Position numbers and translations under genes: made by a program. The notes beneath the pieces were generated by a model. It was not told where the DNA came from, did not search any database, and was given only the letters and a program-made list of their open reading frames with translations. Below are positions 1 to 64,000 of a stretch of 64,000 nt of DNA, piece after piece (position 1 is the stretch's first letter; the number at the start of each line of letters is the position of its first letter). The stretch is from Bacteroidota bacterium. GTDB taxonomy: Bacteria; Bacteroidota; Bacteroidia; NS11-12g; UBA9320. Location: the NCBI GenBank assembly GCA_947468275.1, contig CANIKO010000003.1, forward strand, positions 1 to 64,000. The letters are read 5' to 3'.

Positions 1-3000
1 TATTAGGATAGAATCTTTGTTGGAGCAACTGTTTCCGTCTTTAAAAGTATAGTAGATTTTGTTGTTTCCTTTATTGGCATTCAAAGGATTGAATTTACCC
101 GTTGAATCAATAAAGTTCCCTGAGAATTTTCCTCCAGTATTTACTTTAGGAACAATGGTTTTTATCCCTGCATTTTTACAGAATGGACCTGCAGCGGTAA
201 TAGAAGCATTGGGAATACTGTCAACTGTTATAGTTATTGTATCACGACCTACACAATTTGGTTGTTTAGTGCGATAATATACTTTGTTTGATTTTTTAGT
301 GGTTAGTTTTGGGTTGAAATTTCCTGCGGAATCTACATAGCTTCCTCCATAGAAAAATCCAGTTGTATTGTTCACGGTTAATTTAAAGCTATTACTATTT
401 CTGCATACAGGTTTAACAGTGTTTACAGTAATATTAGGGACAGAATCGACTTTGAAAAATCCGGTGTCAATATAGTTGCACCCTTTGGTATCTTTCACAG
501 TATAAAAAACTGTATTAGTCCCATATGTTGCTGAATCTACTTTTACCAAACCAACATTATTAACAGCCTTGTGGCCATAGAACGACCCTCCTTTTACAAA
601 AGGCAATAATCGAAACGTATCCAATTCTGAACATATGTCAGCCATACCTGTCAAAAGGCTGTCGTAAGTTTTTATAGAAGTTACTTTTATGGTATCGGGT
701 TTACTTAAACACTTATTATTATCGGTAACCTTAATTATGAAAGTTTTGGTTGACTTTACATATCGCATCGAATCCGTCTTTGAATCGTTCCAAGTAAAAG
801 TAAATGAACGCCCGGTCTTAGCAGGAATTACAACTAAACTTGGATTGTTTTGGGTTAAATAAAATTTCTTAATTCTGTGTTCAATAGCACATCCATAGTA
901 ATTGGTAGTACCACTCATTCCTGCTTTATAGCCAGTTTGGGTTCTAGTAGTAGCATCAAAGTAATTATCTATCAGTATTCCATCAATATAAATTAAAAAC
1001 CTTTGATTTTTATAAATCACTTTTACCTTGTACCAAGTTTCATTATTGAAATTTAAGGAGGTGCTGATTGTCCTAATTCTAGTTCCTTCCCAGTTTATTT
1101 GGATTTGATTGTAGTATTCGTCAAATGTTATTGAATAGCCACCTGTATTTTGGTAGTTTCCTGTGGGGCTTGATGAATTAAATAAATACAGATTTAGAGT
1201 TCCGTATTTACAGTTAGTAGCATTTCCCGTCCAAAAATCAAATCCAATATTAAAGGTATCTTTCAGTTTTAATGAATTTAGATCCCATTCAATATTACCA
1301 TACTTATATGACAAAGATGGAGTTAATGTAAGATATTTATTTGTCGTGTTATACGTAGCACTTGATATTAATTTACCACTTAAGGTTGCAGTATTCATCG
1401 GTTCATTTGCCAAATAGGGATTTGTATAATCAACTTTTGGTTTTAGTAGTACCGAATCGTGCCAGCAAAAGGAAGTGTCTTTACCAAATTTTACTTCTGG
1501 TAAAGGGTTTACTTGCACATACACACTATCTTCATAATTACAAGCACTTCGCATTTTTAGAATTATGTTATCAAAAAAGGCATATGTGGGGGTGGCACTC
1601 ACTGTATTAATAGCTTGTAAAATGACTTTTAATTTGCGGGTTTTGGGTGGTGTAGTCCTTGAATGGGTTAGTTTAAGCCAGCTTCCAATGTTAGTAATAA
1701 TACCACTTTGATATATAGCCAATAAGTTATTTTTGGAATCATAATATTCCAATATTACTTGGCCTTGATCAGGAGTCGCTTCGGGGTAAGTTTGAACATA
1801 ACTTATTAATGATGTTTTCCCTAAGCCGGCATCAATAATCATTGAATCTTTGCTTATATCCACAACTTGGTATAATTCATAGGTTCCTGCAGTGTAGGTA
1901 TTTACTGTCTCAAAAAAATAATTACTGTCTTGTGCATAAAAATATCCGGATTGATTCGTCCAATTACCCGAAATAGCTGTCCATCCTTTTGAAGTTGGAG
2001 CACTTTCTGCATTTGCATTTATTAATAATTTTGGGGATTGCTGCATCCTGTAATAATACCAATCTGTTTTATTGACAGTAATTTTAGAACTAGTATCTCC
2101 GGTGCTCCAAATTCCTTTGCCGTGCGATAAACTCGCTTTCAGTGTAACACTATCGCCAACACAAATGGCAGTATCTTTATTGCTAATATCAATAAATGGA
2201 GCAAAAGGAACTGTTACCGTAATCGATAGGGAATCTTTGGTTCCCCTTGCTATATTTCTCACTACTAATTTTACGGTATAATCCTTTTCCTGTTTCAAAG
2301 GTGGATAGGCAAAATATGGATTCAGGCCTGTATCCTTTTTATTGTTATAGCCAAAATCCCATAGGTATCTTATTGAATCTCCGCGTGAGGAAGTATTAAT
2401 AAATTCAACAATATTTTCGGGGCAAGAAGTGTTGTAATAAAATACCGCATTGGGTTGAAAAATATTTATAGGATTACACGTAGTATCTGTATTTTTCTTT
2501 GCCTCCACTGTAAGTTGAATTTCGCCATTGGCATTATCGGGGGTAACAACCTGTACATAATAGGTTCCTTTTTTAATACAATTCAAAGTAAAAGAAGTTA
2601 GGGCATTGTTATTGCAAGGTGCCGGGGTTAAAGATTGACAATTTCCATAATAAGTTCTGTATCTTATTTCTGAGGATTTGGCATTGGTATTTTCTGCCAT
2701 TTTAAATTCTAAATCTACCTTAGTAGTATCTGTATAATCTACCACAAACCAGCTGGATTTATACCCTTTGGGACCAAATAGGCAGCCCATGTTTGAACCA
2801 TCTTCACCAAAATCAGTTCCAATCGTATGGCAATTGACTAATGCTCTATTGGAGACCGACTCAATCGTATCAATATTTAAAGGGATGGCAGATTTACAAT
2901 AGTCGCCACGGTGAAAATCAAAAAGAAGGCGAGGGTAGGCATAGTCACTGCATGATATTTGGTTACATTTGTTAATTTGTAAGTAATACCAACCCGGAGA

Positions 3001-6000
3001 AACGCAGGTATAAACGGTATAGTCCATTTTTGAAGTAAAGTTACTAGATCCACTAATATAGGGTTGATAAACCAAACCACTTAATGAATCCCCCGGTGTA
3101 ATGTTTTTAAAAAGTCGTATATACGCTTCACTATATTGATTAGTAGTAAGAAGCTTATCTCCTGAAAGGTAGCTATTAATGAAATTATAATATAAATAGC
3201 CTGTACTATCCACTTTAAATTTATACCACACTGTTCCATTGTTTCCGCCGCAGTATGGATAATATTTTCCATAATCAGCTGTATCTAATGTGGCACTAGA
3301 GAAATAATCAATATTACCTGAATAGACGATTCCTGATTTTAATGGTGGTATGGATTTAACCGTATCTACTTCCTGCAATAAAATCATATTATCAAAATAG
3401 GTATAATGATAATAATCTGAGTTTTTGTCCCTAGATTGCAATGAAACCCTAAGTTTTCTGGTATTGGCCGGAGTAGTATTGCTCAAAGTTTCTTTTAACC
3501 AAGAACCTATGTTGGCCTTAAATCCACTTTGGCTGGAACTTATAACACTTCCTGATGCATTTAGATACTCTAAAACCAGTTGAGTCTCATCGGGATTGGT
3601 TTGGCTGGCAGATTGAATATATCCACTAAATGTTGTTTTAGCCTTACCAGCATCTATGTAGCTTGAAAACTGGCTCACATCTACAGTTTGACTAAGTTCA
3701 GTATTAGAACTTGGAATATAGTATCCCCAAAAGCAGTAATTACCTTCCTTAGGAGCTGGCGAATTATATTGTATGAAACCCGAACTACCATTCCATCCAA
3801 TACTATTATTCTGTTCGGCGTTACCGTTTATTAATATATTCTGTTTATTAAAACCATTAATAATATTTGCTTGTGAGTAATGATCGTATTTTGTTTCAGG
3901 AACAAAAACACTGTCGTATTTTACTTGTAAGGAAATATGGCTATTAATCATTGAACCTGTTAAATTGTTAATGTCAACAACTACATAATATCTTTTGGGT
4001 TTTGAGGCTCCACATGAAGGCAAGACAAATGTTTCGGTCATATCTGAAGGATAATAACAGACATAATAATCAGTGGCTATGAATTTTAATCCACTTGCGG
4101 TTGTAGAGTCTAACTTACCTGTTTTTTTTAATGAATCTAAACTTAGCGAACCATCTTCGTCTGATTCATAAATGGAAAACCTGAAATTATAACCTTTATT
4201 GGCATAAGGGTTATAAGTCTGATCAATGGTATTAAGAGCGACTGTAACAGTTCCTTTGCCATTAACAATAAATGAATACCATAAATTGCGCTGGGGCGGG
4301 TAGTTATAATAATTATAATATAAATCATTACCCTTATATCTTACCATTGCTGAATCGTATGGATACATTACCGCATTAGTATCTTTTAAATACACATTTG
4401 GATTATATGAAACGTAGCAAATGCTGGGAGTAGGGTCAGTAAATTGTGCGCCGGTTTTGCATGTTACTAAATCATGGCTAGCAGGTAATGAACTATTAAT
4501 AGGATGGACATCCCCTTTTTTTCCGGTAACCCATTGCCCAGTGCCAGGTATAGAGCCAAAATCATAGGTGTTTTTGGCATGATCAAAGCGGGAAGTAGCT
4601 ATGCTATCAATATACATTACAGGACTTATGGTTGCCGTAACCCCCGATGTTCTTTTAATGAAATATACTAAAGTGTATTTGCCAGGTTTTAAATTACAAA
4701 ATTCAAAGTAGGTAGCGTTATAATTGCAATTTTGAATTGGAGTTGCAGTTGCTAGTTTTGCAGAATCTTTTCGCACATCAAAATTGTACATCTTTACTTT
4801 CGCACTGTAACCCACATTATTAACTAATCTTACAAAGGCATTCTTTTTAAGGGTAAACACATAATAAGCTATGTCCGTAGTTTTATTATCACATAAAATA
4901 CTTTTTGGAAAATGGTTAATAGGAGTGTCAAGGTCGCATTCAAATCGTTCTGTTGGGAATTTAAACTCAGCCAAATGTTGTGGCATGGCCTTAGTGCTAT
5001 AATTGGTATCGTAACTTAACGGTTTGTTCTTATTTATCAGACTATCAACAAATGCTGCTTTAAAGGGACGATTGAATTTTGGAAGAACTACCGAAGGTTT
5101 GGATGTAGTGATATAGAAATTTTTTGGATAGGCATAAAGTGAATATCCATTATAATCCACCCTTTTTGCCGAGTCATAATCCGCCCCATCCCTTGAAGCC
5201 ATAATAGTGTACCAACCGGGTAATAATGGTTCACACTGGGTGGTCGTTTTGCCCCAGTAATAACTATTTAAGCACTTCCATTTACCTGAATTATCCTCGT
5301 ACAGTTTTAAACCACTTTTTCCTTTTCTTATATCACCCTTAAATAGAGAAAATATAGTATTGTAATAAAAAGTAGGGGAAGCGATAGTAGTAACAGCTAT
5401 GGAATCTAAATAAAATACATGGTAACTGTTTTTTACACCGCAGCTTACCCCATCAATAGTATCGCGGTTGTTTAAGCAAGTAAATGTATCTGCCTGCGAA
5501 TAGTATGTTTTATAACTTTTTAAACTATCAATAAATTCAGCTTTGGCATAGGTATCAAACTTGCTTCGTGCATGGTAAAAATAGAAATATGGTTTTTCTG
5601 TTAATCCAATACTTGTATTGTCAAAAAATGATGCTATTGTATATTCTCCAGGTTCAATACAAATAAATTGAGAGCTTGTATATTTTCCCATACATTCGTT
5701 TAGAGGCTTTAGTCCGGTTAGTTTTTGCGGATAGGAACTTACGGATTGATTGTCACGCAATGTCAGGGCATTTCCTTTATATAAACGATGGTTTCCTCTG
5801 TATTGCGGATAGCTTCCGAGTATAAGACTATTAATTTGTAGCATTCCGCTATCGGCAATAGCATCACCTGTAACATCTCCAATTTTAAACACACGGTATA
5901 TTGCTTTGGTTAAAAAAGTATCGCAGCTACTTTCGGGCATTAGGGTATTATTACATGCTATTGTATCGGTCTTGGCATAAATGTATTTCCATTTGGGTAA

Positions 6001-7620
6001 GGCTTCAATTTTATTATTAATGACATTAATGGAGTCCGCTTCTCCTTTGGCATATAATGAAAACCTATTTCTTGTTGGAAGTTTGTTGGCATTTAGGTCT
6101 AATGTGTAATCTCTGCCTAAATGGTAACTACCGTTGCATGCCCAATAATTAGCTTTAGGGATAGTATCGGTTCCCAAAAGTTGAATGGTATAATCGCCTG
6201 GGTCTAAGCAATCAATAGTGTAATTAATGGTGCCTATTCCCCTGAATATTATATGATTTGTATCAATATCATTACAATTATTAGTAATTGTATCTTTAAA
6301 TAACCTAAATCCAGTATAGTAGTATAAGTCGGAATTGGAATTATAATTGTATCTAAAAAAAAGTTCCAATCGGGTTTGTTCTGTTAGTTTAAATGTTACC
6401 CATTGATTGAGATTATAGCGCCAGCCATTCTGCTTTACCCCACCAGCAGGCATCGCATTACTACATGAATAATTGTTGATATAAGAGCCACATGAAAAGC
6501 CTACATTTTTACTTGTTGCGCCTTTTATGACACCTAAATTTTTAGCAATTCCCAGTTTGGGTTGATAATACCCTGAATCAAATTCGCTATTATGACTTTC
6601 TATTGTTAGTCTTATTTTTCTGTCAATATCTTTATGAAAGAGTAGTTGAAAACTATAATACTGCCCCGAATCAAAAAAGCATTTATAGGGTCTTGCCACG
6701 TCATAGCAATTAGAAGGATAGCACAAGGAGGCATTACTGAAATCATTAAAATTTGAATCAAGGAGTTGAAGGCCTGATGTTTTCCGACAATCTCCCTTAA
6801 ATAATCGGAATGCTGCAGTATCATTAGCGCCAAAGCAAGCCCATGGAGCACTTAATTTAATCTGAGTAAAATCCGAATTATCTTTAGCCTTAAATACAAA
6901 CCATGCACTTTGATTATAGGCTGCATAGTTTTTTCCAATGGGTTTAAAAAGTTCGGTAGAATCCTTAACTGTGTAACATCCTAATTCGAAATCAATATAA
7001 TTTGAATTATTTCTTATTTGACCTACTAAATTATTACCAAAATTGTAAGCACTGTCTTTTGCGTCGTATTTAGCATTTGTTATTGCGCTATTTTCATAAG
7101 GAAATGAGGTGGTTACTTCTAAATAAACCTTTCCAGCTGCGCGTGTTTTAGCACTCACTTGGACCATGTACCAGCCTGGATCCATGCATGGATGGAACGA
7201 ACTTCCAAATTGATTTAAAGTAGTAAGTTTGGCTGCCGTAGCCGCTGATGAACCTGGTAAACAGGTGTTTGAAAAATACGTGGTGAACCCACAATCTTTA
7301 ATGGCAATTTTATTGGCATTTTGTTTTAATTCTAATAAAATCCCTCGGCGGGTAGGTAAATAAAATTTAAACCAAATGGAGCGTTTATCATTTCCAGCAG
7401 TAATTAATGAGCTATGGAAAAATTCACCAACCTGAACTGTGGCACTATCTATATTAATAGAGTCGCTTTGGTAACTACCAATTCCAAAACCGCTATTCCC
7501 AATTTTTAGGATTTTTGATTTATGGCAGCTGTCATTTGCAGGCTTCTGAGCATATAAATTTTCAAAACATATAAGACATAAAACATATAAGACAATTTTT
7601 AGAAAAATTTGTTTATTCAA
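1..7620 (-). CDS. giant secreted multidomain surface protein, C-terminus beyond window
   Basis: One minus-strand frame stays open from 7620 to the window edge, giving at least 2540 residues; the end of the protein is missing. The start is a TTG at 7620, because an in-frame stop lies at 7633-7635 and no ATG follows for more than 140 codons. It opens with a signal peptide (MNKQIFLKIVLYVLCLICF, cleavage after NLYAQ). Residues about 50-1700 hold repeated PPC-like beta-sandwich modules that end in a C-x-x-PG-x-Y pattern (about residues 146, 472, 656, 801, 977, 1541, and a variant at 1687). Then come two related carbohydrate-binding-like domains (about 1261-1414 and 1861-2021, both with NxNAE and IGSWLK motifs), a PKD domain (about 1724-1797, WDFG), an LamG/lectin-like domain (about 2068-2251), and about 75-residue Ig-like repeats with a G-x-F-x-G core. 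A T9SS sorting domain is expected outside the window. Likely an adhesin or gliding-type surface protein; the ligand is unknown. Confidence 0.85.
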   Translation of the reverse strand, partial: MNKQIFLKIVLYVLCLICFENLYAQKPANDSCHKSKILKIGNSGFGIGSYQSDSINIDSATVQVGEFFHSSLITAGNDKRSIWFKFYLPTRRGILLELKQNANKIAIKDCGFTTYFSNTCLPGSSAATAAKLTTLNQFGSSFHPCMDPGWYMVQVSAKTRAAGKVYLEVTTSFPYENSAITNAKYDAKDSAYNFGNNLVGQIRNNSNYIDFELGCYTVKDSTELFKPIGKNYAAYNQSAWFVFKAKDNSDFTQIKLSAPWACFGANDTAAFRLFKGDCRKTSGLQLLDSNFNDFSNASLCYPSNCYDVARPYKCFFDSGQYYSFQLLFHKDIDRKIRLTIESHNSEFDSGYYQPKLGIAKNLGVIKGATSKNVGFSCGSYINNYSCSNAMPAGGVKQNGWRYNLNQWVTFKLTEQTRLELFFRYNYNSNSDLYYYTGFRLFKDTITNNCNDIDTNHIIFRGIGTINYTIDCLDPGDYTIQLLGTDTIPKANYWACNGSYHLGRDYTLDLNANKLPTRNRFSLYAKGEADSINVINNKIEALPKWKYIYAKTDTIACNNTLMPESSCDTFLTKAIYRVFKIGDVTGDAIADSGMLQINSLILGSYPQYRGNHRLYKGNALTLRDNQSVSSYPQKLTGLKPLNECMGKYTSSQFICIEPGEYTIASFFDNTSIGLTEKPYFYFYHARSKFDTYAKAEFIDSLKSYKTYYSQADTFTCLNNRDTIDGVSCGVKNSYHVFYLDSIAVTTIASPTFYYNTIFSLFKGDIRKGKSGLKLYEDNSGKWKCLNSYYWGKTTTQCEPLLPGWYTIMASRDGADYDSAKRVDYNGYSLYAYPKNFYITTSKPSVVLPKFNRPFKAAFVDSLINKNKPLSYDTNYSTKAMPQHLAEFKFPTERFECDLDTPINHFPKSILCDNKTTDIAYYVFTLKKNAFVRLVNNVGYSAKVKMYNFDVRKDSAKLATATPIQNCNYNATYFEFCNLKPGKYTLVYFIKRTSGVTATISPVMYIDSIATSRFDHAKNTYDFGSIPGTGQWVTGKKGDVHPINSSLPASHDLVTCKTGAQFTDPTPSICYVSYNPNVYLKDTNAVMYPYDSAMVRYKGNDLYYNYYNYPPQRNLWYSFIVNGKGTVTVALNTIDQTYNPYANKGYNFRFSIYESDEDGSLSLDSLKKTGKLDSTTASGLKFIATDYYVCYYPSDMTETFVLPSCGASKPKRYYVVVDINNLTGSMINSHISLQVKYDSVFVPETKYDHYSQANIINGFNKQNILINGNAEQNNSIGWNGSSGFIQYNSPAPKEGNYCFWGYYIPSSNTELSQTVDVSQFSSYIDAGKAKTTFSGYIQSASQTNPDETQLVLEYLNASGSVISSSQSGFKANIGSWLKETLSNTTPANTRKLRVSLQSRDKNSDYYHYTYFDNMILLQEVDTVKSIPPLKSGIVYSGNIDYFSSATLDTADYGKYYPYCGGNNGTVWYKFKVDSTGYLYYNFINSYLSGDKLLTTNQYSEAYIRLFKNITPGDSLSGLVYQPYISGSSNFTSKMDYTVYTCVSPGWYYLQINKCNQISCSDYAYPRLLFDFHRGDYCKSAIPLNIDTIESVSNRALVNCHTIGTDFGEDGSNMGCLFGPKGYKSSWFVVDYTDTTKVDLEFKMAENTNAKSSEIRYRTYYGNCQSLTPAPCNNNALTSFTLNCIKKGTYYVQVVTPDNANGEIQLTVEAKKNTDTTCNPINIFQPNAVFYYNTSCPENIVEFINTSSRGDSIRYLWDFGYNNKKDTGLNPYFAYPPLKQEKDYTVKLVVRNIARGTKDSLSITVTVPFAPFIDISNKDTAICVGDSVTLKASLSHGKGIWSTGDTSSKITVNKTDWYYYRMQQSPKLLINANAESAPTSKGWTAISGNWTNQSGYFYAQDSNYFFETVNTYTAGTYELYQVVDISKDSMIIDAGLGKTSLISYVQTYPEATPDQGQVILEYYDSKNNLLAIYQSGIITNIGSWLKLTHSRTTPPKTRKLKVILQAINTVSATPTYAFFDNIILKMRSACNYEDSVYVQVNPLPEVKFGKDTSFCWHDSVLLKPKVDYTNPYLANEPMNTATLSGKLISSATYNTTNKYLTLTPSLSYKYGNIEWDLNSLKLKDTFNIGFDFWTGNATNCKYGTLNLYLFNSSSPTGNYQNTGGYSITFDEYYNQIQINWEGTRIRTISTSLNFNNETWYKVKVIYKNQRFLIYIDGILIDNYFDATTRTQTGYKAGMSGTTNYYGCAIEHRIKKFYLTQNNPSLVVIPAKTGRSFTFTWNDSKTDSMRYVKSTKTFIIKVTDNNKCLSKPDTIKVTSIKTYDSLLTGMADICSELDTFRLLPFVKGGSFYGHKAVNNVGLVKVDSATYGTNTVFYTVKDTKGCNYIDTGFFKVDSVPNITVNTVKPVCRNSNSFKLTVNNTTGFFYGGSYVDSAGNFNPKLTTKKSNKVYYRTKQPNCVGRDTITITVDSIPNASITAAGPFCKNAGIKTIVPKVNTGGKFSGNFIDSTGKFNPLNANKGNNKIYYTFKDGNSCSNKDSILI

Positions 7621-7848
7621 AATGTTATCGTGTTAATCAATTCTCGAAAATAAGTCTTATTGATCAAATTAAAATTTTATTTTCTTTCTACTTGTCTTGT
7701 TTTTAATTGTCATTAACACATTTACTAAACTCAATATGAAGGGAGATTTGGTCATTAATGACAAACTATTTCAGGCTAAAACATTCACAAAAAATGCCTT
7801 ATTTTCGCATTCATGAATAATAATGTTAACTAAATTATCCAAAAAAAT

Positions 7849-8313
7849 ATGAGCCTACCTGATAATTTGGATATTGCTATCCTCAACATTCTTCAAAATG
7901 ATTCGACCATTACGGTAAAAGAAATTGCTGAAAAAATTGGTCTTTCGGCAACACCAACCTATGAGCGTGTTAAGCGGATGGAACAAAATAAAATTATCAC
8001 TAAATATGTCGCTTTAGTGGATAGAGAAAAAGTTGGATTAAGCTTACTCGTGTATTGCAATATTGTTTTGAAAGAACAATCCAAAAAGGAATTAATGAGT
8101 TTTGAAAATTCAGTTTTAAAAATGCCCGAAGTGCTTGAAGTTATTAGCATTTCAGGTACGTATGATTACATGCTAAAAATTGTTGCAAAAGATATTTCTT
8201 CTTATAACGATTTCGTGGTTAATGTAATTTCAAATATTCCAAATATTGGGCAATACCACAGCAGTATTGTTTTAAATGAGGTAAAAAGAGAAACCGCACT
8301 TAAGATTCTATAA
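7849..8313 (+). CDS. Lrp/AsnC family transcriptional regulator
   Basis: The 154-residue product has the usual length and layout of the family: an N-terminal AsnC-type winged helix (about residues 4-60, LDIAILNILQNDSTITVKEI) and a C-terminal RAM ligand-binding domain (about 65-150, ending in the typical SSIVLNEVK strand). Such proteins bind DNA as dimers or octamers and sense amino acids. It is transcribed towards the arginine gene cluster, and its last bases overlap the tail of the decayed argH on the other strand. Control of the arginine genes or of an amino acid response is a reasonable inference from position, but no operator was identified. Confidence 0.9.
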   Translation: MSLPDNLDIAILNILQNDSTITVKEIAEKIGLSATPTYERVKRMEQNKIITKYVALVDREKVGLSLLVYCNIVLKEQSKKELMSFENSVLKMPEVLEVISISGTYDYMLKIVAKDISSYNDFVVNVISNIPNIGQYHSSIVLNEVKRETALKIL

Positions 8314-8966
8314 GTTCTGTTTGTTTAAAATAGTTTCTATCGCACTATTAAATTCTATCACAATCTGATCGTTGCATAAATTACCTATGCTCCCTTCGTG
8401 GGTGTGATTCATTTGTTTTGACGGATGAAAGTTTCCAGCATCCATTTTTGCCCCTATCTTTTTATAGGCATCGCTAATTGTTAGTGTGTGTATCCCGGTA
8501 GATATTTTTCTTTATGGACTTCACTTAATTCAATTAACAATTTAAAAAGTGGTTCGATGTGCCCCGTTATTTCCCGTATTTGGTGGCGAAGGAATAGTTT
8601 TATATCCAATAATATTTGATCATTTCTTGATCTTGCACTATGTATTTTTTTACCTGCTTCGCCAATTCGTTCCGTTAATAAAAATTCTATTTGGGAATGA
8701 ATATCTTCTATTCCATCATCAATTATAAAATTTCCTGATTTAATTTCACCCAAGATGTTTTTTAATTATTACTCAACGGATTTCCATTCGTTAGTTGTTA
8801 GTAAGCCAACAGTTTCTAGCATTTCGGCATGAGCCAAAGAGCCTATTATATCAAATTCGGCTAATTGCAAATCAAACTTTGTATCCTCCCCAACCGTAAA
8901 TTTTTCAATTATTTTAGCATATTGATTAGCTGAGTCATTATCTTTATGCCATATTTTTTTGCTTAT
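8308..8966 (-). pseudogene. argH: argininosuccinate lyase remnant (argH)
   Basis: Three blocks of argininosuccinate lyase lie in order at the end of the arginine operon. Block one (8774-8960) reads IWHKDNDSANQYAKIIEKF and continues to NEWKSVE, then hits two consecutive TAA codons (8766-8771). Block two (8481-8765, same frame) holds the conserved HSARSRNDQ segment and ends at LPGYTH plus a stop. Block three, in another frame, resumes at TLTISDAYKKIG and keeps the HTHEGSIGN motif to the C-terminus. The middle of the enzyme, including the GSSxMPxKxNP signature loop, is missing, so about half of a normal 440-460 residue enzyme is gone. No ATG remains at the start (ATA at 8964-8966). It cannot make active ArgH. 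Confidence 0.9.
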
Positions 8967-8968
8967 AT

Positions 8969-10060
8969 TTAAATAATTTGTAAAAGCATTTTTATGTAAA
9001 GCTCTATCCCTTCATTCACCTCATCGATAAAAATAAACTCATCACTGCTGTGGGAACGCAATGAATTTCCTGGGCCTATTTTTACGGAAGGGAAATTCAT
9101 GACGGCCATATCGGAAGTGGTTGGACTTCCATATGTTGATTTCCCTAAGTGGATACCAGCTTTTACAAATGGATGATGAATGTCTATGGATGAAGGATTT
9201 AAACGCAACGACCGTTCCTTTATCTCGCTGCTAATATTCCCGCGGACTATTTCAATTACCTCCCGATTGCTGTATACTTCTGTGGTGCGAATATCAACTG
9301 TAAATTCACATTGGTCGGGAATAATGTTGTGCAGGATGCCTGATTTAATCATCGTAACACTCATTTTAACATCACCTAGCAAGTCTGATTTTTTAGGATA
9401 TTTAAAGGAGTTGAACCATTCAATATCTTTCATCGCATTAATAATTGCATTATCCAAATTATTATGTGCAGCATGCGATGATGTGCCTTTTGCAACGCAA
9501 TCAATGACTAGCAAGCCTTTTTCAGCAATTGCCAAATTCATCTCAGTGGGTTCACCAACAATCGCAAAATCAATATTGCCTAATTTTTCAAGAATTGAAG
9601 CTACGCCGCTGTCGCCTGAATTCTCTTCCTCAGCAGTTGCAGCAAAAATGATATTGTATTTTAAGTTTTCCATTTGATAGAAAAATACAAATGCGTACAT
9701 TAAACTCACCAAGGCGCCACCTGCATCATTGCTGCCCAATCCAAATAGTTTTTTTTCATTTTCTATTGGCTCAAATGGGTTAAGCGTATAACCTGAATTG
9801 GGTTTAACCGTGTCGTGATGAGAATTTAGAAGGATAGTAGGTAAGTTTGGATTATAAAATTTATTCCTTACCCAAACATTATTTCCTTGTCTAAATGTTT
9901 CAATTTTCTTTTGTTGTAAAGAATGTTCAATCCAATCGGCCGTAAAGTTTTCTTCTTTGCTGAATGAAGGAATGGAGATTAATTTTTTCAGTAAATCAAT
10001 AGCTTCCTGTTTAATTTCACCTAGAAAAATTGGATTAGAGAGTGAGGTAAGTTCCTTCAT
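8969..10060 (-). CDS. argE: acetylornithine deacetylase, M20 metallopeptidase family
   Basis: A 363-residue M20 family enzyme. It should hydrolyse N-acetylornithine to ornithine and acetate in the cytoplasm with two metal ions. The metal-binding motifs are visible: SHHDTVKP near residue 82, the Asp of GLGSNDAGGA near 112, the Glu pair of ATAEEENSGD near 144, and VGEPTE near 169. The middle dimerisation domain follows (AKGTSSHAAH). It overlaps the end of argB by 26 bases, which points to coupled translation. In related Bacteroidota operons this gene precedes argH, and here the argH remnant follows directly. Confidence 0.88.
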   Translation of the reverse strand: MKELTSLSNPIFLGEIKQEAIDLLKKLISIPSFSKEENFTADWIEHSLQQKKIETFRQGNNVWVRNKFYNPNLPTILLNSHHDTVKPNSGYTLNPFEPIENEKKLFGLGSNDAGGALVSLMYAFVFFYQMENLKYNIIFAATAEEENSGDSGVASILEKLGNIDFAIVGEPTEMNLAIAEKGLLVIDCVAKGTSSHAAHNNLDNAIINAMKDIEWFNSFKYPKKSDLLGDVKMSVTMIKSGILHNIIPDQCEFTVDIRTTEVYSNREVIEIVRGNISSEIKERSLRLNPSSIDIHHPFVKAGIHLGKSTYGSPTTSDMAVMNFPSVKIGPGNSLRSHSSDEFIFIDEVNEGIELYIKMLLQII

Positions 10061-10835
10061 TTTTTATTTTTTTTGTTATATTTAGAATAGCGTTGGCATG
10101 TAAAATTGCAACTGTGGTTACGCCATTTTTAACGGCATTAAACCCATTATCTAATTTTGGAATCATGCCTTGCGAAACGACATTGTTTCTAATAAGCAAC
10201 TCATAATCACTCGCAGAAATATTTGGAATTACTGAATTTTCATCCTCTATATTTTTCATCACTCCCTTTTTTTCAAAACAATAATTCAAATGCACTTCGT
10301 ATTGAGTGGCCATTGCCATTGACAATGCAGAAGCCAGCGTATCGGCATTGGTATTAAATAGTTGTCCATTGTTATCATGTGTAATTGAACAAAACACTGG
10401 TACAATAAAACTCTTAACGAGGGAAGAAATAAATGAAGTGTTAATTCCTCCTTCTATAATATCCCCAACAAATCCGAAATCATGTGTTGCATTGATTCTT
10501 TTTTTTGCTTGTATACAATTGTTATCCGCGCCAGAAAGCCCAATTGCATTATTTGAATTTGATTGCAGTAATGCTACAATATTTTTATTGATTAATCCGG
10601 CATAAACCATGGTAATCAGCTGCAAAGTATTTGCATCTGTAACTCTTCTGCCATCTATCATTTTTTGCTGAATACCTAGTTTTAGTGCTAAATCATCCGC
10701 TAGTTTACCGCCGCCATGAACAATTATTTTTCTTGCCTTAATCGTAGAAACTTCCGAAATGAATTTCTTTAATTGTTCGTCATCATTAATAATATTTCCT
10801 CCTATTTTAATGATATAAAGTGGTTGCATATTCAT
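10035..10835 (-). CDS. argB: acetylglutamate kinase
   Basis: A 266-residue amino acid kinase family protein, normal for ArgB. It phosphorylates N-acetylglutamate (or an N-acyl analogue) with ATP in the second step of ornithine synthesis. The N-terminal KIGGNIIND and VHGGGKLADDLALKLG glycine loops bind ATP and substrate, and the GLSGADNN and FNTNADTLASALSMAM segments match the C-terminal ATP-binding half. The start ATG is 15 bases after argD, and the 3' end overlaps argE. In many Bacteroidota an argF-type carbamoyltransferase gene sits between argD and argB; it is absent here. Confidence 0.9.
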   Translation of the reverse strand: MNMQPLYIIKIGGNIINDDEQLKKFISEVSTIKARKIIVHGGGKLADDLALKLGIQQKMIDGRRVTDANTLQLITMVYAGLINKNIVALLQSNSNNAIGLSGADNNCIQAKKRINATHDFGFVGDIIEGGINTSFISSLVKSFIVPVFCSITHDNNGQLFNTNADTLASALSMAMATQYEVHLNYCFEKKGVMKNIEDENSVIPNISASDYELLIRNNVVSQGMIPKLDNGFNAVKNGVTTVAILHANAILNITKKIKNEGTYLTL

Positions 10836-10850
10836 TGGCTCGATTGCATT

Positions 10851-11996
10851 TTAGGATTTAACTAATTCTTTGTGCATTACATTCTTAAAGGCATGCACGA
10901 AAATGTCTGCTTCTGTTTTTTTGATGTTAAGTGCTGGCAAAATTCTTAAGGTGTATTTATTGGATGATGAGCCAGTTAATATTTTATGTTGCATCAAAAG
11001 TTCATTTCTTATTTCAGCGCATGCTGATTTTAATTCAATTCCAATCATCAATCCCATTCCTCTAATTTCTTTAATTCCTTCTATATCTTTTAATTGTTGC
11101 ATTAAATATTTTCCCATAGTACGTGCATTTTCAATCAGGTTTTCATTCTTCATCACGTCAAGCACAGCAATAGCGGAAACACAGGCTAAGTAATTGCCGC
11201 CAAAGGTGGTGCCCAGCATACCATAGCGCGCTTTGATATCCGGATGAATTAATACCCCTGCAACTGGGAACCCATTGCCCATGCCTTTTGCCACGGTTAT
11301 GATGTCAGCTTTTACTTCGGCATATTGATGTGCAAAAAAATTTCCGCTGCGTCCATAGCCCGATTGTATTTCATCACATATCATTAAAGCACCAAAAATT
11401 TTACAAAGAACTTGTATCTGTTTCAGAAAAGATGGCGATGGAATATTAACGCCACCAACACCCTGAATTCCTTCGATGATAACGGCAGCAATGTCATTTT
11501 CTGAAAATAGTTTGCTCAATGACTTTGCGTTATTCCATTCGCAAAAAATAATATTTTCCGTTTCATTTATAGGTGCAATGATGGATTTATCATCAGTGGC
11601 AGCTACTGCAGCCGATGTACGACCATGAAAGGATTTAGAAAATGCAATTATTTTTTTACGCCCTGTATGAAAGGATGCTAGTTTGAAAGCATTCTCATTG
11701 GCTTCGGCACCCGAATTACACAGAAACAAATTATAGTCATCATACCCACTTAATTTTCCTAATTTCTTTGCTAATTCTTCCTGTAAAGGGATTTTAACGG
11801 AATTAGAATAGAACCCGATGTGTCGCAATTGTTCTGTCATTTTTCTTACATATAGCGGGTGTGAATGCCCGATGGAAATCACGGCATGTCCACCATATAA
11901 GTCCAAATATTTTTCACCGTTTTCATTCCATATATAACTTCCCTCCGCTTTTGTTGGAATAATATTAAATAATGGATATACATCGAATAATTTCAT
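10851..11996 (-). CDS. argD: acetylornithine aminotransferase, class III PLP enzyme
   Basis: A 381-residue class III aminotransferase converting N-acetylglutamate semialdehyde to N-acetylornithine with glutamate as amino donor. Visible features are the substrate segment YGGHAVISIGHSHP, the PLP phosphate region NSGAEANENAFKLA, the DEIQSGYGRSG motif whose Asp contacts the PLP ring, and the PLP lysine in AKGMGNGFPVAG near residue 236. It lies 10 bases after argC and 15 before argB on the same strand. Related enzymes act on ornithine or succinylornithine, but the context favours the arginine pathway. Confidence 0.9.
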   Translation of the reverse strand: MKLFDVYPLFNIIPTKAEGSYIWNENGEKYLDLYGGHAVISIGHSHPLYVRKMTEQLRHIGFYSNSVKIPLQEELAKKLGKLSGYDDYNLFLCNSGAEANENAFKLASFHTGRKKIIAFSKSFHGRTSAAVAATDDKSIIAPINETENIIFCEWNNAKSLSKLFSENDIAAVIIEGIQGVGGVNIPSPSFLKQIQVLCKIFGALMICDEIQSGYGRSGNFFAHQYAEVKADIITVAKGMGNGFPVAGVLIHPDIKARYGMLGTTFGGNYLACVSAIAVLDVMKNENLIENARTMGKYLMQQLKDIEGIKEIRGMGLMIGIELKSACAEIRNELLMQHKILTGSSSNKYTLRILPALNIKKTEADIFVHAFKNVMHKELVKS

Positions 11997-12006
11997 GTCT
12001 TTTGTT

Positions 12007-12990
12007 TTAAAATGCTGATGCTTTTAGTTTTAAACCTGTGGTCTCTTCCAATCCAAATAACAAGTTCATGTTTTGAACAGCTTGTCCAGAAGCCCCTTTC
12101 AGGAGGTTGTCTATAGCACTTGCGATGAATAATTTATTGCCGTGATTTTCAAGATACAATAAACATTTATTGGTATTAACAACTTGTTTTAAATCAATGT
12201 TTGATTTGCTTATAAAAACAAAAGGATGGTTGGCATAAAATATTTCATACATAGAAATAGCATCTTCACTACTTAAATCACACTCTAAATAACAACTTGC
12301 AAAAATTCCTCTAGAATAATTTCCGCGATACGGAATAAAGCTGATGGTGTTTTTGAAATCGTTTTGAAGTTGGGCAATACTTTGATTAATTTCTTTTAAA
12401 TGCTGATGCTCAAATGCTTTATAAGTCGAAAAATTATTGTTCCGCCAGCTGAAATGTGATGTAGTGCTTAAGGATTGTCCAGCACCTGTGCTTCCTGTTG
12501 TTGCTGAAACATGAACTTCATTTTTTAGTAAATTATGGGCTGCCAACGGCAGCAATGCCAATTGAATACATGTGGCAAAACATCCAGGGTTTGCAATATG
12601 GGTGGCACTTTTAATTTGCTCTCGATTTAGTTCAGGTAAACCATAAACAAAGTTTTTTTCATTAAGCGATGAAGAAGATTGAATTCTAAAATCTTCACTT
12701 AAATCAATTATTCTGATGGTATTATTTATCTTATTTTCGGACAGTATTTGTTTGGCTTCGCCATGCGTTACGCATAAAAAAAGCACGTCAATGTCATCCA
12801 ATATAGAACTCGAAAATTTCAACTCAGTTTCACCAATCAAATCAGAATGGACTTGGTACACATATTTATTGCTATTGCTTTTGCTATGAATAAATAAAAT
12901 TTCAATGGAAGGATGATTTATTAATACTCGGATTAATTCACCTCCTGTATAGCCTGCCCCACCCATAATTCCTACTTTTATTTGTTCCAT
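12007..12990 (-). CDS. argC: N-acetyl-gamma-glutamyl-phosphate reductase
   Basis: A 327-residue NADPH-dependent reductase for the third step of ornithine synthesis. The Rossmann motif GIMGGAGYTGGELIR lies at the N-terminus, and the catalytic cysteine is in NPGCFATC near residue 135. TTGSTGAG and the histidine region near SYIPYRG-like text (here FIPYRGNYSRG) complete the family pattern. Its ATG overlaps the stop of the upstream acetyltransferase by one base (TAATG), so the two are translationally coupled. In many relatives argG lies between these two genes; it does not here. Confidence 0.92.
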   Translation of the reverse strand: MEQIKVGIMGGAGYTGGELIRVLINHPSIEILFIHSKSNSNKYVYQVHSDLIGETELKFSSSILDDIDVLFLCVTHGEAKQILSENKINNTIRIIDLSEDFRIQSSSSLNEKNFVYGLPELNREQIKSATHIANPGCFATCIQLALLPLAAHNLLKNEVHVSATTGSTGAGQSLSTTSHFSWRNNNFSTYKAFEHQHLKEINQSIAQLQNDFKNTISFIPYRGNYSRGIFASCYLECDLSSEDAISMYEIFYANHPFVFISKSNIDLKQVVNTNKCLLYLENHGNKLFIASAIDNLLKGASGQAVQNMNLLFGLEETTGLKLKASAF

Positions 12991-13577
12991 TAGGCCATTA
13001 GGGAGATTAATTTTGAATTATTGTTTTCGTTTACTTCTGATAAAGGGTCGAAAAGCAATGCTGTGCAAAGACAATTTTTCCTGTTTTTGCTTTGCAGTAT
13101 TTCCCAATTTATACAGCTTTTGCATCCCTCCCAAAATTTATCATCTTGGGTTATTTCTGAATAGATAACAGGCTCGTAGCCCATATTAGAATTTATTTTC
13201 ATTACGGCCGAACTCGTGGTTAGGCCAAATACTTTGGCGTTTGGGAATTTTAAACTCGACAAATTGAAAATTTCTGCCTTAATTTTTCGAGCCAACCCAT
13301 TTTTCCTAAATTGAGGGGCTATAATTAATCCCGAGTTAGAAACAAATTGGTCATTTTCCCAAGATTCGATGTAGCAAAAGCCGGCCCATTCTCCCATATC
13401 CGTTATGGCAATTACGGCTTTATCTTCTAAAATTTTTTGGATGATGAGTTCCGGTGTGCGCTTGGATATGCCGCTACCTCGTTGTTTGGCCGACGATTCT
13501 ATTTCTTTGCAGATTTGCTCTGCAAATTTGGTGTGGCACGCGTTTGCCTTCATTATTTCATACGAAAAGCCATTCAT
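12990..13577 (-). CDS. GNAT N-acetyltransferase of the arginine operon (ArgA-like)
   Basis: A 195-residue GNAT protein that heads the arginine operon. It resembles the Bacteroidota acetyltransferases that take the place of classical ArgA: AKQRGSGISKRTPELI near the N-terminus, an acetyl-CoA loop in APQFRKNGLARKIK, and a cysteine-rich tail (EGCKSCINWEIL, NCLCTALLFDP). It probably acylates glutamate to start ornithine synthesis, although no catalytic assay is implied by sequence. It ends one base inside argC. The ATG at 13575-13577 was taken as the start; a second in-frame ATG eight codons downstream is possible. Confidence 0.8.
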   Translation of the reverse strand: MNGFSYEIMKANACHTKFAEQICKEIESSAKQRGSGISKRTPELIIQKILEDKAVIAITDMGEWAGFCYIESWENDQFVSNSGLIIAPQFRKNGLARKIKAEIFNLSSLKFPNAKVFGLTTSSAVMKINSNMGYEPVIYSEITQDDKFWEGCKSCINWEILQSKNRKNCLCTALLFDPLSEVNENNNSKLISLMA

Positions 13578-13621
13578 TCTGTTTATGTTTACAATAAAGG
13601 TTAAAAGTGCTATTGAAAATT

Positions 13622-13629
13622 CAAAAATA
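13622..13629 (-). promoter_or_regulatory. possible -7 element for the arginine operon
   Basis: On the minus strand these bases read TATTTTTG, matching the Bacteroidota TAnnTTTG element, 45 bases before the acetyltransferase start. No TTTG was found at the expected -33 position, so this is tentative. Confidence 0.35.
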
Positions 13630-13804
13630 AGATAAAATAACTATTTGGTTAAGTGTATAAAGAAAATAAATTAAAATAATGGAATTCGGTTTTTAACCAA
13701 ACGATCCTTGGTACTTTTAGTGTTTTACAAATTGGAGCCTTCGTATACCTTTATCTAATTATCATCCAGGGGTTAAGGTTTCCTGTTTTTATGATAAATG
13801 TGTT

Positions 13805-13885
13805 AAAAATTATTACCACTGTGATTACTCTTTCATACAAAATCCTTTAAGAACCTACCGCTGCCTTGATTTAGTAATATAAAAA
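13805..13885 (+). repeat. 81-bp direct repeat, copy 1
   Basis: These 81 bases are identical, without a mismatch, to 17460-17540 and in the same orientation. This copy lies just downstream of the stop and terminator of the surface-protein gene at 13947-17267; the other lies upstream of the same gene. It begins AAAAATTATTACCACTGTG and ends TTTAGTAATATAAAAA. No reading frame or clear inverted repeat was found in it. Confidence 0.95.
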
Positions 13886-13919
13886 AAAACGGCAGGACCT
13901 ATTCGATTCTGCCGTTTTT
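13885..13919 (-). terminator. Rho-independent terminator of the PATR surface-protein gene
   Basis: A perfect 11-bp stem (arms 13885-13895 and 13909-13919, AAAAACGGCAG and CTGCCGTTTTT) with a 13-base loop is followed on the minus strand by a run of T residues (13881-13889). It lies 28 bases after the stop of the minus-strand gene at 13947. Confidence 0.85.
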
Positions 13920-13946
13920 GAGAGATTATATTTTTAAAATGAGCTG

Positions 13947-16900
13947 TTACTTTTCTATCACTATTTTTTTAATAAGGCTTTCGTCTCTGTTTAATACATG
14001 CGCATAATAAATACCTGGTGTGAGTGCTGTAATATCTAACTGATTTTGGGCGGAAGTGCTTTTAAATACTATCGTTCCTGTGATATTGAATAATTCCATA
14101 TAGATGCTATTTTCTGTATTTCCATTATAATTTAAATTTAAAACACCTTGGCATGGATTTGGAAAAATACTTAACCGATCCAAATTGGTTCCGCAATTTT
14201 TTGCAGCAATAATAGTAGAATACTCAAATTTACCATCCAAGTCGGTTTGTTTTAAACGATAGTAGTTTGTTTCGAAGGATGGGTCAGTAATCATAGCGCT
14301 GTAATCCATCAAAACCATTGAATTTCCGGCGGCTTTAGTATGTTTAATAGCCGTCCAATTTATACCGTTATGGCTAGTTTCAATAGTAAAAAAGTCGCTA
14401 TTAATTTCGGTAGCGGTGGTCCAGTTAAGAATGACAACATTAATGCCACAACTTGCCGTAAAAGAAATTAATTTAATGGGCAGGGGATTATTTCCATTAG
14501 GGCTTCCAAAGGTAAAAAAGCCGGGGCTATAATTATTCACCCCTGTCATTGAAACGGTTCCTGCACTTGTGGTCCCTGTGGTTCCATCAGTTCCTGCTAG
14601 GTCGGCCCAATCGGCACCATTATAGTTTGACACAAGAATATCCGCTGGATTGATCGAAGTAATGCCAGAAAAGGTTCCAGATTCAAAATACAGAGCTAGA
14701 TTCACGGCAGAAGAGCCGACGGGGCGTGTAATATTCCAATATTCATAATGGGATATAGTATTAACCCCCGAAGTTACTGAAAGGTCGGTATACGGCGTCT
14801 CAAAATATTCTGCGACATATTGATCTGCGGTAGATCCTGGTGCAGATATACTGGCACGAGCCCAGCGCCCCCCTTTTCCTGTTGGAAAAACAAAAGCATC
14901 ATTGCCTGTTTTTTTAACAGGTCCATTAATATGGGTGGTATTGCTACCGCCTGTTACCGAAGCATTATCATAAAAATTAACCAAATTGGTGGCATCGGTG
15001 TATACGATACCATTAGTTAAATTAAGATTAGTAACTATATCGATTGGAGAACCAAGTGTTGAGCGCCCTGCGCCATTTTTAATTAAATTATTAAACACGG
15101 TTTTTACTGAGCCCCCAATGGATTTGTCAGCTGAGTTGTTAAAAGAAACTATGCCACTGTTATGAGTGAAGGTGCCATTATTGGTATAATTACCAGCTAA
15201 AGTCAAGGTATTAGAGGTTGAAATTAAAGTACCTACACTTACTGATACATCGTTCAAAGAAACGGCTTGCGCACCAAAACTTAAGGTTCCGACACCTGCC
15301 TTGGTAAGGTCTAATCCTGAATGAGTAATGACTCCTCCCAACCCCAAAACACCGGCGGTGACTGTAATTTGACGACTTGCACTAAATGTAGTAGTTCCCG
15401 CTCCAAGGTTAAGATTATGAGGAACCGAACCACTATAAGTAAAATCAGCATTTAATTCCAAAGGGTAATTGACCATAGTTATATCTGCTGCCGAGGTGTT
15501 ATCTATGGTTCCTCCATTAATAGCAAAGGTTCCTGCCGAAGTGCCTAATGCACTGGAATTATTAATATTAATGGTGCCCGAATAAAGAGTAGTTCCTCCG
15601 GTATAGGTATTGGCATTGGTAAGTGAAAATTCGCCTGTACCCAATTTTATAATGGATCCTCCTGTGCCGCTTATAACACCGGCATAGGATGTATTGGCAT
15701 TATTTAATCCAGTGGTTAGCACTGCTGCACCGAGTACACAATTTCCTCCGGTCGTGCCGCCCCCTGCAAGTGAACCAATTTGAGTATTGAAGCCAGTGAT
15801 ATCTATCGAAGCCCCGGACGTATTATCCAAAGTTACAGCTGAATTGTTTCCAAATGCGCCGCTGGTATTGGCTACTGACGCTGCCCCCGCATCTAGGGTT
15901 CCGGCGTTTACAAGGGTAGCACCGGTATAAGTGTTTGCCCCCGACAGAGTTAAAGTAACCGAACCTTGCTTAATTAATTGGCCGCTGCCACTGATGACGC
16001 CCGCAAGATCTCCACCATTGCCAGACGTTGCGATGAGTGTGATGTTACCCGAACCGCCGCCCAGTGTACTGGCACTAATTGTTTGCATGGAGGCAAAGCC
16101 GCTGGTGGCCCTTCCTTCAAGGGTGATGGTGGCGGTGCCAGTCGAGGTAATTTTACAGCCTGGGTTGATGCGGATGCCAGCACTTAAGTCAGCAGTCCCC
16201 GTGAGACTGATTGCACCGCTTGCCGAAGTGATTATGCCGCCATTCAAATTAAAATGCACTCCTCTAAACCCTTGAGCAAATCCATGCCCGGTAATTGTGA
16301 TATTGCCGCTGGTGGTTTGAAGAGTGCCATCGATTAATACTCCACTTCCACCACCAGAGTTTCCTTCGCCCGAAATTATTATATTGCCGCTACCTGTATA
16401 CATGGTTTTACCTGTTGCAATCGTTACTCCGTTAGAGGAAAAGATAGAAGATTGATGATTACTTGTAAGGTTAACACTTCCACCTCCAGTGGATACATTG
16501 CCATTAATATAGATAGCTTGTTCTGTACCTATTGTTAAATTTCCGTTATTCAAAGCAATGTCATCCAAGTTTACTAAATGCACACCGGTAATACTTATGG
16601 ATTTTAAGGCCTGTGCACCACCAATATTACTCCCTGTGAAAATAAGATCACCATTTTCTCCGGTCCCCGTGATGGTTAAGGTTCGGTTGTTGCCAACAGC
16701 ATCTGCATTGATACCTCCGCTAATATAGGTTATAATATGAGCAGATTTAGTCCAACTTATTGCTGTATTTCCTGCCAATGCTATGGCTCCTGAATAATTA
16801 GCATCTGCTCCGCCGCTACCAAACGTAAAATTTCCACTCCAGATTTGTGGATTGTTAATATCACCCGCACCAGCTCCGGAGGATGTAAGCGTGCCACCGG

Positions 16901-17267
16901 TAATAATAAACGTACCCGCTCCGGAAATATCGCCATACAATGTTAGAGTGCCTCCCGATGTTAAAGTTAATGTAGCAGACGGATTAATCGTAATTGAAAT
17001 GGCATTTGCGGCACTGCTAATGGTGGGGAAGCGTGATCCAGAAGGAGTGGTAGGGATATCAACCACATCGCCTGAACCTGGAGGGGCACTTGGAGTTCCA
17101 CTTACCGTTGTCCAATTGCCAGAGGTTCCCCAATCTGTGCTTATGGATCCGGTCCATCTTGATGTTCCTGCAGCATTTGAATTAAACGATAAAAGTGTCG
17201 CAAATACGATAGTAAATACTGCCCTTTCAATTCTTGAAACATAAGTTAATTTAGATTTTGGATTCAT
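13947..17267 (-). CDS. secreted PATR beta-helix surface protein with T9SS sorting domain
   Basis: A 1106-residue glycine-, serine- and threonine-rich protein. Residues 1-33 form a long signal peptide (hydrophobic AVFTIVFATLLSF, cleavage near SNAAG). The body is a repeat-built beta-helix of autotransporter-passenger type, with at least two passenger-associated transport repeats: LTLSGANTYTGATLVNAGTL near residue 450 and FSLTNANTYTGGTTLYSGT near 555. A fibronectin-like module common in Bacteroidota extracellular proteins follows (LPIKLISFTA, WTTATEINSDFFTIE). The last 80 residues are a type A T9SS sorting domain (LSIFPNPCQGVLNL to LIKKIVIEK). It is expected to be exported through the outer membrane and anchored on the surface. 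Its codon content is more GC-rich than its neighbours, and 81-bp direct repeats flank it. Its ligand is unknown. Confidence 0.85.
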   Translation of the reverse strand: MNPKSKLTYVSRIERAVFTIVFATLLSFNSNAAGTSRWTGSISTDWGTSGNWTTVSGTPSAPPGSGDVVDIPTTPSGSRFPTISSAANAISITINPSATLTLTSGGTLTLYGDISGAGTFIITGGTLTSSGAGAGDINNPQIWSGNFTFGSGGADANYSGAIALAGNTAISWTKSAHIITYISGGINADAVGNNRTLTITGTGENGDLIFTGSNIGGAQALKSISITGVHLVNLDDIALNNGNLTIGTEQAIYINGNVSTGGGSVNLTSNHQSSIFSSNGVTIATGKTMYTGSGNIIISGEGNSGGGSGVLIDGTLQTTSGNITITGHGFAQGFRGVHFNLNGGIITSASGAISLTGTADLSAGIRINPGCKITSTGTATITLEGRATSGFASMQTISASTLGGGSGNITLIATSGNGGDLAGVISGSGQLIKQGSVTLTLSGANTYTGATLVNAGTLDAGAASVANTSGAFGNNSAVTLDNTSGASIDITGFNTQIGSLAGGGTTGGNCVLGAAVLTTGLNNANTSYAGVISGTGGSIIKLGTGEFSLTNANTYTGGTTLYSGTININNSSALGTSAGTFAINGGTIDNTSAADITMVNYPLELNADFTYSGSVPHNLNLGAGTTTFSASRQITVTAGVLGLGGVITHSGLDLTKAGVGTLSFGAQAVSLNDVSVSVGTLISTSNTLTLAGNYTNNGTFTHNSGIVSFNNSADKSIGGSVKTVFNNLIKNGAGRSTLGSPIDIVTNLNLTNGIVYTDATNLVNFYDNASVTGGSNTTHINGPVKKTGNDAFVFPTGKGGRWARASISAPGSTADQYVAEYFETPYTDLSVTSGVNTISHYEYWNITRPVGSSAVNLALYFESGTFSGITSINPADILVSNYNGADWADLAGTDGTTGTTSAGTVSMTGVNNYSPGFFTFGSPNGNNPLPIKLISFTASCGINVVILNWTTATEINSDFFTIETSHNGINWTAIKHTKAAGNSMVLMDYSAMITDPSFETNYYRLKQTDLDGKFEYSTIIAAKNCGTNLDRLSIFPNPCQGVLNLNYNGNTENSIYMELFNITGTIVFKSTSAQNQLDITALTPGIYYAHVLNRDESLIKKIVIEK

Positions 17268-17668
17268 TATTTTCGTTTTTTATTGGTAATTAAAGTAGAA
17301 GAGATGTCTTGATATTTTCCAAATTGGAAATACTATCATTCATTTACTGCTCAAAATTAGATTTAACCCTATCTCAATGAGATGCGTTAGGACACAATAC
17401 TGTGTGATTATAATCAAAATGATTTTTTATTGCTGGCCAAAGTATTTTAACTTTATTTAAAAAATTATTACCACTGTGATTACTCTTTCATACAAAATCC
17501 TTTAAGAACCTACCGCTGCCTTGATTTAGTAATATAAAAATCCGACTTATTCCCTGAATAATTTATTTGCCACTGAATGCTTGATTTGTAGTTTTTAAAG
17601 TGTTTTTTTGCTTTTTTTTCTAAACTACCCTATCAATCTATATTTTAACTACACCCCATTAATTAAAC
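17268..17668. other. 400-bp divergent intergenic region
   Basis: No gene was seen. The region separates two divergent surface-protein genes and holds copy 2 of the 81-bp repeat (17460-17540) and, directly after it, the leader that is duplicated again at 19330. A minus-strand TAATTTTG (17352-17359) is a possible -7 element for the 17267 gene, without a clear -33 partner. Confidence 0.6.
17460..17540 (+). repeat. 81-bp direct repeat, copy 2
   Basis: Identical over 81 bases to 13805-13885. This copy lies upstream of the minus-strand surface-protein gene and upstream of the plus-strand gene at 17669. The two copies are 3655 bases apart and bracket the whole 3.3-kb gene. Confidence 0.95.
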
Positions 17669-17677
17669 ATGAAAAAA
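17544..17677 (+). repeat. duplicated leader/promoter region, copy 1
   Basis: This leader runs from GACTTATTCCCTGAATAATT through a pyrimidine-rich block to the ATG of the gene at 17669. It aligns at roughly 80% identity with 19330-19461. The best-conserved parts are CTTGATTTGTA, TTTTTAAAGT and TTTTTTTGCTTTTTTTTC, so these probably hold the promoter. Confidence 0.8.
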
Positions 17678-19309
17678 ATTACCCAGCTATCTACAATTCT
17701 ACTTCTTTTATTATTTGCAGGATTTTCGATAAATGCTCAAGCACAGGATATTTCATGGGTGAACAGAGCAGGAGGCACCGGATCTGACCAAGGATATGAC
17801 GCAAGTTCAGACAGCGCAGGTAATGTTTATGCCTGCGGTTGGTTTTCAGGAACCGCTTCCTTTGGAAATACCAATCTTACCAGTTTTGGTTTGCAGGATG
17901 TTTTCCTTGCTTGTTACAATGCTGGAGGTAACTTGAATTGGGTGAAGCAAGCCGGTGGAACGGGCAATGAAGTATGCGCAGGTATTGCATCTTCCCCTAA
18001 TGGAGATTCTTATGTTACAGGCTGGTTTACCGGAACCGCTAAATTTGGAGACAGTACCATTGTAAGCTTAGGGAACTATGATATGTTCGTGGCCAGATAC
18101 AATGCAGCTGGTCGCCTTTTGTGGGTTAGGTCAGGTGGTGGCAATAGCGATGATTATGGCAATAGAGTATCGCTTACAAGAAACGGCGGTGTGCTAGTGA
18201 GTGGTAGCTTTAAGGATACAATTACCATCAGCGGCACACAACTTATCAGCAACGGAAACAGGGATGTGCTTTTATGCCAATATGACTCCACGGGACAACT
18301 TACCTGGGCGCGAAGAGCAGGAGGGGAAGGAGAGGACCGCGGATATGGAGTGGGGCAGCATGTAAATGGAGATATCTATCTTACGGGGCTTTTTACAGGA
18401 ATTGCAAAATTTGGAACGATTCCCCTAAACGGCAATGCCTTGCTTAGTACCTATGTGGCAAAGCTTTCAGAACAAGGCGCTTTTATCTGGGTGAAACCCG
18501 GCGGTGGTGGAGCCAATGACTTTGCAAGAGGCCTTGGTTTAAAATTAGATAATGATGGTAATATTATAGGTACCGGTTTCTTTTCAGGAACGCTAAATAT
18601 GAACGGAAAAAGCCTTTCTTCAAAAGGAGGTCAGTATGACTTTGACGCCTATCTTGTTAAGATGGATCCAAACGGAAATACTCTATGGCTAAAGGCTCTA
18701 GGAGGAGATGGCCTTGATCAGGGAACTGCCGTTAGCGTGAGCAAATCAGGTGACATATACGTATGTGGATTTTTTGGCGAAACGCAAACATTTGCAGGTT
18801 TGCCGTTAATTTCAAAAGGACTTTCGGATGTATTTGTCGCAAAAGTTCAGACGGGTGGAAATGTTATTTGGCTCGCTCAAGGCGGCGGTGCAGGCAGCGA
18901 TTATGCCTATGGCATAACTTGTAATAATAATGGTAGCATTAATGTTGCAGGTGCCTTCAATGGCACAAGCACATTTGGAGCCCAAACAGTTGAATCTGTT
19001 GGAGGCCTAGATGCTTTTGTTCTGCGGATTTCAAATAATACCACCGGGATTCAAACTATAGGTGCCCGCGGAAATGTCCTCCTATATCCTAATCCTGCAT
19101 TCGACCGGTTTTATCTTGATTTGCAAGATTATCCTTTTACAGGAAACTCGGAAGTGATTGTATTGGATATTCTAGGGCAAGAACTTAAGCATGAAGCCAT
19201 TTCTAAATCCATTCATGAAATGAATGTAAATGGATTAAAGCCAGGGTATTATATTGTAGAAATCAGACAATCAAGTACCTCAATTAAAAGAAAGCTGATC
19301 ATAAAATAA
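17669..19309 (+). CDS. secreted SBBP-like repeat protein with T9SS sorting domain
   Basis: A 546-residue secreted protein. The signal peptide is MKKITQLSTILLLLLFAGF with cleavage after NAQAQ. The body has about seven tandem repeats of some 58-60 residues, each with W(V/A)-x-x-x-GG, a D-x-x-G-(D/N)-x-Y segment and a (T/S)G-x-F-x-GT-x-x-F step, as in SBBP (seven-bladed beta-propeller-like) proteins. The C-terminal 85 residues are a type A T9SS domain (VLLYPNPAFDRFYLDL to IKRKLIIK). The gene at 43467 encodes a related protein. A copy of its leader and start lies just after its stop, which suggests a former tandem paralogue. Function beyond surface display is unknown. Confidence 0.82.
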   Translation: MKKITQLSTILLLLLFAGFSINAQAQDISWVNRAGGTGSDQGYDASSDSAGNVYACGWFSGTASFGNTNLTSFGLQDVFLACYNAGGNLNWVKQAGGTGNEVCAGIASSPNGDSYVTGWFTGTAKFGDSTIVSLGNYDMFVARYNAAGRLLWVRSGGGNSDDYGNRVSLTRNGGVLVSGSFKDTITISGTQLISNGNRDVLLCQYDSTGQLTWARRAGGEGEDRGYGVGQHVNGDIYLTGLFTGIAKFGTIPLNGNALLSTYVAKLSEQGAFIWVKPGGGGANDFARGLGLKLDNDGNIIGTGFFSGTLNMNGKSLSSKGGQYDFDAYLVKMDPNGNTLWLKALGGDGLDQGTAVSVSKSGDIYVCGFFGETQTFAGLPLISKGLSDVFVAKVQTGGNVIWLAQGGGAGSDYAYGITCNNNGSINVAGAFNGTSTFGAQTVESVGGLDAFVLRISNNTTGIQTIGARGNVLLYPNPAFDRFYLDLQDYPFTGNSEVIVLDILGQELKHEAISKSIHEMNVNGLKPGYYIVEIRQSSTSIKRKLIIK

Positions 19310-19329
19310 TTTCTAAACGTAGGGAACAT

Positions 19330-19461
19330 GACTTATTTCCAGAATAATTTATTTACCAATTAAAACTTGATTTGTAATTTTTAAAGTATTTTTTTGCTTT
19401 TTTTTCAGTCTACCCTATAAAGCTATACTTTAAAAAATACGATTTATTAAACATGAAAAAA
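19330..19461 (+). repeat. duplicated leader/promoter region, copy 2
   Basis: Roughly 80% identical to 17544-17677 including the bases around the start codon (AAACATGAAAAAA). It now leads only into an eight-codon reading frame. Confidence 0.8.
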
Positions 19462-19479
19462 CTCACGCACCTTTTTTAA
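19453..19479 (+). pseudogene. 5' stub of a lost paralogue of the 17669 gene
   Basis: ATG at 19453 reads MKKLTHLF and stops; the intact neighbour begins MKKITQLS. Together with the duplicated leader this looks like the first codons of a tandem copy whose body has been deleted. It is too short to be a functional gene, and a coincidental match of only the coding part cannot be excluded. Confidence 0.55.
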
Positions 19480-19533
19480 AATTCACCTACTTATATTTTA
19501 TCAAATTGACTTGGTAATCGCTTAATACGGGAA

Positions 19534-21657
19534 CTAAAACTTCATAGTTAATCCAATTCGTTTTCTGTCTTTATCTATCTCAGTAACTCTAACTTTTACA
19601 TGCTGGCCAATGTTTACCACCTCCATGGGGTGTTTTATAAATTTATGGCTCATAGCCGAAATATGAACTAATCCGTCTTGCTTTACGCCAATATCTACAA
19701 AAGCTCCAAAATCTACAATATTGGTAATAATCCCATTGAGTTCCATTCCTGAGTCTAAATCGGAAATACTTCGAACCGTGTCATTAAAACCTACCTTTAA
19801 AAATTCACCCCTTGGGTCTAAACCTGGTTTTTTGAGTTCTTTTAGGATGTCAAGGATAGTTGGCAAGCCTATGGCTTCCTGTTCATTGATGTATGTATGA
19901 GGGTTTATGGATTCCAATAAAGTAGCATTTTGTAAAAGGTCGTTAATTGAGACACTTTGGTCTTTTGCCATCCGTTGCACCAAACTATACCTTTCGGGGT
20001 GCACTGCGCTATTATCCAAGTGATTTTTGGCTCCGCGAATTCGCAAAAAACCGGCACATTGTTCAAACGCTTTTTCGCCCAAGCGGGGTACTTTTTTTAA
20101 TTGTTCTCTTGTTTGAAATGCCCCAATTTCATTTCGCATTTCTACAATATTTTTTGCTATTACCGGCCCCAAACCACTTACCCTTGCCAATAAGTGTTGG
20201 CTGGCTGTATTTAAATTAATCCCCACTTGATTCACAGCAGATTCAACCACTGTTTCCAATCGTTTTTTTAATAAGGTTTGATTTACATCGTGCTGATATT
20301 GCCCAACCCCAATACTTTTAGGGTCGATTTTAACCAATTCGGCCAAAGGGTCCATTAATCTTCGACCTATGGAAACCGCTCCGCGAACTGTTAAATCTTT
20401 ATCAGGAAACTCCTCTCGGGCTATATCGGAAGCACTGTAAATGGAAGCCCCAGATTCATTTACCATGTAAATTGGTATTTCTATCCCAGCGATGGTTTGA
20501 ATAAAATCTTGTGTTTCACGACCGGCTGTTCCATTGCCTATGGCAATAACTTCCATTTTATGTTCTGTTACTAATTTTTGAATGGTCTCGGCCGATTTGG
20601 CCTTTTCATGCTGTGGTTCATGCGGAAAAATGATTGAATTAGTAATGAGTTCGCCGGTTTCGGTTAGGCCAACTATTTTGCAACCCGAGCGAAAACCCGG
20701 GTCGATGGCCAAAATTCGTTTTTCACCCAAAGGGGCGGCAAGCAATAATTGTTTTAAATTTTCGGCAAACACCTTAATTGCTTCTTCATCCGACTTTTCA
20801 CGAAGTTTTGCCATCATTTCCGACTCTAAGGAAGGTTGAAGCAATCGGTCCCAAGAATCGATCATGGCGATGATTATTTGCTTTTGAGATTCCCCATAGC
20901 CATGAAGGCATTGTCGTTTCATTATTTGATTTACCGATTCTTCCTGCGGGGATAAATGCAATTTTAACCAGCCCTCTTCTTCACCCCTTTGCATGGCCAA
21001 AAACCGGTGGGATGGACATTTCATATAGGTTTCGGTATAGTTAAAATAATCTTTATACTTCTGTGCCTCTGTTTGAGCTGATTTGCCTCGGGTAACTTTA
21101 CACACCAAGGAGCTGTCGTTTTCAAATAAGTTTCTCAATTTGGAACGGAGTCCCACATCTTCACTAATCCATTCGGCAACAATATCTCGAGCCGATTGCA
21201 ATGCTTTTTCTATTCCAACGTTTGGGTCTTTTACAAGGGTTTTCCAATTGTTGACCCATTGGTCACCTTTTTGGGCATAAATGGCTGCCGCCAGTGGCTC
21301 ATATCCAGCTTCACGGGCCACATCCGCTTTTGTCAAACGGCGTGATTTATATGGAAGGTAAAGGTCCTCCAGTTTTTCGGAATTTTCAGCGTCGAGTATT
21401 GCTTTTTTAAGTTCAGGGGTTAGTTTCCCTAATTCTTCAATTTGGGATAAAATAAATTTTCGCCGTTTTTCCAACTCCTGCAAACGCTCATATTCTTCCT
21501 CAATTTTGCGAAGCACCAATTCGTCTAAATCTCCGGTTTTTTCTTTTCGGTAGCGGGCAATAAAGGGGATGGTTGCATCCTTTTGCAAAAGGCCTATCAC
21601 ATTCATAACCTGCCATTCTTTAAGGTTTAATAATTTAGCGATTTTTACCGATGACAT
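19534..21657 (-). CDS. tex: Tex-family RNA-binding transcription accessory protein
   Basis: A 707-residue protein covering the whole Tex family layout: an N-terminal helical domain (about 1-200, with PFIARYRKEKTGDLDE), an YqgF/RNase H-like domain (about 315-450, RILAIDPGFRSGCK and AIGNGTAGRETQ), tandem helix-hairpin-helix motifs (about 480-560, LNTASQHLLARVSGLGP) and a C-terminal S1 RNA-binding domain (about 630-705, DFGAFVDIGVKQDGLVHIS). Tex proteins bind nucleic acids and influence transcription; the exact role is not settled. The gene stands alone between two unrelated genes. Confidence 0.93.
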   Translation of the reverse strand: MSSVKIAKLLNLKEWQVMNVIGLLQKDATIPFIARYRKEKTGDLDELVLRKIEEEYERLQELEKRRKFILSQIEELGKLTPELKKAILDAENSEKLEDLYLPYKSRRLTKADVAREAGYEPLAAAIYAQKGDQWVNNWKTLVKDPNVGIEKALQSARDIVAEWISEDVGLRSKLRNLFENDSSLVCKVTRGKSAQTEAQKYKDYFNYTETYMKCPSHRFLAMQRGEEEGWLKLHLSPQEESVNQIMKRQCLHGYGESQKQIIIAMIDSWDRLLQPSLESEMMAKLREKSDEEAIKVFAENLKQLLLAAPLGEKRILAIDPGFRSGCKIVGLTETGELITNSIIFPHEPQHEKAKSAETIQKLVTEHKMEVIAIGNGTAGRETQDFIQTIAGIEIPIYMVNESGASIYSASDIAREEFPDKDLTVRGAVSIGRRLMDPLAELVKIDPKSIGVGQYQHDVNQTLLKKRLETVVESAVNQVGINLNTASQHLLARVSGLGPVIAKNIVEMRNEIGAFQTREQLKKVPRLGEKAFEQCAGFLRIRGAKNHLDNSAVHPERYSLVQRMAKDQSVSINDLLQNATLLESINPHTYINEQEAIGLPTILDILKELKKPGLDPRGEFLKVGFNDTVRSISDLDSGMELNGIITNIVDFGAFVDIGVKQDGLVHISAMSHKFIKHPMEVVNIGQHVKVRVTEIDKDRKRIGLTMKF

Positions 21658-21738
21658 ATCCTGCGAAAATATTGCTAAAGCATATTAAAATCTAAAAGTA
21701 ATTTAAATATTCTTCCTTGCCTTAAAGGCATAATTTTT

Positions 21739-23352
21739 CTAGAAATATTTAAATACAGGAAACTCAACCTTTTTTCCTTGCGTGGTTTTCTTTTTAACGT
21801 AATCATCAAAAAAATTCCAATGGGCTAAGCCATCATCTGATTGAGGTTCTAATAAATAAAAAATTAAATTACTAAGGGGTTGTGCCATATCTACGAAGTA
21901 ATCCCCCTTTTTAAATTTTTTAGTTTCTAATTTAAAGGTACCGTATAGATCGGCAGAGTTATGTTTTTGGAAACTATTTTTACTGTTTACCAAGCTGTCA
22001 ATTATAAAGGTTTCGCCACTAAAGGATTTGCTTTTTTGTAAGGGGTCCATTTTTATTCCGTGCATTCTCAAATTTTTAACCACCTCCTTAAATTCGGCCG
22101 GAATCACATATCCTCGAGGCAAAGTACTTTCCTGAATTGCTTCAAATTTGGCGAAATAATTAATGCTGTCATACTCAATTATTTTTCCGGTGCGGAACTG
22201 TTTTGTTTTACCATTGGTGTCAGGCACGGATATATAATCATAGGTTATAAAATTATTCAATTGGTTGAGAGGAGCCATTTTAAACTGAACCCCTTTTTTT
22301 ACTTTACCGGCATTTATTAAAACATTTTGAATCGAAGTTGCTTCTGCTTTTTTATTGATGTCCATAATTTCCTTTGAATTTTTATTCGCAAATTCAAGGA
22401 TTTCTGACATAAAAATATATGTGCTATTAATGCGGTCATAAAACCGATTGTGGGCAAACGCTTCACTCAAAATGGCCATTCGATTGCGAAACCCAAATTG
22501 ATTTACAAGATAACGCGGGTGATGATTATAGCTGTAAAAATTTTTTGGAGGCCACCCTTCTTCCAAATAATAATCCCCATATACTCCAAATTTCAAATCA
22601 TATTTTTCATGAACTGCATTGGTTATAGAAGGCAGCATTTTGTAATAGGAATATTCAAAAGGGGCATATTCACCTGCCGAATGATAGCTAGGTGCCCACG
22701 TTAACGGATAGGCATGCCATGTGCCATTAGTGGTGTGTAAATCAACAAAAATCTGCGGATCCCATGGTACAATCACGTTGTTAAAAAGTCCTTGGGTTTC
22801 CAATGCCTCCATTTTTATTCCGTCGCGGTTAAGGTCAAATCCTTGGCTGCTTTCACGTTCACCGGTTTCAGGTGGGCTATCTTCTTGCGATGGCCGAAGT
22901 CCCTTTGCCATTTTATCGTTTGCATCTGTATTGTATATGGGTACAAACACGATAATTAAATTATCAAGCAATGTTTTTTTATCGCCTAATAAAATATCCC
23001 GCATCAGCATCATTACTGCCTCCTTGCCTTCCACTTCACCGGCATGGATATTTCCCTGAATATAGATAATCGCTTTGCCAGAGGCCTTTGCTTCTGCAGG
23101 TGTTTTTATAATTGGGTTAGATAGCACAGCCACGGGAATATCTTTTCCCTCAAGACTTTTGCCCATGCTAAAAATATACACTTTATCACTTTGCTTTTTT
23201 ATTGCTTCCAAAAAATCAACTACATCTTTATAAGTGGAAGTTTTTTGAAATAAACTTCTTTCGGGAGTAATTATAAGGTTGTCCGTCCAAATGGATTGGG
23301 AATAGAGAGTTGATTGAAGGAGGGTGAATATAAATATCAGGTATAATTTCAT
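21739..23352 (-). CDS. secreted M14 zinc carboxypeptidase family protein
   Basis: A 537-residue protein with a signal peptide (MKLYLIFIFTLLQSTLYSQ). The M14 zinc motif HxxE is in NIHAGEVEGKEA near residue 103, followed by a possible substrate Arg/Asn region (FDLNRDGIK) and a third zinc ligand in DLHTTNGTWHAY near 203. The C-terminal 200 residues form an extension with little recognisable homology. It is probably a periplasmic or extracellular peptidase releasing C-terminal residues; the exact specificity is not visible. No T9SS tail is present. Confidence 0.85.
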   Translation of the reverse strand: MKLYLIFIFTLLQSTLYSQSIWTDNLIITPERSLFQKTSTYKDVVDFLEAIKKQSDKVYIFSMGKSLEGKDIPVAVLSNPIIKTPAEAKASGKAIIYIQGNIHAGEVEGKEAVMMLMRDILLGDKKTLLDNLIIVFVPIYNTDANDKMAKGLRPSQEDSPPETGERESSQGFDLNRDGIKMEALETQGLFNNVIVPWDPQIFVDLHTTNGTWHAYPLTWAPSYHSAGEYAPFEYSYYKMLPSITNAVHEKYDLKFGVYGDYYLEEGWPPKNFYSYNHHPRYLVNQFGFRNRMAILSEAFAHNRFYDRINSTYIFMSEILEFANKNSKEIMDINKKAEATSIQNVLINAGKVKKGVQFKMAPLNQLNNFITYDYISVPDTNGKTKQFRTGKIIEYDSINYFAKFEAIQESTLPRGYVIPAEFKEVVKNLRMHGIKMDPLQKSKSFSGETFIIDSLVNSKNSFQKHNSADLYGTFKLETKKFKKGDYFVDMAQPLSNLIFYLLEPQSDDGLAHWNFFDDYVKKKTTQGKKVEFPVFKYF

Positions 23353-23363
23353 CTTTACGATTT

Positions 23364-23410
23364 GTCTGCCTCAGACAATATTTTTCCGCACAATAATAAT
23401 CAATCCTTGG
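23364..23410. repeat. small hairpin element, copy A
   Basis: GTCTGCCTCAGAC (5-bp stem, 3-base loop) is followed by CAATAATAATCAATCCTTGG. A related unit lies at 27973-28016, where both arms of the hairpin differ in a compensating way (CCTGCTTCAGG). Confidence 0.6.
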
Positions 23411-23443
23411 ATAGATGCATAAATTTAAAAACTTGGCGAATTT

Positions 23444-25498
23444 TTATCTCTCAACACAAACCCTTGAATCCACAGCCACAAGTTCATTGGCGCTTCCCAA
23501 TAACGGATTAATATCCAATTCCTTTATTTCAGGAGCAGCTTGAAGCAAGGCTGATAATTTTAAAATGGATTGGGCAAACAGTTCTTCGTTTACTCCTTCT
23601 TTGCCTCTTACACCTTGTATGATGGGATAGGATTTAAGATGACGAATCATGGATAAGGCCTCCTCTTTGCTAACTGGCGCAATAGCAGAAGAAACGTCTT
23701 TGAACACTTCAATAAAAATTCCACCAAGACCACACAGTATCACATGCCCAAATTTATCTTCTTTTGAAGCGCCAATAAATACTTCCGTTCCTGATTTTTG
23801 TTGTTGCATTAACACCGATTCGGCTCCATTTATTTTCATCAATTGATGAAAGGTATTTTCCATTTCGTTGCGATCTTGGATGTTTAGTTTTACGCCTCCT
23901 ACATCTGATTTATGAACCGGACCAATCACTTTCATCACCAATGGAAAACCAAGTAAAGTGGCTGATTGTAAAGCTTCTTGGAGTGTTACTACTGTATTTT
24001 GTTTCGCCATTTTTATTTCCGCGGCTTCAAATAATTCTTGCACTTGTGCCGGTGATAAATACCCGCCTTGGGCATTATCTATCACTTGCCGTATTCTTGG
24101 TAAATCCACCTTTGGTAATTCATGTTCCATAAACGGTTTATGCATTTTATAAACTCTTGATAATACATATCCAAAACTTACCTCATCGGTAAAATTTACA
24201 TGACCCATGGCTTGAAATTGGCTCACTTCTTCGGCAGCCTGTATGGCAGAAGGCAAGATTGGGAAAATAGGTTTTTTGCTAGTTTGCATTTTTTCGTGTA
24301 ACACCTTATACACGTCATCTACCTTCCACATACCAGTAGTTCCAAACACAACCACCGAACCATCAATATGTTCAAATTCATTTTCTACTGCGTCCAAAAT
24401 TTTGCCAAGTTGGGCAGCCGTTCCAGTGGCCAAAAAATCAATAGGATTGGAAACCGAAGAACCGGGAAACAACTCAGCCAATAATTCATCAGCCTTTGGG
24501 CCTTCAATTTTCGGAACTTTCATGCCACCATTAATTAATACGTCGGTAAGCATTACACCTGGGCCGCCGGCATGAGTTATCACTGCAATATTATTTCCTT
24601 TTAAAGGTTTGAAAGTGAATATTGCAGCAATATATACAAGTTCTACTCGGCTTGAGCAACGAATGACTCCGGCTTTTCGGAACAAGGCACTCACGGCCAC
24701 ATTAGACCCTGAAAGAGAACCAGTATGTGATGTAACCGCCCGTGAACCTGCATCGGTAGAGCCTGATTTAATAGCGGCGATTCTGCAGCCCTTATTTACT
24801 AACGATTGTGCATGTTTTAAAAAGCGATTTGGGTCGGCCACTTTTTCCATGTAAAGCAATTTTATTTTGGAGCTTTTTTGGGCATCGAAGGTTGTGTCCC
24901 AGTATTCTAAAATATCTTCAATACCAATTTGGGCGCTGTTTCCTATGGAAAAAATATTTCTGAATTTAAGTCCACGGGGAATGGCCATTTCCATAATATA
25001 AACCATTGTAGCCCCTGATTCAGAAGCACAGTCGCAGCCCATTGGGTCGTACTCGGGAATTGGCCCGGCAAACACGCCTTTATAGTTTTCTGTAATTACG
25101 CCTATACAATTAGGGCCAATAAGTGTTCCGCCAACTTGGTTTACAATATCAACGCAGCGTTTTTCTAAAGCTTTTCCCTCTTCACCGGTTTCACTAAATC
25201 CAGCTGAGAATAGAATAAATGCTTTGCAATTTTTTTCAAAAGCCAATACACTTATGGTTTCTTCAACAAACTTGAAAGTAACCGCAATAATCGCTAAATC
25301 TACTTGTGGCAATTCGTGACATGACGGATAACATGGTTTGCCCTGCACAATAGTTTCTCTTGGATTTACAGCCAATAACTGACCTTTATACCCATGTTCA
25401 ATAATATTAAAGATAACCTTTCCGCCTGGTTTTGAACAATCATTAGAACCACCAACCACCACTATACTTTCTGGATTAAACAACTTATCTGAAATCAT
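23444..25498 (-). CDS. ADP-forming acetate/acyl-CoA ligase, fused alpha-beta subunits
   Basis: A 684-residue NDP-forming acyl-CoA synthetase. It joins a CoA-binding domain (about 1-135, VVVGGSNDCSKPGGKVIFNI), succinyl-CoA-ligase-like domains (about 150-450) and a C-terminal ATP-grasp domain (about 470-684, MKVIGPVHKSDVGGVKLN). The phosphorylated histidine is likely that of VTSHTGSLSGS near residue 257. These enzymes interconvert acyl-CoA plus ADP and phosphate with the free acid, CoA and ATP, so they either conserve energy from acetyl-CoA or activate short acids. A single-chain form is normal in many bacteria. It is not in an obvious operon. Confidence 0.9.
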   Translation of the reverse strand: MISDKLFNPESIVVVGGSNDCSKPGGKVIFNIIEHGYKGQLLAVNPRETIVQGKPCYPSCHELPQVDLAIIAVTFKFVEETISVLAFEKNCKAFILFSAGFSETGEEGKALEKRCVDIVNQVGGTLIGPNCIGVITENYKGVFAGPIPEYDPMGCDCASESGATMVYIMEMAIPRGLKFRNIFSIGNSAQIGIEDILEYWDTTFDAQKSSKIKLLYMEKVADPNRFLKHAQSLVNKGCRIAAIKSGSTDAGSRAVTSHTGSLSGSNVAVSALFRKAGVIRCSSRVELVYIAAIFTFKPLKGNNIAVITHAGGPGVMLTDVLINGGMKVPKIEGPKADELLAELFPGSSVSNPIDFLATGTAAQLGKILDAVENEFEHIDGSVVVFGTTGMWKVDDVYKVLHEKMQTSKKPIFPILPSAIQAAEEVSQFQAMGHVNFTDEVSFGYVLSRVYKMHKPFMEHELPKVDLPRIRQVIDNAQGGYLSPAQVQELFEAAEIKMAKQNTVVTLQEALQSATLLGFPLVMKVIGPVHKSDVGGVKLNIQDRNEMENTFHQLMKINGAESVLMQQQKSGTEVFIGASKEDKFGHVILCGLGGIFIEVFKDVSSAIAPVSKEEALSMIRHLKSYPIIQGVRGKEGVNEELFAQSILKLSALLQAAPEIKELDINPLLGSANELVAVDSRVCVER

Positions 25499-25589
25499 TT
25501 TTAAAAAGATTTAGGCCGCAAGTTATAGCGAGGCAAAGGATTAAAAATTGATTTATATCATGTTGGCCCTTTTAAGATTTTAATAATGA

Positions 25590-25597
25590 TATCTTTG
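25590..25597 (+). promoter_or_regulatory. -7 promoter element for the SulP gene
   Basis: TATCTTTG is a perfect match to TAnnTTTG, 92 bases before the SulP start. A TTG occurs upstream, but with 24 instead of 19 bases between, so only the -7 half is convincing. Confidence 0.4.
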
Positions 25598-25689
25598 AAG
25601 ATAATTATAAAGCAAATCTGCTTTAATCGTTTTGTTTGCATTGTTTCAAAGTATTTTACTCCGTTTTTTTAGAAGGATTGTTAAATTAA

Positions 25690-27240
25690 ATGAAAAGAGC
25701 AATAAAGTATTATCGAATTATTTGGCTTCAACATGATTTAGTAGCTGGACTTTCCGTTTTTTTTGTAGCATTGCCCTTGTGTTTGGGAGTAGCTTTGGCA
25801 TCAGGTGCTCCTATTTATGCCGGTCTTTTATCGGGCATTATCGGTGGACTTGTTGTCTCATTAATTAGTGGTTCGCAACTATCAGTTTCGGGGCCGGCAG
25901 CGGGTTTAACAACCATAGTATCTGCTTCCATAATTTCGTTTGGTGATTACAAAATTTTTCTCCTTGCGGTCGTTGTTGCCGGTTTGTTTCAACTTCTATT
26001 GGGATTGTTAAGGTTGGGAACTATTGCCAATTATTTCCCTTCCTCAGTTATTAAAGGGATGCTGGCAGCCATAGGAATTATTCTTATATCAAAACAAATA
26101 CCGTTGGCATTGGGCTATAACGAGCCCGATTTTTGGACAAGTGGTTTGCTAAATATATTTACCTCAAGAAATATTTTAGGCAATATTGATGAGTTTAATA
26201 AGAATATAACTAGGGGAGCCATTTTTATAACTCTTATATCACTCCCCCTTCTTATTATGCTTAAAAAGCCATTTGCAAAAAGAATAAGTGGTATTCCGGC
26301 ACCGCTATTGGTTGTTATTGTAGGGATTCTTGTAAATTTTGTTTTTACCTATTTCAATTCCAACTTTTCGTTGAATAAATTACAAGTGGTTAATGTGCCG
26401 CCTAATATTTTTAAAAACATTTCTTTCCCCAATTTTTCAAAACTTTTTTCATTGTCAGAGGTCTGGAAAGATGGATTAATTATTGGATTGCTGGCAACTT
26501 TGGAAACCTTGCTTTGTGTTGAGGCACTAGATAAACTGGATAACCGAAACCGAATTACGCCAGTTAATAGGGAATTGGTGGCGCAGGGAATTGGTAATAT
26601 GTTATGCGGACTTTTGGGTGGAATTCCAATGACAGCCGTGGTGGTAAGAGGAGCAGCTAATGTTGATGCAGGAGGCAGAACAAAGCTTTCAGCATTTACT
26701 CACGGGTTGTTTCTTTTGTTGGCTGTAATGCTCATCCCATTTTTTCTTAATAAAATTCCTTATGCTTCATTGGCGGTAATATTAATGGTTACTGGTTACA
26801 ATCTTACAAAACCCAAACTTTATTCGAATATGTGGAGTTTGGGGTGGAAACAATTTATCCCGTTTGTTCTCACCATCCTCATTATCCTGCTTACAGATTT
26901 GTTGATAGGAGTAAGCATTGGCCTTTTAGTATCCGTTTACTTTATTGTTCGAAATAATTTTAAAGCGGAATATAAAATTACCAAAACCCAACATCAGGAT
27001 ATTGAGACACAGTATATCAAGTTGAACAGTAACGTTACTTTTTTGAATAAAGTAAAGTTGCGCAAAACGTTGGATGAAGTGCCCGAATACAGTATACTAA
27101 TTATTGACGGCAGCGAATGTAATTTTATTGATTATGATATTTTAGAAATCATAAGTGAATATTCCAACAAGGCTCATGACAAACACATCGAGTTAAATTT
27201 GAAGGGTATTGAAAAGGTTAAAATAATGGCGGTGCATTAA
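25690..27240 (+). CDS. SulP family anion transporter with STAS domain
   Basis: A 516-residue inner-membrane protein with about a dozen hydrophobic segments (residues about 15-425) and a cytoplasmic C-terminal STAS domain (about 435-516). The family signature is visible at the N-terminus (HDLVAGLSVFFVALPLCLGV, and SGAPIYAGLLSGIIGGLVV) and in TAVVVRGAANVDAGGRTKLS. SulP proteins carry sulfate, bicarbonate or other anions. No carbonic anhydrase or sulfate assimilation gene is adjacent, so the substrate cannot be named. Confidence 0.9.
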   Translation: MKRAIKYYRIIWLQHDLVAGLSVFFVALPLCLGVALASGAPIYAGLLSGIIGGLVVSLISGSQLSVSGPAAGLTTIVSASIISFGDYKIFLLAVVVAGLFQLLLGLLRLGTIANYFPSSVIKGMLAAIGIILISKQIPLALGYNEPDFWTSGLLNIFTSRNILGNIDEFNKNITRGAIFITLISLPLLIMLKKPFAKRISGIPAPLLVVIVGILVNFVFTYFNSNFSLNKLQVVNVPPNIFKNISFPNFSKLFSLSEVWKDGLIIGLLATLETLLCVEALDKLDNRNRITPVNRELVAQGIGNMLCGLLGGIPMTAVVVRGAANVDAGGRTKLSAFTHGLFLLLAVMLIPFFLNKIPYASLAVILMVTGYNLTKPKLYSNMWSLGWKQFIPFVLTILIILLTDLLIGVSIGLLVSVYFIVRNNFKAEYKITKTQHQDIETQYIKLNSNVTFLNKVKLRKTLDEVPEYSILIIDGSECNFIDYDILEIISEYSNKAHDKHIELNLKGIEKVKIMAVH

Positions 27241-27268
27241 TCTATTTAACCTAAGAAAAATCCTCTCA

Positions 27269-27296
27269 GTAAGGGTTCAAAATTTTGAACCCTTAC
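27269..27296. repeat. 28-bp perfect palindrome upstream of the RAYT gene
   Basis: Two 14-base halves (GTAAGGGTTCAAAA and its exact complement) meet without a loop. It lies 50 bases before the transposase start and 29 after the SulP stop. Its 20-bp core recurs inside the transposase gene at 27683-27702. It has no T run, so a terminator role is less likely than a REP-type element. Confidence 0.9.
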
Positions 27297-27345
27297 CGCA
27301 ATAGCCTAAACAATAGTACATTCGTTTTTTTTAACCTTTTTTTGA

Positions 27346-27963
27346 ATGAAATACAATCCTCAAATTCATCATCGAAAGTCGATTCGGTTAAAAGGCTATG
27401 ACTATTCCCGAGAAGGATTATATTTTATAACAATTTGTTGTCACAATAGAGATTGTTTATTTGGGGAGATAATTGAGAATAATGATTTAATAAATCCAAC
27501 ACAACAAATGATTTTGAATGACGCCGGCAAAATTGCAATTGAATGTTGGTTGCAAATTCCTGAACATTTTCCAAATGTAATTTTGCATGAACATATTATT
27601 ATGCCCAATCACATTCATGGAATTATTGAATTGAATGGTTCGTTGGATTTTGGGGTTCAAAATGTAATGGTCCAAAACGTATGGGTTCAAAATTTTGAAC
27701 CCCTACCACCGACCCCGCCACCACAACCACCACCACGACAACAAAACGCATTTCAAAAAATAATTCCACGTTCCATTGGTTCAATAATTCGCGGATATAA
27801 AATTGGGGTAACAAAATGGTTTAGGAAAAACACAGACCTGCAAACCGTTTGGCAACGGAATTATTATGAACATATAATTCGGAATGAACAATCGTATCAA
27901 ACCATTGCCGAATACATAATTACCAATCCAGAGAAATGGAAGGACGATAAATTTTTTAAATAA
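27346..27963 (+). CDS. REP-associated tyrosine transposase (RAYT), Y1 Tnp family
   Basis: A 205-residue single-strand DNA transposase-like protein of the IS200/RAYT class. It has the family N-terminus (HHRKSIRLKGYDYSREGLYFITICCHNR), the HUH metal site in MPNHIHGII near residue 88, and the C-terminal block VWQRNYYEHIIRNE followed by IITNPEKW. Between them lies a low-complexity insertion (about residues 104-128) encoded by three 15-base tandem units (VQN repeats, 27655-27699) followed by a proline run; the third unit is the palindrome core itself. Such proteins mobilise or maintain short palindromic repeats rather than themselves. Palindromes lie on both sides. The predicted catalytic tyrosine was not assigned with certainty. 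Confidence 0.85.
   Translation: MKYNPQIHHRKSIRLKGYDYSREGLYFITICCHNRDCLFGEIIENNDLINPTQQMILNDAGKIAIECWLQIPEHFPNVILHEHIIMPNHIHGIIELNGSLDFGVQNVMVQNVWVQNFEPLPPTPPPQPPPRQQNAFQKIIPRSIGSIIRGYKIGVTKWFRKNTDLQTVWQRNYYEHIIRNEQSYQTIAEYIITNPEKWKDDKFFK
27683..27702. repeat. 20-bp palindrome core inside the RAYT coding sequence
   Basis: GGGTTCAAAATTTTGAACCC is a perfect palindrome and equals the central 20 bases of the element at 27269-27296. In frame it encodes the VQNFEP part of the variable loop. Confidence 0.92.
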
Positions 27964-27972
27964 GATGTAAAT

Positions 27973-28016
27973 CCTGCTTCAGGCAATTTTCCATTACAAT
28001 AATAATCAATACTTGA
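27973..28016. repeat. small hairpin element, copy B
   Basis: CCTGCTTCAGG (4-bp stem, 3-base loop) is followed by ACAATAATAATCAATACTTG; related to 23364-23410. It lies 10 bases after the RAYT stop. Confidence 0.6.
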
Positions 28017-28023
28017 GGAGAAA

Positions 28024-28905
28024 TTATTTTTCAATAACCCTAGTTAGTTTAAGTTTCTTATTAATGGTAGATAAAAAATAGTCCATATTAAAGTTATCAA
28101 ATCCGCGTGTGAACTTTTGCTGAGTATTAGAATAAATGACGGTAAATCCATAAGAGTATATTGAGTCAGATAAAATTGGTTCCATTAATGAATACTTAGC
28201 ATTTAATTTTAATTGGTGCATTATTTCATCATAAATTGAATCTGGCAGTGTTCCTGTAAATTTTCCGGTTAATGAATTGTCAATTACATAATATGAAGGA
28301 TAACGCCATCCTTGTAATGTAGTCCAACCTCCTAAATCTTTATAAAAAGTACCATCAATATAAATATTCTTTTTCTTATCAATTTCTAAATAAAAGGATG
28401 TTTTATCATCCTCCTCATTTTCGTAAATATAATCTTTAGGTGCTACATGGTTTAAAATCAATTTTTCAAAAGCCACCGATTTTTCGAGTTGATAGTCAAT
28501 TCTGCTTAACCTAAGCGTATCTCTATTTTTTAATAACTTTATAGATTGTGGGGAAATAGGAACAATAACTAATGTGGAATCGGTGCAAGTAATAATTTTA
28601 AAATCATGAAAATTTTCAAAATAAACAGTATCAATGGGAATAGTATCTCTCATAGCAACTATATCATTTCCAAATCGTAATGTATCCCCCAATATTCGAA
28701 CGGAAAAACGACGATTATTATCCAAAAAATTAAACCTATTTGTAGGGTTAGTTATTATATAATTGCCACTACTTTCCGCACGAATTCCCATTCTCAAAGA
28801 ATCTTCATTTTCCCAATGGCCACCTACTTTTTCAAATTGTGCATTTGCATTGGCAAAAATGAATAAGGTTAAAATTGGAGTAAGTTTCAAAAATTTGCCA
28901 AGCAT
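28024..28905 (-). CDS. hypothetical secreted protein
   Basis: A 293-residue protein if begun at the ATG at 28905, which gives a good signal peptide (MLGKFLKLTPILTLFIF, cleavage after NANAQ); the frame could extend 14 codons further upstream, but that would place charged residues before the signal. The mature part is rich in beta-strand-like, aromatic and charged stretches with no motif I recognise (DTLRLSRIDYQLEKSV, DGTFYKDLGGW). No T9SS tail and no lipobox. Probably periplasmic; function unknown. Confidence 0.7.
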   Translation of the reverse strand: MLGKFLKLTPILTLFIFANANAQFEKVGGHWENEDSLRMGIRAESSGNYIITNPTNRFNFLDNNRRFSVRILGDTLRFGNDIVAMRDTIPIDTVYFENFHDFKIITCTDSTLVIVPISPQSIKLLKNRDTLRLSRIDYQLEKSVAFEKLILNHVAPKDYIYENEEDDKTSFYLEIDKKKNIYIDGTFYKDLGGWTTLQGWRYPSYYVIDNSLTGKFTGTLPDSIYDEIMHQLKLNAKYSLMEPILSDSIYSYGFTVIYSNTQQKFTRGFDNFNMDYFLSTINKKLKLTRVIEK

Positions 28906-28996
28906 TTTAATAAGGACGATTTTTTTATCAAATTTAGTATTTGGCAATAAAAACCTTCAGAATCTAAGGTGGTAAAAGCTTTAAATTCCTTTCAGA

Positions 28997-30457
28997 CTAC
29001 TTCTCCGGAATCCTCTGCAAAGTCTCCATAAAAAACGCCCAATATTTTTGTACCGAACTGATTTGTACTTTTTCATCCGGTGAATGGGCGCCTCGTATGT
29101 TTGGCCCAAAAGAAATCATTTCAATATCTGGATAGTTGCCTCCTAAAATTCCGCATTCCAAACCGGCATGGCAGGCCCCAATCAAGGCATCTTCTTTATA
29201 TAATTCTTGGTAAAGGTTTCCCATGATTTTAACAATAGCAGCCTCCGGTTTTGGAGCCCAACCGGGGTAAGAACCTTTAAAATCCACCTTGGCACCAATT
29301 AATTCAAACGTAGATTTCAAGGCATTGGCCAAATCCATTTTTTCACTGTCCACGGAACTGCGGGTAAGGCATTGTATGGAGTATTCGCCTTCCTTTACTA
29401 AAACACGGGCCAGGTTATTGGAGGTTTGAACCAGATGCAATATATCAGGACTCATGCGGTAAATTCCATTGGCGCAGGCATAAAGGCTTTTTAAAAATTT
29501 GCTTTGAAATCCTTTTTGCAATACCCTAAAAAAAGTATCACCTTTTTCTACCGTTATGGTAAGATTTGGGTCAGTGGTGTTGTGTTCGGCTTTTAGTTCA
29601 GCCTCCATGGTTTTGATAAACCAATCCAAAGCTTTTTCTTCTTTTTCGGGGATTACAAACTCAGCCACCGATTCGCGAGGAATGGCATTTCGCAAACTGC
29701 CACCATCAATGCTGCCAATTTGTATTCCGTATTTTTCAAACAAGGCTAATAAAACCCTGTTCATTATTTTGTTGGCATTTCCCCGGCCTTTGTAAATATC
29801 CATTCCCGAATGGCCGCCGGTTAATCCTTTTACATACAATCTATAACCCGCAGAATTTGGCGGAACCGCTTCATGGGTATAGGCTCCGGTAGCGGTAACA
29901 TCAATGCCACCGGCACATCCAATGGTTAGTTCATTATCGTCTTCAGTATCTAAGTTTAACAAAATTTTACCATCCAATAATCCGCCTTTCAGGTTTAATG
30001 CCCCTGTCATTCCAGTTTCTTCATCTATTGTAAATAGGGCTTCAATGGCAGGATGGGCAATGGTTGTGGATGCTAAAACCGTCATTATACTTGCTACACC
30101 AATTCCATTATCAGCTCCCAAAGTTGTTCCATTGGCTTTAACATAATCGCCGTCCACCAGCATTTCAATGCCTTGGGTGTCAAAGTCAAAATCGGTGCTT
30201 GCATTTTTTTGATGCACCATATCCAAATGACTTTGCAATACAACGGTTTGTTTATTTTCCATGCCTTTGCTGGCCGGTTTTTTAATAATAACGTTTCCTA
30301 TTTCATCCTGTATGGTGGGTAGCCCAAGTTTGTTTCCAAATTCAACCATAAACGCTATGATGCGTTCTTCTTTTTTTGACGGGCGGGGAACAGCATTTAT
30401 ATCGGCAAAATGATTCCACATTTCTTTAGGCTCTAGTTCACGAACTGTATTTGACAT
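28997..30457 (-). CDS. pepD: aminoacyl-histidine dipeptidase, M20C family (PepD-like)
   Basis: A 486-residue cytosolic nonspecific dipeptidase with the normal length of PepD. Metal ligands are visible in LQSHLDMVHQK (near residue 80), TTLGADNGIGVA (near 120) and the FTIDEETGMTGA glutamate pair (near 150); the C-terminal ligand region is FGPNIRGAHSPDEKVQIS. It cleaves dipeptides such as Xaa-His. It has no signal peptide and its own promoter upstream. Confidence 0.92.
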   Translation of the reverse strand: MSNTVRELEPKEMWNHFADINAVPRPSKKEERIIAFMVEFGNKLGLPTIQDEIGNVIIKKPASKGMENKQTVVLQSHLDMVHQKNASTDFDFDTQGIEMLVDGDYVKANGTTLGADNGIGVASIMTVLASTTIAHPAIEALFTIDEETGMTGALNLKGGLLDGKILLNLDTEDDNELTIGCAGGIDVTATGAYTHEAVPPNSAGYRLYVKGLTGGHSGMDIYKGRGNANKIMNRVLLALFEKYGIQIGSIDGGSLRNAIPRESVAEFVIPEKEEKALDWFIKTMEAELKAEHNTTDPNLTITVEKGDTFFRVLQKGFQSKFLKSLYACANGIYRMSPDILHLVQTSNNLARVLVKEGEYSIQCLTRSSVDSEKMDLANALKSTFELIGAKVDFKGSYPGWAPKPEAAIVKIMGNLYQELYKEDALIGACHAGLECGILGGNYPDIEMISFGPNIRGAHSPDEKVQISSVQKYWAFFMETLQRIPEK

Positions 30458-30489
30458 GTTAGTTTGGGTTTTGAAAATTATTAGTGGGG

Positions 30490-30520
30490 CAAAGGTATTT
30501 TATTTTGTGAGAGACTGAAA
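30490..30520 (-). promoter_or_regulatory. promoter of the dipeptidase gene
   Basis: On the minus strand TTTC (30517-30520), exactly 19 bases, then TACCTTTG (30490-30497). This is a near-perfect fit to TTTG-N19-TAnnTTTG and ends 33 bases before the ATG. Confidence 0.6.
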
Positions 30521-30607
30521 ATGATATTGGTTAGTTTAACCTCAAAATTTCATTTTAAAAATACTATGTTTACTAAAATTAGGGGCTTTCGGCCCCTATA
30601 ACCCGGA

Positions 30608-30637
30608 CTAACTTTTTTTCTTGATAAAAAAAGTTAG
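30608..30637. repeat. 12-bp stem-loop
   Basis: CTAACTTTTTTT pairs with AAAAAAAGTTAG over a 6-base loop. It could act as a transcription stop in either direction but is 120 bases and more from any gene end. Confidence 0.7.
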
Positions 30638-31039
30638 CAAAAAAATGCTCACCCGTTTATGTTTATTTTTCAAAGGCGTTCGCTAATGCTTTGCATTTCA
30701 AGCCAAAAATATACTCCAACCGCACCAACTAGTACACGCCCGTATTTTTGTCTCATTTATTTATATCTTTTTTTATTGGCATTCGCGAACTTCGTTCCTC
30801 AGTTTGGCAACCCAACGCTCCTTAACCCGAAACGTCCATGATATTTGGTCATATTTCAAAAATATATTAGATTTATTATATCTAGCATCTTCTAAAATAG
30901 CGAAATATAAAATCACAAGATTTTCGTAAAAAACCTTCCAAAATTTAAAATAGACATTGGGTTAGGGTGCGGTGGGTTGGCAAAACGGCGGGGGTGAGAT
31001 GGACTTAGCTCTGGAGCATCGTTTTGCCTTGATTTTTTG

Positions 31040-31066
31040 TTTCTTTTTCATCTAAGGAAAAAGAAA
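31040..31066. repeat. 10-bp stem-loop
   Basis: TTTCTTTTTC pairs with GAAAAAGAAA over a 7-base loop, 69 bases downstream of the beta-mannosidase stop; it may help to end that operon. Confidence 0.6.
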
Positions 31067-31134
31067 ATATAAAAAATAAATGCTTTTAAAATTTTAAAAT
31101 TACTTTTTGAGGCTCGAATTTTTGAAAAACAAAT

Positions 31135-33657
31135 TTATTTCACATCAAAAAGTGATTTGATGATTAACGAATTTTTGAAGTCTGAATTTTTAGGGTTTTC
31201 GTTCAGGTAAATTATTTTTTCTTCTCCTGGTAAAAGGTCAAAATAATTATCACTGAGATTAGTATGAATTGTGAGTGATACATTTTTGGCTAAGACATTT
31301 GATTTTATTTTGAACGAATTGGTGCTAAGATTAGTAACGGTATAGGTTGGTTTTAGTAGCTCTAGATTCTTAGGTTTTTCGAAATAAAATAAAGAATGGA
31401 TAGCTTCATTTTGAGAATCTTCAATAAATTGGACGGAAAGAAAATGGTCTTTAAATAAGGTAGTATCCAAATTGTTTTTGTTGATAGAAAAAAACATTTT
31501 ACTGCTATTGGAAAGAAGGGTTATGTCGAGGGTTTTATTCCAACTTACTGTTCCATTAAAATCCATAAATTGAATTTTTAGAGTTCCATTTTTATTTTTT
31601 AAAGCATCATTAATACCATAAATTTCTACTGTTGAATCTGTTTTGTTGAATGAAATTATCGATTCACCATAACTTCTTTTGGTCATATAATGGGCTGCTT
31701 TCCAGTTGTTGAAATAATCAACACTGCTCCATGAGGTAACGGGCCAACAATCATTTAACTGCCAATACAAGGTGCCCATGCAATAGGGTTTTGCTCTTCG
31801 ATGGGCTTCGATGGCTGTCTTCATTCCATCGGCTTGCAGGCATTGCGAAACGTAAATATAATCTTCAAATTTCTTAGGGATTTTATAGTCTTGCGCCATA
31901 TAGGTTTCAATGGTTTGATAACCTATTGGGTGTTTTTGATGATTTTTTACAGCTGCTGAATTAAAATTCAAATCACTGTCAGTTGCTATTTTTTTAAAGG
32001 TTGAATATTCGGGCATTCCTTGAAAACCATATTCGCTAACAAACCGTCCTACTTTTTTATTATAGGTTTCGAAAGGTTCCATACCCCACCAAACGCCCCA
32101 ATAGTGTAAGTCTCCCTGAGTTAAACTTTCTTTTCTCCCCCAACCGATTGAAGGTGACGATGGCCAATAATTTTTGGCCCGAAGCGGATCAATCTCTTGA
32201 ATATAACAGGGGAGGAGCTCTTCGTAAAAATGTTTGTAATTGGTATAGATTTCAAGCGAATCCTTTTTTGAATAGTGATATTGTTTTTGCCAACCCCAAT
32301 TGTTCCATCCTTCATCTATTTCATTATTACCGCACCATAAGGCCAAGCTCGGGTGATTTTGCAACCGTTTAATTTGGTCATTTATTTCAAATTTCACGGT
32401 TTCACCTAAAGTGCTTACTAGAGGATATATGGCGCAGGCAAACATAAAATCCTGCCAAACCATAATGCCATTTTTATCACATTCATTATAAAAATCATCA
32501 TCACCATACACACCGCCGCCCCATACCCGCAGCATATTCATATTGGCATCCACGGCATTTTTTACAATGGATTTGTAATCATTTTTTGTAACCCGGGGCA
32601 AAAAATTATCTGGAGGAATAACATTGGCTCCTTTAATAAACAAAGGAATGCCGTTCAGTTTAAAAAAGAAACTTTTGCCTATGGAGTCTCTGTTCTGAAC
32701 GAGTTCAATGGTTCTGATTCCGATATCCAAAAATTTTGAATCCCAAATTGAATAGCCATCTCCCAATTCAAATTTAAAGCGGTACATATTTGGTTCACCC
32801 AAACCATTGCACCACCATTTTTTTGGATTTTTTATTAAAAAAGTTGCATCAAAATCACACAACCCGCTTCCTGAGGAAATTTTCAAATAATGGTCATCAA
32901 TAAAGTTCGGAGTTTCTAGAGTAATATCCAATTCACCATCAATAAGATATTGGTCAATATTTACTTCGCAATTAGCAGTAATTTCAACCAAAGAGTCATT
33001 GATGAAATTTTGGGTATAATTGATGTGTTCAATTTTGGCTTTGTTCCAAAAATTGATTTTTATATTTTTCCAAATACCACATGTAACCAATCTCGGCCCC
33101 CAATCCCAACCGTATTGGTATTGCGCTTTTCGGGTAAAAATCCGTTCATCACCGGGTAAAGTATAGGCAAGTTTTTTTGCTTCCTCTTTAGCTTTCTTGT
33201 TAACGGATTCAAAGAGGATATAAATTTTGTTGTTACCCACTTTGAGGTATTTTTTAATTTCAACTTTCCAAGTTCGAAACATATTATCGGCATTCAGTAT
33301 GAGTGAATTGTTGATATAAACTTTGGCATACGTATCCAAACCGTCAAATTGCAATTCGAGGTGTTGATTTTTAAATTCCTGAACTGAAACAACAAAATTT
33401 GCCATGTATTCCCAATCCTCGTTTTCAATCCATTGCAACAGTTTTTCATTATTGCCAAAATAGGGGTCAGGAATTATTTTATTTTCAAGCAAGTCGGTAT
33501 GAACTGTTCCGGGAACTTTAGCTTTTAACCATACTTTTTCACCCTTTTTTCTGAATTTCCAATCCAAATTATTAAGGCTTTTTTCAGAAGTTTGAGAAAA
33601 AGAGTAAAGGGAATACAGTGAAACTGAAATGAGTAAAAATAACCTTTCAATCCTCAT
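31135..33657 (-). CDS. secreted GH2 beta-mannosidase
   Basis: An 840-residue glycoside hydrolase family 2 enzyme when begun at the ATG at 33657, one base after the cutC stop; this start puts the signal peptide (MRIERLFLLISVSLYSLYSF) at the N-terminus, unlike the upstream ATG at 33681. It has the sugar-binding domain, an Ig-like domain and the TIM barrel. The acid/base glutamate is likely that of WCGNNEIDEGW near residue 445 and the nucleophile that of FVSEYGFQG near 540. VWGGGVYGDDDFYNECDKNG and GTLYWQLNDCWPV are typical of beta-mannosidases. It should release beta-linked mannose, as in the Man-beta-1,4-GlcNAc core of N-glycans. Last gene of the four-gene operon. Confidence 0.9.
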   Translation of the reverse strand: MRIERLFLLISVSLYSLYSFSQTSEKSLNNLDWKFRKKGEKVWLKAKVPGTVHTDLLENKIIPDPYFGNNEKLLQWIENEDWEYMANFVVSVQEFKNQHLELQFDGLDTYAKVYINNSLILNADNMFRTWKVEIKKYLKVGNNKIYILFESVNKKAKEEAKKLAYTLPGDERIFTRKAQYQYGWDWGPRLVTCGIWKNIKINFWNKAKIEHINYTQNFINDSLVEITANCEVNIDQYLIDGELDITLETPNFIDDHYLKISSGSGLCDFDATFLIKNPKKWWCNGLGEPNMYRFKFELGDGYSIWDSKFLDIGIRTIELVQNRDSIGKSFFFKLNGIPLFIKGANVIPPDNFLPRVTKNDYKSIVKNAVDANMNMLRVWGGGVYGDDDFYNECDKNGIMVWQDFMFACAIYPLVSTLGETVKFEINDQIKRLQNHPSLALWCGNNEIDEGWNNWGWQKQYHYSKKDSLEIYTNYKHFYEELLPCYIQEIDPLRAKNYWPSSPSIGWGRKESLTQGDLHYWGVWWGMEPFETYNKKVGRFVSEYGFQGMPEYSTFKKIATDSDLNFNSAAVKNHQKHPIGYQTIETYMAQDYKIPKKFEDYIYVSQCLQADGMKTAIEAHRRAKPYCMGTLYWQLNDCWPVTSWSSVDYFNNWKAAHYMTKRSYGESIISFNKTDSTVEIYGINDALKNKNGTLKIQFMDFNGTVSWNKTLDITLLSNSSKMFFSINKNNLDTTLFKDHFLSVQFIEDSQNEAIHSLFYFEKPKNLELLKPTYTVTNLSTNSFKIKSNVLAKNVSLTIHTNLSDNYFDLLPGEEKIIYLNENPKNSDFKNSLIIKSLFDVK

Positions 33658-33658
33658 C

Positions 33659-34339
33659 CTATGCAAATTTTGAAACTTCAAATTTTAAAGCTTTTACTTC
33701 ATGCTCATCTGCTGCCTCACCTTTATTTACAATAGCTGATGAATGATAAAAAGGAGAATGAGTTTTATTAATAATCTCTGAAATATTTGAAGAACGAACG
33801 CCACCTCCGGGCATAATATCAATGCGATTACCTGCAATTTTTACTAATTTATTCAAAATGCTTAAACCTGAAATTGCGTTTTCAGCAAGTCCCGATGTTA
33901 GAATCGTTTTAAAGCCACATTTTATAACATTTTCTAAAGCTTTTTTATAATCTTTAGTTCGGTCGAACGCCCTATGAAAAGTGCATGGCAGAGGTGCTGC
34001 AAGATTTACCAATTCAGTATTTCTTATTATATCTATTTCGTTTTGATTATCTAAAATTCCAAAAACAAAACCATCAACTTTCAAGGATTTAAATAATGAA
34101 ATTTCGGTCATCATTTGTTTAAATTCAGAAGTTGAATAATTGAAATTTCCACCTCGTGGTCTAATCATAACAAAAATAGGAATGGATATTTTTTGTCGGG
34201 CAATTTTAATAATTTCTACCAAAGGAGTAGTTCCTCCGGCTTCACAATCTGCACAAAGCTCCAATCGGTCGGCACCTGATTTTGCAGCTGTTAAAGCTGA
34301 TTCTAAATTAAAACAGGCTATTTCTAATTGGGTATCCAT
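33659..34339 (-). CDS. cutC: CutC family protein
   Basis: A 226-residue TIM-barrel protein with the family pattern from the start (LEIACFNLESALTAAKSGADRLELC, then DCEAGGTTP) and VMIRPRGGNFNYS, FHRAFDRTKD and IMPGGGVRSSNI later. CutC was named for copper homeostasis in E. coli, but its biochemical role is unresolved. Here it lies between glycoside hydrolase genes (17 bases after the glycosylasparaginase, 1 before the mannosidase), which favours a link with sugar or glycoprotein breakdown over metal handling. Confidence 0.9.
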   Translation of the reverse strand: MDTQLEIACFNLESALTAAKSGADRLELCADCEAGGTTPLVEIIKIARQKISIPIFVMIRPRGGNFNYSTSEFKQMMTEISLFKSLKVDGFVFGILDNQNEIDIIRNTELVNLAAPLPCTFHRAFDRTKDYKKALENVIKCGFKTILTSGLAENAISGLSILNKLVKIAGNRIDIMPGGGVRSSNISEIINKTHSPFYHSSAIVNKGEAADEHEVKALKFEVSKFA

Positions 34340-34356
34340 CGAATGAATAAGTGGTT

Positions 34357-35346
34357 TTATTTTACAAAACTATCCGCATCAAATAGCTTATTCCCATCAG
34401 AATTGTATTTGGCATAGTTGAATCCTTTTTGAATGGAAAAGGCTCCTGTTTCTCCATTTTTATTTAAGGCCAAAAAACCTACCTGATAATCTTTTAAATC
34501 CTTTTTTCTAAGTTTTATAAGTTTAATAATTCTGTTAACAGCTGCTTCGCAGGCTTTTTGCGGTGATTTTCCTTGTCGCATTAGTTCCACGACCAAATGT
34601 GACCCAACAATACGAATAACTTCTTCGCCAATGCCGGTGGAAGTAGCGGCTCCAATTTCATTATCAACATATAATCCGGCCCCAATAATTGGCGAATCAC
34701 CCACACGGCCATGCATTTTATAAGCCAATCCACTTGTGGTGCATGCTCCTGATAAATTACCTTCGGCATCCATTGCTAGCATCCCAATGGTATCATGGTT
34801 TTCAATATTAATCACCGGTTTGTATTCTGAATTTTTTAGCCATTCTTTCCATTCTTTTTCGGATGCCTCCGTCAATAAATTTTCTTTCATAAACCCATTA
34901 TCCAAGGCAAATTGTAAGGCTCCATCGCCAACTAACATTACATGAGGTGTTTTTTCCATAACTAATCTCGCCACCGAAATGGGGTGCATAATATGTTCTA
35001 TGCAAGCCACCGAACCAATGTTTGAAAATTCATCCATGATACAAGCATCCAAGGTAACCCGTCCATCTCTATCCGGTCTTCCACCGTATCCAACACTTTG
35101 ATTGGTTGGGTCGGCTTCAGGAATTTTAACTCCAGCTTCAACAGAATCAAGAGCCCGGCCGTTATTTTTTAATACTTGCCACGCGGCCTCATTGGCTTGC
35201 AATCCGAAATCCCAAGTGGAAATTACTATTGGTTTTCCGGTGATTTTTTTTGGCTTTACATTTTCAGCTTCGTCTTTAAAGGCGCTTAGCAATAATGCTG
35301 CTGAAGCTAAAGTTGCAGTCTTAATGAAATTTTTTCTGTTGGTCAT
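34357..35346 (-). CDS. glycosylasparaginase (N4-(beta-N-acetylglucosaminyl)-L-asparaginase)
   Basis: A 329-residue Ntn hydrolase of the isoaspartyl peptidase/asparaginase 2 family. The proenzyme should cut itself before Thr186 in NHDTIGMLAMD; the freed threonine is then the nucleophile. GYGGRPDRDGRVTLDACIMD in the alpha part and SGLAYKMHGRVGDSPIIGAG in the beta part match the glycosylasparaginase branch, which cleaves the GlcNAc-Asn bond of N-glycoproteins. A signal sequence with an RK-type Tat-like start (NRKNFIKTATLASAALLLSA) predicts export. It lies 12 bases after the hexosaminidase gene and 17 before cutC. Confidence 0.9.
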   Translation of the reverse strand: MTNRKNFIKTATLASAALLLSAFKDEAENVKPKKITGKPIVISTWDFGLQANEAAWQVLKNNGRALDSVEAGVKIPEADPTNQSVGYGGRPDRDGRVTLDACIMDEFSNIGSVACIEHIMHPISVARLVMEKTPHVMLVGDGALQFALDNGFMKENLLTEASEKEWKEWLKNSEYKPVINIENHDTIGMLAMDAEGNLSGACTTSGLAYKMHGRVGDSPIIGAGLYVDNEIGAATSTGIGEEVIRIVGSHLVVELMRQGKSPQKACEAAVNRIIKLIKLRKKDLKDYQVGFLALNKNGETGAFSIQKGFNYAKYNSDGNKLFDADSFVK

Positions 35347-35358
35347 GTTGCGTTTTTT

Positions 35359-37644
35359 TTAATCAATTAATATTTCATCTACAAAAAGCCATGAATCAGA
35401 ACCAGCACCAGGATTTCCTTCAAGGATTTTACCTGAATGAACAGCTATAATCTTCACATATTGCGCATTTTGAATGGGAAATTCAATTTCTACTTTTCCT
35501 TTCATTGTTTTAATGGCCTCCCCGCTTAAACCCCCAATTGTTTTAAAATTTTTCCCATCTTCAGATGCAAGTATTTCAATGAGTTTTGGATAATGAATCC
35601 AATTGGCGGGATCTTTTAAGAAATTTAATTTAACCTTGGAAAATGCAGTTGATTTTTCTAGGTCAATTGTCGCTTCTAAATTATTTACCCTAAATCCAAG
35701 CCAGTCACTCTGCCGGCGAATAGAATCTCCGCGAACCCCATTAACCAAAGTGAATGGGTTGCCTGAAGAATATTTTTCACTGGCATTAAATTTTAAACTA
35801 ATATTTTTTCCAGTTGATTTTGAAATATAAAACGCTTGTTCAATCAATGCACTTTTTTGTTTGCCATTTTCAAAATAGGCTAACTTTATTTGGTTGTTTT
35901 TTTGAATGTTTAAAGGTGTTGAATAATTCAAAGAATTCATATCTAATGGTTGATCATCAAAACTATATTTTATATTATTTGAATCAAACGATGTTTCTAA
36001 ACTTAAGAGAATTCCCGATTTATCCTTATTTGCTGAAACTTTATTTGTGATTTGATAAATAGATTTGCTGTAATTTACTCTTTTATAATCCAATACATCA
36101 AAATGTTTGGTTAAACGTTTTTCGAAATCCTTATATGCTTTGACATCGGCTGTTCCCCAAACCACTTCGGCCAAAGCTGCCATTCTTGGCAGGGCCATAT
36201 ATTCTACATTTTCGGGCAAGTTTATATATTCAGTCCACACGTTTCCTTGAGCGCCTAAAATATATTTGGATTCATCTGCTGATAATTCTTTAGGGGTTGG
36301 TTGATAGGAATAAACTTTTTCAACCGTTGTGAAACCTCCAATGGCAATGGGTTCATTTTTTGGTTCGCCTTGATAATGGTCGAAATAACAATGTGACCCT
36401 GGCGTCATCACCACAAAATGCTTTTGTTTGGCAGCTTCAATTCCTCCTTTGGTTCCTCGCCAGCTCATTACGGCAGCATTTGGAGCCAAACCGCCATCCA
36501 GAATTTCATCCCAACCTATAATTTTTCGGCCTTTTGAGTTTACAAATTTTTCGAGTCGTGTTATAAAATAACTTTGGAGTTCATCCTCATCTTTTAATCC
36601 TTCACGCTTAATTACTGATTGACAATTTTTGCATGTTTTCCATCTGGTTTTAGGGCATTCATCGCCACCAATATGAATATATTGAGAAGGAAATAATTCT
36701 ATAACCTCACTCAATACACCTTCTAAAAAAGTAAAGGTTTCTTCCTTAGGGCAAAACACATCATCAAAAACACCCCAAGTTGTGGCCACTTCAAACGGAC
36801 CTCCAGTGCATGAATATTTTGGATAGGCTGATATTGCTGCCATTGCATGACCCGGAAATTCTATTTCAGGAACCACATTAATATGCCTTTCGGTGGCGTA
36901 GGCCACAATTTCTTTAACATCATCTTGCGAATAATAACCCCCGTATTTTATGGTATCAATTCGATTTTCGTTGTAATGTCCTACCATCGAACCGTTTCGC
37001 CACCCTCCAATTTCAGTAAGTTTGGGATATTTTGCTATTTCAATTCTCCATCCTTGGTCATCCGTTAAATGCCAATGAAAGGTGTTCATTTTATACAATG
37101 CCAAATAGTCAATATATTTTTTTACAAATTCTTTAGGGAAAAAATGGCGGCAAACATCCAAATGCATCCCTCTCCATTTATATTTTGGAGCATCAATAAT
37201 ATTAACACAACCAACTTTTATTTCTTTATTTTTTTCTAATGGCAAGAGTTGCAAAAAAGTTTGAATACCGTAAAATAAACCGTTTGTAGCGGCTGCCGAT
37301 ATTGAAATCCTTTCCGGGCTAATTAAAAGTTGATAGGCTTCTTTATCAAAAACGGTGGTATCTGGAATGGCCAATGACAGACTTATAATTGAAGCATCTT
37401 TAACATATTGTTCAGTTATTGATAAATCAAAACCGAAGTAATTTTGAATACATTCCTTTAAATATTTAGCTTCAAAGGAGTTTTTATCAGATAATATTAC
37501 TGTTAAATTATTTAAAACAAACGCCCCCTTATCAATTTTTATAGTTTTTGGTTTTGGAATTAGTGGCAATATTTTTTCAATGGATTGTGCCCTTAATTCA
37601 ATAGCTGCAATCGTAATATATAAGACAAGAAAAATACGTTTCAT
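35359..37644 (-). CDS. secreted GH20 beta-N-acetylhexosaminidase
   Basis: A 761-residue enzyme, first gene of a four-gene operon. It has a signal peptide (MKRIFLVLYITIAAIELRAQ), an N-terminal GH20b domain (about 25-150), the GH20 catalytic barrel (about 155-500, KWRGMHLDVCRHFFPKEFVK, FHWHLTDDQGWRIEIAKYP) with the catalytic Asp-Glu pair in HIGGDECPKTRW, a chitobiase-type C-terminal domain and an F5/8 type C-like sugar-binding domain (about 610-760). It removes terminal beta-linked GlcNAc or GalNAc from glycans. Mature protein expected in the periplasm or on the surface. Confidence 0.93.
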   Translation of the reverse strand: MKRIFLVLYITIAAIELRAQSIEKILPLIPKPKTIKIDKGAFVLNNLTVILSDKNSFEAKYLKECIQNYFGFDLSITEQYVKDASIISLSLAIPDTTVFDKEAYQLLISPERISISAAATNGLFYGIQTFLQLLPLEKNKEIKVGCVNIIDAPKYKWRGMHLDVCRHFFPKEFVKKYIDYLALYKMNTFHWHLTDDQGWRIEIAKYPKLTEIGGWRNGSMVGHYNENRIDTIKYGGYYSQDDVKEIVAYATERHINVVPEIEFPGHAMAAISAYPKYSCTGGPFEVATTWGVFDDVFCPKEETFTFLEGVLSEVIELFPSQYIHIGGDECPKTRWKTCKNCQSVIKREGLKDEDELQSYFITRLEKFVNSKGRKIIGWDEILDGGLAPNAAVMSWRGTKGGIEAAKQKHFVVMTPGSHCYFDHYQGEPKNEPIAIGGFTTVEKVYSYQPTPKELSADESKYILGAQGNVWTEYINLPENVEYMALPRMAALAEVVWGTADVKAYKDFEKRLTKHFDVLDYKRVNYSKSIYQITNKVSANKDKSGILLSLETSFDSNNIKYSFDDQPLDMNSLNYSTPLNIQKNNQIKLAYFENGKQKSALIEQAFYISKSTGKNISLKFNASEKYSSGNPFTLVNGVRGDSIRRQSDWLGFRVNNLEATIDLEKSTAFSKVKLNFLKDPANWIHYPKLIEILASEDGKNFKTIGGLSGEAIKTMKGKVEIEFPIQNAQYVKIIAVHSGKILEGNPGAGSDSWLFVDEILID

Positions 37645-37737
37645 TATTTTTCAATCTTACCATTAATTAGTGAATATTTGAATGGAATTTTTTAAATAAA
37701 ATTATTAGAGAAATACTACATCTGAATTTAAGGTGGA

Positions 37738-38304
37738 TTATCCTAATCGCCGACTCAATACCCCAAGAATATTTTGATACATATTATTGGCAGTGCCTTT
37801 GCGCCAGTTAATGCTGTCTAAATCACCCCCATAATTTACATAATAATCAATTTTGTATTTGGAAAACTCTTCCAATACATGTTCTCTAAAATTGATAAAA
37901 GCAATCCAGCCATCTTCCACATCCTGAAACCATTCTTCATAATAATCATCACCCGAAGCATGAAAATTTAAAACATTTTCGCCAATCAAAATAAACTTGG
38001 TTATCCCTTCTGCCATAAAAACATCTATCACATCGCGTTTCAAAAACATGATGTCATTATTAATACAATCGTTCCATTCACCTAATAATTCTATAATAAC
38101 ATAGCCTTCATTATAGTCAGCATTCAGAACTTTCAGGTAAAGCGTTTCCGTTCCAAACTCATCCCATTGCGGATGAATGTAATGCCCGTAAATGGTATTG
38201 GTAAAATATATTTCGGAGTATTCCCTTTCATAAAAAGGGGATTTTACATCCTCCTCCGATTTGTATAAATGGTGCCAGTGATAGAAAGGTTCTATGGTAT
38301 GCAT
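37738..38304 (-). CDS. conserved hypothetical protein
   Basis: A 188-residue acidic soluble protein without signal peptide or membrane segment. It is rich in aromatic residues (FYHWHHLYKSEEDV, YYEEWFQDVEDGWIAFINF) and has an alpha/beta appearance. Coding bias and clean boundaries support a real gene. I recognise it only as a type of protein seen in Bacteroidota; no function can be assigned. Its start is 10 bases from an intergenic repeat of the ATTTGRAAATTTGG family (38311-38340). Confidence 0.7.
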   Translation of the reverse strand: MHTIEPFYHWHHLYKSEEDVKSPFYEREYSEIYFTNTIYGHYIHPQWDEFGTETLYLKVLNADYNEGYVIIELLGEWNDCINNDIMFLKRDVIDVFMAEGITKFILIGENVLNFHASGDDYYEEWFQDVEDGWIAFINFREHVLEEFSKYKIDYYVNYGGDLDSINWRKGTANNMYQNILGVLSRRLG

Positions 38305-38310
38305 GACTTG

Positions 38311-38340
38311 ATTTGGAAATTTGAAGATTTGAAAATTCTA
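38311..38340. repeat. intergenic ATTTGRAAATTTGG-family repeat
   Basis: A short run of ATTTGGAAATTTGAAGATTT units between the hypothetical gene and the glycosyltransferase. Related units lie at 39309-39343, 52478-52506, 56380-56447, 56482-56515 and 63519-63555. Confidence 0.7.
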
Positions 38341-38359
38341 TCCTGAAATTAATTTATCA

Positions 38360-39292
38360 TTAACCATTCTCATTCGAAATATTTGTTTCATCCACAATAT
38401 ACAAAGGGCGGTTTCGGATATTGTCATAAATGCGGCTGATATATTCGCCGATTATACCAATTCCTATCAATTGAATGCCGCCAATAAACACAATAGTAAT
38501 CATCAATGATGACCAACCCGGCTCATAATCCTTAAGAACATAACGGCTATACAACGTATAAATTATTAATAAAAAACCGATGAAGGCACAGGCAAAACCT
38601 GAAATGGTGGCTACCCGCAAGGGGAAATTGGAAAACGATGTAATCCCGTCCATAGCTAGTCTAAACATTTTGCGAAATGTATAACCCGTGTCGCCACTCA
38701 TACGCTCATCCCGGTCATATTCCACAAAGGTTTGCCGAAAACCAACCCAAGCCATCTGTCCTCTTAGAAATTTTTGTTTTTCGGGCATTTTATTTATCTG
38801 GTCCACCACTTTGCGGTGAATGATTCTAAAATCACCGGTATCCATTGGTATATCAATAGAAGTAAGTTTGGCCAAAATTTTATAAAACCAGCGGGCTGTT
38901 AGTAATTTTAAAGCCGATTCACCTTTACGCGATTTGCGCTTGGCATATACAATTTCAAAGCCCTCATTTAGTTTTTTATAAAGTTCAGGTATCAGTTCCG
39001 GTGGATCCTGTCCGTCGGCATCAATAATTACCACTTCAGTTCCTTTGCATAAATCCAATCCTGCTGAGACTGCTATTTGGTGGCCGAAATTGCGGCTGAA
39101 GTTGATATATTTTACAAAGTAATTTCCTTTGGCTAATCCTTTAATAACAGATATAGACTGGTCTTTGCTGCCATCGTTCACATAGATTAGTTCAAACGGT
39201 TGCGCAGTGGTTTCTAACGCATTTTTTAACCTTTCGAATAATAAAGGAATATTTTTTTCTTCGTTATATATGGGGATGACAACGCTAATCAT
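38360..39292 (-). CDS. family 2 glycosyltransferase, polyprenyl-phosphate sugar type, two membrane segments
   Basis: A 310-residue GT2 enzyme. The N-terminal catalytic domain starts ISVVIPIYNEEKNIPLLFER, has the metal-binding aspartates in IIDADGQDPPELIP and the later FRIIHRK region. Two hydrophobic segments (about 230-250 and 265-290) anchor it in the inner membrane. This layout fits the dolichol/undecaprenyl-phosphate glycosyltransferases (GtrB/DPM1-like) that load a lipid carrier with a sugar. A minus-strand TACTTTTG at 39301-39308 lies only 9 bases before the start, so the mRNA would be nearly leaderless if this is its promoter. Confidence 0.88.
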   Translation of the reverse strand: MISVVIPIYNEEKNIPLLFERLKNALETTAQPFELIYVNDGSKDQSISVIKGLAKGNYFVKYINFSRNFGHQIAVSAGLDLCKGTEVVIIDADGQDPPELIPELYKKLNEGFEIVYAKRKSRKGESALKLLTARWFYKILAKLTSIDIPMDTGDFRIIHRKVVDQINKMPEKQKFLRGQMAWVGFRQTFVEYDRDERMSGDTGYTFRKMFRLAMDGITSFSNFPLRVATISGFACAFIGFLLIIYTLYSRYVLKDYEPGWSSLMITIVFIGGIQLIGIGIIGEYISRIYDNIRNRPLYIVDETNISNENG

Positions 39293-39308
39293 TGGTGAGG
39301 CAAAAGTA

Positions 39309-39431
39309 ATTTGAAAATTTGGAAATTTGGAGATTTGAAAATGTTAAACTGTAGCCATAAAAGTTTGACTTGGCAGAATCAGCCCCCCTTGTGTGAAGAC
39401 TTTGTGAAATGGCGAAGGGGGTAGGGGGATG
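39309..39431. repeat. composite intergenic repeat (two parts)
   Basis: Part A (39309-39343) is an ATTTGAAAATTTGG-type run; part B (39383-39431) has CCCCCCTT and, 35 bases on, AAGGGGGTAGGGGGATG. The same two parts follow each other at 52478-52580 and 63519-63609. Confidence 0.7.
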
Positions 39432-39443
39432 ACCAGGTTTCCT

Positions 39444-41189
39444 TTAAAAATCATAATTCCGCATATCCAAATTCATCCGCAGCCCAAGCTGAAACCAATT
39501 AGTATTGCTTTGATATTTGGCCAAATCACTTTTTACTGCCCGAATATTAGCTCGTGCATCAATCCAAAAATTATGATACAGCATATACGAGGCGTTAAAG
39601 AAAAATATGGAGTAATTGGTTTTTACCCCTTGCCCGATTTTTAAACCTTTTTCATTGGGGCGGTTTTGGTAAGTTGTTAAAATATTTCCTCCAAAATGCT
39701 TGGCACTGTTATTACTGTCAAGCCCTTTCATTACATAGATAAAACCTGTTTCTATAAATAATCTATAAGCCGGTTGGTACTTGGCTATAAAAATCCCTTC
39801 TTTAAAATTAGCCCCGAAAGGATGCGCCAAAGCCTGATTATAGTTCACATAATTTTGGCTTTGCTTAAAATGGGTGTAGGTATAAGGACGTACGAGATTA
39901 TACTCCACCTGCAAATCAAGACCATTAACGGTAAAGGCATTGATGTACTTCAGTCCGGTTTGTACCCCAAATTTATTAACCCATGAACCGGTGCGATGAA
40001 TCATTTCATTTTTTACAAACTCATCTAAAACAAATTGCCCGTAAAACGAAAACCGTTTTTTAAAGTTCCATTTCCAATCCATGCCCACAATCACGTTATC
40101 GCTGCTGTTGAGGTTATGTTCAATCGCTCGGTAAAAAATTACAGGGTTTAAATAATTAATATCAAACGAACCTTTGTGAGTGCTGTCGCTTCGGTCGTAA
40201 ATTACCGATTCAAACAATCCTATGTCCAGAGTTTTAAATAATTTGATTCCCAAATAATGGTTTACAAAATATTTAGGTTTTACACCTTTACCATCTGCAG
40301 ATTGCCTTGTAAAATCAGTGAGTTGTGTAAACAGATTTTGATAATTGAACCTCCAAATTTTGGTATTAATTTTTAGGAATAAATAAGGATTGCTAAAATT
40401 GGAAAGAATAAGGCTGCGGTAGCCATTGCCAATAAAATTTTGGTCGTGGCCAAATTGCATGCCGATGTGTTTGGTAGGTGAAAACGTAATATAGCCACGC
40501 GCCATAAAAAAATCATGGGCATTGCTGCCAAAGGGTTTATGAAATCCGTTGCCGGGGATGACTCCAGTTGAATCAATAATTTGGTTGTAATAATTAGGAA
40601 ACCGAAATTGGTTTTCGGTGAGGTAGGAATAAAAACCAACTTTCCCATCAATTCTACCTCTAACTTCAATGCCCCTTGTATTTTGGAAGGTTGATCTAGA
40701 ATTTCTATAATCTTTACCACCTGAGAAACCGAGGACTGGGTTGATGATTAGGGTGAGGTCCTTATTTTTTATTGAAAAGAAAGCAGAAGGATAGGCATAA
40801 ATACTTTTTTTAAATTTATACCACGCAGTATTTGCCGGGTAATACTCTCTTTGGTTCTCCTTATTGCTATCAATACTTTGAAACTCTGGATTATCATAAT
40901 ATATATAGTTATTAATTAGAGTAGGTTTTGTACGATAGATTTTATGAACTTTTGTTCCAAATTTAAACTGACCAACTACTGCTATATAATTTGAAATATA
41001 ATTTATATCAGTTCGTATAAATGGCTTTAAAGAAGTATTGCTAATTATGGAGTTGCCACTAATATCAAGGTGGTCAGTATAATAATTCGTAAAAGAATTG
41101 ATAGGCAAATAAGTGCTTTGAGCCTTAGTAAAAGAATTTCCCAAAACTAAAATGACTGAAAGAATTACAAACTTCCTTATGGAATTCAT
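39444..41189 (-). CDS. outer-membrane capsule assembly Wzi-family protein
   Basis: A 581-residue protein begun at the ATG at 41189, which gives the signal peptide MNSIRKFVILSVILVLGNSF (cleavage after TKAQ); ten upstream codons in frame look like non-coding sequence. The mature chain is built of alternating aromatic and polar strands with many tyrosines and ends in Phe (MNLDMRNYDF), as expected for an outer-membrane beta barrel. FGHDQNFIGNGYRSL and LTENQFRFPNYYNQ fit the Wzi/capsule assembly family, which helps anchor surface polysaccharide. The glycosyltransferase downstream would agree with a surface polysaccharide link. Confidence 0.82.
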   Translation of the reverse strand: MNSIRKFVILSVILVLGNSFTKAQSTYLPINSFTNYYTDHLDISGNSIISNTSLKPFIRTDINYISNYIAVVGQFKFGTKVHKIYRTKPTLINNYIYYDNPEFQSIDSNKENQREYYPANTAWYKFKKSIYAYPSAFFSIKNKDLTLIINPVLGFSGGKDYRNSRSTFQNTRGIEVRGRIDGKVGFYSYLTENQFRFPNYYNQIIDSTGVIPGNGFHKPFGSNAHDFFMARGYITFSPTKHIGMQFGHDQNFIGNGYRSLILSNFSNPYLFLKINTKIWRFNYQNLFTQLTDFTRQSADGKGVKPKYFVNHYLGIKLFKTLDIGLFESVIYDRSDSTHKGSFDINYLNPVIFYRAIEHNLNSSDNVIVGMDWKWNFKKRFSFYGQFVLDEFVKNEMIHRTGSWVNKFGVQTGLKYINAFTVNGLDLQVEYNLVRPYTYTHFKQSQNYVNYNQALAHPFGANFKEGIFIAKYQPAYRLFIETGFIYVMKGLDSNNSAKHFGGNILTTYQNRPNEKGLKIGQGVKTNYSIFFFNASYMLYHNFWIDARANIRAVKSDLAKYQSNTNWFQLGLRMNLDMRNYDF

Positions 41190-41214
41190 TTGGCAAACAT
41201 AGTTAAAAAAATAT

Positions 41215-41289
41215 CGCACAGAGGCACGGAGTTATGAGTATTCGATTTCTTAAAATTTCAACCTTCTTGTTGCTCCGTGTCTCTGTGCG
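41215..41289. repeat. 17-bp inverted repeat between wzi-like gene and ligA
   Basis: Arms 41215-41231 (CGCACAGAGGCACGGAG) and 41273-41289 match at 16 of 17 positions, 41 bases apart, in the short region between two divergent genes. Confidence 0.8.
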
Positions 41290-41338
41290 AAACTAAAAAG
41301 AATTGTATGTTTGAAGTTTTAAACTAATTACTAAAACC

Positions 41339-43396
41339 GTGGATTTATTTTCGTCCCCACCCAGCCCCAAAGAACAAATAGATGCCCTAACTAGGGAACT
41401 CAAAGAACATAATTACAACTACTATGTGCTAGCCGAGCCAACCATAAGCGATCGTGAGTTTGACCGAAAGCTAAAAGAACTAGAAGCTTTGGAAAAAGAA
41501 TTACCTGAATTGGCTCATCCCGATTCGCCGGTGAAAGTAGTTGGCGGAGCTGTCACCAAAAATTTCATTACAAAAAAACACAGTCGCCCTATGCTGTCGC
41601 TGGGCAATACATACAGCGAAGCCGAACTCCGTGAGTTTGACGAACGGGCCAAAAAACTGGCGGGTATGGATTTTGAATATGTGGCTGAACTGAAATTTGA
41701 CGGTTTTGCTATTGGGCTGACTTATAAAAACGGAAAACTCATCCAAGCCCTTACCCGTGGGGATGGAACCCAAGGCGATGATGTAACCGAGAATGTAAAA
41801 ACCATCCGCACTATTCCGCATCAGTTGCACGGCAATTATCCCGATGAATTTGAGATACGGGGTGAAATTTTTATGCATCGTAAAGCCTTTGACCGGATGA
41901 ATGAGGAGCGGGTAAAAAACGGCGAAGCCCCGTTTGCCAATCCACGAAACTCAGCCGCTGGAACCATAAAAATGCAGGAAAGCAGCGAAGTAGCCAAGCG
42001 GCCCTTGGATTGTTTTCTCTATCATTTTTTAGGGGATGAAAAACGGTTTTTAACGCACTATGACAGCCTGAAAGAAGCCGAAACCTGGGGCTTGCAAATA
42101 AACGATGCCGCAAAAGTTTGTAAATCTATGGACGAAGTTTGGGCTTTTATAAAGCACTGGGACAAGGAACGAAAAAAACTAAGCTTTGAAATAGATGGGG
42201 TGGTGGTGAAAGTAAACAGCTACCAATTGCAGCATGAGTTGGGCTTTACTGCCAAAAACCCGCGCTGGGCTATTGCTTATAAATTTGAAACTGAACGGGC
42301 TTTTACCAAATTGCTGTCGGTTAGTTTTCAGGTGGGTCGCACAGGGGCAGTTACTCCGGTGGCTAATCTGGAGCCGGTTTTGCTTTTGGGAACCACCGTT
42401 AAACGGGCTTCACTGCACAATCAGGATATCATAAATGAATTGGATATTCGAGTAGGGGATACCGTTTTTGTAGAAAAAGGCGGGGAAATAATTCCTAAAA
42501 TAATAGAAGTGGACATGGACATGCGACCGCTGGATTCAAAACCTTTAGAATTTATAACCCATTGCCCTGAATGCGGCACAGCACTTATTCGCAAAGAAGG
42601 GGAAGCTGCCAATTATTGCCCCAATGAGGAAGGCTGCCCGCCGCAGATAAAAGGAAAAATGGTGCATTTTGTAGCCCGCAAAGCTTTGGATATCGACAGC
42701 ATGGGTGAAGAAACCATCGACTTGCTTTGGGAAAAAGGCCTGATAAAAAACGTGGCCGATTTTTATACCTTGAAATATGAGGATATGCTTGGCTTGATGA
42801 AAATTTCAATAGATGAAGAAGCAGGGACAAAGAAGAATGTTCGGCTTTTGGATAAGTCCGTTACCAATATTTTAGCGGGTGTGGAAGCTTCAAAAAATAC
42901 AACGTTTGAAAGGGTGTTGTTTGGTTTGGGGATAAGATTTGTGGGTGAAACGGTAGCTAAAAAACTGGCGAAATATTTTAAAACCGTGGATGCCATTGCC
43001 GCCGCCAGTTTTGAAGAACTGATAGCTGTGGATGAAATTGGTGACCGTATAGCCGAAAGCATTATTCAATGGTTTGCCAATCCGCAGCATTTGGAAATAA
43101 TAGAAAACCTAAAAGCGGCAGGATTGCATTTGGCCATTGATGAAAGTACCCAACTTGAAATTGACAATAAACTGGAAGGCAAAAGCTTTGTGGTAAGCGG
43201 AGTGTTTACCAAATTTAGCCGTGACGAACTGAAAGAGACCATTGAAAAGTTTGGTGGCAAAAACGTGGGAAGCATTTCTTCCAAAACCGATTTTGTATTA
43301 GCCGGTGAAAACATGGGCCCTGCCAAACTTCAAAAAGCCACGGATTTGGGGATCAAGATTATTTCGGAAGAGGATTTTTTGGAGATGATTGGGTAG
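41339..43396 (+). CDS. ligA: NAD-dependent DNA ligase
   Basis: A 685-residue ligase, typical LigA length, with a GTG start at 41339. It seals nicks in DNA during replication and repair using NAD. The adenylated lysine is K119 in ELKFDGFAIGL. Domains in order: Ia and adenylation (about 1-320), OB fold (GRTGAVTPVANLEPV), zinc finger (HCPECGTAL, CPNEEGCPPQ), helix-hairpin-helix (LFGLGIRFVGE, VDEIGDRIAESI) and a C-terminal BRCT domain (about 600-685, GKSFVVSGVFTKFSRDELK). All parts are present, so it is functional by sequence. Confidence 0.97.
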   Translation: MDLFSSPPSPKEQIDALTRELKEHNYNYYVLAEPTISDREFDRKLKELEALEKELPELAHPDSPVKVVGGAVTKNFITKKHSRPMLSLGNTYSEAELREFDERAKKLAGMDFEYVAELKFDGFAIGLTYKNGKLIQALTRGDGTQGDDVTENVKTIRTIPHQLHGNYPDEFEIRGEIFMHRKAFDRMNEERVKNGEAPFANPRNSAAGTIKMQESSEVAKRPLDCFLYHFLGDEKRFLTHYDSLKEAETWGLQINDAAKVCKSMDEVWAFIKHWDKERKKLSFEIDGVVVKVNSYQLQHELGFTAKNPRWAIAYKFETERAFTKLLSVSFQVGRTGAVTPVANLEPVLLLGTTVKRASLHNQDIINELDIRVGDTVFVEKGGEIIPKIIEVDMDMRPLDSKPLEFITHCPECGTALIRKEGEAANYCPNEEGCPPQIKGKMVHFVARKALDIDSMGEETIDLLWEKGLIKNVADFYTLKYEDMLGLMKISIDEEAGTKKNVRLLDKSVTNILAGVEASKNTTFERVLFGLGIRFVGETVAKKLAKYFKTVDAIAAASFEELIAVDEIGDRIAESIIQWFANPQHLEIIENLKAAGLHLAIDESTQLEIDNKLEGKSFVVSGVFTKFSRDELKETIEKFGGKNVGSISSKTDFVLAGENMGPAKLQKATDLGIKIISEEDFLEMIG

Positions 43397-43466
43397 GGAA
43401 AAGATGAACTAATGAAAATTAAAACTAACCTTGCAACTAAATCATAATAGTTAACCTCTTTCTTGT

Positions 43467-45170
43467 ATGAAAAAAATAATAATTTTATCCTCTTTTATGC
43501 TTTTATCTTTTGTGATAAACGCACAACAAGTTTACTTTAATTGGGCTAAACAAATAGGAGGAGTAGGCAATGATTTTGGTAATTCAATTGTGAAAGATAT
43601 ATATGGAAATACATACTCAACGGGAGCATTTTCAGGAACTGTAGATTTTGACCCAGGAATTGGTGTGGTAAATCTTACATCAAAAGGTGGCAGTGATATT
43701 TTTATAACTAAATTAAATGCAAACGGTAATTTTATTTGGGTAAAACAAATAGGAGGAAATTTGGATGATGTAGGTTCATCTATTGTAATTCATAACCAAG
43801 ATAATCTTTATTTAACAGGATTATTTAGAGATAAAGTTGATTTTGATCTAAAGGCAGGAGTTTCTAATTTAACCTCAAAGGGAGGAGATGACATATTTAT
43901 TTTGAAATTAAATTTATCAGGAAACTTTATTTGGGTGAAACAGATAGGAGGAAAGGGAACTCAAGAGAGTCATGATATAACTGTTGACAAAAATGGAAGT
44001 ATATTGACAACAGGTTCTTTTACGAATACAACTGATTTTGATCCTGGATTAGATAGTTTTATCTATACTTCCCAATTTACAAATGCTTTATTTATATCTA
44101 AATTAGATTCATCAGGAGGATTTCTTTGGGCTAAAAAATTTGAAAGTTTTGCATGGAACCAAAGTATTTCTATTACAACCGATTTATCTGGAAATGTAAT
44201 TTTTACTGGAAATTTTGGAGCTGAAATGGATTTCAATCCCGGTTCAAGTGTTTTTAAACTTACAACACTTCCTGATAGTTTTGATGCGTTTGTGTGTAAA
44301 CTTAATCCCATGGGTGATTTTGTCTGGGCCAAACAATTAGGTGGATCAAAGTTCTCACTGGGAACATCCATAATAACGGATAAACTTCGAAATATTTTTA
44401 CAACTGGGTTCTTTAGTGGAAAAGTTGATTTTGACCCGAGTATTGGGAAAATATATTATTTAAACGCCAAAAGTCAGGCCTATGGAGCATTCATTTCTAA
44501 ATTGGATAGCCTAGGCAATTTTGTTTGGTCCAAACAATTAGGTGGAAATTTTGACGCAACAGGTTCATCCCTTAAAATAGATCGACTTGGAAATATTTAT
44601 TCTTCAGGCCAGTTTATTGGAAAAGAAGATTTTGATCCAGGGACAGGAGTTTTTAATTTACAATCCACCAATGGCTATGATGCTTATGTATCCAAATTAG
44701 ACCCAAGTGGAAATTTTATATGGGCCAAAAACTTTGGGGGTTCAACCCAAACAGGAATTAATGATTTTGTTCTTGATGATTTTGGAAATATTTATTCTAC
44801 TGGATATTTTGAAGAAGAATCAGATTTTGATTCTGAATCGGGTATTTTTAAATTAACCTCAAATGGCGGTATAGATATTTTTACTCATAAGTTAGGAATT
44901 AATCCTTTAGGAATTAATCCTTTTGAGAATGAGAGTTCCTTAGCTATTTATCCAAATCCAAATAATGGTAATGCAATAATATCTTTTGAGAAGGCTACTA
45001 AAAATGGAAGTATAAAAATTATTAATTGTTTTGGTCAAATTGTATTTTCTCAAAATGATGTTAGTGAAAGTAATTATGAAATAAATATTTCAGACAAACC
45101 AAATGGGATTTATTTCATTGAACTCATAAATGACAATAATGCTCTACGAGCTAAACTGATAAAGGACTAA
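43467..45170 (+). CDS. secreted SBBP-like repeat protein with T9SS sorting domain
   Basis: A 567-residue relative of the protein at 17669. It has a signal peptide (MKKIIILSSFMLLSFVINAQ) and about eight repeats of some 57 residues with WVKQIGG, D-x-x-GN-x-Y-x-TG-x-F and VDFDPG steps. The FDPG motif is not in the 17669 relative and could bind calcium. The last 80 residues are a type A T9SS domain (LAIYPNPNNGNAIISF to NALRAKLIKD). Exported and surface-bound by inference; role unknown. It stands alone between ligA and the efflux operon. Confidence 0.82.
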   Translation: MKKIIILSSFMLLSFVINAQQVYFNWAKQIGGVGNDFGNSIVKDIYGNTYSTGAFSGTVDFDPGIGVVNLTSKGGSDIFITKLNANGNFIWVKQIGGNLDDVGSSIVIHNQDNLYLTGLFRDKVDFDLKAGVSNLTSKGGDDIFILKLNLSGNFIWVKQIGGKGTQESHDITVDKNGSILTTGSFTNTTDFDPGLDSFIYTSQFTNALFISKLDSSGGFLWAKKFESFAWNQSISITTDLSGNVIFTGNFGAEMDFNPGSSVFKLTTLPDSFDAFVCKLNPMGDFVWAKQLGGSKFSLGTSIITDKLRNIFTTGFFSGKVDFDPSIGKIYYLNAKSQAYGAFISKLDSLGNFVWSKQLGGNFDATGSSLKIDRLGNIYSSGQFIGKEDFDPGTGVFNLQSTNGYDAYVSKLDPSGNFIWAKNFGGSTQTGINDFVLDDFGNIYSTGYFEEESDFDSESGIFKLTSNGGIDIFTHKLGINPLGINPFENESSLAIYPNPNNGNAIISFEKATKNGSIKIINCFGQIVFSQNDVSESNYEINISDKPNGIYFIELINDNNALRAKLIKD

Positions 45171-45495
45171 ATCAAACATAAAATTTCTCAAAAACTCAGG
45201 ACAAAAATCAAAACCACTAGGCAAGGTGATATAACCATTTTTCCCCAGTGGTGAAAGGATTGGCGAAGCGGTCCTTGTAACAATCTTCTTTAAACGTCCC
45301 CCGCACTCAAACGCCACTACAAAGTAAATCACTCCGTCAAAAAGAGTCCTTCCATTTGCCCCCCTCTTTTTTTAAGCTATCTTTGCTTCCTTGTTGTATT
45401 TACTTCCTAAAACGATGAACAATACGGCGTGTTAAAGTGTCTCATAAATACCATGTTCTTGATGTGTATCACCCCCAAAAACGACTAACTGCAAA
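45171..45495. other. 325-bp intergenic region upstream of the efflux operon
   Basis: It holds the promoter at 45355-45385. A minus-strand frame of some 60 codons (45144-45332) looks faintly protein-like but has no recognised family and runs over the end of the neighbouring gene, so it was not called. The 5' leader of the efflux mRNA would be about 100 bases. Confidence 0.6.
45355..45385 (+). promoter_or_regulatory. promoter of the RND efflux operon
   Basis: TTTG (45355-45358), exactly 19 bases, TATCTTTG (45378-45385): a full match to the Bacteroidota housekeeping promoter. The spacer is C6 then a T run. Confidence 0.8.
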
Positions 45496-46575
45496 ATGAA
45501 AAGTATTCGAAGTGTTATTTATATTCTGGTTTTTATAGCGGCTTTACTGTTGGTAAAGTATTTTTATTTCCCGGCCAATCAGGAAGGGAAAGGCGGCCCA
45601 CCATCCAAAGCCACTGATAAAGGCGCTAAACCGAGTATGCCGCCATCGTTGGTAAGTGTATTTGTAGCTCAATCGCAGGTTTTGGATAACAACTTATTTG
45701 CCAGTGGCAGCATATTAGCCAATGAAACGGTAGACTTAAAACCTGAAATATCTGGAAAAGTAACTGCTCTTTATATTAACGAGGGAGAGCCCGTGAGTAA
45801 AGGAAAGCTACTGTTAAAACTGAATGATGACGACCTCCAGGCACAACTTAAAAAAGTGAATGCCGAGCTGAAATTATCCGAAGAAAAACTGAACCGGTAT
45901 AAGGAATTGTTGGCTGTTCAAGGCGTGAGCCGTGAAGAATATGATATTGCCACCAACCAGCTAATGGCGCTAAAAGCGGATGCCGAAGTGCTGAAAGTAC
46001 AAATAAGCCGAACCAATATTGTAGCGCCCTTTGCAGGGGTTTTAGGTTTGCGAAATATTAGCGAAGGCAGTTACATTACTCCGCAACAGGTGGTCACCAC
46101 CATTCAGCAACTTAATCCTGTAAAAATTGATTTTTCAATACCAGAGCGATATGCCAAACTTATAAAAAATGGGAATATTATAAATTTTACAACCGAAGGG
46201 TCAAATCAAACCTATCAGGGAACTGTGTATGCTTTTGAACCGGGAATTGATGTTGCTAGCCGGTCGCTTAAAATACGTGCCAAAGCCAATAATCCAGGAA
46301 ATAAATTACTTCCCGGAGCTTTTGCCAAAATAGAGTTGGTTTTGAATAAAAATGAAAATGCCATAATGATTCCTACCCAGGCCATTGTCCCAATATTAAA
46401 AGGCCAGCAGGTTTTTATAAGTCGAAATAACAAGGCCGAAGCTATTCCTGTAGAAACCGGATTGCGAAATGAAAAAACGGTTCAAATCATTTCAGGAATT
46501 AATGAAGGTGACAGTGTAATTGTAACCGGTGTGATGGGGCTGAGGCCAGGTGCTGATATAAAAGTAATTAAATAA
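45496..46575 (+). CDS. RND efflux periplasmic adaptor (membrane fusion protein)
   Basis: A 359-residue HlyD/AcrA-type adaptor with an N-terminal membrane anchor (SVIYILVFIAALLLVKYFYF). The biotinyl-lipoyl-like halves (VDLKPEISGKVTALYINEGE and IVAPFAGVLGLRNISEGSY) enclose a short alpha hairpin (about 115-170), followed by beta-barrel and membrane-proximal domains. No lipobox is seen, so anchoring is by the helix. It bridges the inner-membrane pump encoded 7 bases downstream and the outer-membrane channel. First gene of a three-gene operon. Confidence 0.93.
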   Translation: MKSIRSVIYILVFIAALLLVKYFYFPANQEGKGGPPSKATDKGAKPSMPPSLVSVFVAQSQVLDNNLFASGSILANETVDLKPEISGKVTALYINEGEPVSKGKLLLKLNDDDLQAQLKKVNAELKLSEEKLNRYKELLAVQGVSREEYDIATNQLMALKADAEVLKVQISRTNIVAPFAGVLGLRNISEGSYITPQQVVTTIQQLNPVKIDFSIPERYAKLIKNGNIINFTTEGSNQTYQGTVYAFEPGIDVASRSLKIRAKANNPGNKLLPGAFAKIELVLNKNENAIMIPTQAIVPILKGQQVFISRNNKAEAIPVETGLRNEKTVQIISGINEGDSVIVTGVMGLRPGADIKVIK

Positions 46576-46582
46576 ACCGGCT

Positions 46583-49500
46583 GTGAGTATATCTACTACC
46601 AGTATCAATCGGCCTGTTCTCACCATCGTGATGAACCTGATTATCATTCTTTTTGGAGTGATAGGTTTCAAATATTTAGGAGTTCGTGAATATCCAAGTA
46701 TTGACCCGCCCGTAATAACAGTTCGTACCAATTATGCAGGGGCCAATGCCGATGTAATAGAAAGCCAAATTACTGAACCTTTAGAAAAAGGGTTAAACGG
46801 AATAGCCGGTATTAAATCCATTTCATCTAGCAGTAATCAAGGGTCAAGTGTTATTACTGTTGAATTTGACATTAGTACCAATATGGAAGCGGCGGCTAAC
46901 GATGTTCGAGATAAAGTTTCGCAATCGGTAAGGCAACTTCCGCTTGATATTGATGCTTTGCCTACGGTCACAAAATCAGATGCCAATGCGGATGCCATTA
47001 TTTCCATGACTTTGCAAAGCAAAACCTTAAGCCATTTGCAAGTAAGTGATTATGCTGAAAATGTAATTGCCGAAAGGCTGCAAACTATTCCCGGGGTAAG
47101 TACTCTTCAGATTTGGGGCCAGAAAAAATTTGCAATGCGTGTGTGGTTCGATCCGGCCAAACTTTCCGCTTTTGGATTAACGCCAATGGATGTGAAGCAA
47201 GCGCTTGATAAAGAAAATGTAGAATTACCCAGTGGAAAAATAGCAGGAGATAACACTGAACTTATCTTAAATACCAAAGGTAAATTGACCAATGAAGAAA
47301 GCTTTAATAATCTTATCATAAAAAATGACAAGGGAAATATTATAAGACTTAGGGATATTGGGAAGGCTACTTTAGGTTCAGAAAACGAAGAAACTATTTT
47401 AAAAGAATCAGGTATTCCTATGATAGGATTGGCTCTAGTGCCTCAACCGGGAGCTAATTACATTGACATTTCTAATGAATTTTATAAACGCTTCGAAAAG
47501 TTAAAGAAAGAGTTACCCAAGGATTTTACAATTAATATTGCCCTTGATAATACCAAATTTGTAAGACGTTCAGTAACCGAAGTAACCGAAACACTGATGA
47601 TAGCCATACTCTTGGTTATTATTATAATTTACTTGTTTTTCCGTGATTGGATTGTAGCATTCAGGCCGTTAATTGATATTCCGGTTTCATTGATTGGTGC
47701 TTTTTTTATAATGTACATAATGGGTTATTCTATCAATGTGCTCACACTTTTGGCTATAGTGCTGGCCACAGGATTGGTGGTGGATGACGGAATTGTGGTA
47801 ACTGAAAATATCTTTAAAAAGATAGAAGGAGGCATGTCGCCGATGGAGGCAGCCAAAAAGGGGGCTAATGAAATTATGTTTGCCATTATTTCAACATCTG
47901 TTACTTTGGCTTCTGTTTTTTTACCTGTAATTTTTATGCAGGGATTTGTAGGTCGCTTGTTTCAGGAATTTGGAGTAGTGCTGGCGGGTTCGGTGCTTAT
48001 ATCAGCGTTTGTATCTTTAACCCTTACGCCAATGCTTAACGCTAAATTGGTGCGTAAGGCTAACACCAAAAGCAAATTTTATCAACTTACTGAGCCTTAT
48101 TTTGAAAGGTTAAATTTAAGTTATCAAAATGCTTTAAATAATTTTCTAAACTATCGTTGGTTGGCATTTGTGCTTATCATTTTTTGCTTTGGAATAATCT
48201 GGTATTTTGGTAAAAACTTAAAATCAGAATTGGCACCTTTAGAAGACCGAAGTTGGATGCGAATTTCATTATCCACACCCGAAGGTGCTACCTTTGAATA
48301 TACCGATGCTTTTGTAGATAAGATGTCTCGATTTATTCAGGATTCAGTTCCTGAAAAAAAGGTATGTCTTACCGTTACATCACCCAATTTTACAGGGGCA
48401 GGTTCAGCCAATACAGGATTTGTAAGGTTGGCCTTAACAGACCCCGATTTACGAAAACGAAGCCAGAAAGAAATTGCACAATACATCACTCAAAAATCTA
48501 AAGCATTTCCCGAAGCAAAAGTTTTTGTTATTGAACAACAAACCATTTCAACGGGTGGATTTGGTGGCTTACCAGTTCAGTTTGTTTTGCAGGCTCCTGA
48601 TTTTGAAAGGCTTAAACAAAAACTTCCAAAATTTTTGGAAGAAGCTAATAAAGACAAAACATTTCAAGTGGTAGATGTAAATTTAAAATTTAATAAACCT
48701 GAAATAAATATTACAGTCGACCGTGAAAAAGCTAAAGACCTTGGAATTTCAGTTTTAGAAATAGCCCAAACTTTGCAATTGGCCTTTAGTCCGCAGCGAA
48801 TGGCTTATTTTAATATGAACGGAAAACAATATCAGGTGATAGGCCAGTTTGAACGAAAATCACGTGATAAACCAATTGACCTGAAATCCATTTATGTTCG
48901 AAACAGCAACGGTCAATTGGTTCAATTGGATAATATTGTTTCAATAAATGAAAGTAGCAGCCCACCGCAATTGTATCATTTCAATCGCTATATGTCGGCC
49001 ACTGTAAGTGCAGGCCTTGCTCCGGGAAAAACCATTGGTGACGGTATTTCAGCTATGAACAAAATTGCAAAAAGCACCCTTGACGATTCATTTACTACCG
49101 CATTAACCGGTGCTTCCCGCGATTTTGCTGAAAGTTCCTCCAGTTTGCTTTTTGCATTTGGTTTAGCGTTGTTATTGGTTTTCTTGATTCTTTCCGCTCA
49201 GTTTGAAAGTTTCAGAGACCCATTAATCATTATGATTACCGTTCCGCTTGCCATAGCCGGAGCCGTATTTTTCCTTTGGTATTTCAATCAAACGCTAAAT
49301 ATTTTTAGTGAAATAGGAATAATAATGCTCATTGGATTGGTAACAAAAAATGGAATTTTGATTGTTGAATTTGCTAATAAACTACAAGAAAAAGGGGTCT
49401 TAAAGGCTCAAGCCATTCGTGAAGCCTCCGTGGGTCGTTTGCGTCCCATATTAATGACTAGTTTGGCTACTTCATTGGGTGCTTTACCTATAGCCGTTTC

Positions 49501-49651
49501 CTTGGGAGCAGCTTCACAAAGCCGAATGGGAATGGGTATTGTAGTTATTGGAGGGTTAATGTTTTCGCTTATCCTAACCTTGTTCGTTATTCCGGCCATG
49601 TACACTTATATTTCAAAACAGAAAATGCCACATGATGAAACGTCAAATTAA
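46583..49651 (+). CDS. RND efflux pump, HAE1 family inner-membrane permease
   Basis: A 1022-residue proton-driven multidrug pump of the AcrB/MexF kind, with a GTG start. Two halves of six membrane helices each and two large periplasmic loops are apparent. ILATGLVVDDGIVVTENIFK in helix 4 carries the paired aspartates of the proton relay, and GLVTKNGILIVEFANK in helix 10 carries the partner lysine. GVREYPSIDPPVITVRTNY at the N-terminus is typical of HAE1 pumps. Substrates cannot be read from sequence. The tolC-like gene overlaps its end by 20 bases. Confidence 0.95.
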   Translation: MSISTTSINRPVLTIVMNLIIILFGVIGFKYLGVREYPSIDPPVITVRTNYAGANADVIESQITEPLEKGLNGIAGIKSISSSSNQGSSVITVEFDISTNMEAAANDVRDKVSQSVRQLPLDIDALPTVTKSDANADAIISMTLQSKTLSHLQVSDYAENVIAERLQTIPGVSTLQIWGQKKFAMRVWFDPAKLSAFGLTPMDVKQALDKENVELPSGKIAGDNTELILNTKGKLTNEESFNNLIIKNDKGNIIRLRDIGKATLGSENEETILKESGIPMIGLALVPQPGANYIDISNEFYKRFEKLKKELPKDFTINIALDNTKFVRRSVTEVTETLMIAILLVIIIIYLFFRDWIVAFRPLIDIPVSLIGAFFIMYIMGYSINVLTLLAIVLATGLVVDDGIVVTENIFKKIEGGMSPMEAAKKGANEIMFAIISTSVTLASVFLPVIFMQGFVGRLFQEFGVVLAGSVLISAFVSLTLTPMLNAKLVRKANTKSKFYQLTEPYFERLNLSYQNALNNFLNYRWLAFVLIIFCFGIIWYFGKNLKSELAPLEDRSWMRISLSTPEGATFEYTDAFVDKMSRFIQDSVPEKKVCLTVTSPNFTGAGSANTGFVRLALTDPDLRKRSQKEIAQYITQKSKAFPEAKVFVIEQQTISTGGFGGLPVQFVLQAPDFERLKQKLPKFLEEANKDKTFQVVDVNLKFNKPEINITVDREKAKDLGISVLEIAQTLQLAFSPQRMAYFNMNGKQYQVIGQFERKSRDKPIDLKSIYVRNSNGQLVQLDNIVSINESSSPPQLYHFNRYMSATVSAGLAPGKTIGDGISAMNKIAKSTLDDSFTTALTGASRDFAESSSSLLFAFGLALLLVFLILSAQFESFRDPLIIMITVPLAIAGAVFFLWYFNQTLNIFSEIGIIMLIGLVTKNGILIVEFANKLQEKGVLKAQAIREASVGRLRPILMTSLATSLGALPIAVSLGAASQSRMGMGIVVIGGLMFSLILTLFVIPAMYTYISKQKMPHDETSN

Positions 49652-50939
49652 AATAGGATTAGTTATACTTTTTGGTAGTTTTCAAACCGCTTATTCACAG
49701 CAGTTAATTACGTTACAAGCTGCTATCGACAGTGCTTTATATAATAATTTAGGTTTAATAATAGTTCGCAATGAAGCTGCTATTGCCGATAATAATGCCA
49801 CGAGAGCAAGTGCCGGAATGTTACCACGAGTTGATTTGAATGCCGGAACAAACTATGGAAATAATAACCTACATCAAAAATTTAATACAGGTGCGGAAAT
49901 AAATAAAAGCGGGGTTTCTAATAAAGCTTTTAACGGTCAACTGGCAGTAAGTTGGACTCTGTTTGACGGTACAAAGATGTTTGCAACCTACCAAAAACAG
50001 CAAGTCCTGAAAGATATGGGGGATCTGAATGTTCAAATAAAAACGGAAGAGATTATTTCAGATGTTAGTATTGCTTACAGTGAAATAGTTCGGCAAGGTA
50101 TTGTGCTAAAAGGAACCATTAAAAATATAAGTTTATATGAGGAACGGGTAAAACTTGCGGAGATGAAATTAAAAATAGGTAAATCTTCGCGGTCAGAATT
50201 TTTGCAGGCATCATTGGATTTAAACCTTCAAAAAAGCAATTTGGTAAAGCAAACAACTTTGCTCAAAAATGCAAAACTCAACCTTAGCCGATTGATGATG
50301 AGACCCTTGAATTCGGGGTTTGAAACCACAGACAGTTTTGTGATCAACAAAACCATTCTCTTATCTCAAGTTTTAAACGATTTGGAAAACGGAAATAAAC
50401 AACTTCAAATTTTGCACATGGACGAATTAAAACGAACTCAGGAAATAAAGGAGCAGGAATCGTATTACTACCCTAAAGTTAACTTGAATGCGGGGTATAA
50501 TTTTGTAAGTAGTTCATCCTCTCAAGGTTTGTTTTTAGTAAATCAAAGCCGAGGTCCATTGGTTGGATTGACTTTTAATTGGAATTTATACAATGGCACC
50601 CAACGCAAGCTAGTTGAAAATGTAAAGCTACTTCGTGAAAATACTAAACTGGTTTATGACGATACAAAAATTGCCTTGCAAAGCATGGTAATTGCTGCTT
50701 GGCAAAACTATCAGGATGCCATTGAGCTTGCTAAAACCGAGGAGGAAAGTTTTACTATGGCAAATGAAAACCTTTCTATTATGTCGCAACGATTTAAACT
50801 TGGTGAAGCTACTATTCTTGAATTAAAAGATGCTCAGCAGGTAAATGAGGCATCTACTAGCAGGTTAGCCAATACCTTATATGATACCAAAACAGCTGAA
50901 ACCAATTTGCTTTTTTTATCGGGAAAGCTTATTAAATAA
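49632..50939 (+). CDS. TolC-family outer-membrane efflux channel
   Basis: A 435-residue outer-membrane factor with a signal peptide (MMKRQIKIGLVILFGSFQTA, cleavage after YSQ). Two OEP repeats of long alpha-helical hairpins are seen (about 40-210 and 230-430; VRNEAAIADNNATRASAGML, ERVKLAEMKLKIGKSSRSEF, SQRFKLGEATILELKDAQQV). As a trimer it forms the exit duct for the pump encoded upstream. Its start lies inside the pump gene, so the two are translationally coupled. Confidence 0.92.
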   Translation: MMKRQIKIGLVILFGSFQTAYSQQLITLQAAIDSALYNNLGLIIVRNEAAIADNNATRASAGMLPRVDLNAGTNYGNNNLHQKFNTGAEINKSGVSNKAFNGQLAVSWTLFDGTKMFATYQKQQVLKDMGDLNVQIKTEEIISDVSIAYSEIVRQGIVLKGTIKNISLYEERVKLAEMKLKIGKSSRSEFLQASLDLNLQKSNLVKQTTLLKNAKLNLSRLMMRPLNSGFETTDSFVINKTILLSQVLNDLENGNKQLQILHMDELKRTQEIKEQESYYYPKVNLNAGYNFVSSSSSQGLFLVNQSRGPLVGLTFNWNLYNGTQRKLVENVKLLRENTKLVYDDTKIALQSMVIAAWQNYQDAIELAKTEEESFTMANENLSIMSQRFKLGEATILELKDAQQVNEASTSRLANTLYDTKTAETNLLFLSGKLIK

Positions 50940-50990
50940 ATCATTCACAACTGAATTGTCGTAGGCAAAAGCTTTAAAAATCCTTTAAAT

Positions 50991-51022
50991 CTTGACCCCC
51001 TCTTTTTTTTAGACTAATTTTG
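50991..51022 (+). promoter_or_regulatory. promoter of the DUF6913-dapA pair
   Basis: CTTG (50991-50994), 20 bases, TAATTTTG (51015-51022). The spacer again has C5 then a long T run, very like the promoter at 45355. Confidence 0.6.
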
Positions 51023-51076
51023 AACCCTCGATTCGGGTGCGAGATTTGGTTCACCTTCATTTGATAATTTGAAACG

Positions 51077-51616
51077 ATGAAAAATATAGGAAGGCGGGTA
51101 GCTGAAAAATATATATTGACTCAAGCAAGAGCGAATAAACATTCGCGAAAAATCACCTCGTTTAATGAAATCAAAACCATCGGCATATTATATGATGCTA
51201 CTTTGGATGAAACTATAGCCGAAGTAAAACACATATCAAAAAAGTTAAGGGCTATGGGGAAAGAAATTTACACATTGGGTTTTATTAATAAAAAAATATT
51301 GCCCCCAAATATTGAACCTAATACCAAAGAAGATTTTTATTGCCGTAATGATTTACATTGGTATAAATTACCTATAAAGGAACGTATTATCCGATTTGCT
51401 AATGAACCTTTCGATTATTTATTAAATGTATTTACTGCAGATGAATTGCCTTTAGTTGGAGTCTCTGCATTAAGCAGAGCTAGCTGCCGATTAGGAACAT
51501 TTCATAAAAAATATACGGGGTGTTATGATTTTATGTTGAATGAACAAGGCACAAAAACAGCAGCCGAACTTTTGGATGCCTACATACTATATTTGTACAA
51601 ATTAAAAAATGCATAG
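51077..51616 (+). CDS. DUF6913-type conserved hypothetical protein
   Basis: A 179-residue soluble alpha/beta protein of a family I know from Bacteroidota beside dapA. Features include a basic N-terminus (GRRVAEKYILTQARANKHSR), KTIGILYDATLDETIAEV, DFYCRNDLHWYKLPIKE and FDYLLNVFTADELPLVGVSA. The last eight bases overlap the start of dapA, so the pair is co-translated. No enzyme motif is apparent; a link with the lysine/diaminopimelate pathway is only positional. Confidence 0.75.
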   Translation: MKNIGRRVAEKYILTQARANKHSRKITSFNEIKTIGILYDATLDETIAEVKHISKKLRAMGKEIYTLGFINKKILPPNIEPNTKEDFYCRNDLHWYKLPIKERIIRFANEPFDYLLNVFTADELPLVGVSALSRASCRLGTFHKKYTGCYDFMLNEQGTKTAAELLDAYILYLYKLKNA

Positions 51617-52493
51617 AATACAATTTAAAGGGTTGGGTGTAGCTATGGTTACACCTTTTACGGATGATTTTGCAGTAGATTTTGAAGCATTGGCCAAACT
51701 TACTGAATCGCTTATTACAGGTGGGGTAAATTATTTGGTAGTTCTTGGTACAACTGGCGAAACAGCCACTTTGAGTAAAGACGAAAAGAAGCAAGTATAT
51801 GCCAAAATAAAGGCAGTAGCTGCGGGAAGAGTTCCTTTGGTGGCAGGAATTGGTGGGAATAATACAAGGGAGGTGATTGAAACAATTTTAGCCTTTGATT
51901 TTAACGGATATGATGCCGTTTTAAGTGTTAGCCCTTATTACAATAAACCCAATCAGGAAGGAATATTTCAGCATTATAAAGCAATATCAGAAGCAAGTCC
52001 GAAACCTGTAATAATTTATAATGTACCTGGAAGAACGGGAAGTAATATTGCTTCAGCCACGCAATTGAGAATAGCTGAATTGCCAAATATTATTGCAACT
52101 AAAGAAGCCTCCGGAAATTTTAGCCAGGTAATGGAAATACTAGCCAACCGACCAAAAAATATGATGGTGATAAGCGGCGATGATGCTTTTACTTTCCCCT
52201 TAATGGCCTTAGGAATGGAAGGAGTAATTTCTGTTATCGGAAATGCGTATCCAAAAGAATTTTCGACAATGGTGAAACTGTGTATGGAAGGGAAATGGGA
52301 TGAGGCAAGAATTTTACATTACAAACTTTTAGCTTTGATGGAAACCATTTTTGAAGATGGTAGCCCAGGAGGAATAAAGGTATTGTTAAAGAAAAAAGGA
52401 ATTTGCGGCGATAAAGTGCGATTGCCACTAGCTAATGTTGGCAAAGCGACGGAGGAGAAATTATTAAAGCTGGATGAAGATTTGAAGATTTGA
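51609..52493 (+). CDS. dapA: 4-hydroxy-tetrahydrodipicolinate synthase
   Basis: A 294-residue class I aldolase-type enzyme joining pyruvate and aspartate semialdehyde, the first committed step to diaminopimelate and lysine. LGTTGETATLSKDEKK holds the substrate-binding threonines, YNVPGRTGSNI carries the catalytic tyrosine and arginine, and the Schiff-base lysine is K165 in IIATKEASGN. Length is normal. It overlaps the DUF6913 gene by eight bases; its last codons run into a dispersed intergenic repeat. Confidence 0.95.
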   Translation: MHRIQFKGLGVAMVTPFTDDFAVDFEALAKLTESLITGGVNYLVVLGTTGETATLSKDEKKQVYAKIKAVAAGRVPLVAGIGGNNTREVIETILAFDFNGYDAVLSVSPYYNKPNQEGIFQHYKAISEASPKPVIIYNVPGRTGSNIASATQLRIAELPNIIATKEASGNFSQVMEILANRPKNMMVISGDDAFTFPLMALGMEGVISVIGNAYPKEFSTMVKLCMEGKWDEARILHYKLLALMETIFEDGSPGGIKVLLKKKGICGDKVRLPLANVGKATEEKLLKLDEDLKI

Positions 52494-52580
52494 AAATTTG
52501 GAAATGCTTTCAGGTGACTAATTCTCAATGTGCATTTACTCGTGTGCTAGCTGTCCCCCTTTGAAGGGGGTAGGGGGATG
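52478..52580. repeat. composite intergenic repeat (two parts)
   Basis: Part A (52478-52506, GAAGATTTGAAAATTTGG type) covers the stop of dapA. Part B has a hairpin (CCCCCTT, loop TG, AAGGGGG, 52555-52570) and TAGGGGGATG. Same order as at 39309-39431 and 63519-63609. The hairpin could also act as a weak terminator after dapA. Confidence 0.75.
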
Positions 52581-52654
52581 TAATAGAAATATTAATCAAT
52601 TTTTAATCCTAAAGTCTCACTTCTATGTACTCATAATCTTTATACTTAAAAAAA

Positions 52655-53581
52655 ATGCAAATCGGCGATAAAGTAAAGTTCGTAAACGAATCATTAAGTG
52701 GGACAATAACCCGGCTGATTGATGATAAAACCATTGGTGTAAGTATTGAAGATGGTTTTGAAATTCCGGTATTAAAACGGGAAATAATGATTGTAACCCC
52801 AATTAATTTAGTGGAGCAACATGATAAAGCAGAAATTCCAAATGCTAATAAAATAGCCATAGGTGACTCTGAAATTTCGTTGTGGTTTGAGCAAAGTTCT
52901 CAAACTTGGTATAGAGCTAGTTTGCTAAACAACAGTAGAAGCGATATCTTATTAAGCGTTATGGTAAAGCAAGGAAAGGTATTCAAACCACTATCCGCAG
53001 GTCGTGTCGAAAAACACACTGCTTACCTTATTAATACCCTAAATCTTGCGGAATTGGAACTTTGGGGGACTTATTGTTTTAGAATTATTTTTCATGAGCA
53101 GGAAGCTGAACAACCAAGAGCGCCCTGGTATTTGGAATATAAGTTTAGATCAAAGGATTTTATGAGTGCCAAAGAAGTGAACGGGAAACCGACCTTCCTG
53201 ATTTCTTTAAAACCGGATAAAATAGAACAGTTGACTATTGCGGCTGATTCTATTAAAATTGAGCCTAAACTCCATGCAGATGTTCTCAACATTACCCGTC
53301 CTGAAGAAGTAGTGGATATTCACATTCATCAATTGGTAAAAAATTATAACCAAATTTCAGCCGATGAAGCCATCAGCATTCAAATGAATCATTTCAAAAA
53401 TATGTTTGAAAAAGCGTTGGCTCTCAACTATTATAAAATCACCATCATTCATGGGGTGGGAACGAATACCTTAAAACAAAGAATATGGAAAGAAATTAGT
53501 GGACATTCTGCCGTAAAAACTTTTTACGAGGCTCAAAAAGAAAAGTTTGGATATGGAGCTACCGAGATAGTTTTTAAATAA
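52655..53581 (+). CDS. DUF2027 protein with C-terminal Smr domain
   Basis: A 308-residue protein. Residues 1-70 are a small beta domain (IGDKVKFVNESLSGTITRLI), a middle DUF2027 beta-sandwich follows (about 75-205), and the C-terminal 85 residues are an Smr domain (DIHIHQLVKNY, ITIIHGVGTNTLKQRIW) like that of MutS2. Smr domains nick or bind DNA or RNA. In MutS2 homologues they act in recombination control or ribosome rescue; which applies to this stand-alone architecture is not known. Confidence 0.88.
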   Translation: MQIGDKVKFVNESLSGTITRLIDDKTIGVSIEDGFEIPVLKREIMIVTPINLVEQHDKAEIPNANKIAIGDSEISLWFEQSSQTWYRASLLNNSRSDILLSVMVKQGKVFKPLSAGRVEKHTAYLINTLNLAELELWGTYCFRIIFHEQEAEQPRAPWYLEYKFRSKDFMSAKEVNGKPTFLISLKPDKIEQLTIAADSIKIEPKLHADVLNITRPEEVVDIHIHQLVKNYNQISADEAISIQMNHFKNMFEKALALNYYKITIIHGVGTNTLKQRIWKEISGHSAVKTFYEAQKEKFGYGATEIVFK

Positions 53582-53589
53582 GATACACC

Positions 53590-56352
53590 TTATACCACCA
53601 CATTCACTATCCTTCCTTTCACCAAAATAAATTTCTTAACGGGTTTGCCTTCTATCCATTTTATGACGGTAGCATCAGCCAATACCGTTTTTTCTATTTC
53701 GGCAGCATCGGCATCCAATGCAAAAGGTAAAATGATACGGGTTTTACCATTGATGGAAATGGGGTAGTTAAAGGTATCATCGGTTAAATATTTTACGTCA
53801 ACTGCTGGGTAGGTTGCATCTAAAATGGTAGCGGTATTTCCAATTTTGTGCCATAATTCTTCAGCAGTATGCGGGGCAAAGGGGCTTAACATTATCAGGA
53901 ATTTTTCAAACACCTCGCGGTTGCGGCACTTTTGGGTTTGCAGTTCATTCAGGCAAATCATAAACGAACTGACGCACGTATTGAACGAATATTTTTCAAT
54001 ATCCTCCGCTATTTTTTTAAGGGTTCGGTTTATGATTTTTAGAGACGCTTCGTTGGCCGGTTCGTTATTTAAAAGAATGGTTCCATTGTCATCAATACAA
54101 TAAGCCCAAAAGCGTTTTATAAATCGGCTCACACCGTCAATTCCTTTGGTATTCCAAGGTTTGTCCTGGTCTATTGGCCCTAAAAACATTTCATACATGC
54201 GGAAGGTATCAGCTCCGTATTTTGCAATTACCTCATCGGGGTTTACCACGTTTCTCAAGCGTTTGCTCATTTTGGTAATGGCTTTTGCAAAAGTAAAAGT
54301 GCTATTATCCATCACAAATTCAAAGTCTTTAAACTGAGTAAACTCATTACAAAACCCTTCCATTCCTCCCTTTGAAAACGTTTCATCGTCAGTTACATAT
54401 TCATTTGGTACTTTAAATTGAAGTAAAACACTTCTGTCTATTTTAAAGCTATCGCTGTATATTTTTTTTGCAATTTGGTCGTAATAGAAATGATACACCA
54501 CACCACCAATCATTCCTTGGTTTACCAGTTTTTTGTATGGTTCATCAAAATTTATATACCCCAAATCGTGCAATACTTTGCACCACATACGGGAATATAA
54601 CAAATGCCCAACTGCATGCTCGGCACCACCAATATATAAATCCACTTGTTGCCAGTAATCCGATTTTTGTTTATCGCAAAACGCATCCGGATTTTGAGGA
54701 TCCATATACCGTAGATAATACCAACTGCTACCGGCATAACCCGGCATGGTATCGGTTTCACGGATATTTTTATTAGGCATATTTACCCATTCAGGAATAG
54801 TAGAAAGTGGGGATTTCCCATCACCCGAAGGTTTATAGCTTTTTACCTCAGGTAATGTAATAGGTAGATTTTCTAACGTATCAGCTACTGCGATTTCATT
54901 TTTATAGGATATTGGAAATGGCTCTCCCCAATAACGTTGGCGACTGAAACCGGCATCCCGCATCCGGTAATTAATTTGTTTGGTACCGATTTTTAAATCT
55001 TCCAATTTTTCCAACACTTTTTGTTTCGCTTCCGAAACCGTTAACCCATCAATTGAAAACCAATCACAACTTGAATTGGCAATTTTTCCCGTCTTTTCTT
55101 CGTATGCTTTCTCGCTTACATCTATTCCTTCAAAAATATTAGGAATCGGAATTCCAAATTTCAAGGCAAAAGCATGGTCGCGGCTATCACCGCAAGGCAC
55201 CGCCATTATTGCTCCGGTTCCATAACCCATCAATACATATTCGGCGATGTAAATTGGAATGTTTTTTCCGGTAAAAGGATGTTGAACGTAAGCTCCTGTA
55301 AAGGCTCCTGTTATTTCTTTGGTCTCTGATTTTCGCTCCAGTTCCGAACGTGATTTGCAATAATTAACGTAATCGGCTACTGTAGTTTTTTGTTCATTGG
55401 AAGTTATTTGCGCTACTAAAGGATGTTCAGGAGCAAGAACCATAAAGGAAACTCCAAAAATTGTATCGGGACGGGTAGTGAAAACAACCACATTATCGGG
55501 ATGCTCTACAAGTTTAAAGTGGACGGAAGCACCTTCACTTCTGCCAATCCAATTCTTTTGCATTTCCTTCAAACTATCTGGATAATCTACTGTTTCAAGT
55601 CCTTCTAATAATCTGTCGGCATACTTTGTTATTCTCAAAAACCACTGGCTCATGAGTTTTCGCTCTACAGGATGCCCACCTCTTTCTGACACTCCGTTTA
55701 CTACCTCATCATTTGCTAAAACAGTTCCCAATACCTCACACCAATTAATGTAGGATTCATCTTTATAGGCCAACCGATGCAGTGTTAATTCCTTTTGTTT
55801 TTCTGTTTCAGGAAGGTCATTCCAAGGTTTATTAAATTGATTAGGTCTGCCATCTTCATAATGACGAATCAGATTTTCTAAACTTTCAGCCTTGTTACTT
55901 TCGGGATTAAACCAACTATCGTAAAGCTTTAAAAAAATCCATTGGGTCCATTTATAGTAATTAGGGTCGCAGGTTTTTACCTCTCTATCCCAATCGTAGC
56001 TAAAGCCAATATTTTTAAGTTGCTCTTTATATCGTTCTATGTTTTTATCTGTTGTTACTGCAGGGTGTTGACCAGTTTCAATGGCATATTGTTCAGCCGG
56101 CAACCCAAAGGCATCAAAACCCATAGGGTGTAAAACATTAAATCCTTGCAATCTCTTAAACCGTGCCACCACATCACTGGCAATATATCCTAATGGATGC
56201 CCAACATGCAATCCCGCACCACTTGGGTAAGGAAACATATCCAATACATAATATTTTGGTTTGCTGAATTGCTCGGTAACTTTATAAACCTGATTTGTTT
56301 CCCAGGTTTCCCTCCATTTTTTTTCTATTTCTGTAAAATTGTAGGCACTCAT
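53590..56352 (-). CDS. leuS: leucyl-tRNA synthetase
   Basis: A 920-residue class I synthetase charging tRNA-Leu. The HIGH signature is HVGHPLG in PYPSGAGLHVGHPLGY near residue 50, and the KMSKS loop is KMSKRLRN near residue 695. The editing (CP1) domain lies about 225-430 (VVFTTRPDTIFGVSFMVLAP, with YGTGAIMAVPCGDSRDHAFA). The anticodon-binding and C-terminal domains follow. Two short insertions around residues 165-190 (GRPNQFNKPWNDLPETE) and before KMSK are seen in Bacteroidota enzymes. No damage seen. Confidence 0.97.
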   Translation of the reverse strand: MSAYNFTEIEKKWRETWETNQVYKVTEQFSKPKYYVLDMFPYPSGAGLHVGHPLGYIASDVVARFKRLQGFNVLHPMGFDAFGLPAEQYAIETGQHPAVTTDKNIERYKEQLKNIGFSYDWDREVKTCDPNYYKWTQWIFLKLYDSWFNPESNKAESLENLIRHYEDGRPNQFNKPWNDLPETEKQKELTLHRLAYKDESYINWCEVLGTVLANDEVVNGVSERGGHPVERKLMSQWFLRITKYADRLLEGLETVDYPDSLKEMQKNWIGRSEGASVHFKLVEHPDNVVVFTTRPDTIFGVSFMVLAPEHPLVAQITSNEQKTTVADYVNYCKSRSELERKSETKEITGAFTGAYVQHPFTGKNIPIYIAEYVLMGYGTGAIMAVPCGDSRDHAFALKFGIPIPNIFEGIDVSEKAYEEKTGKIANSSCDWFSIDGLTVSEAKQKVLEKLEDLKIGTKQINYRMRDAGFSRQRYWGEPFPISYKNEIAVADTLENLPITLPEVKSYKPSGDGKSPLSTIPEWVNMPNKNIRETDTMPGYAGSSWYYLRYMDPQNPDAFCDKQKSDYWQQVDLYIGGAEHAVGHLLYSRMWCKVLHDLGYINFDEPYKKLVNQGMIGGVVYHFYYDQIAKKIYSDSFKIDRSVLLQFKVPNEYVTDDETFSKGGMEGFCNEFTQFKDFEFVMDNSTFTFAKAITKMSKRLRNVVNPDEVIAKYGADTFRMYEMFLGPIDQDKPWNTKGIDGVSRFIKRFWAYCIDDNGTILLNNEPANEASLKIINRTLKKIAEDIEKYSFNTCVSSFMICLNELQTQKCRNREVFEKFLIMLSPFAPHTAEELWHKIGNTATILDATYPAVDVKYLTDDTFNYPISINGKTRIILPFALDADAAEIEKTVLADATVIKWIEGKPVKKFILVKGRIVNVVV

Positions 56353-56362
56353 AGTATTGCTG

Positions 56363-56370
56363 CAAAAATA
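56363..56370 (-). promoter_or_regulatory. -7 promoter element for leuS
   Basis: Minus-strand TATTTTTG fits TAnnTTTG and lies 11 bases before the leuS start; the -33 half is not evident. Confidence 0.4.
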
Positions 56371-56428
56371 AGCATTACCGATTTGGAAATGTGACGATTT
56401 GAAAACAGTTCAATGTGACAATTTGAAA

Positions 56429-56500
56429 ATTTGGAAATTTGAAAATGCTTACGGTGTATAAAAATTTCTATCTCAATAAAACATCTTCAAATTTTCAAAT
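56429..56500. repeat. 19-bp inverted repeat made of ATTTGRAAATTTGG units
   Basis: Arms 56429-56447 and 56482-56500 pair at 17 of 19 positions over a 34-base loop. Further units of the same family extend it on both sides (56380-56515). It lies between leuS and the TetR operon and would form a long hairpin in RNA of either strand. Confidence 0.75.
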
Positions 56501-56525
56501 CGTCAAATCTCCAAATTATAATACC

Positions 56526-56541
56526 AAACAAACGTTTGTTT
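56526..56541. promoter_or_regulatory. TetR-type operator of the beta-oxidation operon
   Basis: AAACAAACGTTTGTTT is a perfect 16-bp palindrome 42 bases before the tetR-like gene. It covers the -33 box of the promoter at 56535-56566, so a bound repressor would block RNA polymerase. Confidence 0.75.
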
Positions 56542-56566
56542 TATTACATGTATAGTTTTAATTTTG
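56535..56566 (+). promoter_or_regulatory. promoter of the beta-oxidation operon
   Basis: TTTG (56535-56538), 20 bases, TAATTTTG (56559-56566). The predicted start of transcription is about 10 bases before the TetR start codon. Confidence 0.65.
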
Positions 56567-56582
56567 AATGAAATTTTAAAAC

Positions 56583-57173
56583 TTGGCATTAACCAAAATA
56601 GATATCATTAAAAAGTCGATTCCTGTATTTAAGGAAAAGGGTTTTGGGGCTACTGCTATGGCTGATATTGCATCAGCATGCGGGTTACTTAAGGGTAGTT
56701 TATATCACCATTTTTCTTCAAAAGATGAATTGATGAAAGAGGTTTTAATTTATCTCAAGCAGTATTTTGCCGAGAAAGTATTTTCTATCGCCTACAATAA
56801 AGAATGGTCGGTTGAAAAACGATTGGTGCGATTGGCCCGTAAATCTGAAGAGCAATTTTTGGACGGTCCAGGAGGTTGTTTTATGGCAATGATAGGTACC
56901 GAAACGGTAATAAGTACTCCGAAATTTAACGATATAATAATGGGTTTTTTTGCGGATTGGAAACTAGCTTTCGTACATTTGTATAGTCAGATTTGTAATG
57001 AAAATTTAGCGTCAGAATATTCAGATAAGGCGATAATGCTGATAGAGGGAGCGGTATTAATGATGCGAATTCATAACAATCCTTATTATTTAACCCATGT
57101 TCAAGAGAATTTGGTTGAAGATTTTGAGCTAATTAAGAAAAAAAATAAAGAATTTATACCAACTAATAAATAA
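56583..57173 (+). CDS. TetR/AcrR family regulator of the beta-oxidation operon
   Basis: A 196-residue repressor-like protein with a TTG start at 56583. Residues about 5-50 are the TetR helix-turn-helix (IIKKSIPVFKEKGFGATAMA, then GLLKGSLYHHFSSKDELMKE); the rest is a helical ligand-binding domain. The perfect palindrome overlapping its own promoter and the fatty acid genes starting five bases after its stop suggest that it represses the operon, including itself, and is released by an acyl-CoA. This is inference from layout. Confidence 0.9.
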   Translation: MALTKIDIIKKSIPVFKEKGFGATAMADIASACGLLKGSLYHHFSSKDELMKEVLIYLKQYFAEKVFSIAYNKEWSVEKRLVRLARKSEEQFLDGPGGCFMAMIGTETVISTPKFNDIIMGFFADWKLAFVHLYSQICNENLASEYSDKAIMLIEGAVLMMRIHNNPYYLTHVQENLVEDFELIKKKNKEFIPTNK

Positions 57174-57178
57174 AGACC

Positions 57179-59569
57179 GTGACAGCGCGAAAAATTAAAA
57201 AAATAGCCATTTTGGGCTCAGGAGTAATGGGGAGCCGATTGGCTTGTCACTTCGCAAATATTGGTGTAAAAACCTATTTGTTGGATATAGTGACACCTGA
57301 TTTATTGGAGTCAGAACTAGTCAATCCTGCGGCGAGAAACAAATTGGTGAATCAAGCTTTGGAAGCGGCTTTAAAGTCGAATCCTGCACCAATCTATGAT
57401 AAAGAATTGGCTCGTTTGATAACCACCGGAAACTTTGAAGACAATATGGAATGGCTTAAAGAAGCCGATTGGATACTGGAGGCTGTAGTTGAAAACCTCG
57501 ATATAAAGCGCCAGTTATTTGAAAAGGTGGAACTGTTCCGCAAACCGGGAACTTTGGTTTCGAGCAATACTAGCGGAATTCCTATTTCGTGGATGGCCAA
57601 AGGGAGAAGCGATGATTTCAGAGCTCATTTTTGTGGTACCCATTTTTTTAATCCCCCCCGTTATTTAAGGCTTTTAGAGATAATCCCAACAATAGAAACC
57701 AATCCTGAGGTGGTTGATTTTTTAATGAATTATGGAAGCTTGCATTTAGGGAAAACAACTGTAAAATGTAAAGATACTCCAGCATTTATAGCCAATAGGG
57801 TTGGGATTTATAGCATTATGGCTGTATTTAAGTTGATGGACGAAATGGGTTTGAGCGTTGAAGAGATTGATTTAATAACAGGGCCAATTACGGGCAAACC
57901 AAAATCGGCAACCTTTAGAACAAGTGATTTGGTAGGTTTGGATACTTTGGTAAAAGTGGCCAATGGATTGGAAATGGGATTGACGAATGATAAGGATAAA
58001 GATATTTTTAAAGTTCCTGCTTATTTGCAAACCATGTTGCAAAACAAATGGTTGGGAGATAAAACCAGTCAGGGGTTTTACAAAAAGGTAAAAGGAGAAG
58101 GTGGCGAAAAACAAATTTTAGCTCTCGACTTGAAAACAATGGAATACCATCCTCAAACCAAGCCGAGGTTTGATTCAGTTGGGAATGCTCGTCAGGTGGA
58201 TAATTTAAAAGATCGTTTAAAGTTTTTTTCCACTCAAACGGACAAAGCCGGTAAGTTTTTCAATCAATTAAATTACCATGTTTTTCAATATGTAAGCCAT
58301 CGGATTCCTGAAATTTCAGATAGTTTGTACCAGATAGATGACGCTATGAAAGCTGGATTTGGCTGGGAATTGGGGCCATTTGAAATGTGGGATACATTAG
58401 GGATTGAACGTACATTGGAAGCTATGAACCGCGAAGGTATTAAACCTGCTGCATGGGTAACCGAAATGTTGGCTAAGGGCATTCGCAAGTTTTATAAAAC
58501 CGATAATGGCAAACAGTATTTTTATGATATTAATAAAGGGGAATATGTTTTAACACCCGGTCGTGAAAGCTTCATAATTTTAGAAAACTATAAATCCGTT
58601 ACTCCAATTTGGCAAAATGCAGGTTGCACTTTACAACATATTGGTGATGGGGTATTAAATCTTGAATTTCACACCAAGATGAATACTTTGGGAAGTGAAG
58701 TTTTGGAAGGTATAAATAAATCTATAGAAATAGCCGAGAAGGATTATGTCGGATTGGTTTTAGGAAACAATGCTCCCAATTTTTCAGCAGGAGCCAACCT
58801 TGCCATGGTGTTTATGTTGGCCATTGAACAGGAATACGATGAACTGGATTTCGCCATTCGATATTTCCAAAATACTGTAATGCGATTGAGGTATTCATCT
58901 ATTCCTACGGTTATAACACCGCACGGCTTGACTTTAGGTGGTGGTTGTGAAATGACCCTTCATGCTGATGCTGCCATCGCAGCTGCCGAAACCTATATTG
59001 GTTTGGTCGAGTTTGGCGTTGGAGTGATTCCCGGAGGTGGTGGTACCAAGGAATTTGTGGTTCGTGCTTCTGATAGTTATTATGAAGGAGATCCACAATT
59101 GCCAACCCTGCAAGAAAGGTTTACAACCATTGCTACGGCTAAAGTTGCCACATCGGCGCATGAAGCTTTTAAATTAGGGTTGCTGCACCGTGATAAAGAT
59201 AGTCTAGTTATCAACATTGATCGCCAAATTAGTGAAGCAAAACAGAAGGTTTTGGAACTGGCCGAAGCAGGATACACCCAACCTGTTCAAAGGGAAGATA
59301 TTTTGGTTTTAGGCAAAACAGCTCTAGGTGCTTTATATGCAGGAACCGAAGCCTTTGAACTTAGCAATTATGCAACTGCCCACGATAAAAAAATTGCAAG
59401 AAAATTAGCATTTGTAATGGCCGGCGGAGATTTAAGTCAACCAACAAGGGTTTCAGAACAATATTTATTGGATCTGGAACGGGAGGCTTTTTTGAGCCTT
59501 TTAGGTGAAAAGAAAACATTGGAGAGGATACAGTCAATATTGAAATCAGGGAAGCCGTTGAGGAATTAA
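57179..59569 (+). CDS. 3-hydroxyacyl-CoA dehydrogenase / enoyl-CoA hydratase fusion
   Basis: A 796-residue bifunctional beta-oxidation enzyme with a GTG start. The dehydrogenase comes first: NAD-binding Rossmann fold (IAILGSGVMGSRLACHFANI), catalytic histidine region THFFNPPRYLRLLEIIP, and C-terminal 3HCDH domains (about 200-450). The hydratase/isomerase domain is at the end (about 480-700): NFSAGANLAMVFMLA and LGGGCEMTLHADAAIAAAET form the oxyanion and CoA sites. This order is reversed from E. coli FadB and is usual in Bacteroidota. It turns enoyl-CoA to 3-ketoacyl-CoA for the thiolase encoded next in the operon. Confidence 0.93.
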   Translation: MTARKIKKIAILGSGVMGSRLACHFANIGVKTYLLDIVTPDLLESELVNPAARNKLVNQALEAALKSNPAPIYDKELARLITTGNFEDNMEWLKEADWILEAVVENLDIKRQLFEKVELFRKPGTLVSSNTSGIPISWMAKGRSDDFRAHFCGTHFFNPPRYLRLLEIIPTIETNPEVVDFLMNYGSLHLGKTTVKCKDTPAFIANRVGIYSIMAVFKLMDEMGLSVEEIDLITGPITGKPKSATFRTSDLVGLDTLVKVANGLEMGLTNDKDKDIFKVPAYLQTMLQNKWLGDKTSQGFYKKVKGEGGEKQILALDLKTMEYHPQTKPRFDSVGNARQVDNLKDRLKFFSTQTDKAGKFFNQLNYHVFQYVSHRIPEISDSLYQIDDAMKAGFGWELGPFEMWDTLGIERTLEAMNREGIKPAAWVTEMLAKGIRKFYKTDNGKQYFYDINKGEYVLTPGRESFIILENYKSVTPIWQNAGCTLQHIGDGVLNLEFHTKMNTLGSEVLEGINKSIEIAEKDYVGLVLGNNAPNFSAGANLAMVFMLAIEQEYDELDFAIRYFQNTVMRLRYSSIPTVITPHGLTLGGGCEMTLHADAAIAAAETYIGLVEFGVGVIPGGGGTKEFVVRASDSYYEGDPQLPTLQERFTTIATAKVATSAHEAFKLGLLHRDKDSLVINIDRQISEAKQKVLELAEAGYTQPVQREDILVLGKTALGALYAGTEAFELSNYATAHDKKIARKLAFVMAGGDLSQPTRVSEQYLLDLEREAFLSLLGEKKTLERIQSILKSGKPLRN

Positions 59570-59601
59570 GAGATTGGAAGTTAGAAAATTAAACACGGAT
59601 T

Positions 59602-59971
59602 TTGAATCATAGAATAAAGGACTTAAAAATTTGGATAATGGCAAAAAAAATTGCTGTTGATGTTTATTTATTAACCTCGAATTTTCCTTCTGACGAAAAG
59701 TTTGGTCTTACAAACCAGATGAGAAGATGTTCTGTATCGGTTGCATCCAATATAGCCGAAGGCTCTGGTAGAAATTCAAATGTTGAATTTAAACAGTTTC
59801 TTGGAATTGCAAGAGGTTCACTTTATGAATTAGAAACTCAACTTATAATTTCTCAGGAAGTAGGTTTAATTACCGAACTAAAGTGTAACGATATAATTAT
59901 TAAAAATTGATGAATTGAACAAAATGATATTTTCATTTAAAGAGAAACTAATTACAAAATCTAATATCTAA
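59602..59971 (+). pseudogene. four-helix-bundle protein (23S rRNA intervening-sequence type), frameshifted
   Basis: The frame from TTG at 59602 gives MNHRIKDLKIWIMAKK, the family core SVSVASNIAEGSGR and ELETQLIISQEVG, but stops at 59908 after 102 residues. One base earlier in the A5 run at 59902-59906 the frame would continue as IDELNKMIFSFKEKLIT to a stop at 59969, which is the family C-terminus. So a single-base shift has cut off the last helix. It is either a pseudogene or an assembly error in a homopolymer. The family forms small oligomers of unknown role. It sits in the gap between two beta-oxidation genes. Confidence 0.8.
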
Positions 59972-59990
59972 CTTCTAAAAATCTAATATC
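59956..59990. repeat. TCTAATATC / CTAACTTC short repeats
   Basis: AAAATCTAATATC occurs twice (59956-59968, 59978-59990) with TAACTTCT between. GAAGTTAGA, the complement of TCTAACTTC, lies on the other side of the four-helix-bundle gene (59577-59585), so the gene is loosely framed by inverted short repeats. Confidence 0.55.
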
Positions 59991-59996
59991 CAAAAA

Positions 59997-61172
59997 ATGC
60001 AAACAGCATACATAGTAAAAGGCTTTAGGACAGCCGTTACAAAATCAAAACGTGGTGGTTTCAGATTCACTTCTCCAGTAGATTTTGGGGCAGATGTCAT
60101 CAATCATTTGTTGGCCTCCGTTCCTAATTTGGACCCAAGCCGGGTGGATGATTTAATCGTTGGAAACGCAGTTCCAGAGGCAGAACAAGGCTTGCAAATG
60201 TCTCGCTGGCTGGCGGTGAGGAGTAAGTTGCCACTTTCCGTTCCGGGTGTTACAGTTAACAGGTATTGCGGCAGCGGAATTGAAACCATTGCCATGGCTA
60301 CCGCAAAAATTCAAAGTGGAATGGCCGATTGTATAATAGCCGGTGGAGTTGAAAGCATGAGTTTGGTTCCAACGGTTGGTTATAAAACGGTTCCCAATTA
60401 CACTATCGCCAGCGAACATCCTGATTATTTTATTGGCATGGGTTTAACGGCTGAAGAGGTTTCTTTAAAATACAATGTGAACCGAGAAGATCAAGATGAA
60501 TTCTCTCATAATTCGCATCAGAAAGCTTTTGCAGCTATTAAATCCGGTAAATTTAAATCAGAGATAATCCCAATAACAATTGAAGAAATCTATTATGATT
60601 CCGGCAAACGGAAAACCAGAAGTTTTGTAGTTGATACCGATGAAGGTCCACGAAAAGATACATCAAGAGAAGCTTTATCCGGATTAAAACCCGCTTTTAA
60701 AATGGGTGGAATTGTAACAGCCGGGAACTCTTCTCAAACCAGTGATGGAGCAGGTTTTGTAATTGTAATGAGTGAAAAAATGATGAAGGAATTAGGTTTG
60801 GAACCCGAAGCCCGAATTGTAACATGTGTAAGTGCTGGAGTAAATCCACGGTATATGGGAATTGGCCCTTGCGAAGCCATTCCAAAAGCATTAACCAGAA
60901 CGGGTTTAACATTAAATGATATTGATTTGGTGGAATTAAACGAAGCGTTTGCAGCCCAATCTTTGGCTGTAATAAGAACGTTAAATTTAGACCCTGCCAA
61001 AGTAAATCCAAACGGTGGAGCTATTGCTTTAGGGCATCCCTTAGGTTGCACAGGAGCGAGGTTGGCAATAACAATTTCAAGAGAACTGCATGAACGAAAA
61101 AAAAGATATGGATTAGTAACGGCATGTATTGGTGGAGGGCAAGGGATTGCAGCGGTAATTGAAAGGCTTTAG
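59997..61172 (+). CDS. acetyl-CoA C-acyltransferase (3-ketoacyl-CoA thiolase)
   Basis: A 391-residue thiolase that cleaves 3-ketoacyl-CoA with CoA to acetyl-CoA and a shortened acyl-CoA. The nucleophile is C91 in VNRYCGSGIETI; the histidine is in GGAIALGHPLGCTGARL near 347 and the second cysteine in TACIGGGQG near 377. NEAFAAQSLAV completes the active site. The segment VNREDQDEFSHNSHQKA is the loop region. It lies 25 bases after the end of the four-helix-bundle remnant and completes the beta-oxidation set. Confidence 0.95.
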   Translation: MQTAYIVKGFRTAVTKSKRGGFRFTSPVDFGADVINHLLASVPNLDPSRVDDLIVGNAVPEAEQGLQMSRWLAVRSKLPLSVPGVTVNRYCGSGIETIAMATAKIQSGMADCIIAGGVESMSLVPTVGYKTVPNYTIASEHPDYFIGMGLTAEEVSLKYNVNREDQDEFSHNSHQKAFAAIKSGKFKSEIIPITIEEIYYDSGKRKTRSFVVDTDEGPRKDTSREALSGLKPAFKMGGIVTAGNSSQTSDGAGFVIVMSEKMMKELGLEPEARIVTCVSAGVNPRYMGIGPCEAIPKALTRTGLTLNDIDLVELNEAFAAQSLAVIRTLNLDPAKVNPNGGAIALGHPLGCTGARLAITISRELHERKKRYGLVTACIGGGQGIAAVIERL

Positions 61173-61288
61173 TACAGAGATTATTCTTAGTACAGAGATT
61201 TTGAGTACAGAGTACAGAGAAATGTGACTGAGAGAATAGTACAGAGAATAAAAATATAGAGCACAGAGAAAATGACAGAGAGAAATTT
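61172..61288. repeat. GTACAGAGA repeat tract
   Basis: At least seven imperfect copies of AGTACAGAGA or ACAGAGA lie in the gap after the thiolase. The part 61201-61224 (starting TTGAGTACAGAGTACAGAGA) forms an inverted repeat with 61696-61719 across the next gene, 22 of 24 positions matching. Confidence 0.8.
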
Positions 61289-61308
61289 TATATGTAAATA
61301 AAACAGAT

Positions 61309-61659
61309 ATGCATAAATTTAAAGAATTAACATCTTGGCAAAAAAGCCGAATATTTGTGAAGGATATTTACAATTTAACTAAATCATTTCCTAAAGAAGA
61401 AATTTATGGTTTGACTTCTCAAATTAGAAGAGCTACAGTTTCGATACCTACTAATATTGCAGAAGGTGCAGGTAGAAGAACGAATCCTCAATTTGCAAAC
61501 TTTTTGGATATTGCTTTGGGGTCGGCAATTGAAGTAGAAAACTTATTAATTTTAAGCAATGACTTAAAATTTATCTCGGATGAAAATCTAAAGTCCAATG
61601 AAACAAAATGTGTTGAAATCCAAAAAATGATTTACGGTCTAATATCAAAATTATCATAG
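61309..61659 (+). CDS. four-helix-bundle protein, 23S rRNA intervening-sequence type
   Basis: A complete 116-residue member of the family: MHKFKELTSWQKSRIFVKDI at the start, QIRRATVSIPTNIAEGAGRR as the conserved turn, FLDIALGSAIEVENLLILS and a last helix KMIYGLISKLS. The family was first seen in intervening sequences of bacterial 23S rRNA genes but is common elsewhere; its function is unproven. It has no relation to fatty acid metabolism. With its flanking inverted GTACAGAGA-type repeats it looks inserted between the thiolase and acyl-CoA dehydrogenase genes. Confidence 0.85.
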   Translation: MHKFKELTSWQKSRIFVKDIYNLTKSFPKEEIYGLTSQIRRATVSIPTNIAEGAGRRTNPQFANFLDIALGSAIEVENLLILSNDLKFISDENLKSNETKCVEIQKMIYGLISKLS

Positions 61660-61660
61660 A

Positions 61661-61754
61661 AAAAAAATGAAAATAACTCTCAATACTCAAAAGAACATTT
61701 CTCAATACTCTGTACTCAATACTATCAATCTAAAAAAATGAAAATAACTCTCAA
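61661..61754. repeat. 23-bp direct duplication bracketing a 48-bp repeat-bearing segment
   Basis: The 23 bases at 61661-61683 (ending ATGAAAATAACTCTCAA) recur exactly at 61732-61754, where they form the start of the acyl-CoA dehydrogenase gene. The 48 bases between hold TCTCAATACTCTGTACTCAA, the right arm of the inverted repeat described at 61201. Confidence 0.9.
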
Positions 61755-63513
61755 AGGCGGCGAATTCCTTATAAAAGACGAACTTGCCAATTCCGTATTT
61801 ATACCCGAAGAATTTTCGGAAGAACAAAAAATGTTTAGCGATATGGCCAACGATTTTTTAAAAAGCCGTGTATGGCCAAACGTTGTAAAACTGGATAAAC
61901 ACGAAGAACCCGGACTGATGGTAAAACTGTTGGAAGAAGCCGGTGAACTTGGCTTATTGGGTGCCGGACTGCCAGAAGAATACGGCGGTATGGGTGTAGA
62001 TTTCAACACCGAAACCATCTTATCGGAACACCTAGGTCCCAGTCATTCCTTTGGGGTGGCAGCTGCTGCCCATAGCGGAATAGGAACCTTGCCGTTGTTG
62101 TATTTTGGAACTGAAGCACAAAAGCAAAAGTATCTACCTGATTTGGCCTTAGGTAAAATTAAGGCTGCATATTGCCTTACCGAACCTGGAAGTGGAAGCG
62201 ATGCTTTAGCCGCCAAAACTAGAGCCGACCTAACAGAGGATGGTACACATTATTTAATAAATGGCCAAAAAATGTGGATTACCAATGCCGGATTTGCCGA
62301 CTTGTTGACCGTGTTTGCTAAAATTAGTGGCGAGCATTTTACAGCATTTTTAATTGATGCCAAAACCCCTGGAATCTCTTTGGGCGAAGAAGAAGAAAAG
62401 CTTGGAATTAAAGGGTCTTCTACCCGGCAGATATTTTTTGAGAATGTAAAAATACCGGTTGAAAACCTTTTGGGAGAAGCTGGAAAAGGACATAAAATTG
62501 CCTTCAATGTATTGAACATCGGGAGATATAAATTGTGCGCTATGGTAATGGGCGGAGCTAAGGAAGCTACAACTACAGCAGTGAAATACGCCAATGAACG
62601 CCATCAGTTTGGCGCACCCATTTCCAGTTTTGGAGCTATTAAACATAAAATTGGTGAAATGGCGGTTCGGGTTTTTGCAGCCGAATCGGCTACTTACCGC
62701 ACTTCAGCTTTGATAAATACTAAAATTCTTGATTTGGTATCTGAGGGAAAAGACAAGGTTTCAGCTAAGTTGGAAGCTGCCGAAGAATATGGGATTGAAT
62801 GTGCCATTTTAAAAATATTAGGTTCTGAAGTTTTGGATTATGTGGTGGACGAAGCCTTACAGATATTTGGCGGTTACGGATACAGTGAGGATTACCCCAT
62901 AGCCCGTTATTACCGCGACAGCCGTATAAACAGGATTTTTGAAGGAACCAATGAAATTAATAGAATGCTGACTGTGGGGATGATGTTGAAACGCACCATG
63001 AAAGGCCAATTGGATTTGATGGGTCCAGCTCTAGCCATTACGAAGGAGCTTACTAGTATTCCTGATTTTGGTGATGAACCAGAAGGTTATTTGGCCAAAG
63101 AAAAGAAAGCCTTAGCGCAATCTAAAAAAGCAATACTGATGGTGGCAGGAGCGGCCGTTCAAAAATTTATGATGGACTTTGAAAAGGAACAAGAAATAAT
63201 GATGAACCTAGCGGATATGCTTATAGACTTATATGCTGCTGAAAGCACCATCCTACGTGTAGAAAAACTCCACAACTTGAAACCTGAAAGTTCCGAGTTG
63301 TTTGAAAATATTGCTAAATGCTTTATGAGCGATGCACTTGAACGCATTAATCTGAGTGGAAAACATGCAGTTACCGCATTTGCTGAAGGGGATGAATTGC
63401 GCATGATGCTTTTAGGATTGAAACGCTTTACAAAATATGAACCGATTAATACCACTGCCGTTCGCAGGGATGTAGCAAATTATATTATAGCTGCGGGTGG
63501 GTATAATTTGTAA
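61738..63513 (+). CDS. acyl-CoA dehydrogenase
   Basis: A 591-residue flavoenzyme for the first beta-oxidation step, acyl-CoA to trans-2-enoyl-CoA. The FAD-binding signatures are AYCLTEPGSGSDALAAKT near 145-160 and KMWITNAGFAD near 180. The C-terminal dehydrogenase signature is QIFGGYGYSEDYPIARYYRD, and the family end GTNEINRMLTVGM is followed by an extra C-terminal domain (about 425-591) as in very-long-chain-type enzymes. The ATG at 61738 agrees with family starts. The 16 bases before and after it are duplicated at 61661, so the gene has had an insertion just upstream but remains intact. Confidence 0.94.
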   Translation: MKITLKGGEFLIKDELANSVFIPEEFSEEQKMFSDMANDFLKSRVWPNVVKLDKHEEPGLMVKLLEEAGELGLLGAGLPEEYGGMGVDFNTETILSEHLGPSHSFGVAAAAHSGIGTLPLLYFGTEAQKQKYLPDLALGKIKAAYCLTEPGSGSDALAAKTRADLTEDGTHYLINGQKMWITNAGFADLLTVFAKISGEHFTAFLIDAKTPGISLGEEEEKLGIKGSSTRQIFFENVKIPVENLLGEAGKGHKIAFNVLNIGRYKLCAMVMGGAKEATTTAVKYANERHQFGAPISSFGAIKHKIGEMAVRVFAAESATYRTSALINTKILDLVSEGKDKVSAKLEAAEEYGIECAILKILGSEVLDYVVDEALQIFGGYGYSEDYPIARYYRDSRINRIFEGTNEINRMLTVGMMLKRTMKGQLDLMGPALAITKELTSIPDFGDEPEGYLAKEKKALAQSKKAILMVAGAAVQKFMMDFEKEQEIMMNLADMLIDLYAAESTILRVEKLHNLKPESSELFENIAKCFMSDALERINLSGKHAVTAFAEGDELRMMLLGLKRFTKYEPINTTAVRRDVANYIIAAGGYNL

Positions 63514-63518
63514 TTGTT

Positions 63519-63609
63519 TGGTTTGGAGATTTAAAAATTTGGAGATTTGGGAATGTCTCGGTCGAAAAGTCCCCCTTGTGTGGTAGGTTGAGAAATAGGT
63601 TAGAGGATG
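63519..63609. repeat. composite intergenic repeat (two parts)
   Basis: Part A (63519-63555) is a TTTGGAGATTTAAAAATTTGG run. Part B (63570-63609) begins CCCCCTTGTGTG and ends AGAGGATG, a decayed form of the B part at 39383. No gene was seen in 63514-63692. Confidence 0.65.
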
Positions 63610-63692
63610 TTTTTGAGAATGATTTGTCACTAGGACCCGCTAATCCATGCGCTATTACGAGGGGAGCGATATCGTTTGAGGTAGCTTTTCAA

Positions 63693-64000
63693 TTACCTGG
63701 CGATGATTATTTTCTTATCATAAACTGTTTGATTACCCGAAGTCATTCGAATAAAATATATTCCTTCACTAAAATGTGAAATGTCAAGTGTCGATGTCCT
63801 ATTATTTTTAAAGGTTTCCTGTTCAAAAACTTGCTGACCAAAAGTGTTAAATATTTTAAAATCAATCTGTTTGCCATTGTTTTCATCAATTGTAATCGTC
63901 AGTTTTTCACTGGATGGATTTGGAGAAATACGTATACCATTTTCATTTTTGTAGTCAAAAACACTCGTTTTAAGTGGTTGTGATTTGAAATGCATTTCAT
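63693..64000 (-). CDS. C-terminal end of a T9SS cargo protein, 5' part beyond window
   Basis: About 102 residues are seen; the frame is open to the window edge and the start lies outside. The visible part is a type A T9SS sorting domain: IRISPNPSSEKLTITIDE, then FKIFNTFGQQVFEQ, LDISHFSEGIYFIRM and the basic end YDKKIIIAR. So the protein is exported across the outer membrane and probably surface-bound. Nothing can be said about its functional part. Confidence 0.88.
   Translation of the reverse strand, partial: EMHFKSQPLKTSVFDYKNENGIRISPNPSSEKLTITIDENNGKQIDFKIFNTFGQQVFEQETFKNNRTSTLDISHFSEGIYFIRMTSGNQTVYDKKIIIAR

Follow-up and report, generated by a model that had tools for sequence, protein, structure and literature searches.

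The arginine operon examined here is, on the evidence of its sequence, an operon of the Bacteroides type, working through acylated intermediates, that lacks argG and the carbamoyltransferase gene argF' and carries argH as a pseudogene. No gene was found that would enable its genome (G000; assembly 99.26% complete, 32 contigs) (assigned to the Bacteroidota by protein similarity) to make arginine, and the predicted arginine auxotrophy of the cell is well supported. We give roughly an even chance to the idea that the five remaining enzymes form a working, shortened linear pathway, kept as a source of ornithine that would spare imported arginine. Coordinates refer to the window, the whole stretch of 64,000 nt that was analysed; all operon genes and the argH relic lie on its minus strand.

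Intact genes of the operon

Five complete reading frames, with no internal stop in 1537 codons, make up the preserved part of the operon. They encode a GNAT acyltransferase of 195 aa, the putative N-acylglutamate synthase (12990..13577), the N-acyl-gamma-glutamyl-phosphate reductase ArgC (12007..12990), the N-acylornithine aminotransferase ArgD (10851..11996), the N-acylglutamate kinase ArgB (10035..10835) and an ArgE-type M20 deacylase (8969..10060). Against the family models, ArgC (TIGR01850, 307 bits, cut-off 233.6) and ArgB (TIGR00761, 175.8 bits, cut-off 151.3) score over the cut-off, and ArgD (TIGR00707, 348 bits, cut-off 410) and the deacylase (TIGR01910, 149 bits, cut-off 217.6) score under it; the solved structure nearest to the deacylase is 3ct9, 'acetylornithine deacetylase' (E 7.6e-110). 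The GNAT protein has no Pfam match at E 0.001 and owes its name to its 58% identity to the gene at the same operon place in the relative G037. The description of these genes as intact and tightly spaced, given in an earlier sequence-only reading, agrees with what we found: the stop of the GNAT gene and the start of argC overlap (TAATG) where relatives have argG, argC and argD are separated by 10 bp, argD and argB by the 15 bp (10836..10850) where relatives have the carbamoyltransferase gene, and argB and argE share 26 bp.

Conservation was judged at near-invariant positions, rows with <75% coverage or <100 bits being dropped. One of 90 such positions is changed in argC, a rate equalled or exceeded in 28 of 82 other genomes; the corresponding figures are 0 of 34 for argB (56 of 56 others) and 1 of 73 for argE (12 of 50). 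For argD, 2 of 80 positions are changed, a rate reached in 3 of 65 others and near the edge of a range whose maximum, 0.605, comes from a single outlier row, and for the GNAT gene 6 of 45, a rate that exceeds all 75 others. Apart from these six positions, every enzyme from glutamate to N-acylornithine is encoded by an intact frame and retains its conserved residues.

The argH relic and the missing genes

What is left of argH is a recent pseudogene. An N-terminal part (8466..8957) aligns with residues 2-165 of the 434-residue ArgH of G037, and a C-terminal part in another frame (8309..8484), beginning at about residue 382, aligns with residues 382-422 over 8362-8484, both at 54-55%. There is no usual start codon, the frame changes after the gap, and about 210 middle codons are missing. 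The lost start and large internal deletion had been read correctly from the sequence, and the count of two in-frame stops had not, since there are three, all in the N-terminal part: a tandem TAA TAA and a third TAA after PGYTH. At near-invariant positions 3 of 52 are changed, two of them at a fragment edge, a rate that is above all 46 others and low for a dead gene.

The other two genes are missing from the locus, as the sequence-only reading had stated, and also from the rest of the genome. There is no argG match, vs matches in 14 of 14 control genomes; no argF' was found in the window or the genome, where the only OTC-family gene is pyrB and no knotted transcarbamylase has S, P, A or V at position 90; and there is no second argH, the sole other argH-family match being fumC. 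The genome-wide search for intact argF or argF', argG and argH thus returned none at 99.26% completeness, and the suggestion of an arginine auxotroph stands. At the locus itself tblastn finds no trace of argG or argF', and their would-be neighbours are untouched and tightly joined. The ancestor may have carried both genes at other sites, and the lack of any remnant here would then tell us little. A five-codon ATG..TGA frame at the argD-argB junction, overlapping the argB start, was considered as a scar of argF' and rejected, the C-termini of ArgF' being too variable to support it.

Type of pathway

Operons of relatives were compared through 80 named loci, the best 80 listed from a longer set. 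Among these, the order GNAT, argG, argC is found in 74 of 80, of the 47 with argD and argB in this order 46 have argF' between them, and the full order GNAT-argG-argC-argD-argF'-argB-argE-argH occurs in 38 of 80. The genes present in the window keep this order (GNAT-x-argC-argD-x-argB-argE-(argH)). The claim that relatives usually carry the missing genes, at the positions proposed, holds for Bacteroidota at large and does not hold within the genome's own order.

In the Bacteroides-type route, as described in the GapMind paper (PMC7311316), the carbamoyltransferase takes N-succinylornithine as its substrate and the deacylase follows only afterwards; transcarbamylases of the succinylated route have S, P, A or V at position 90. 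The ArgF' of G037 resembles 1js1 and carries Ser at position 90, in the place of Pro90 of 1js1. The intact operons of G037 and G049 are of this type, with carbamoylation before deacylation and an acyl group predicted to be succinyl, and the substrate of ArgE in the parent route would most likely be N-succinylcitrulline. Since carbamoylation precedes deacylation, free ornithine is no normal intermediate, and its formation needs ArgE to cleave N-acylornithine instead. The earlier statement that all three missing or dead genes act after ornithine must be given up for the carbamoyltransferase, in view of the place given to it in PMC7311316 and of Ser90 in G037.

The operon thus resembles the Bacteroides-type succinylated operons of G037 and G049 in the order of the genes present, its proteins sharing 44 to 63% identity with their G037 counterparts, and differs in having no carbamoyltransferase, no argG and a dead argH, so that it can yield neither citrulline nor arginine. 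Its set would match the steps of the linear ornithine pathway of E. coli (ArgA, B, C, D, E), namely to acylate, phosphorylate, reduce, transaminate and deacylate; unlike in E. coli, the role of acylglutamate synthase falls to a short GNAT protein, the acyl group of the relatives is predicted to be succinyl, and ArgE is of the group most likely to act on acylcitrulline.

Distribution within the order

Arginine genes are scarce in the order: argC scores over the cut-off in 4 of 108 genomes and in 0 of 6 congeners (one only 77% complete), and a genuine argG is present in 2 of 58, the genes of G012 and G048 that pass the argG cut-off being GMP synthases. In a four-protein tree, for which 50 of the 83 loci offered all four proteins at >60% coverage, G000, G037 and G049 form one clade on long branches with support of 94/86 (85 in a quick run), below the 95 mark. 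Horizontal gain of the operon is not required by this tree but keeps some probability, in view of that support and of the long branches.

A second set of interest lies in G010, a genome of the same family (90% complete), which carries argJ-argC-argD-argB at L065:8634-12917. No argF, argG or argH was found there, the matches to those models being GMP synthase, PyrB, FumC and PurB. Like the operon in the window, the set would be expected to lead from glutamate to ornithine without these three genes; unlike it, ArgJ replaces GNAT and ArgE in a different, unrelated operon, with identities to the G037 proteins of 34% (ArgC), 38% (ArgD) and 31% (ArgB). Contamination as the origin of this cluster is unlikely, its 44.7 kb contig carrying a gene with a putative Bacteroidota-type secretion tail (read by eye).

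Possible uses of ornithine

It is plausible that the cell needs ornithine, and the sequence-only reading had named ornithine lipids among the purposes. We searched for PF13444, ornithine aminotransferase (OAT), ProA, ProC and ornithine cyclodeaminase in 25 genomes chosen from 58, all 90% or more complete. The sole OlsB-like (PF13444) gene of G000 is GlsB (442.7 bits, cut-off 300), adjoining GlsA (334.7 bits, cut-off 260); the search for OlsBA or OlsF gave only this pair, which leaves ornithine lipids unsupported, and G010 has no PF13444 match. Synthesis of proline from ornithine was suggested by OAT in 25 of 25 genomes, G000 included, vs ProA over the cut-off in one, not G000. It was dropped as unsupported on account of ProC, over the cut-off only in G017 (1 of 25; the weak match in G000 is a DUF2520 protein), and of the cyclodeaminase, over the cut-off in 0 of 25 with a model that matches in 8 of 14 controls. 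In G000, then, the search along the ornithine-lipid and proline routes (PF13444, ProC, cyclodeaminase) brought up no biosynthetic consumer of ornithine. The genome has an arginase, so that ornithine could be obtained from imported arginine, and an agmatinase, which points to a polyamine route from arginine.

Explanations for the five remaining genes

In the shortened pathway that we favour, GNAT would acylate glutamate, ArgB and ArgC would convert the acylglutamate to the N-acyl semialdehyde, and ArgD would aminate the latter to N-acylornithine. The last step would fall to ArgE, which would hydrolyse N-acylornithine to free ornithine although N-acylcitrulline is most likely its normal substrate, and the module would be retained as a useful source of ornithine sparing imported arginine. 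That ArgE may accept N-acylornithine is suggested by analogy with Xanthomonas ArgE, of the sister acetyl route, which is reported in PMC1865377 to take acetylornithine as well as acetylcitrulline. In favour of ornithine supply, all lesions fall in genes after N-acylornithine, and the 205 codons of the argH relic contain three stops, vs none in the five genes with their 1537 codons (conditional p 0.0016; 0.014 with the tandem stops as one event). The near-invariant positions of argC, argB and argE, which stay within the range of other genomes, and of argD, near its edge, count on the same side. In simulated neutral change with an assumed mutation spectrum, the five genes stay stop-free with a probability of 0.27, 0.07, 0.0065 and <0.0005 at 0.5, 1, 2 and 3% substitutions, respectively. 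Against it, argH is little degraded, so the other genes have had little time to decay; no ornithine consumer was found, arginase is present, and GNAT, the first enzyme, is atypical; moreover, the supporting genome G010 is only 90% complete, and argC is over the cut-off in none of the six congeners.

Several of these points also belong to a snapshot of ongoing loss, in which the cell became auxotrophic recently and nothing maintains the five genes, which would be next to decay. We regard this as a serious contender that falls a little short of an even chance. It accords with an order that has mostly lost arginine synthesis (argC in 4 of 108 genomes, genuine argG in 2 of 58, no congener with argC), with the recent death of argH, whose relic still aligns at 54-55% with 3 of 52 near-invariant positions changed, and with an arginase that yields ornithine anyway, no dedicated consumer and an atypical GNAT. 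It accords less well with lesions limited to argH (p 0.0016 to 0.014), with argG and argF' gone without a tblastn trace between untouched and tightly joined neighbours, and with another ornithine-only set in the family, unrelated to this one. Because of the G010 set and the confinement of lesions to argH, we hold selection for ornithine supply to be a little more likely than mid-decay. We further propose, tentatively and with the balance somewhat against it, that an ornithine-only module arose twice in one family of arginine-auxotrophic Bacteroidota, once by stripping a succinyl-type operon, whereby a route without free ornithine was turned into one from N-acylornithine to ornithine, and once as the argJ-argC-argD-argB set. 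If so, a use of ornithine that has gone unrecognised in these bacteria would be indicated.

It is very unlikely that the module stops at N-succinylornithine or N-acetylornithine, to be used or exported, with ArgE doing something else or nothing: the Bacteroides-type ArgE most likely acts on a carbamoylated compound (PMC7311316), but in the enzyme here only one of 73 near-invariant positions is altered, and that of Xanthomonas accepts acetylornithine (PMC1865377). Least probable of all is that arginine synthesis is complete after all, through genes missing from the 32-contig assembly or unknown enzymes, as the predicted auxotroph Sodalis, which proved able to grow without arginine (PMC6315101), might suggest, for all three genes would need to have been missed at 99.26% completeness, with no argG match vs 14 of 14 controls, pyrB as the only OTC-family gene and a dead argH.

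Meaning and parallels

Gene-by-gene annotation would mislead here, five intact arg genes being read as an arginine pathway, yet arginine could not be made by the genes found. An active module would represent a natural instance in which gene loss rewired a Bacteroidota acyl-citrulline pathway to free ornithine and, together with G010, one of two independent cases that raise the purpose of ornithine in arginine auxotrophs; a decaying one would offer a well-placed snapshot of a lineage losing a pathway that is absent from the majority of genomes in its order. Among the open-access titles listed, none dealt with a Bacteroidota arginine operon reduced to an ornithine-only remnant, which is weak evidence of absence. 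The nearest parallel for recent lesions in the arginine pathway is Sodalis glossinidius, in which, according to two reports, lesions were placed in argA, argC, argD and argG in 2010 (PMC3091646) and most were revised in 2019 to probably functional, growth without arginine being reduced and not abolished (PMC6315101). Unlike those in the window, the lesions reported for Sodalis in PMC3091646 include the ornithine-forming side of the pathway.

A truncated arginine operon

On the minus strand of the window, which covers bases 1-64000 of contig C3, the genes for GNAT (a putative N-acylglutamate synthase; 12990-13577), argC, argD, argB and an argE-type M20 deacylase each form a complete reading frame. 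Two of the junctions overlap and no gap exceeds 15 bp, and the genes are as intact and tightly spaced as the sequence-only reading had described. In the family-model search argC and argB scored over cut-off, and argD and the deacylase, whose nearest solved relative is 3ct9, under it. Downstream of argE on the same strand lies the argH relic (8309-8957), corresponding to residues 2-165 and 382-422 of the 434-residue reference from G037, a genome of the same order but another family. It has lost the usual start codon and carries a large gap, a frame change and three TAA; the lost start and large deletion noted earlier hold, and the count of two stops does not. A convergent Lrp/AsnC-type regulator gene (7849-8313) touches the end of the relic, whereas a different gene follows argH in G037.

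Searching the whole assembly (3.31 Mb, 32 contigs, 99.26% complete) for intact copies elsewhere confirmed the proposed absence of argG and the carbamoyltransferase. PF00764 (argG) had no match, though the same search matched in 14/14 control genomes; the sole OTC N-domain match was pyrB, hence neither argF nor argF' (the N-acylornithine carbamoyltransferase gene of the Bacteroides-type route) is present; and the argH model matched the relic and one more gene, a class II fumarase. With argG, argF' and an intact argH all absent, arginine auxotrophy is the straightforward prediction, and what had been put forward as a possibility is now well supported by gene content.

Distribution and descent

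The full operon, GNAT-argG-argC-argD-argF'-argB-argE-argH, occurs in G037 and G049, both of one genus of the other family. Among the 58 genomes of the order, the present one (G000) included, argG exceeded cut-off in four, with full-length matches in 404-residue frames in G037 and G049; the matches of G012 and G048 are GMP synthases. Solely G037 and G049 exceeded cut-off for argH. For argC, 4/108 genomes of the order did so (G000, G037, G049 and G010, the last from another genus of the same family), and none of six congeners, one of them just 77% complete. G000 lies between the full operon on one side and, on the other, the rest of the order, most of which lacks the whole pathway.

The layout ascribed to relatives is borne out by 80 named loci surrounding the nearest ArgC genes, the best among the matches listed: argG lay within the fetched stretch in 76 and between GNAT and argC in 74, argF' lay between argD and argB in 46 of the 47 loci with argD then argB, and all eight genes stood in operon order in 38. 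Judging from these relatives, argG and argF' were probably present at this site earlier in the genome's own line. A Labilibaculum MAG locus (L108:8177-15263) has GNAT, argG, argC, argD, argB, argE and argH and no argF' match in the locus; a classical ornithine carbamoyltransferase may lie elsewhere in that genome. Between argD and argB of the window (10832-10850) sits a five-codon frame, ATG..TGA, with its stop sharing bases with the start codon of argB (ATGA); the argF'-argB junction in G037 has the same kind of overlap, which hints weakly at an argF' scar.

A tree of ArgC, ArgD, ArgB and ArgE (50 loci, 1273 columns) groups G000 with G037 and G049 at support of 94/86, slightly below the usual mark, and a quick run gave the same grouping at 85. 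Descent within the order is the better reading of these sequences, and transfer a less likely one.

Source of free ornithine

Among solved structures, the carbamoyltransferase of G037 comes nearest to transcarbamylase 1js1 (E 3.5e-101), which we take to be the Bacteroides fragilis N-succinylornithine transcarbamylase, and it has a Ser aligned to Pro90 of 1js1. The B. fragilis enzyme is described in PMC4581275, and the GapMind paper (PMC7311316) lists Ser among residues associated with succinyl preference. It reports that arginine synthesis in most Bacteroidetes appears to run via succinylated intermediates, with N-succinylornithine as carbamoyltransferase substrate and the deacylase thereafter acting most likely on N-succinylcitrulline. 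Since carbamoylation precedes deacylation in this parent route, free ornithine is not an intermediate there, and with argF' lost it arises only if ArgE cleaves N-acylornithine. That hydrolysis, the key inferred step, would be analogous to the sister acetyl route, for which PMC1865377 reports that Xanthomonas ArgE takes both acetylornithine and acetylcitrulline. The earlier description of an ornithine-forming half fits the outcome on that condition, and fails in treating ornithine as a normal intermediate; the operon is classed here as a pathway cut short where it branches.

Selection or decay

The argH relic has three stops in 205 codons and the five genes have none in 1537 (conditional p 0.0016; 0.014 when the tandem TAA TAA is counted as a single event). 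Under simulated random mutation with a spectrum that we assumed, the five genes stayed stop-free with probabilities of 0.27, 0.07, 0.0065 and <0.0005 at 0.5, 1, 2 and 3% substitutions. The relic has changed at 3/52 near-invariant positions (constant at 97% or above across other genomes), a rate above all 46 other genomes yet low for a dead gene; by a rough count of ours this suggests that neutral change of one to a few percent has accumulated since the gene died. In the surviving genes, where the median of other rows is 0 each time, the differences number 1/90 in ArgC (rate as high or higher in 28/82 other rows), 2/80 in ArgD (3/65), 0/34 in ArgB (56/56) and 1/73 in ArgE (12/50). GNAT, with a C-terminus shorter than in G037, has changed at 6/45, above all 75 others, 5/6 being mild exchanges; such changes mark either altered function or incipient decay, and they speak against a simple story.

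The best argument that the half exceeds a leftover is that 2/4 argC-bearing genomes of the order are ornithine-only by gene content. The second, G010 (90% complete), clusters argJ (containing ten N), argC, argD and argB on contig C26 (L065:8634-12917). It lacks argG, argF and argH: what those models pick up there is GMP synthase, aspartate carbamoyltransferase, fumarase and adenylosuccinate lyase. This set is of a different type, with 31-38% identity to the G037 proteins, and reaches free ornithine directly. The single arginase-family match of G010 (23.7 bits, cut-off 22) covers less than half of the domain, and G021 has a similar one; the other 23/25 genomes each reach at least 181 bits. Both G010 and G021 keep ornithine aminotransferase, neither having a strong arginase-family gene. 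We give about even chances to functional retention of the five genes by selection. A snapshot of decay, in which the genes have yet to degrade, is a serious reading too and slightly less probable.

Possible uses of ornithine

Ornithine aminotransferase exceeded cut-off in 25/25 genomes of the order tested, ProA and ProC each in one (G017, not G000) and ornithine cyclodeaminase in none; with these wanting, ornithine is not a proline precursor via known enzymes, and from gene content the bacteria seem to lack proline synthesis as well. In G017, proC and proA lie near each other (C1:1654701-1657458), and proline synthesis there was either kept or regained. G000 also has an agmatinase (227.7, cut-off 174.3) and an arginase (TIGR01229, 233.8, cut-off 227.6), so ornithine is obtainable from imported arginine too. 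The suggested ornithine-lipid genes (OlsBA/OlsF) did not materialize: the sole PF13444 gene is GlsB, adjoining GlsA, a glycine-lipid pair on the same contig C3 (about 78970-80800; L175:4970-6800). Among proline enzymes, cyclodeaminase and PF13444 genes, no dedicated ornithine consumer was found. Elsewhere in the window (27346-27963), a 205-residue protein weakly matches REP-associated tyrosine transposases (58.5 bits, cut-off 80).
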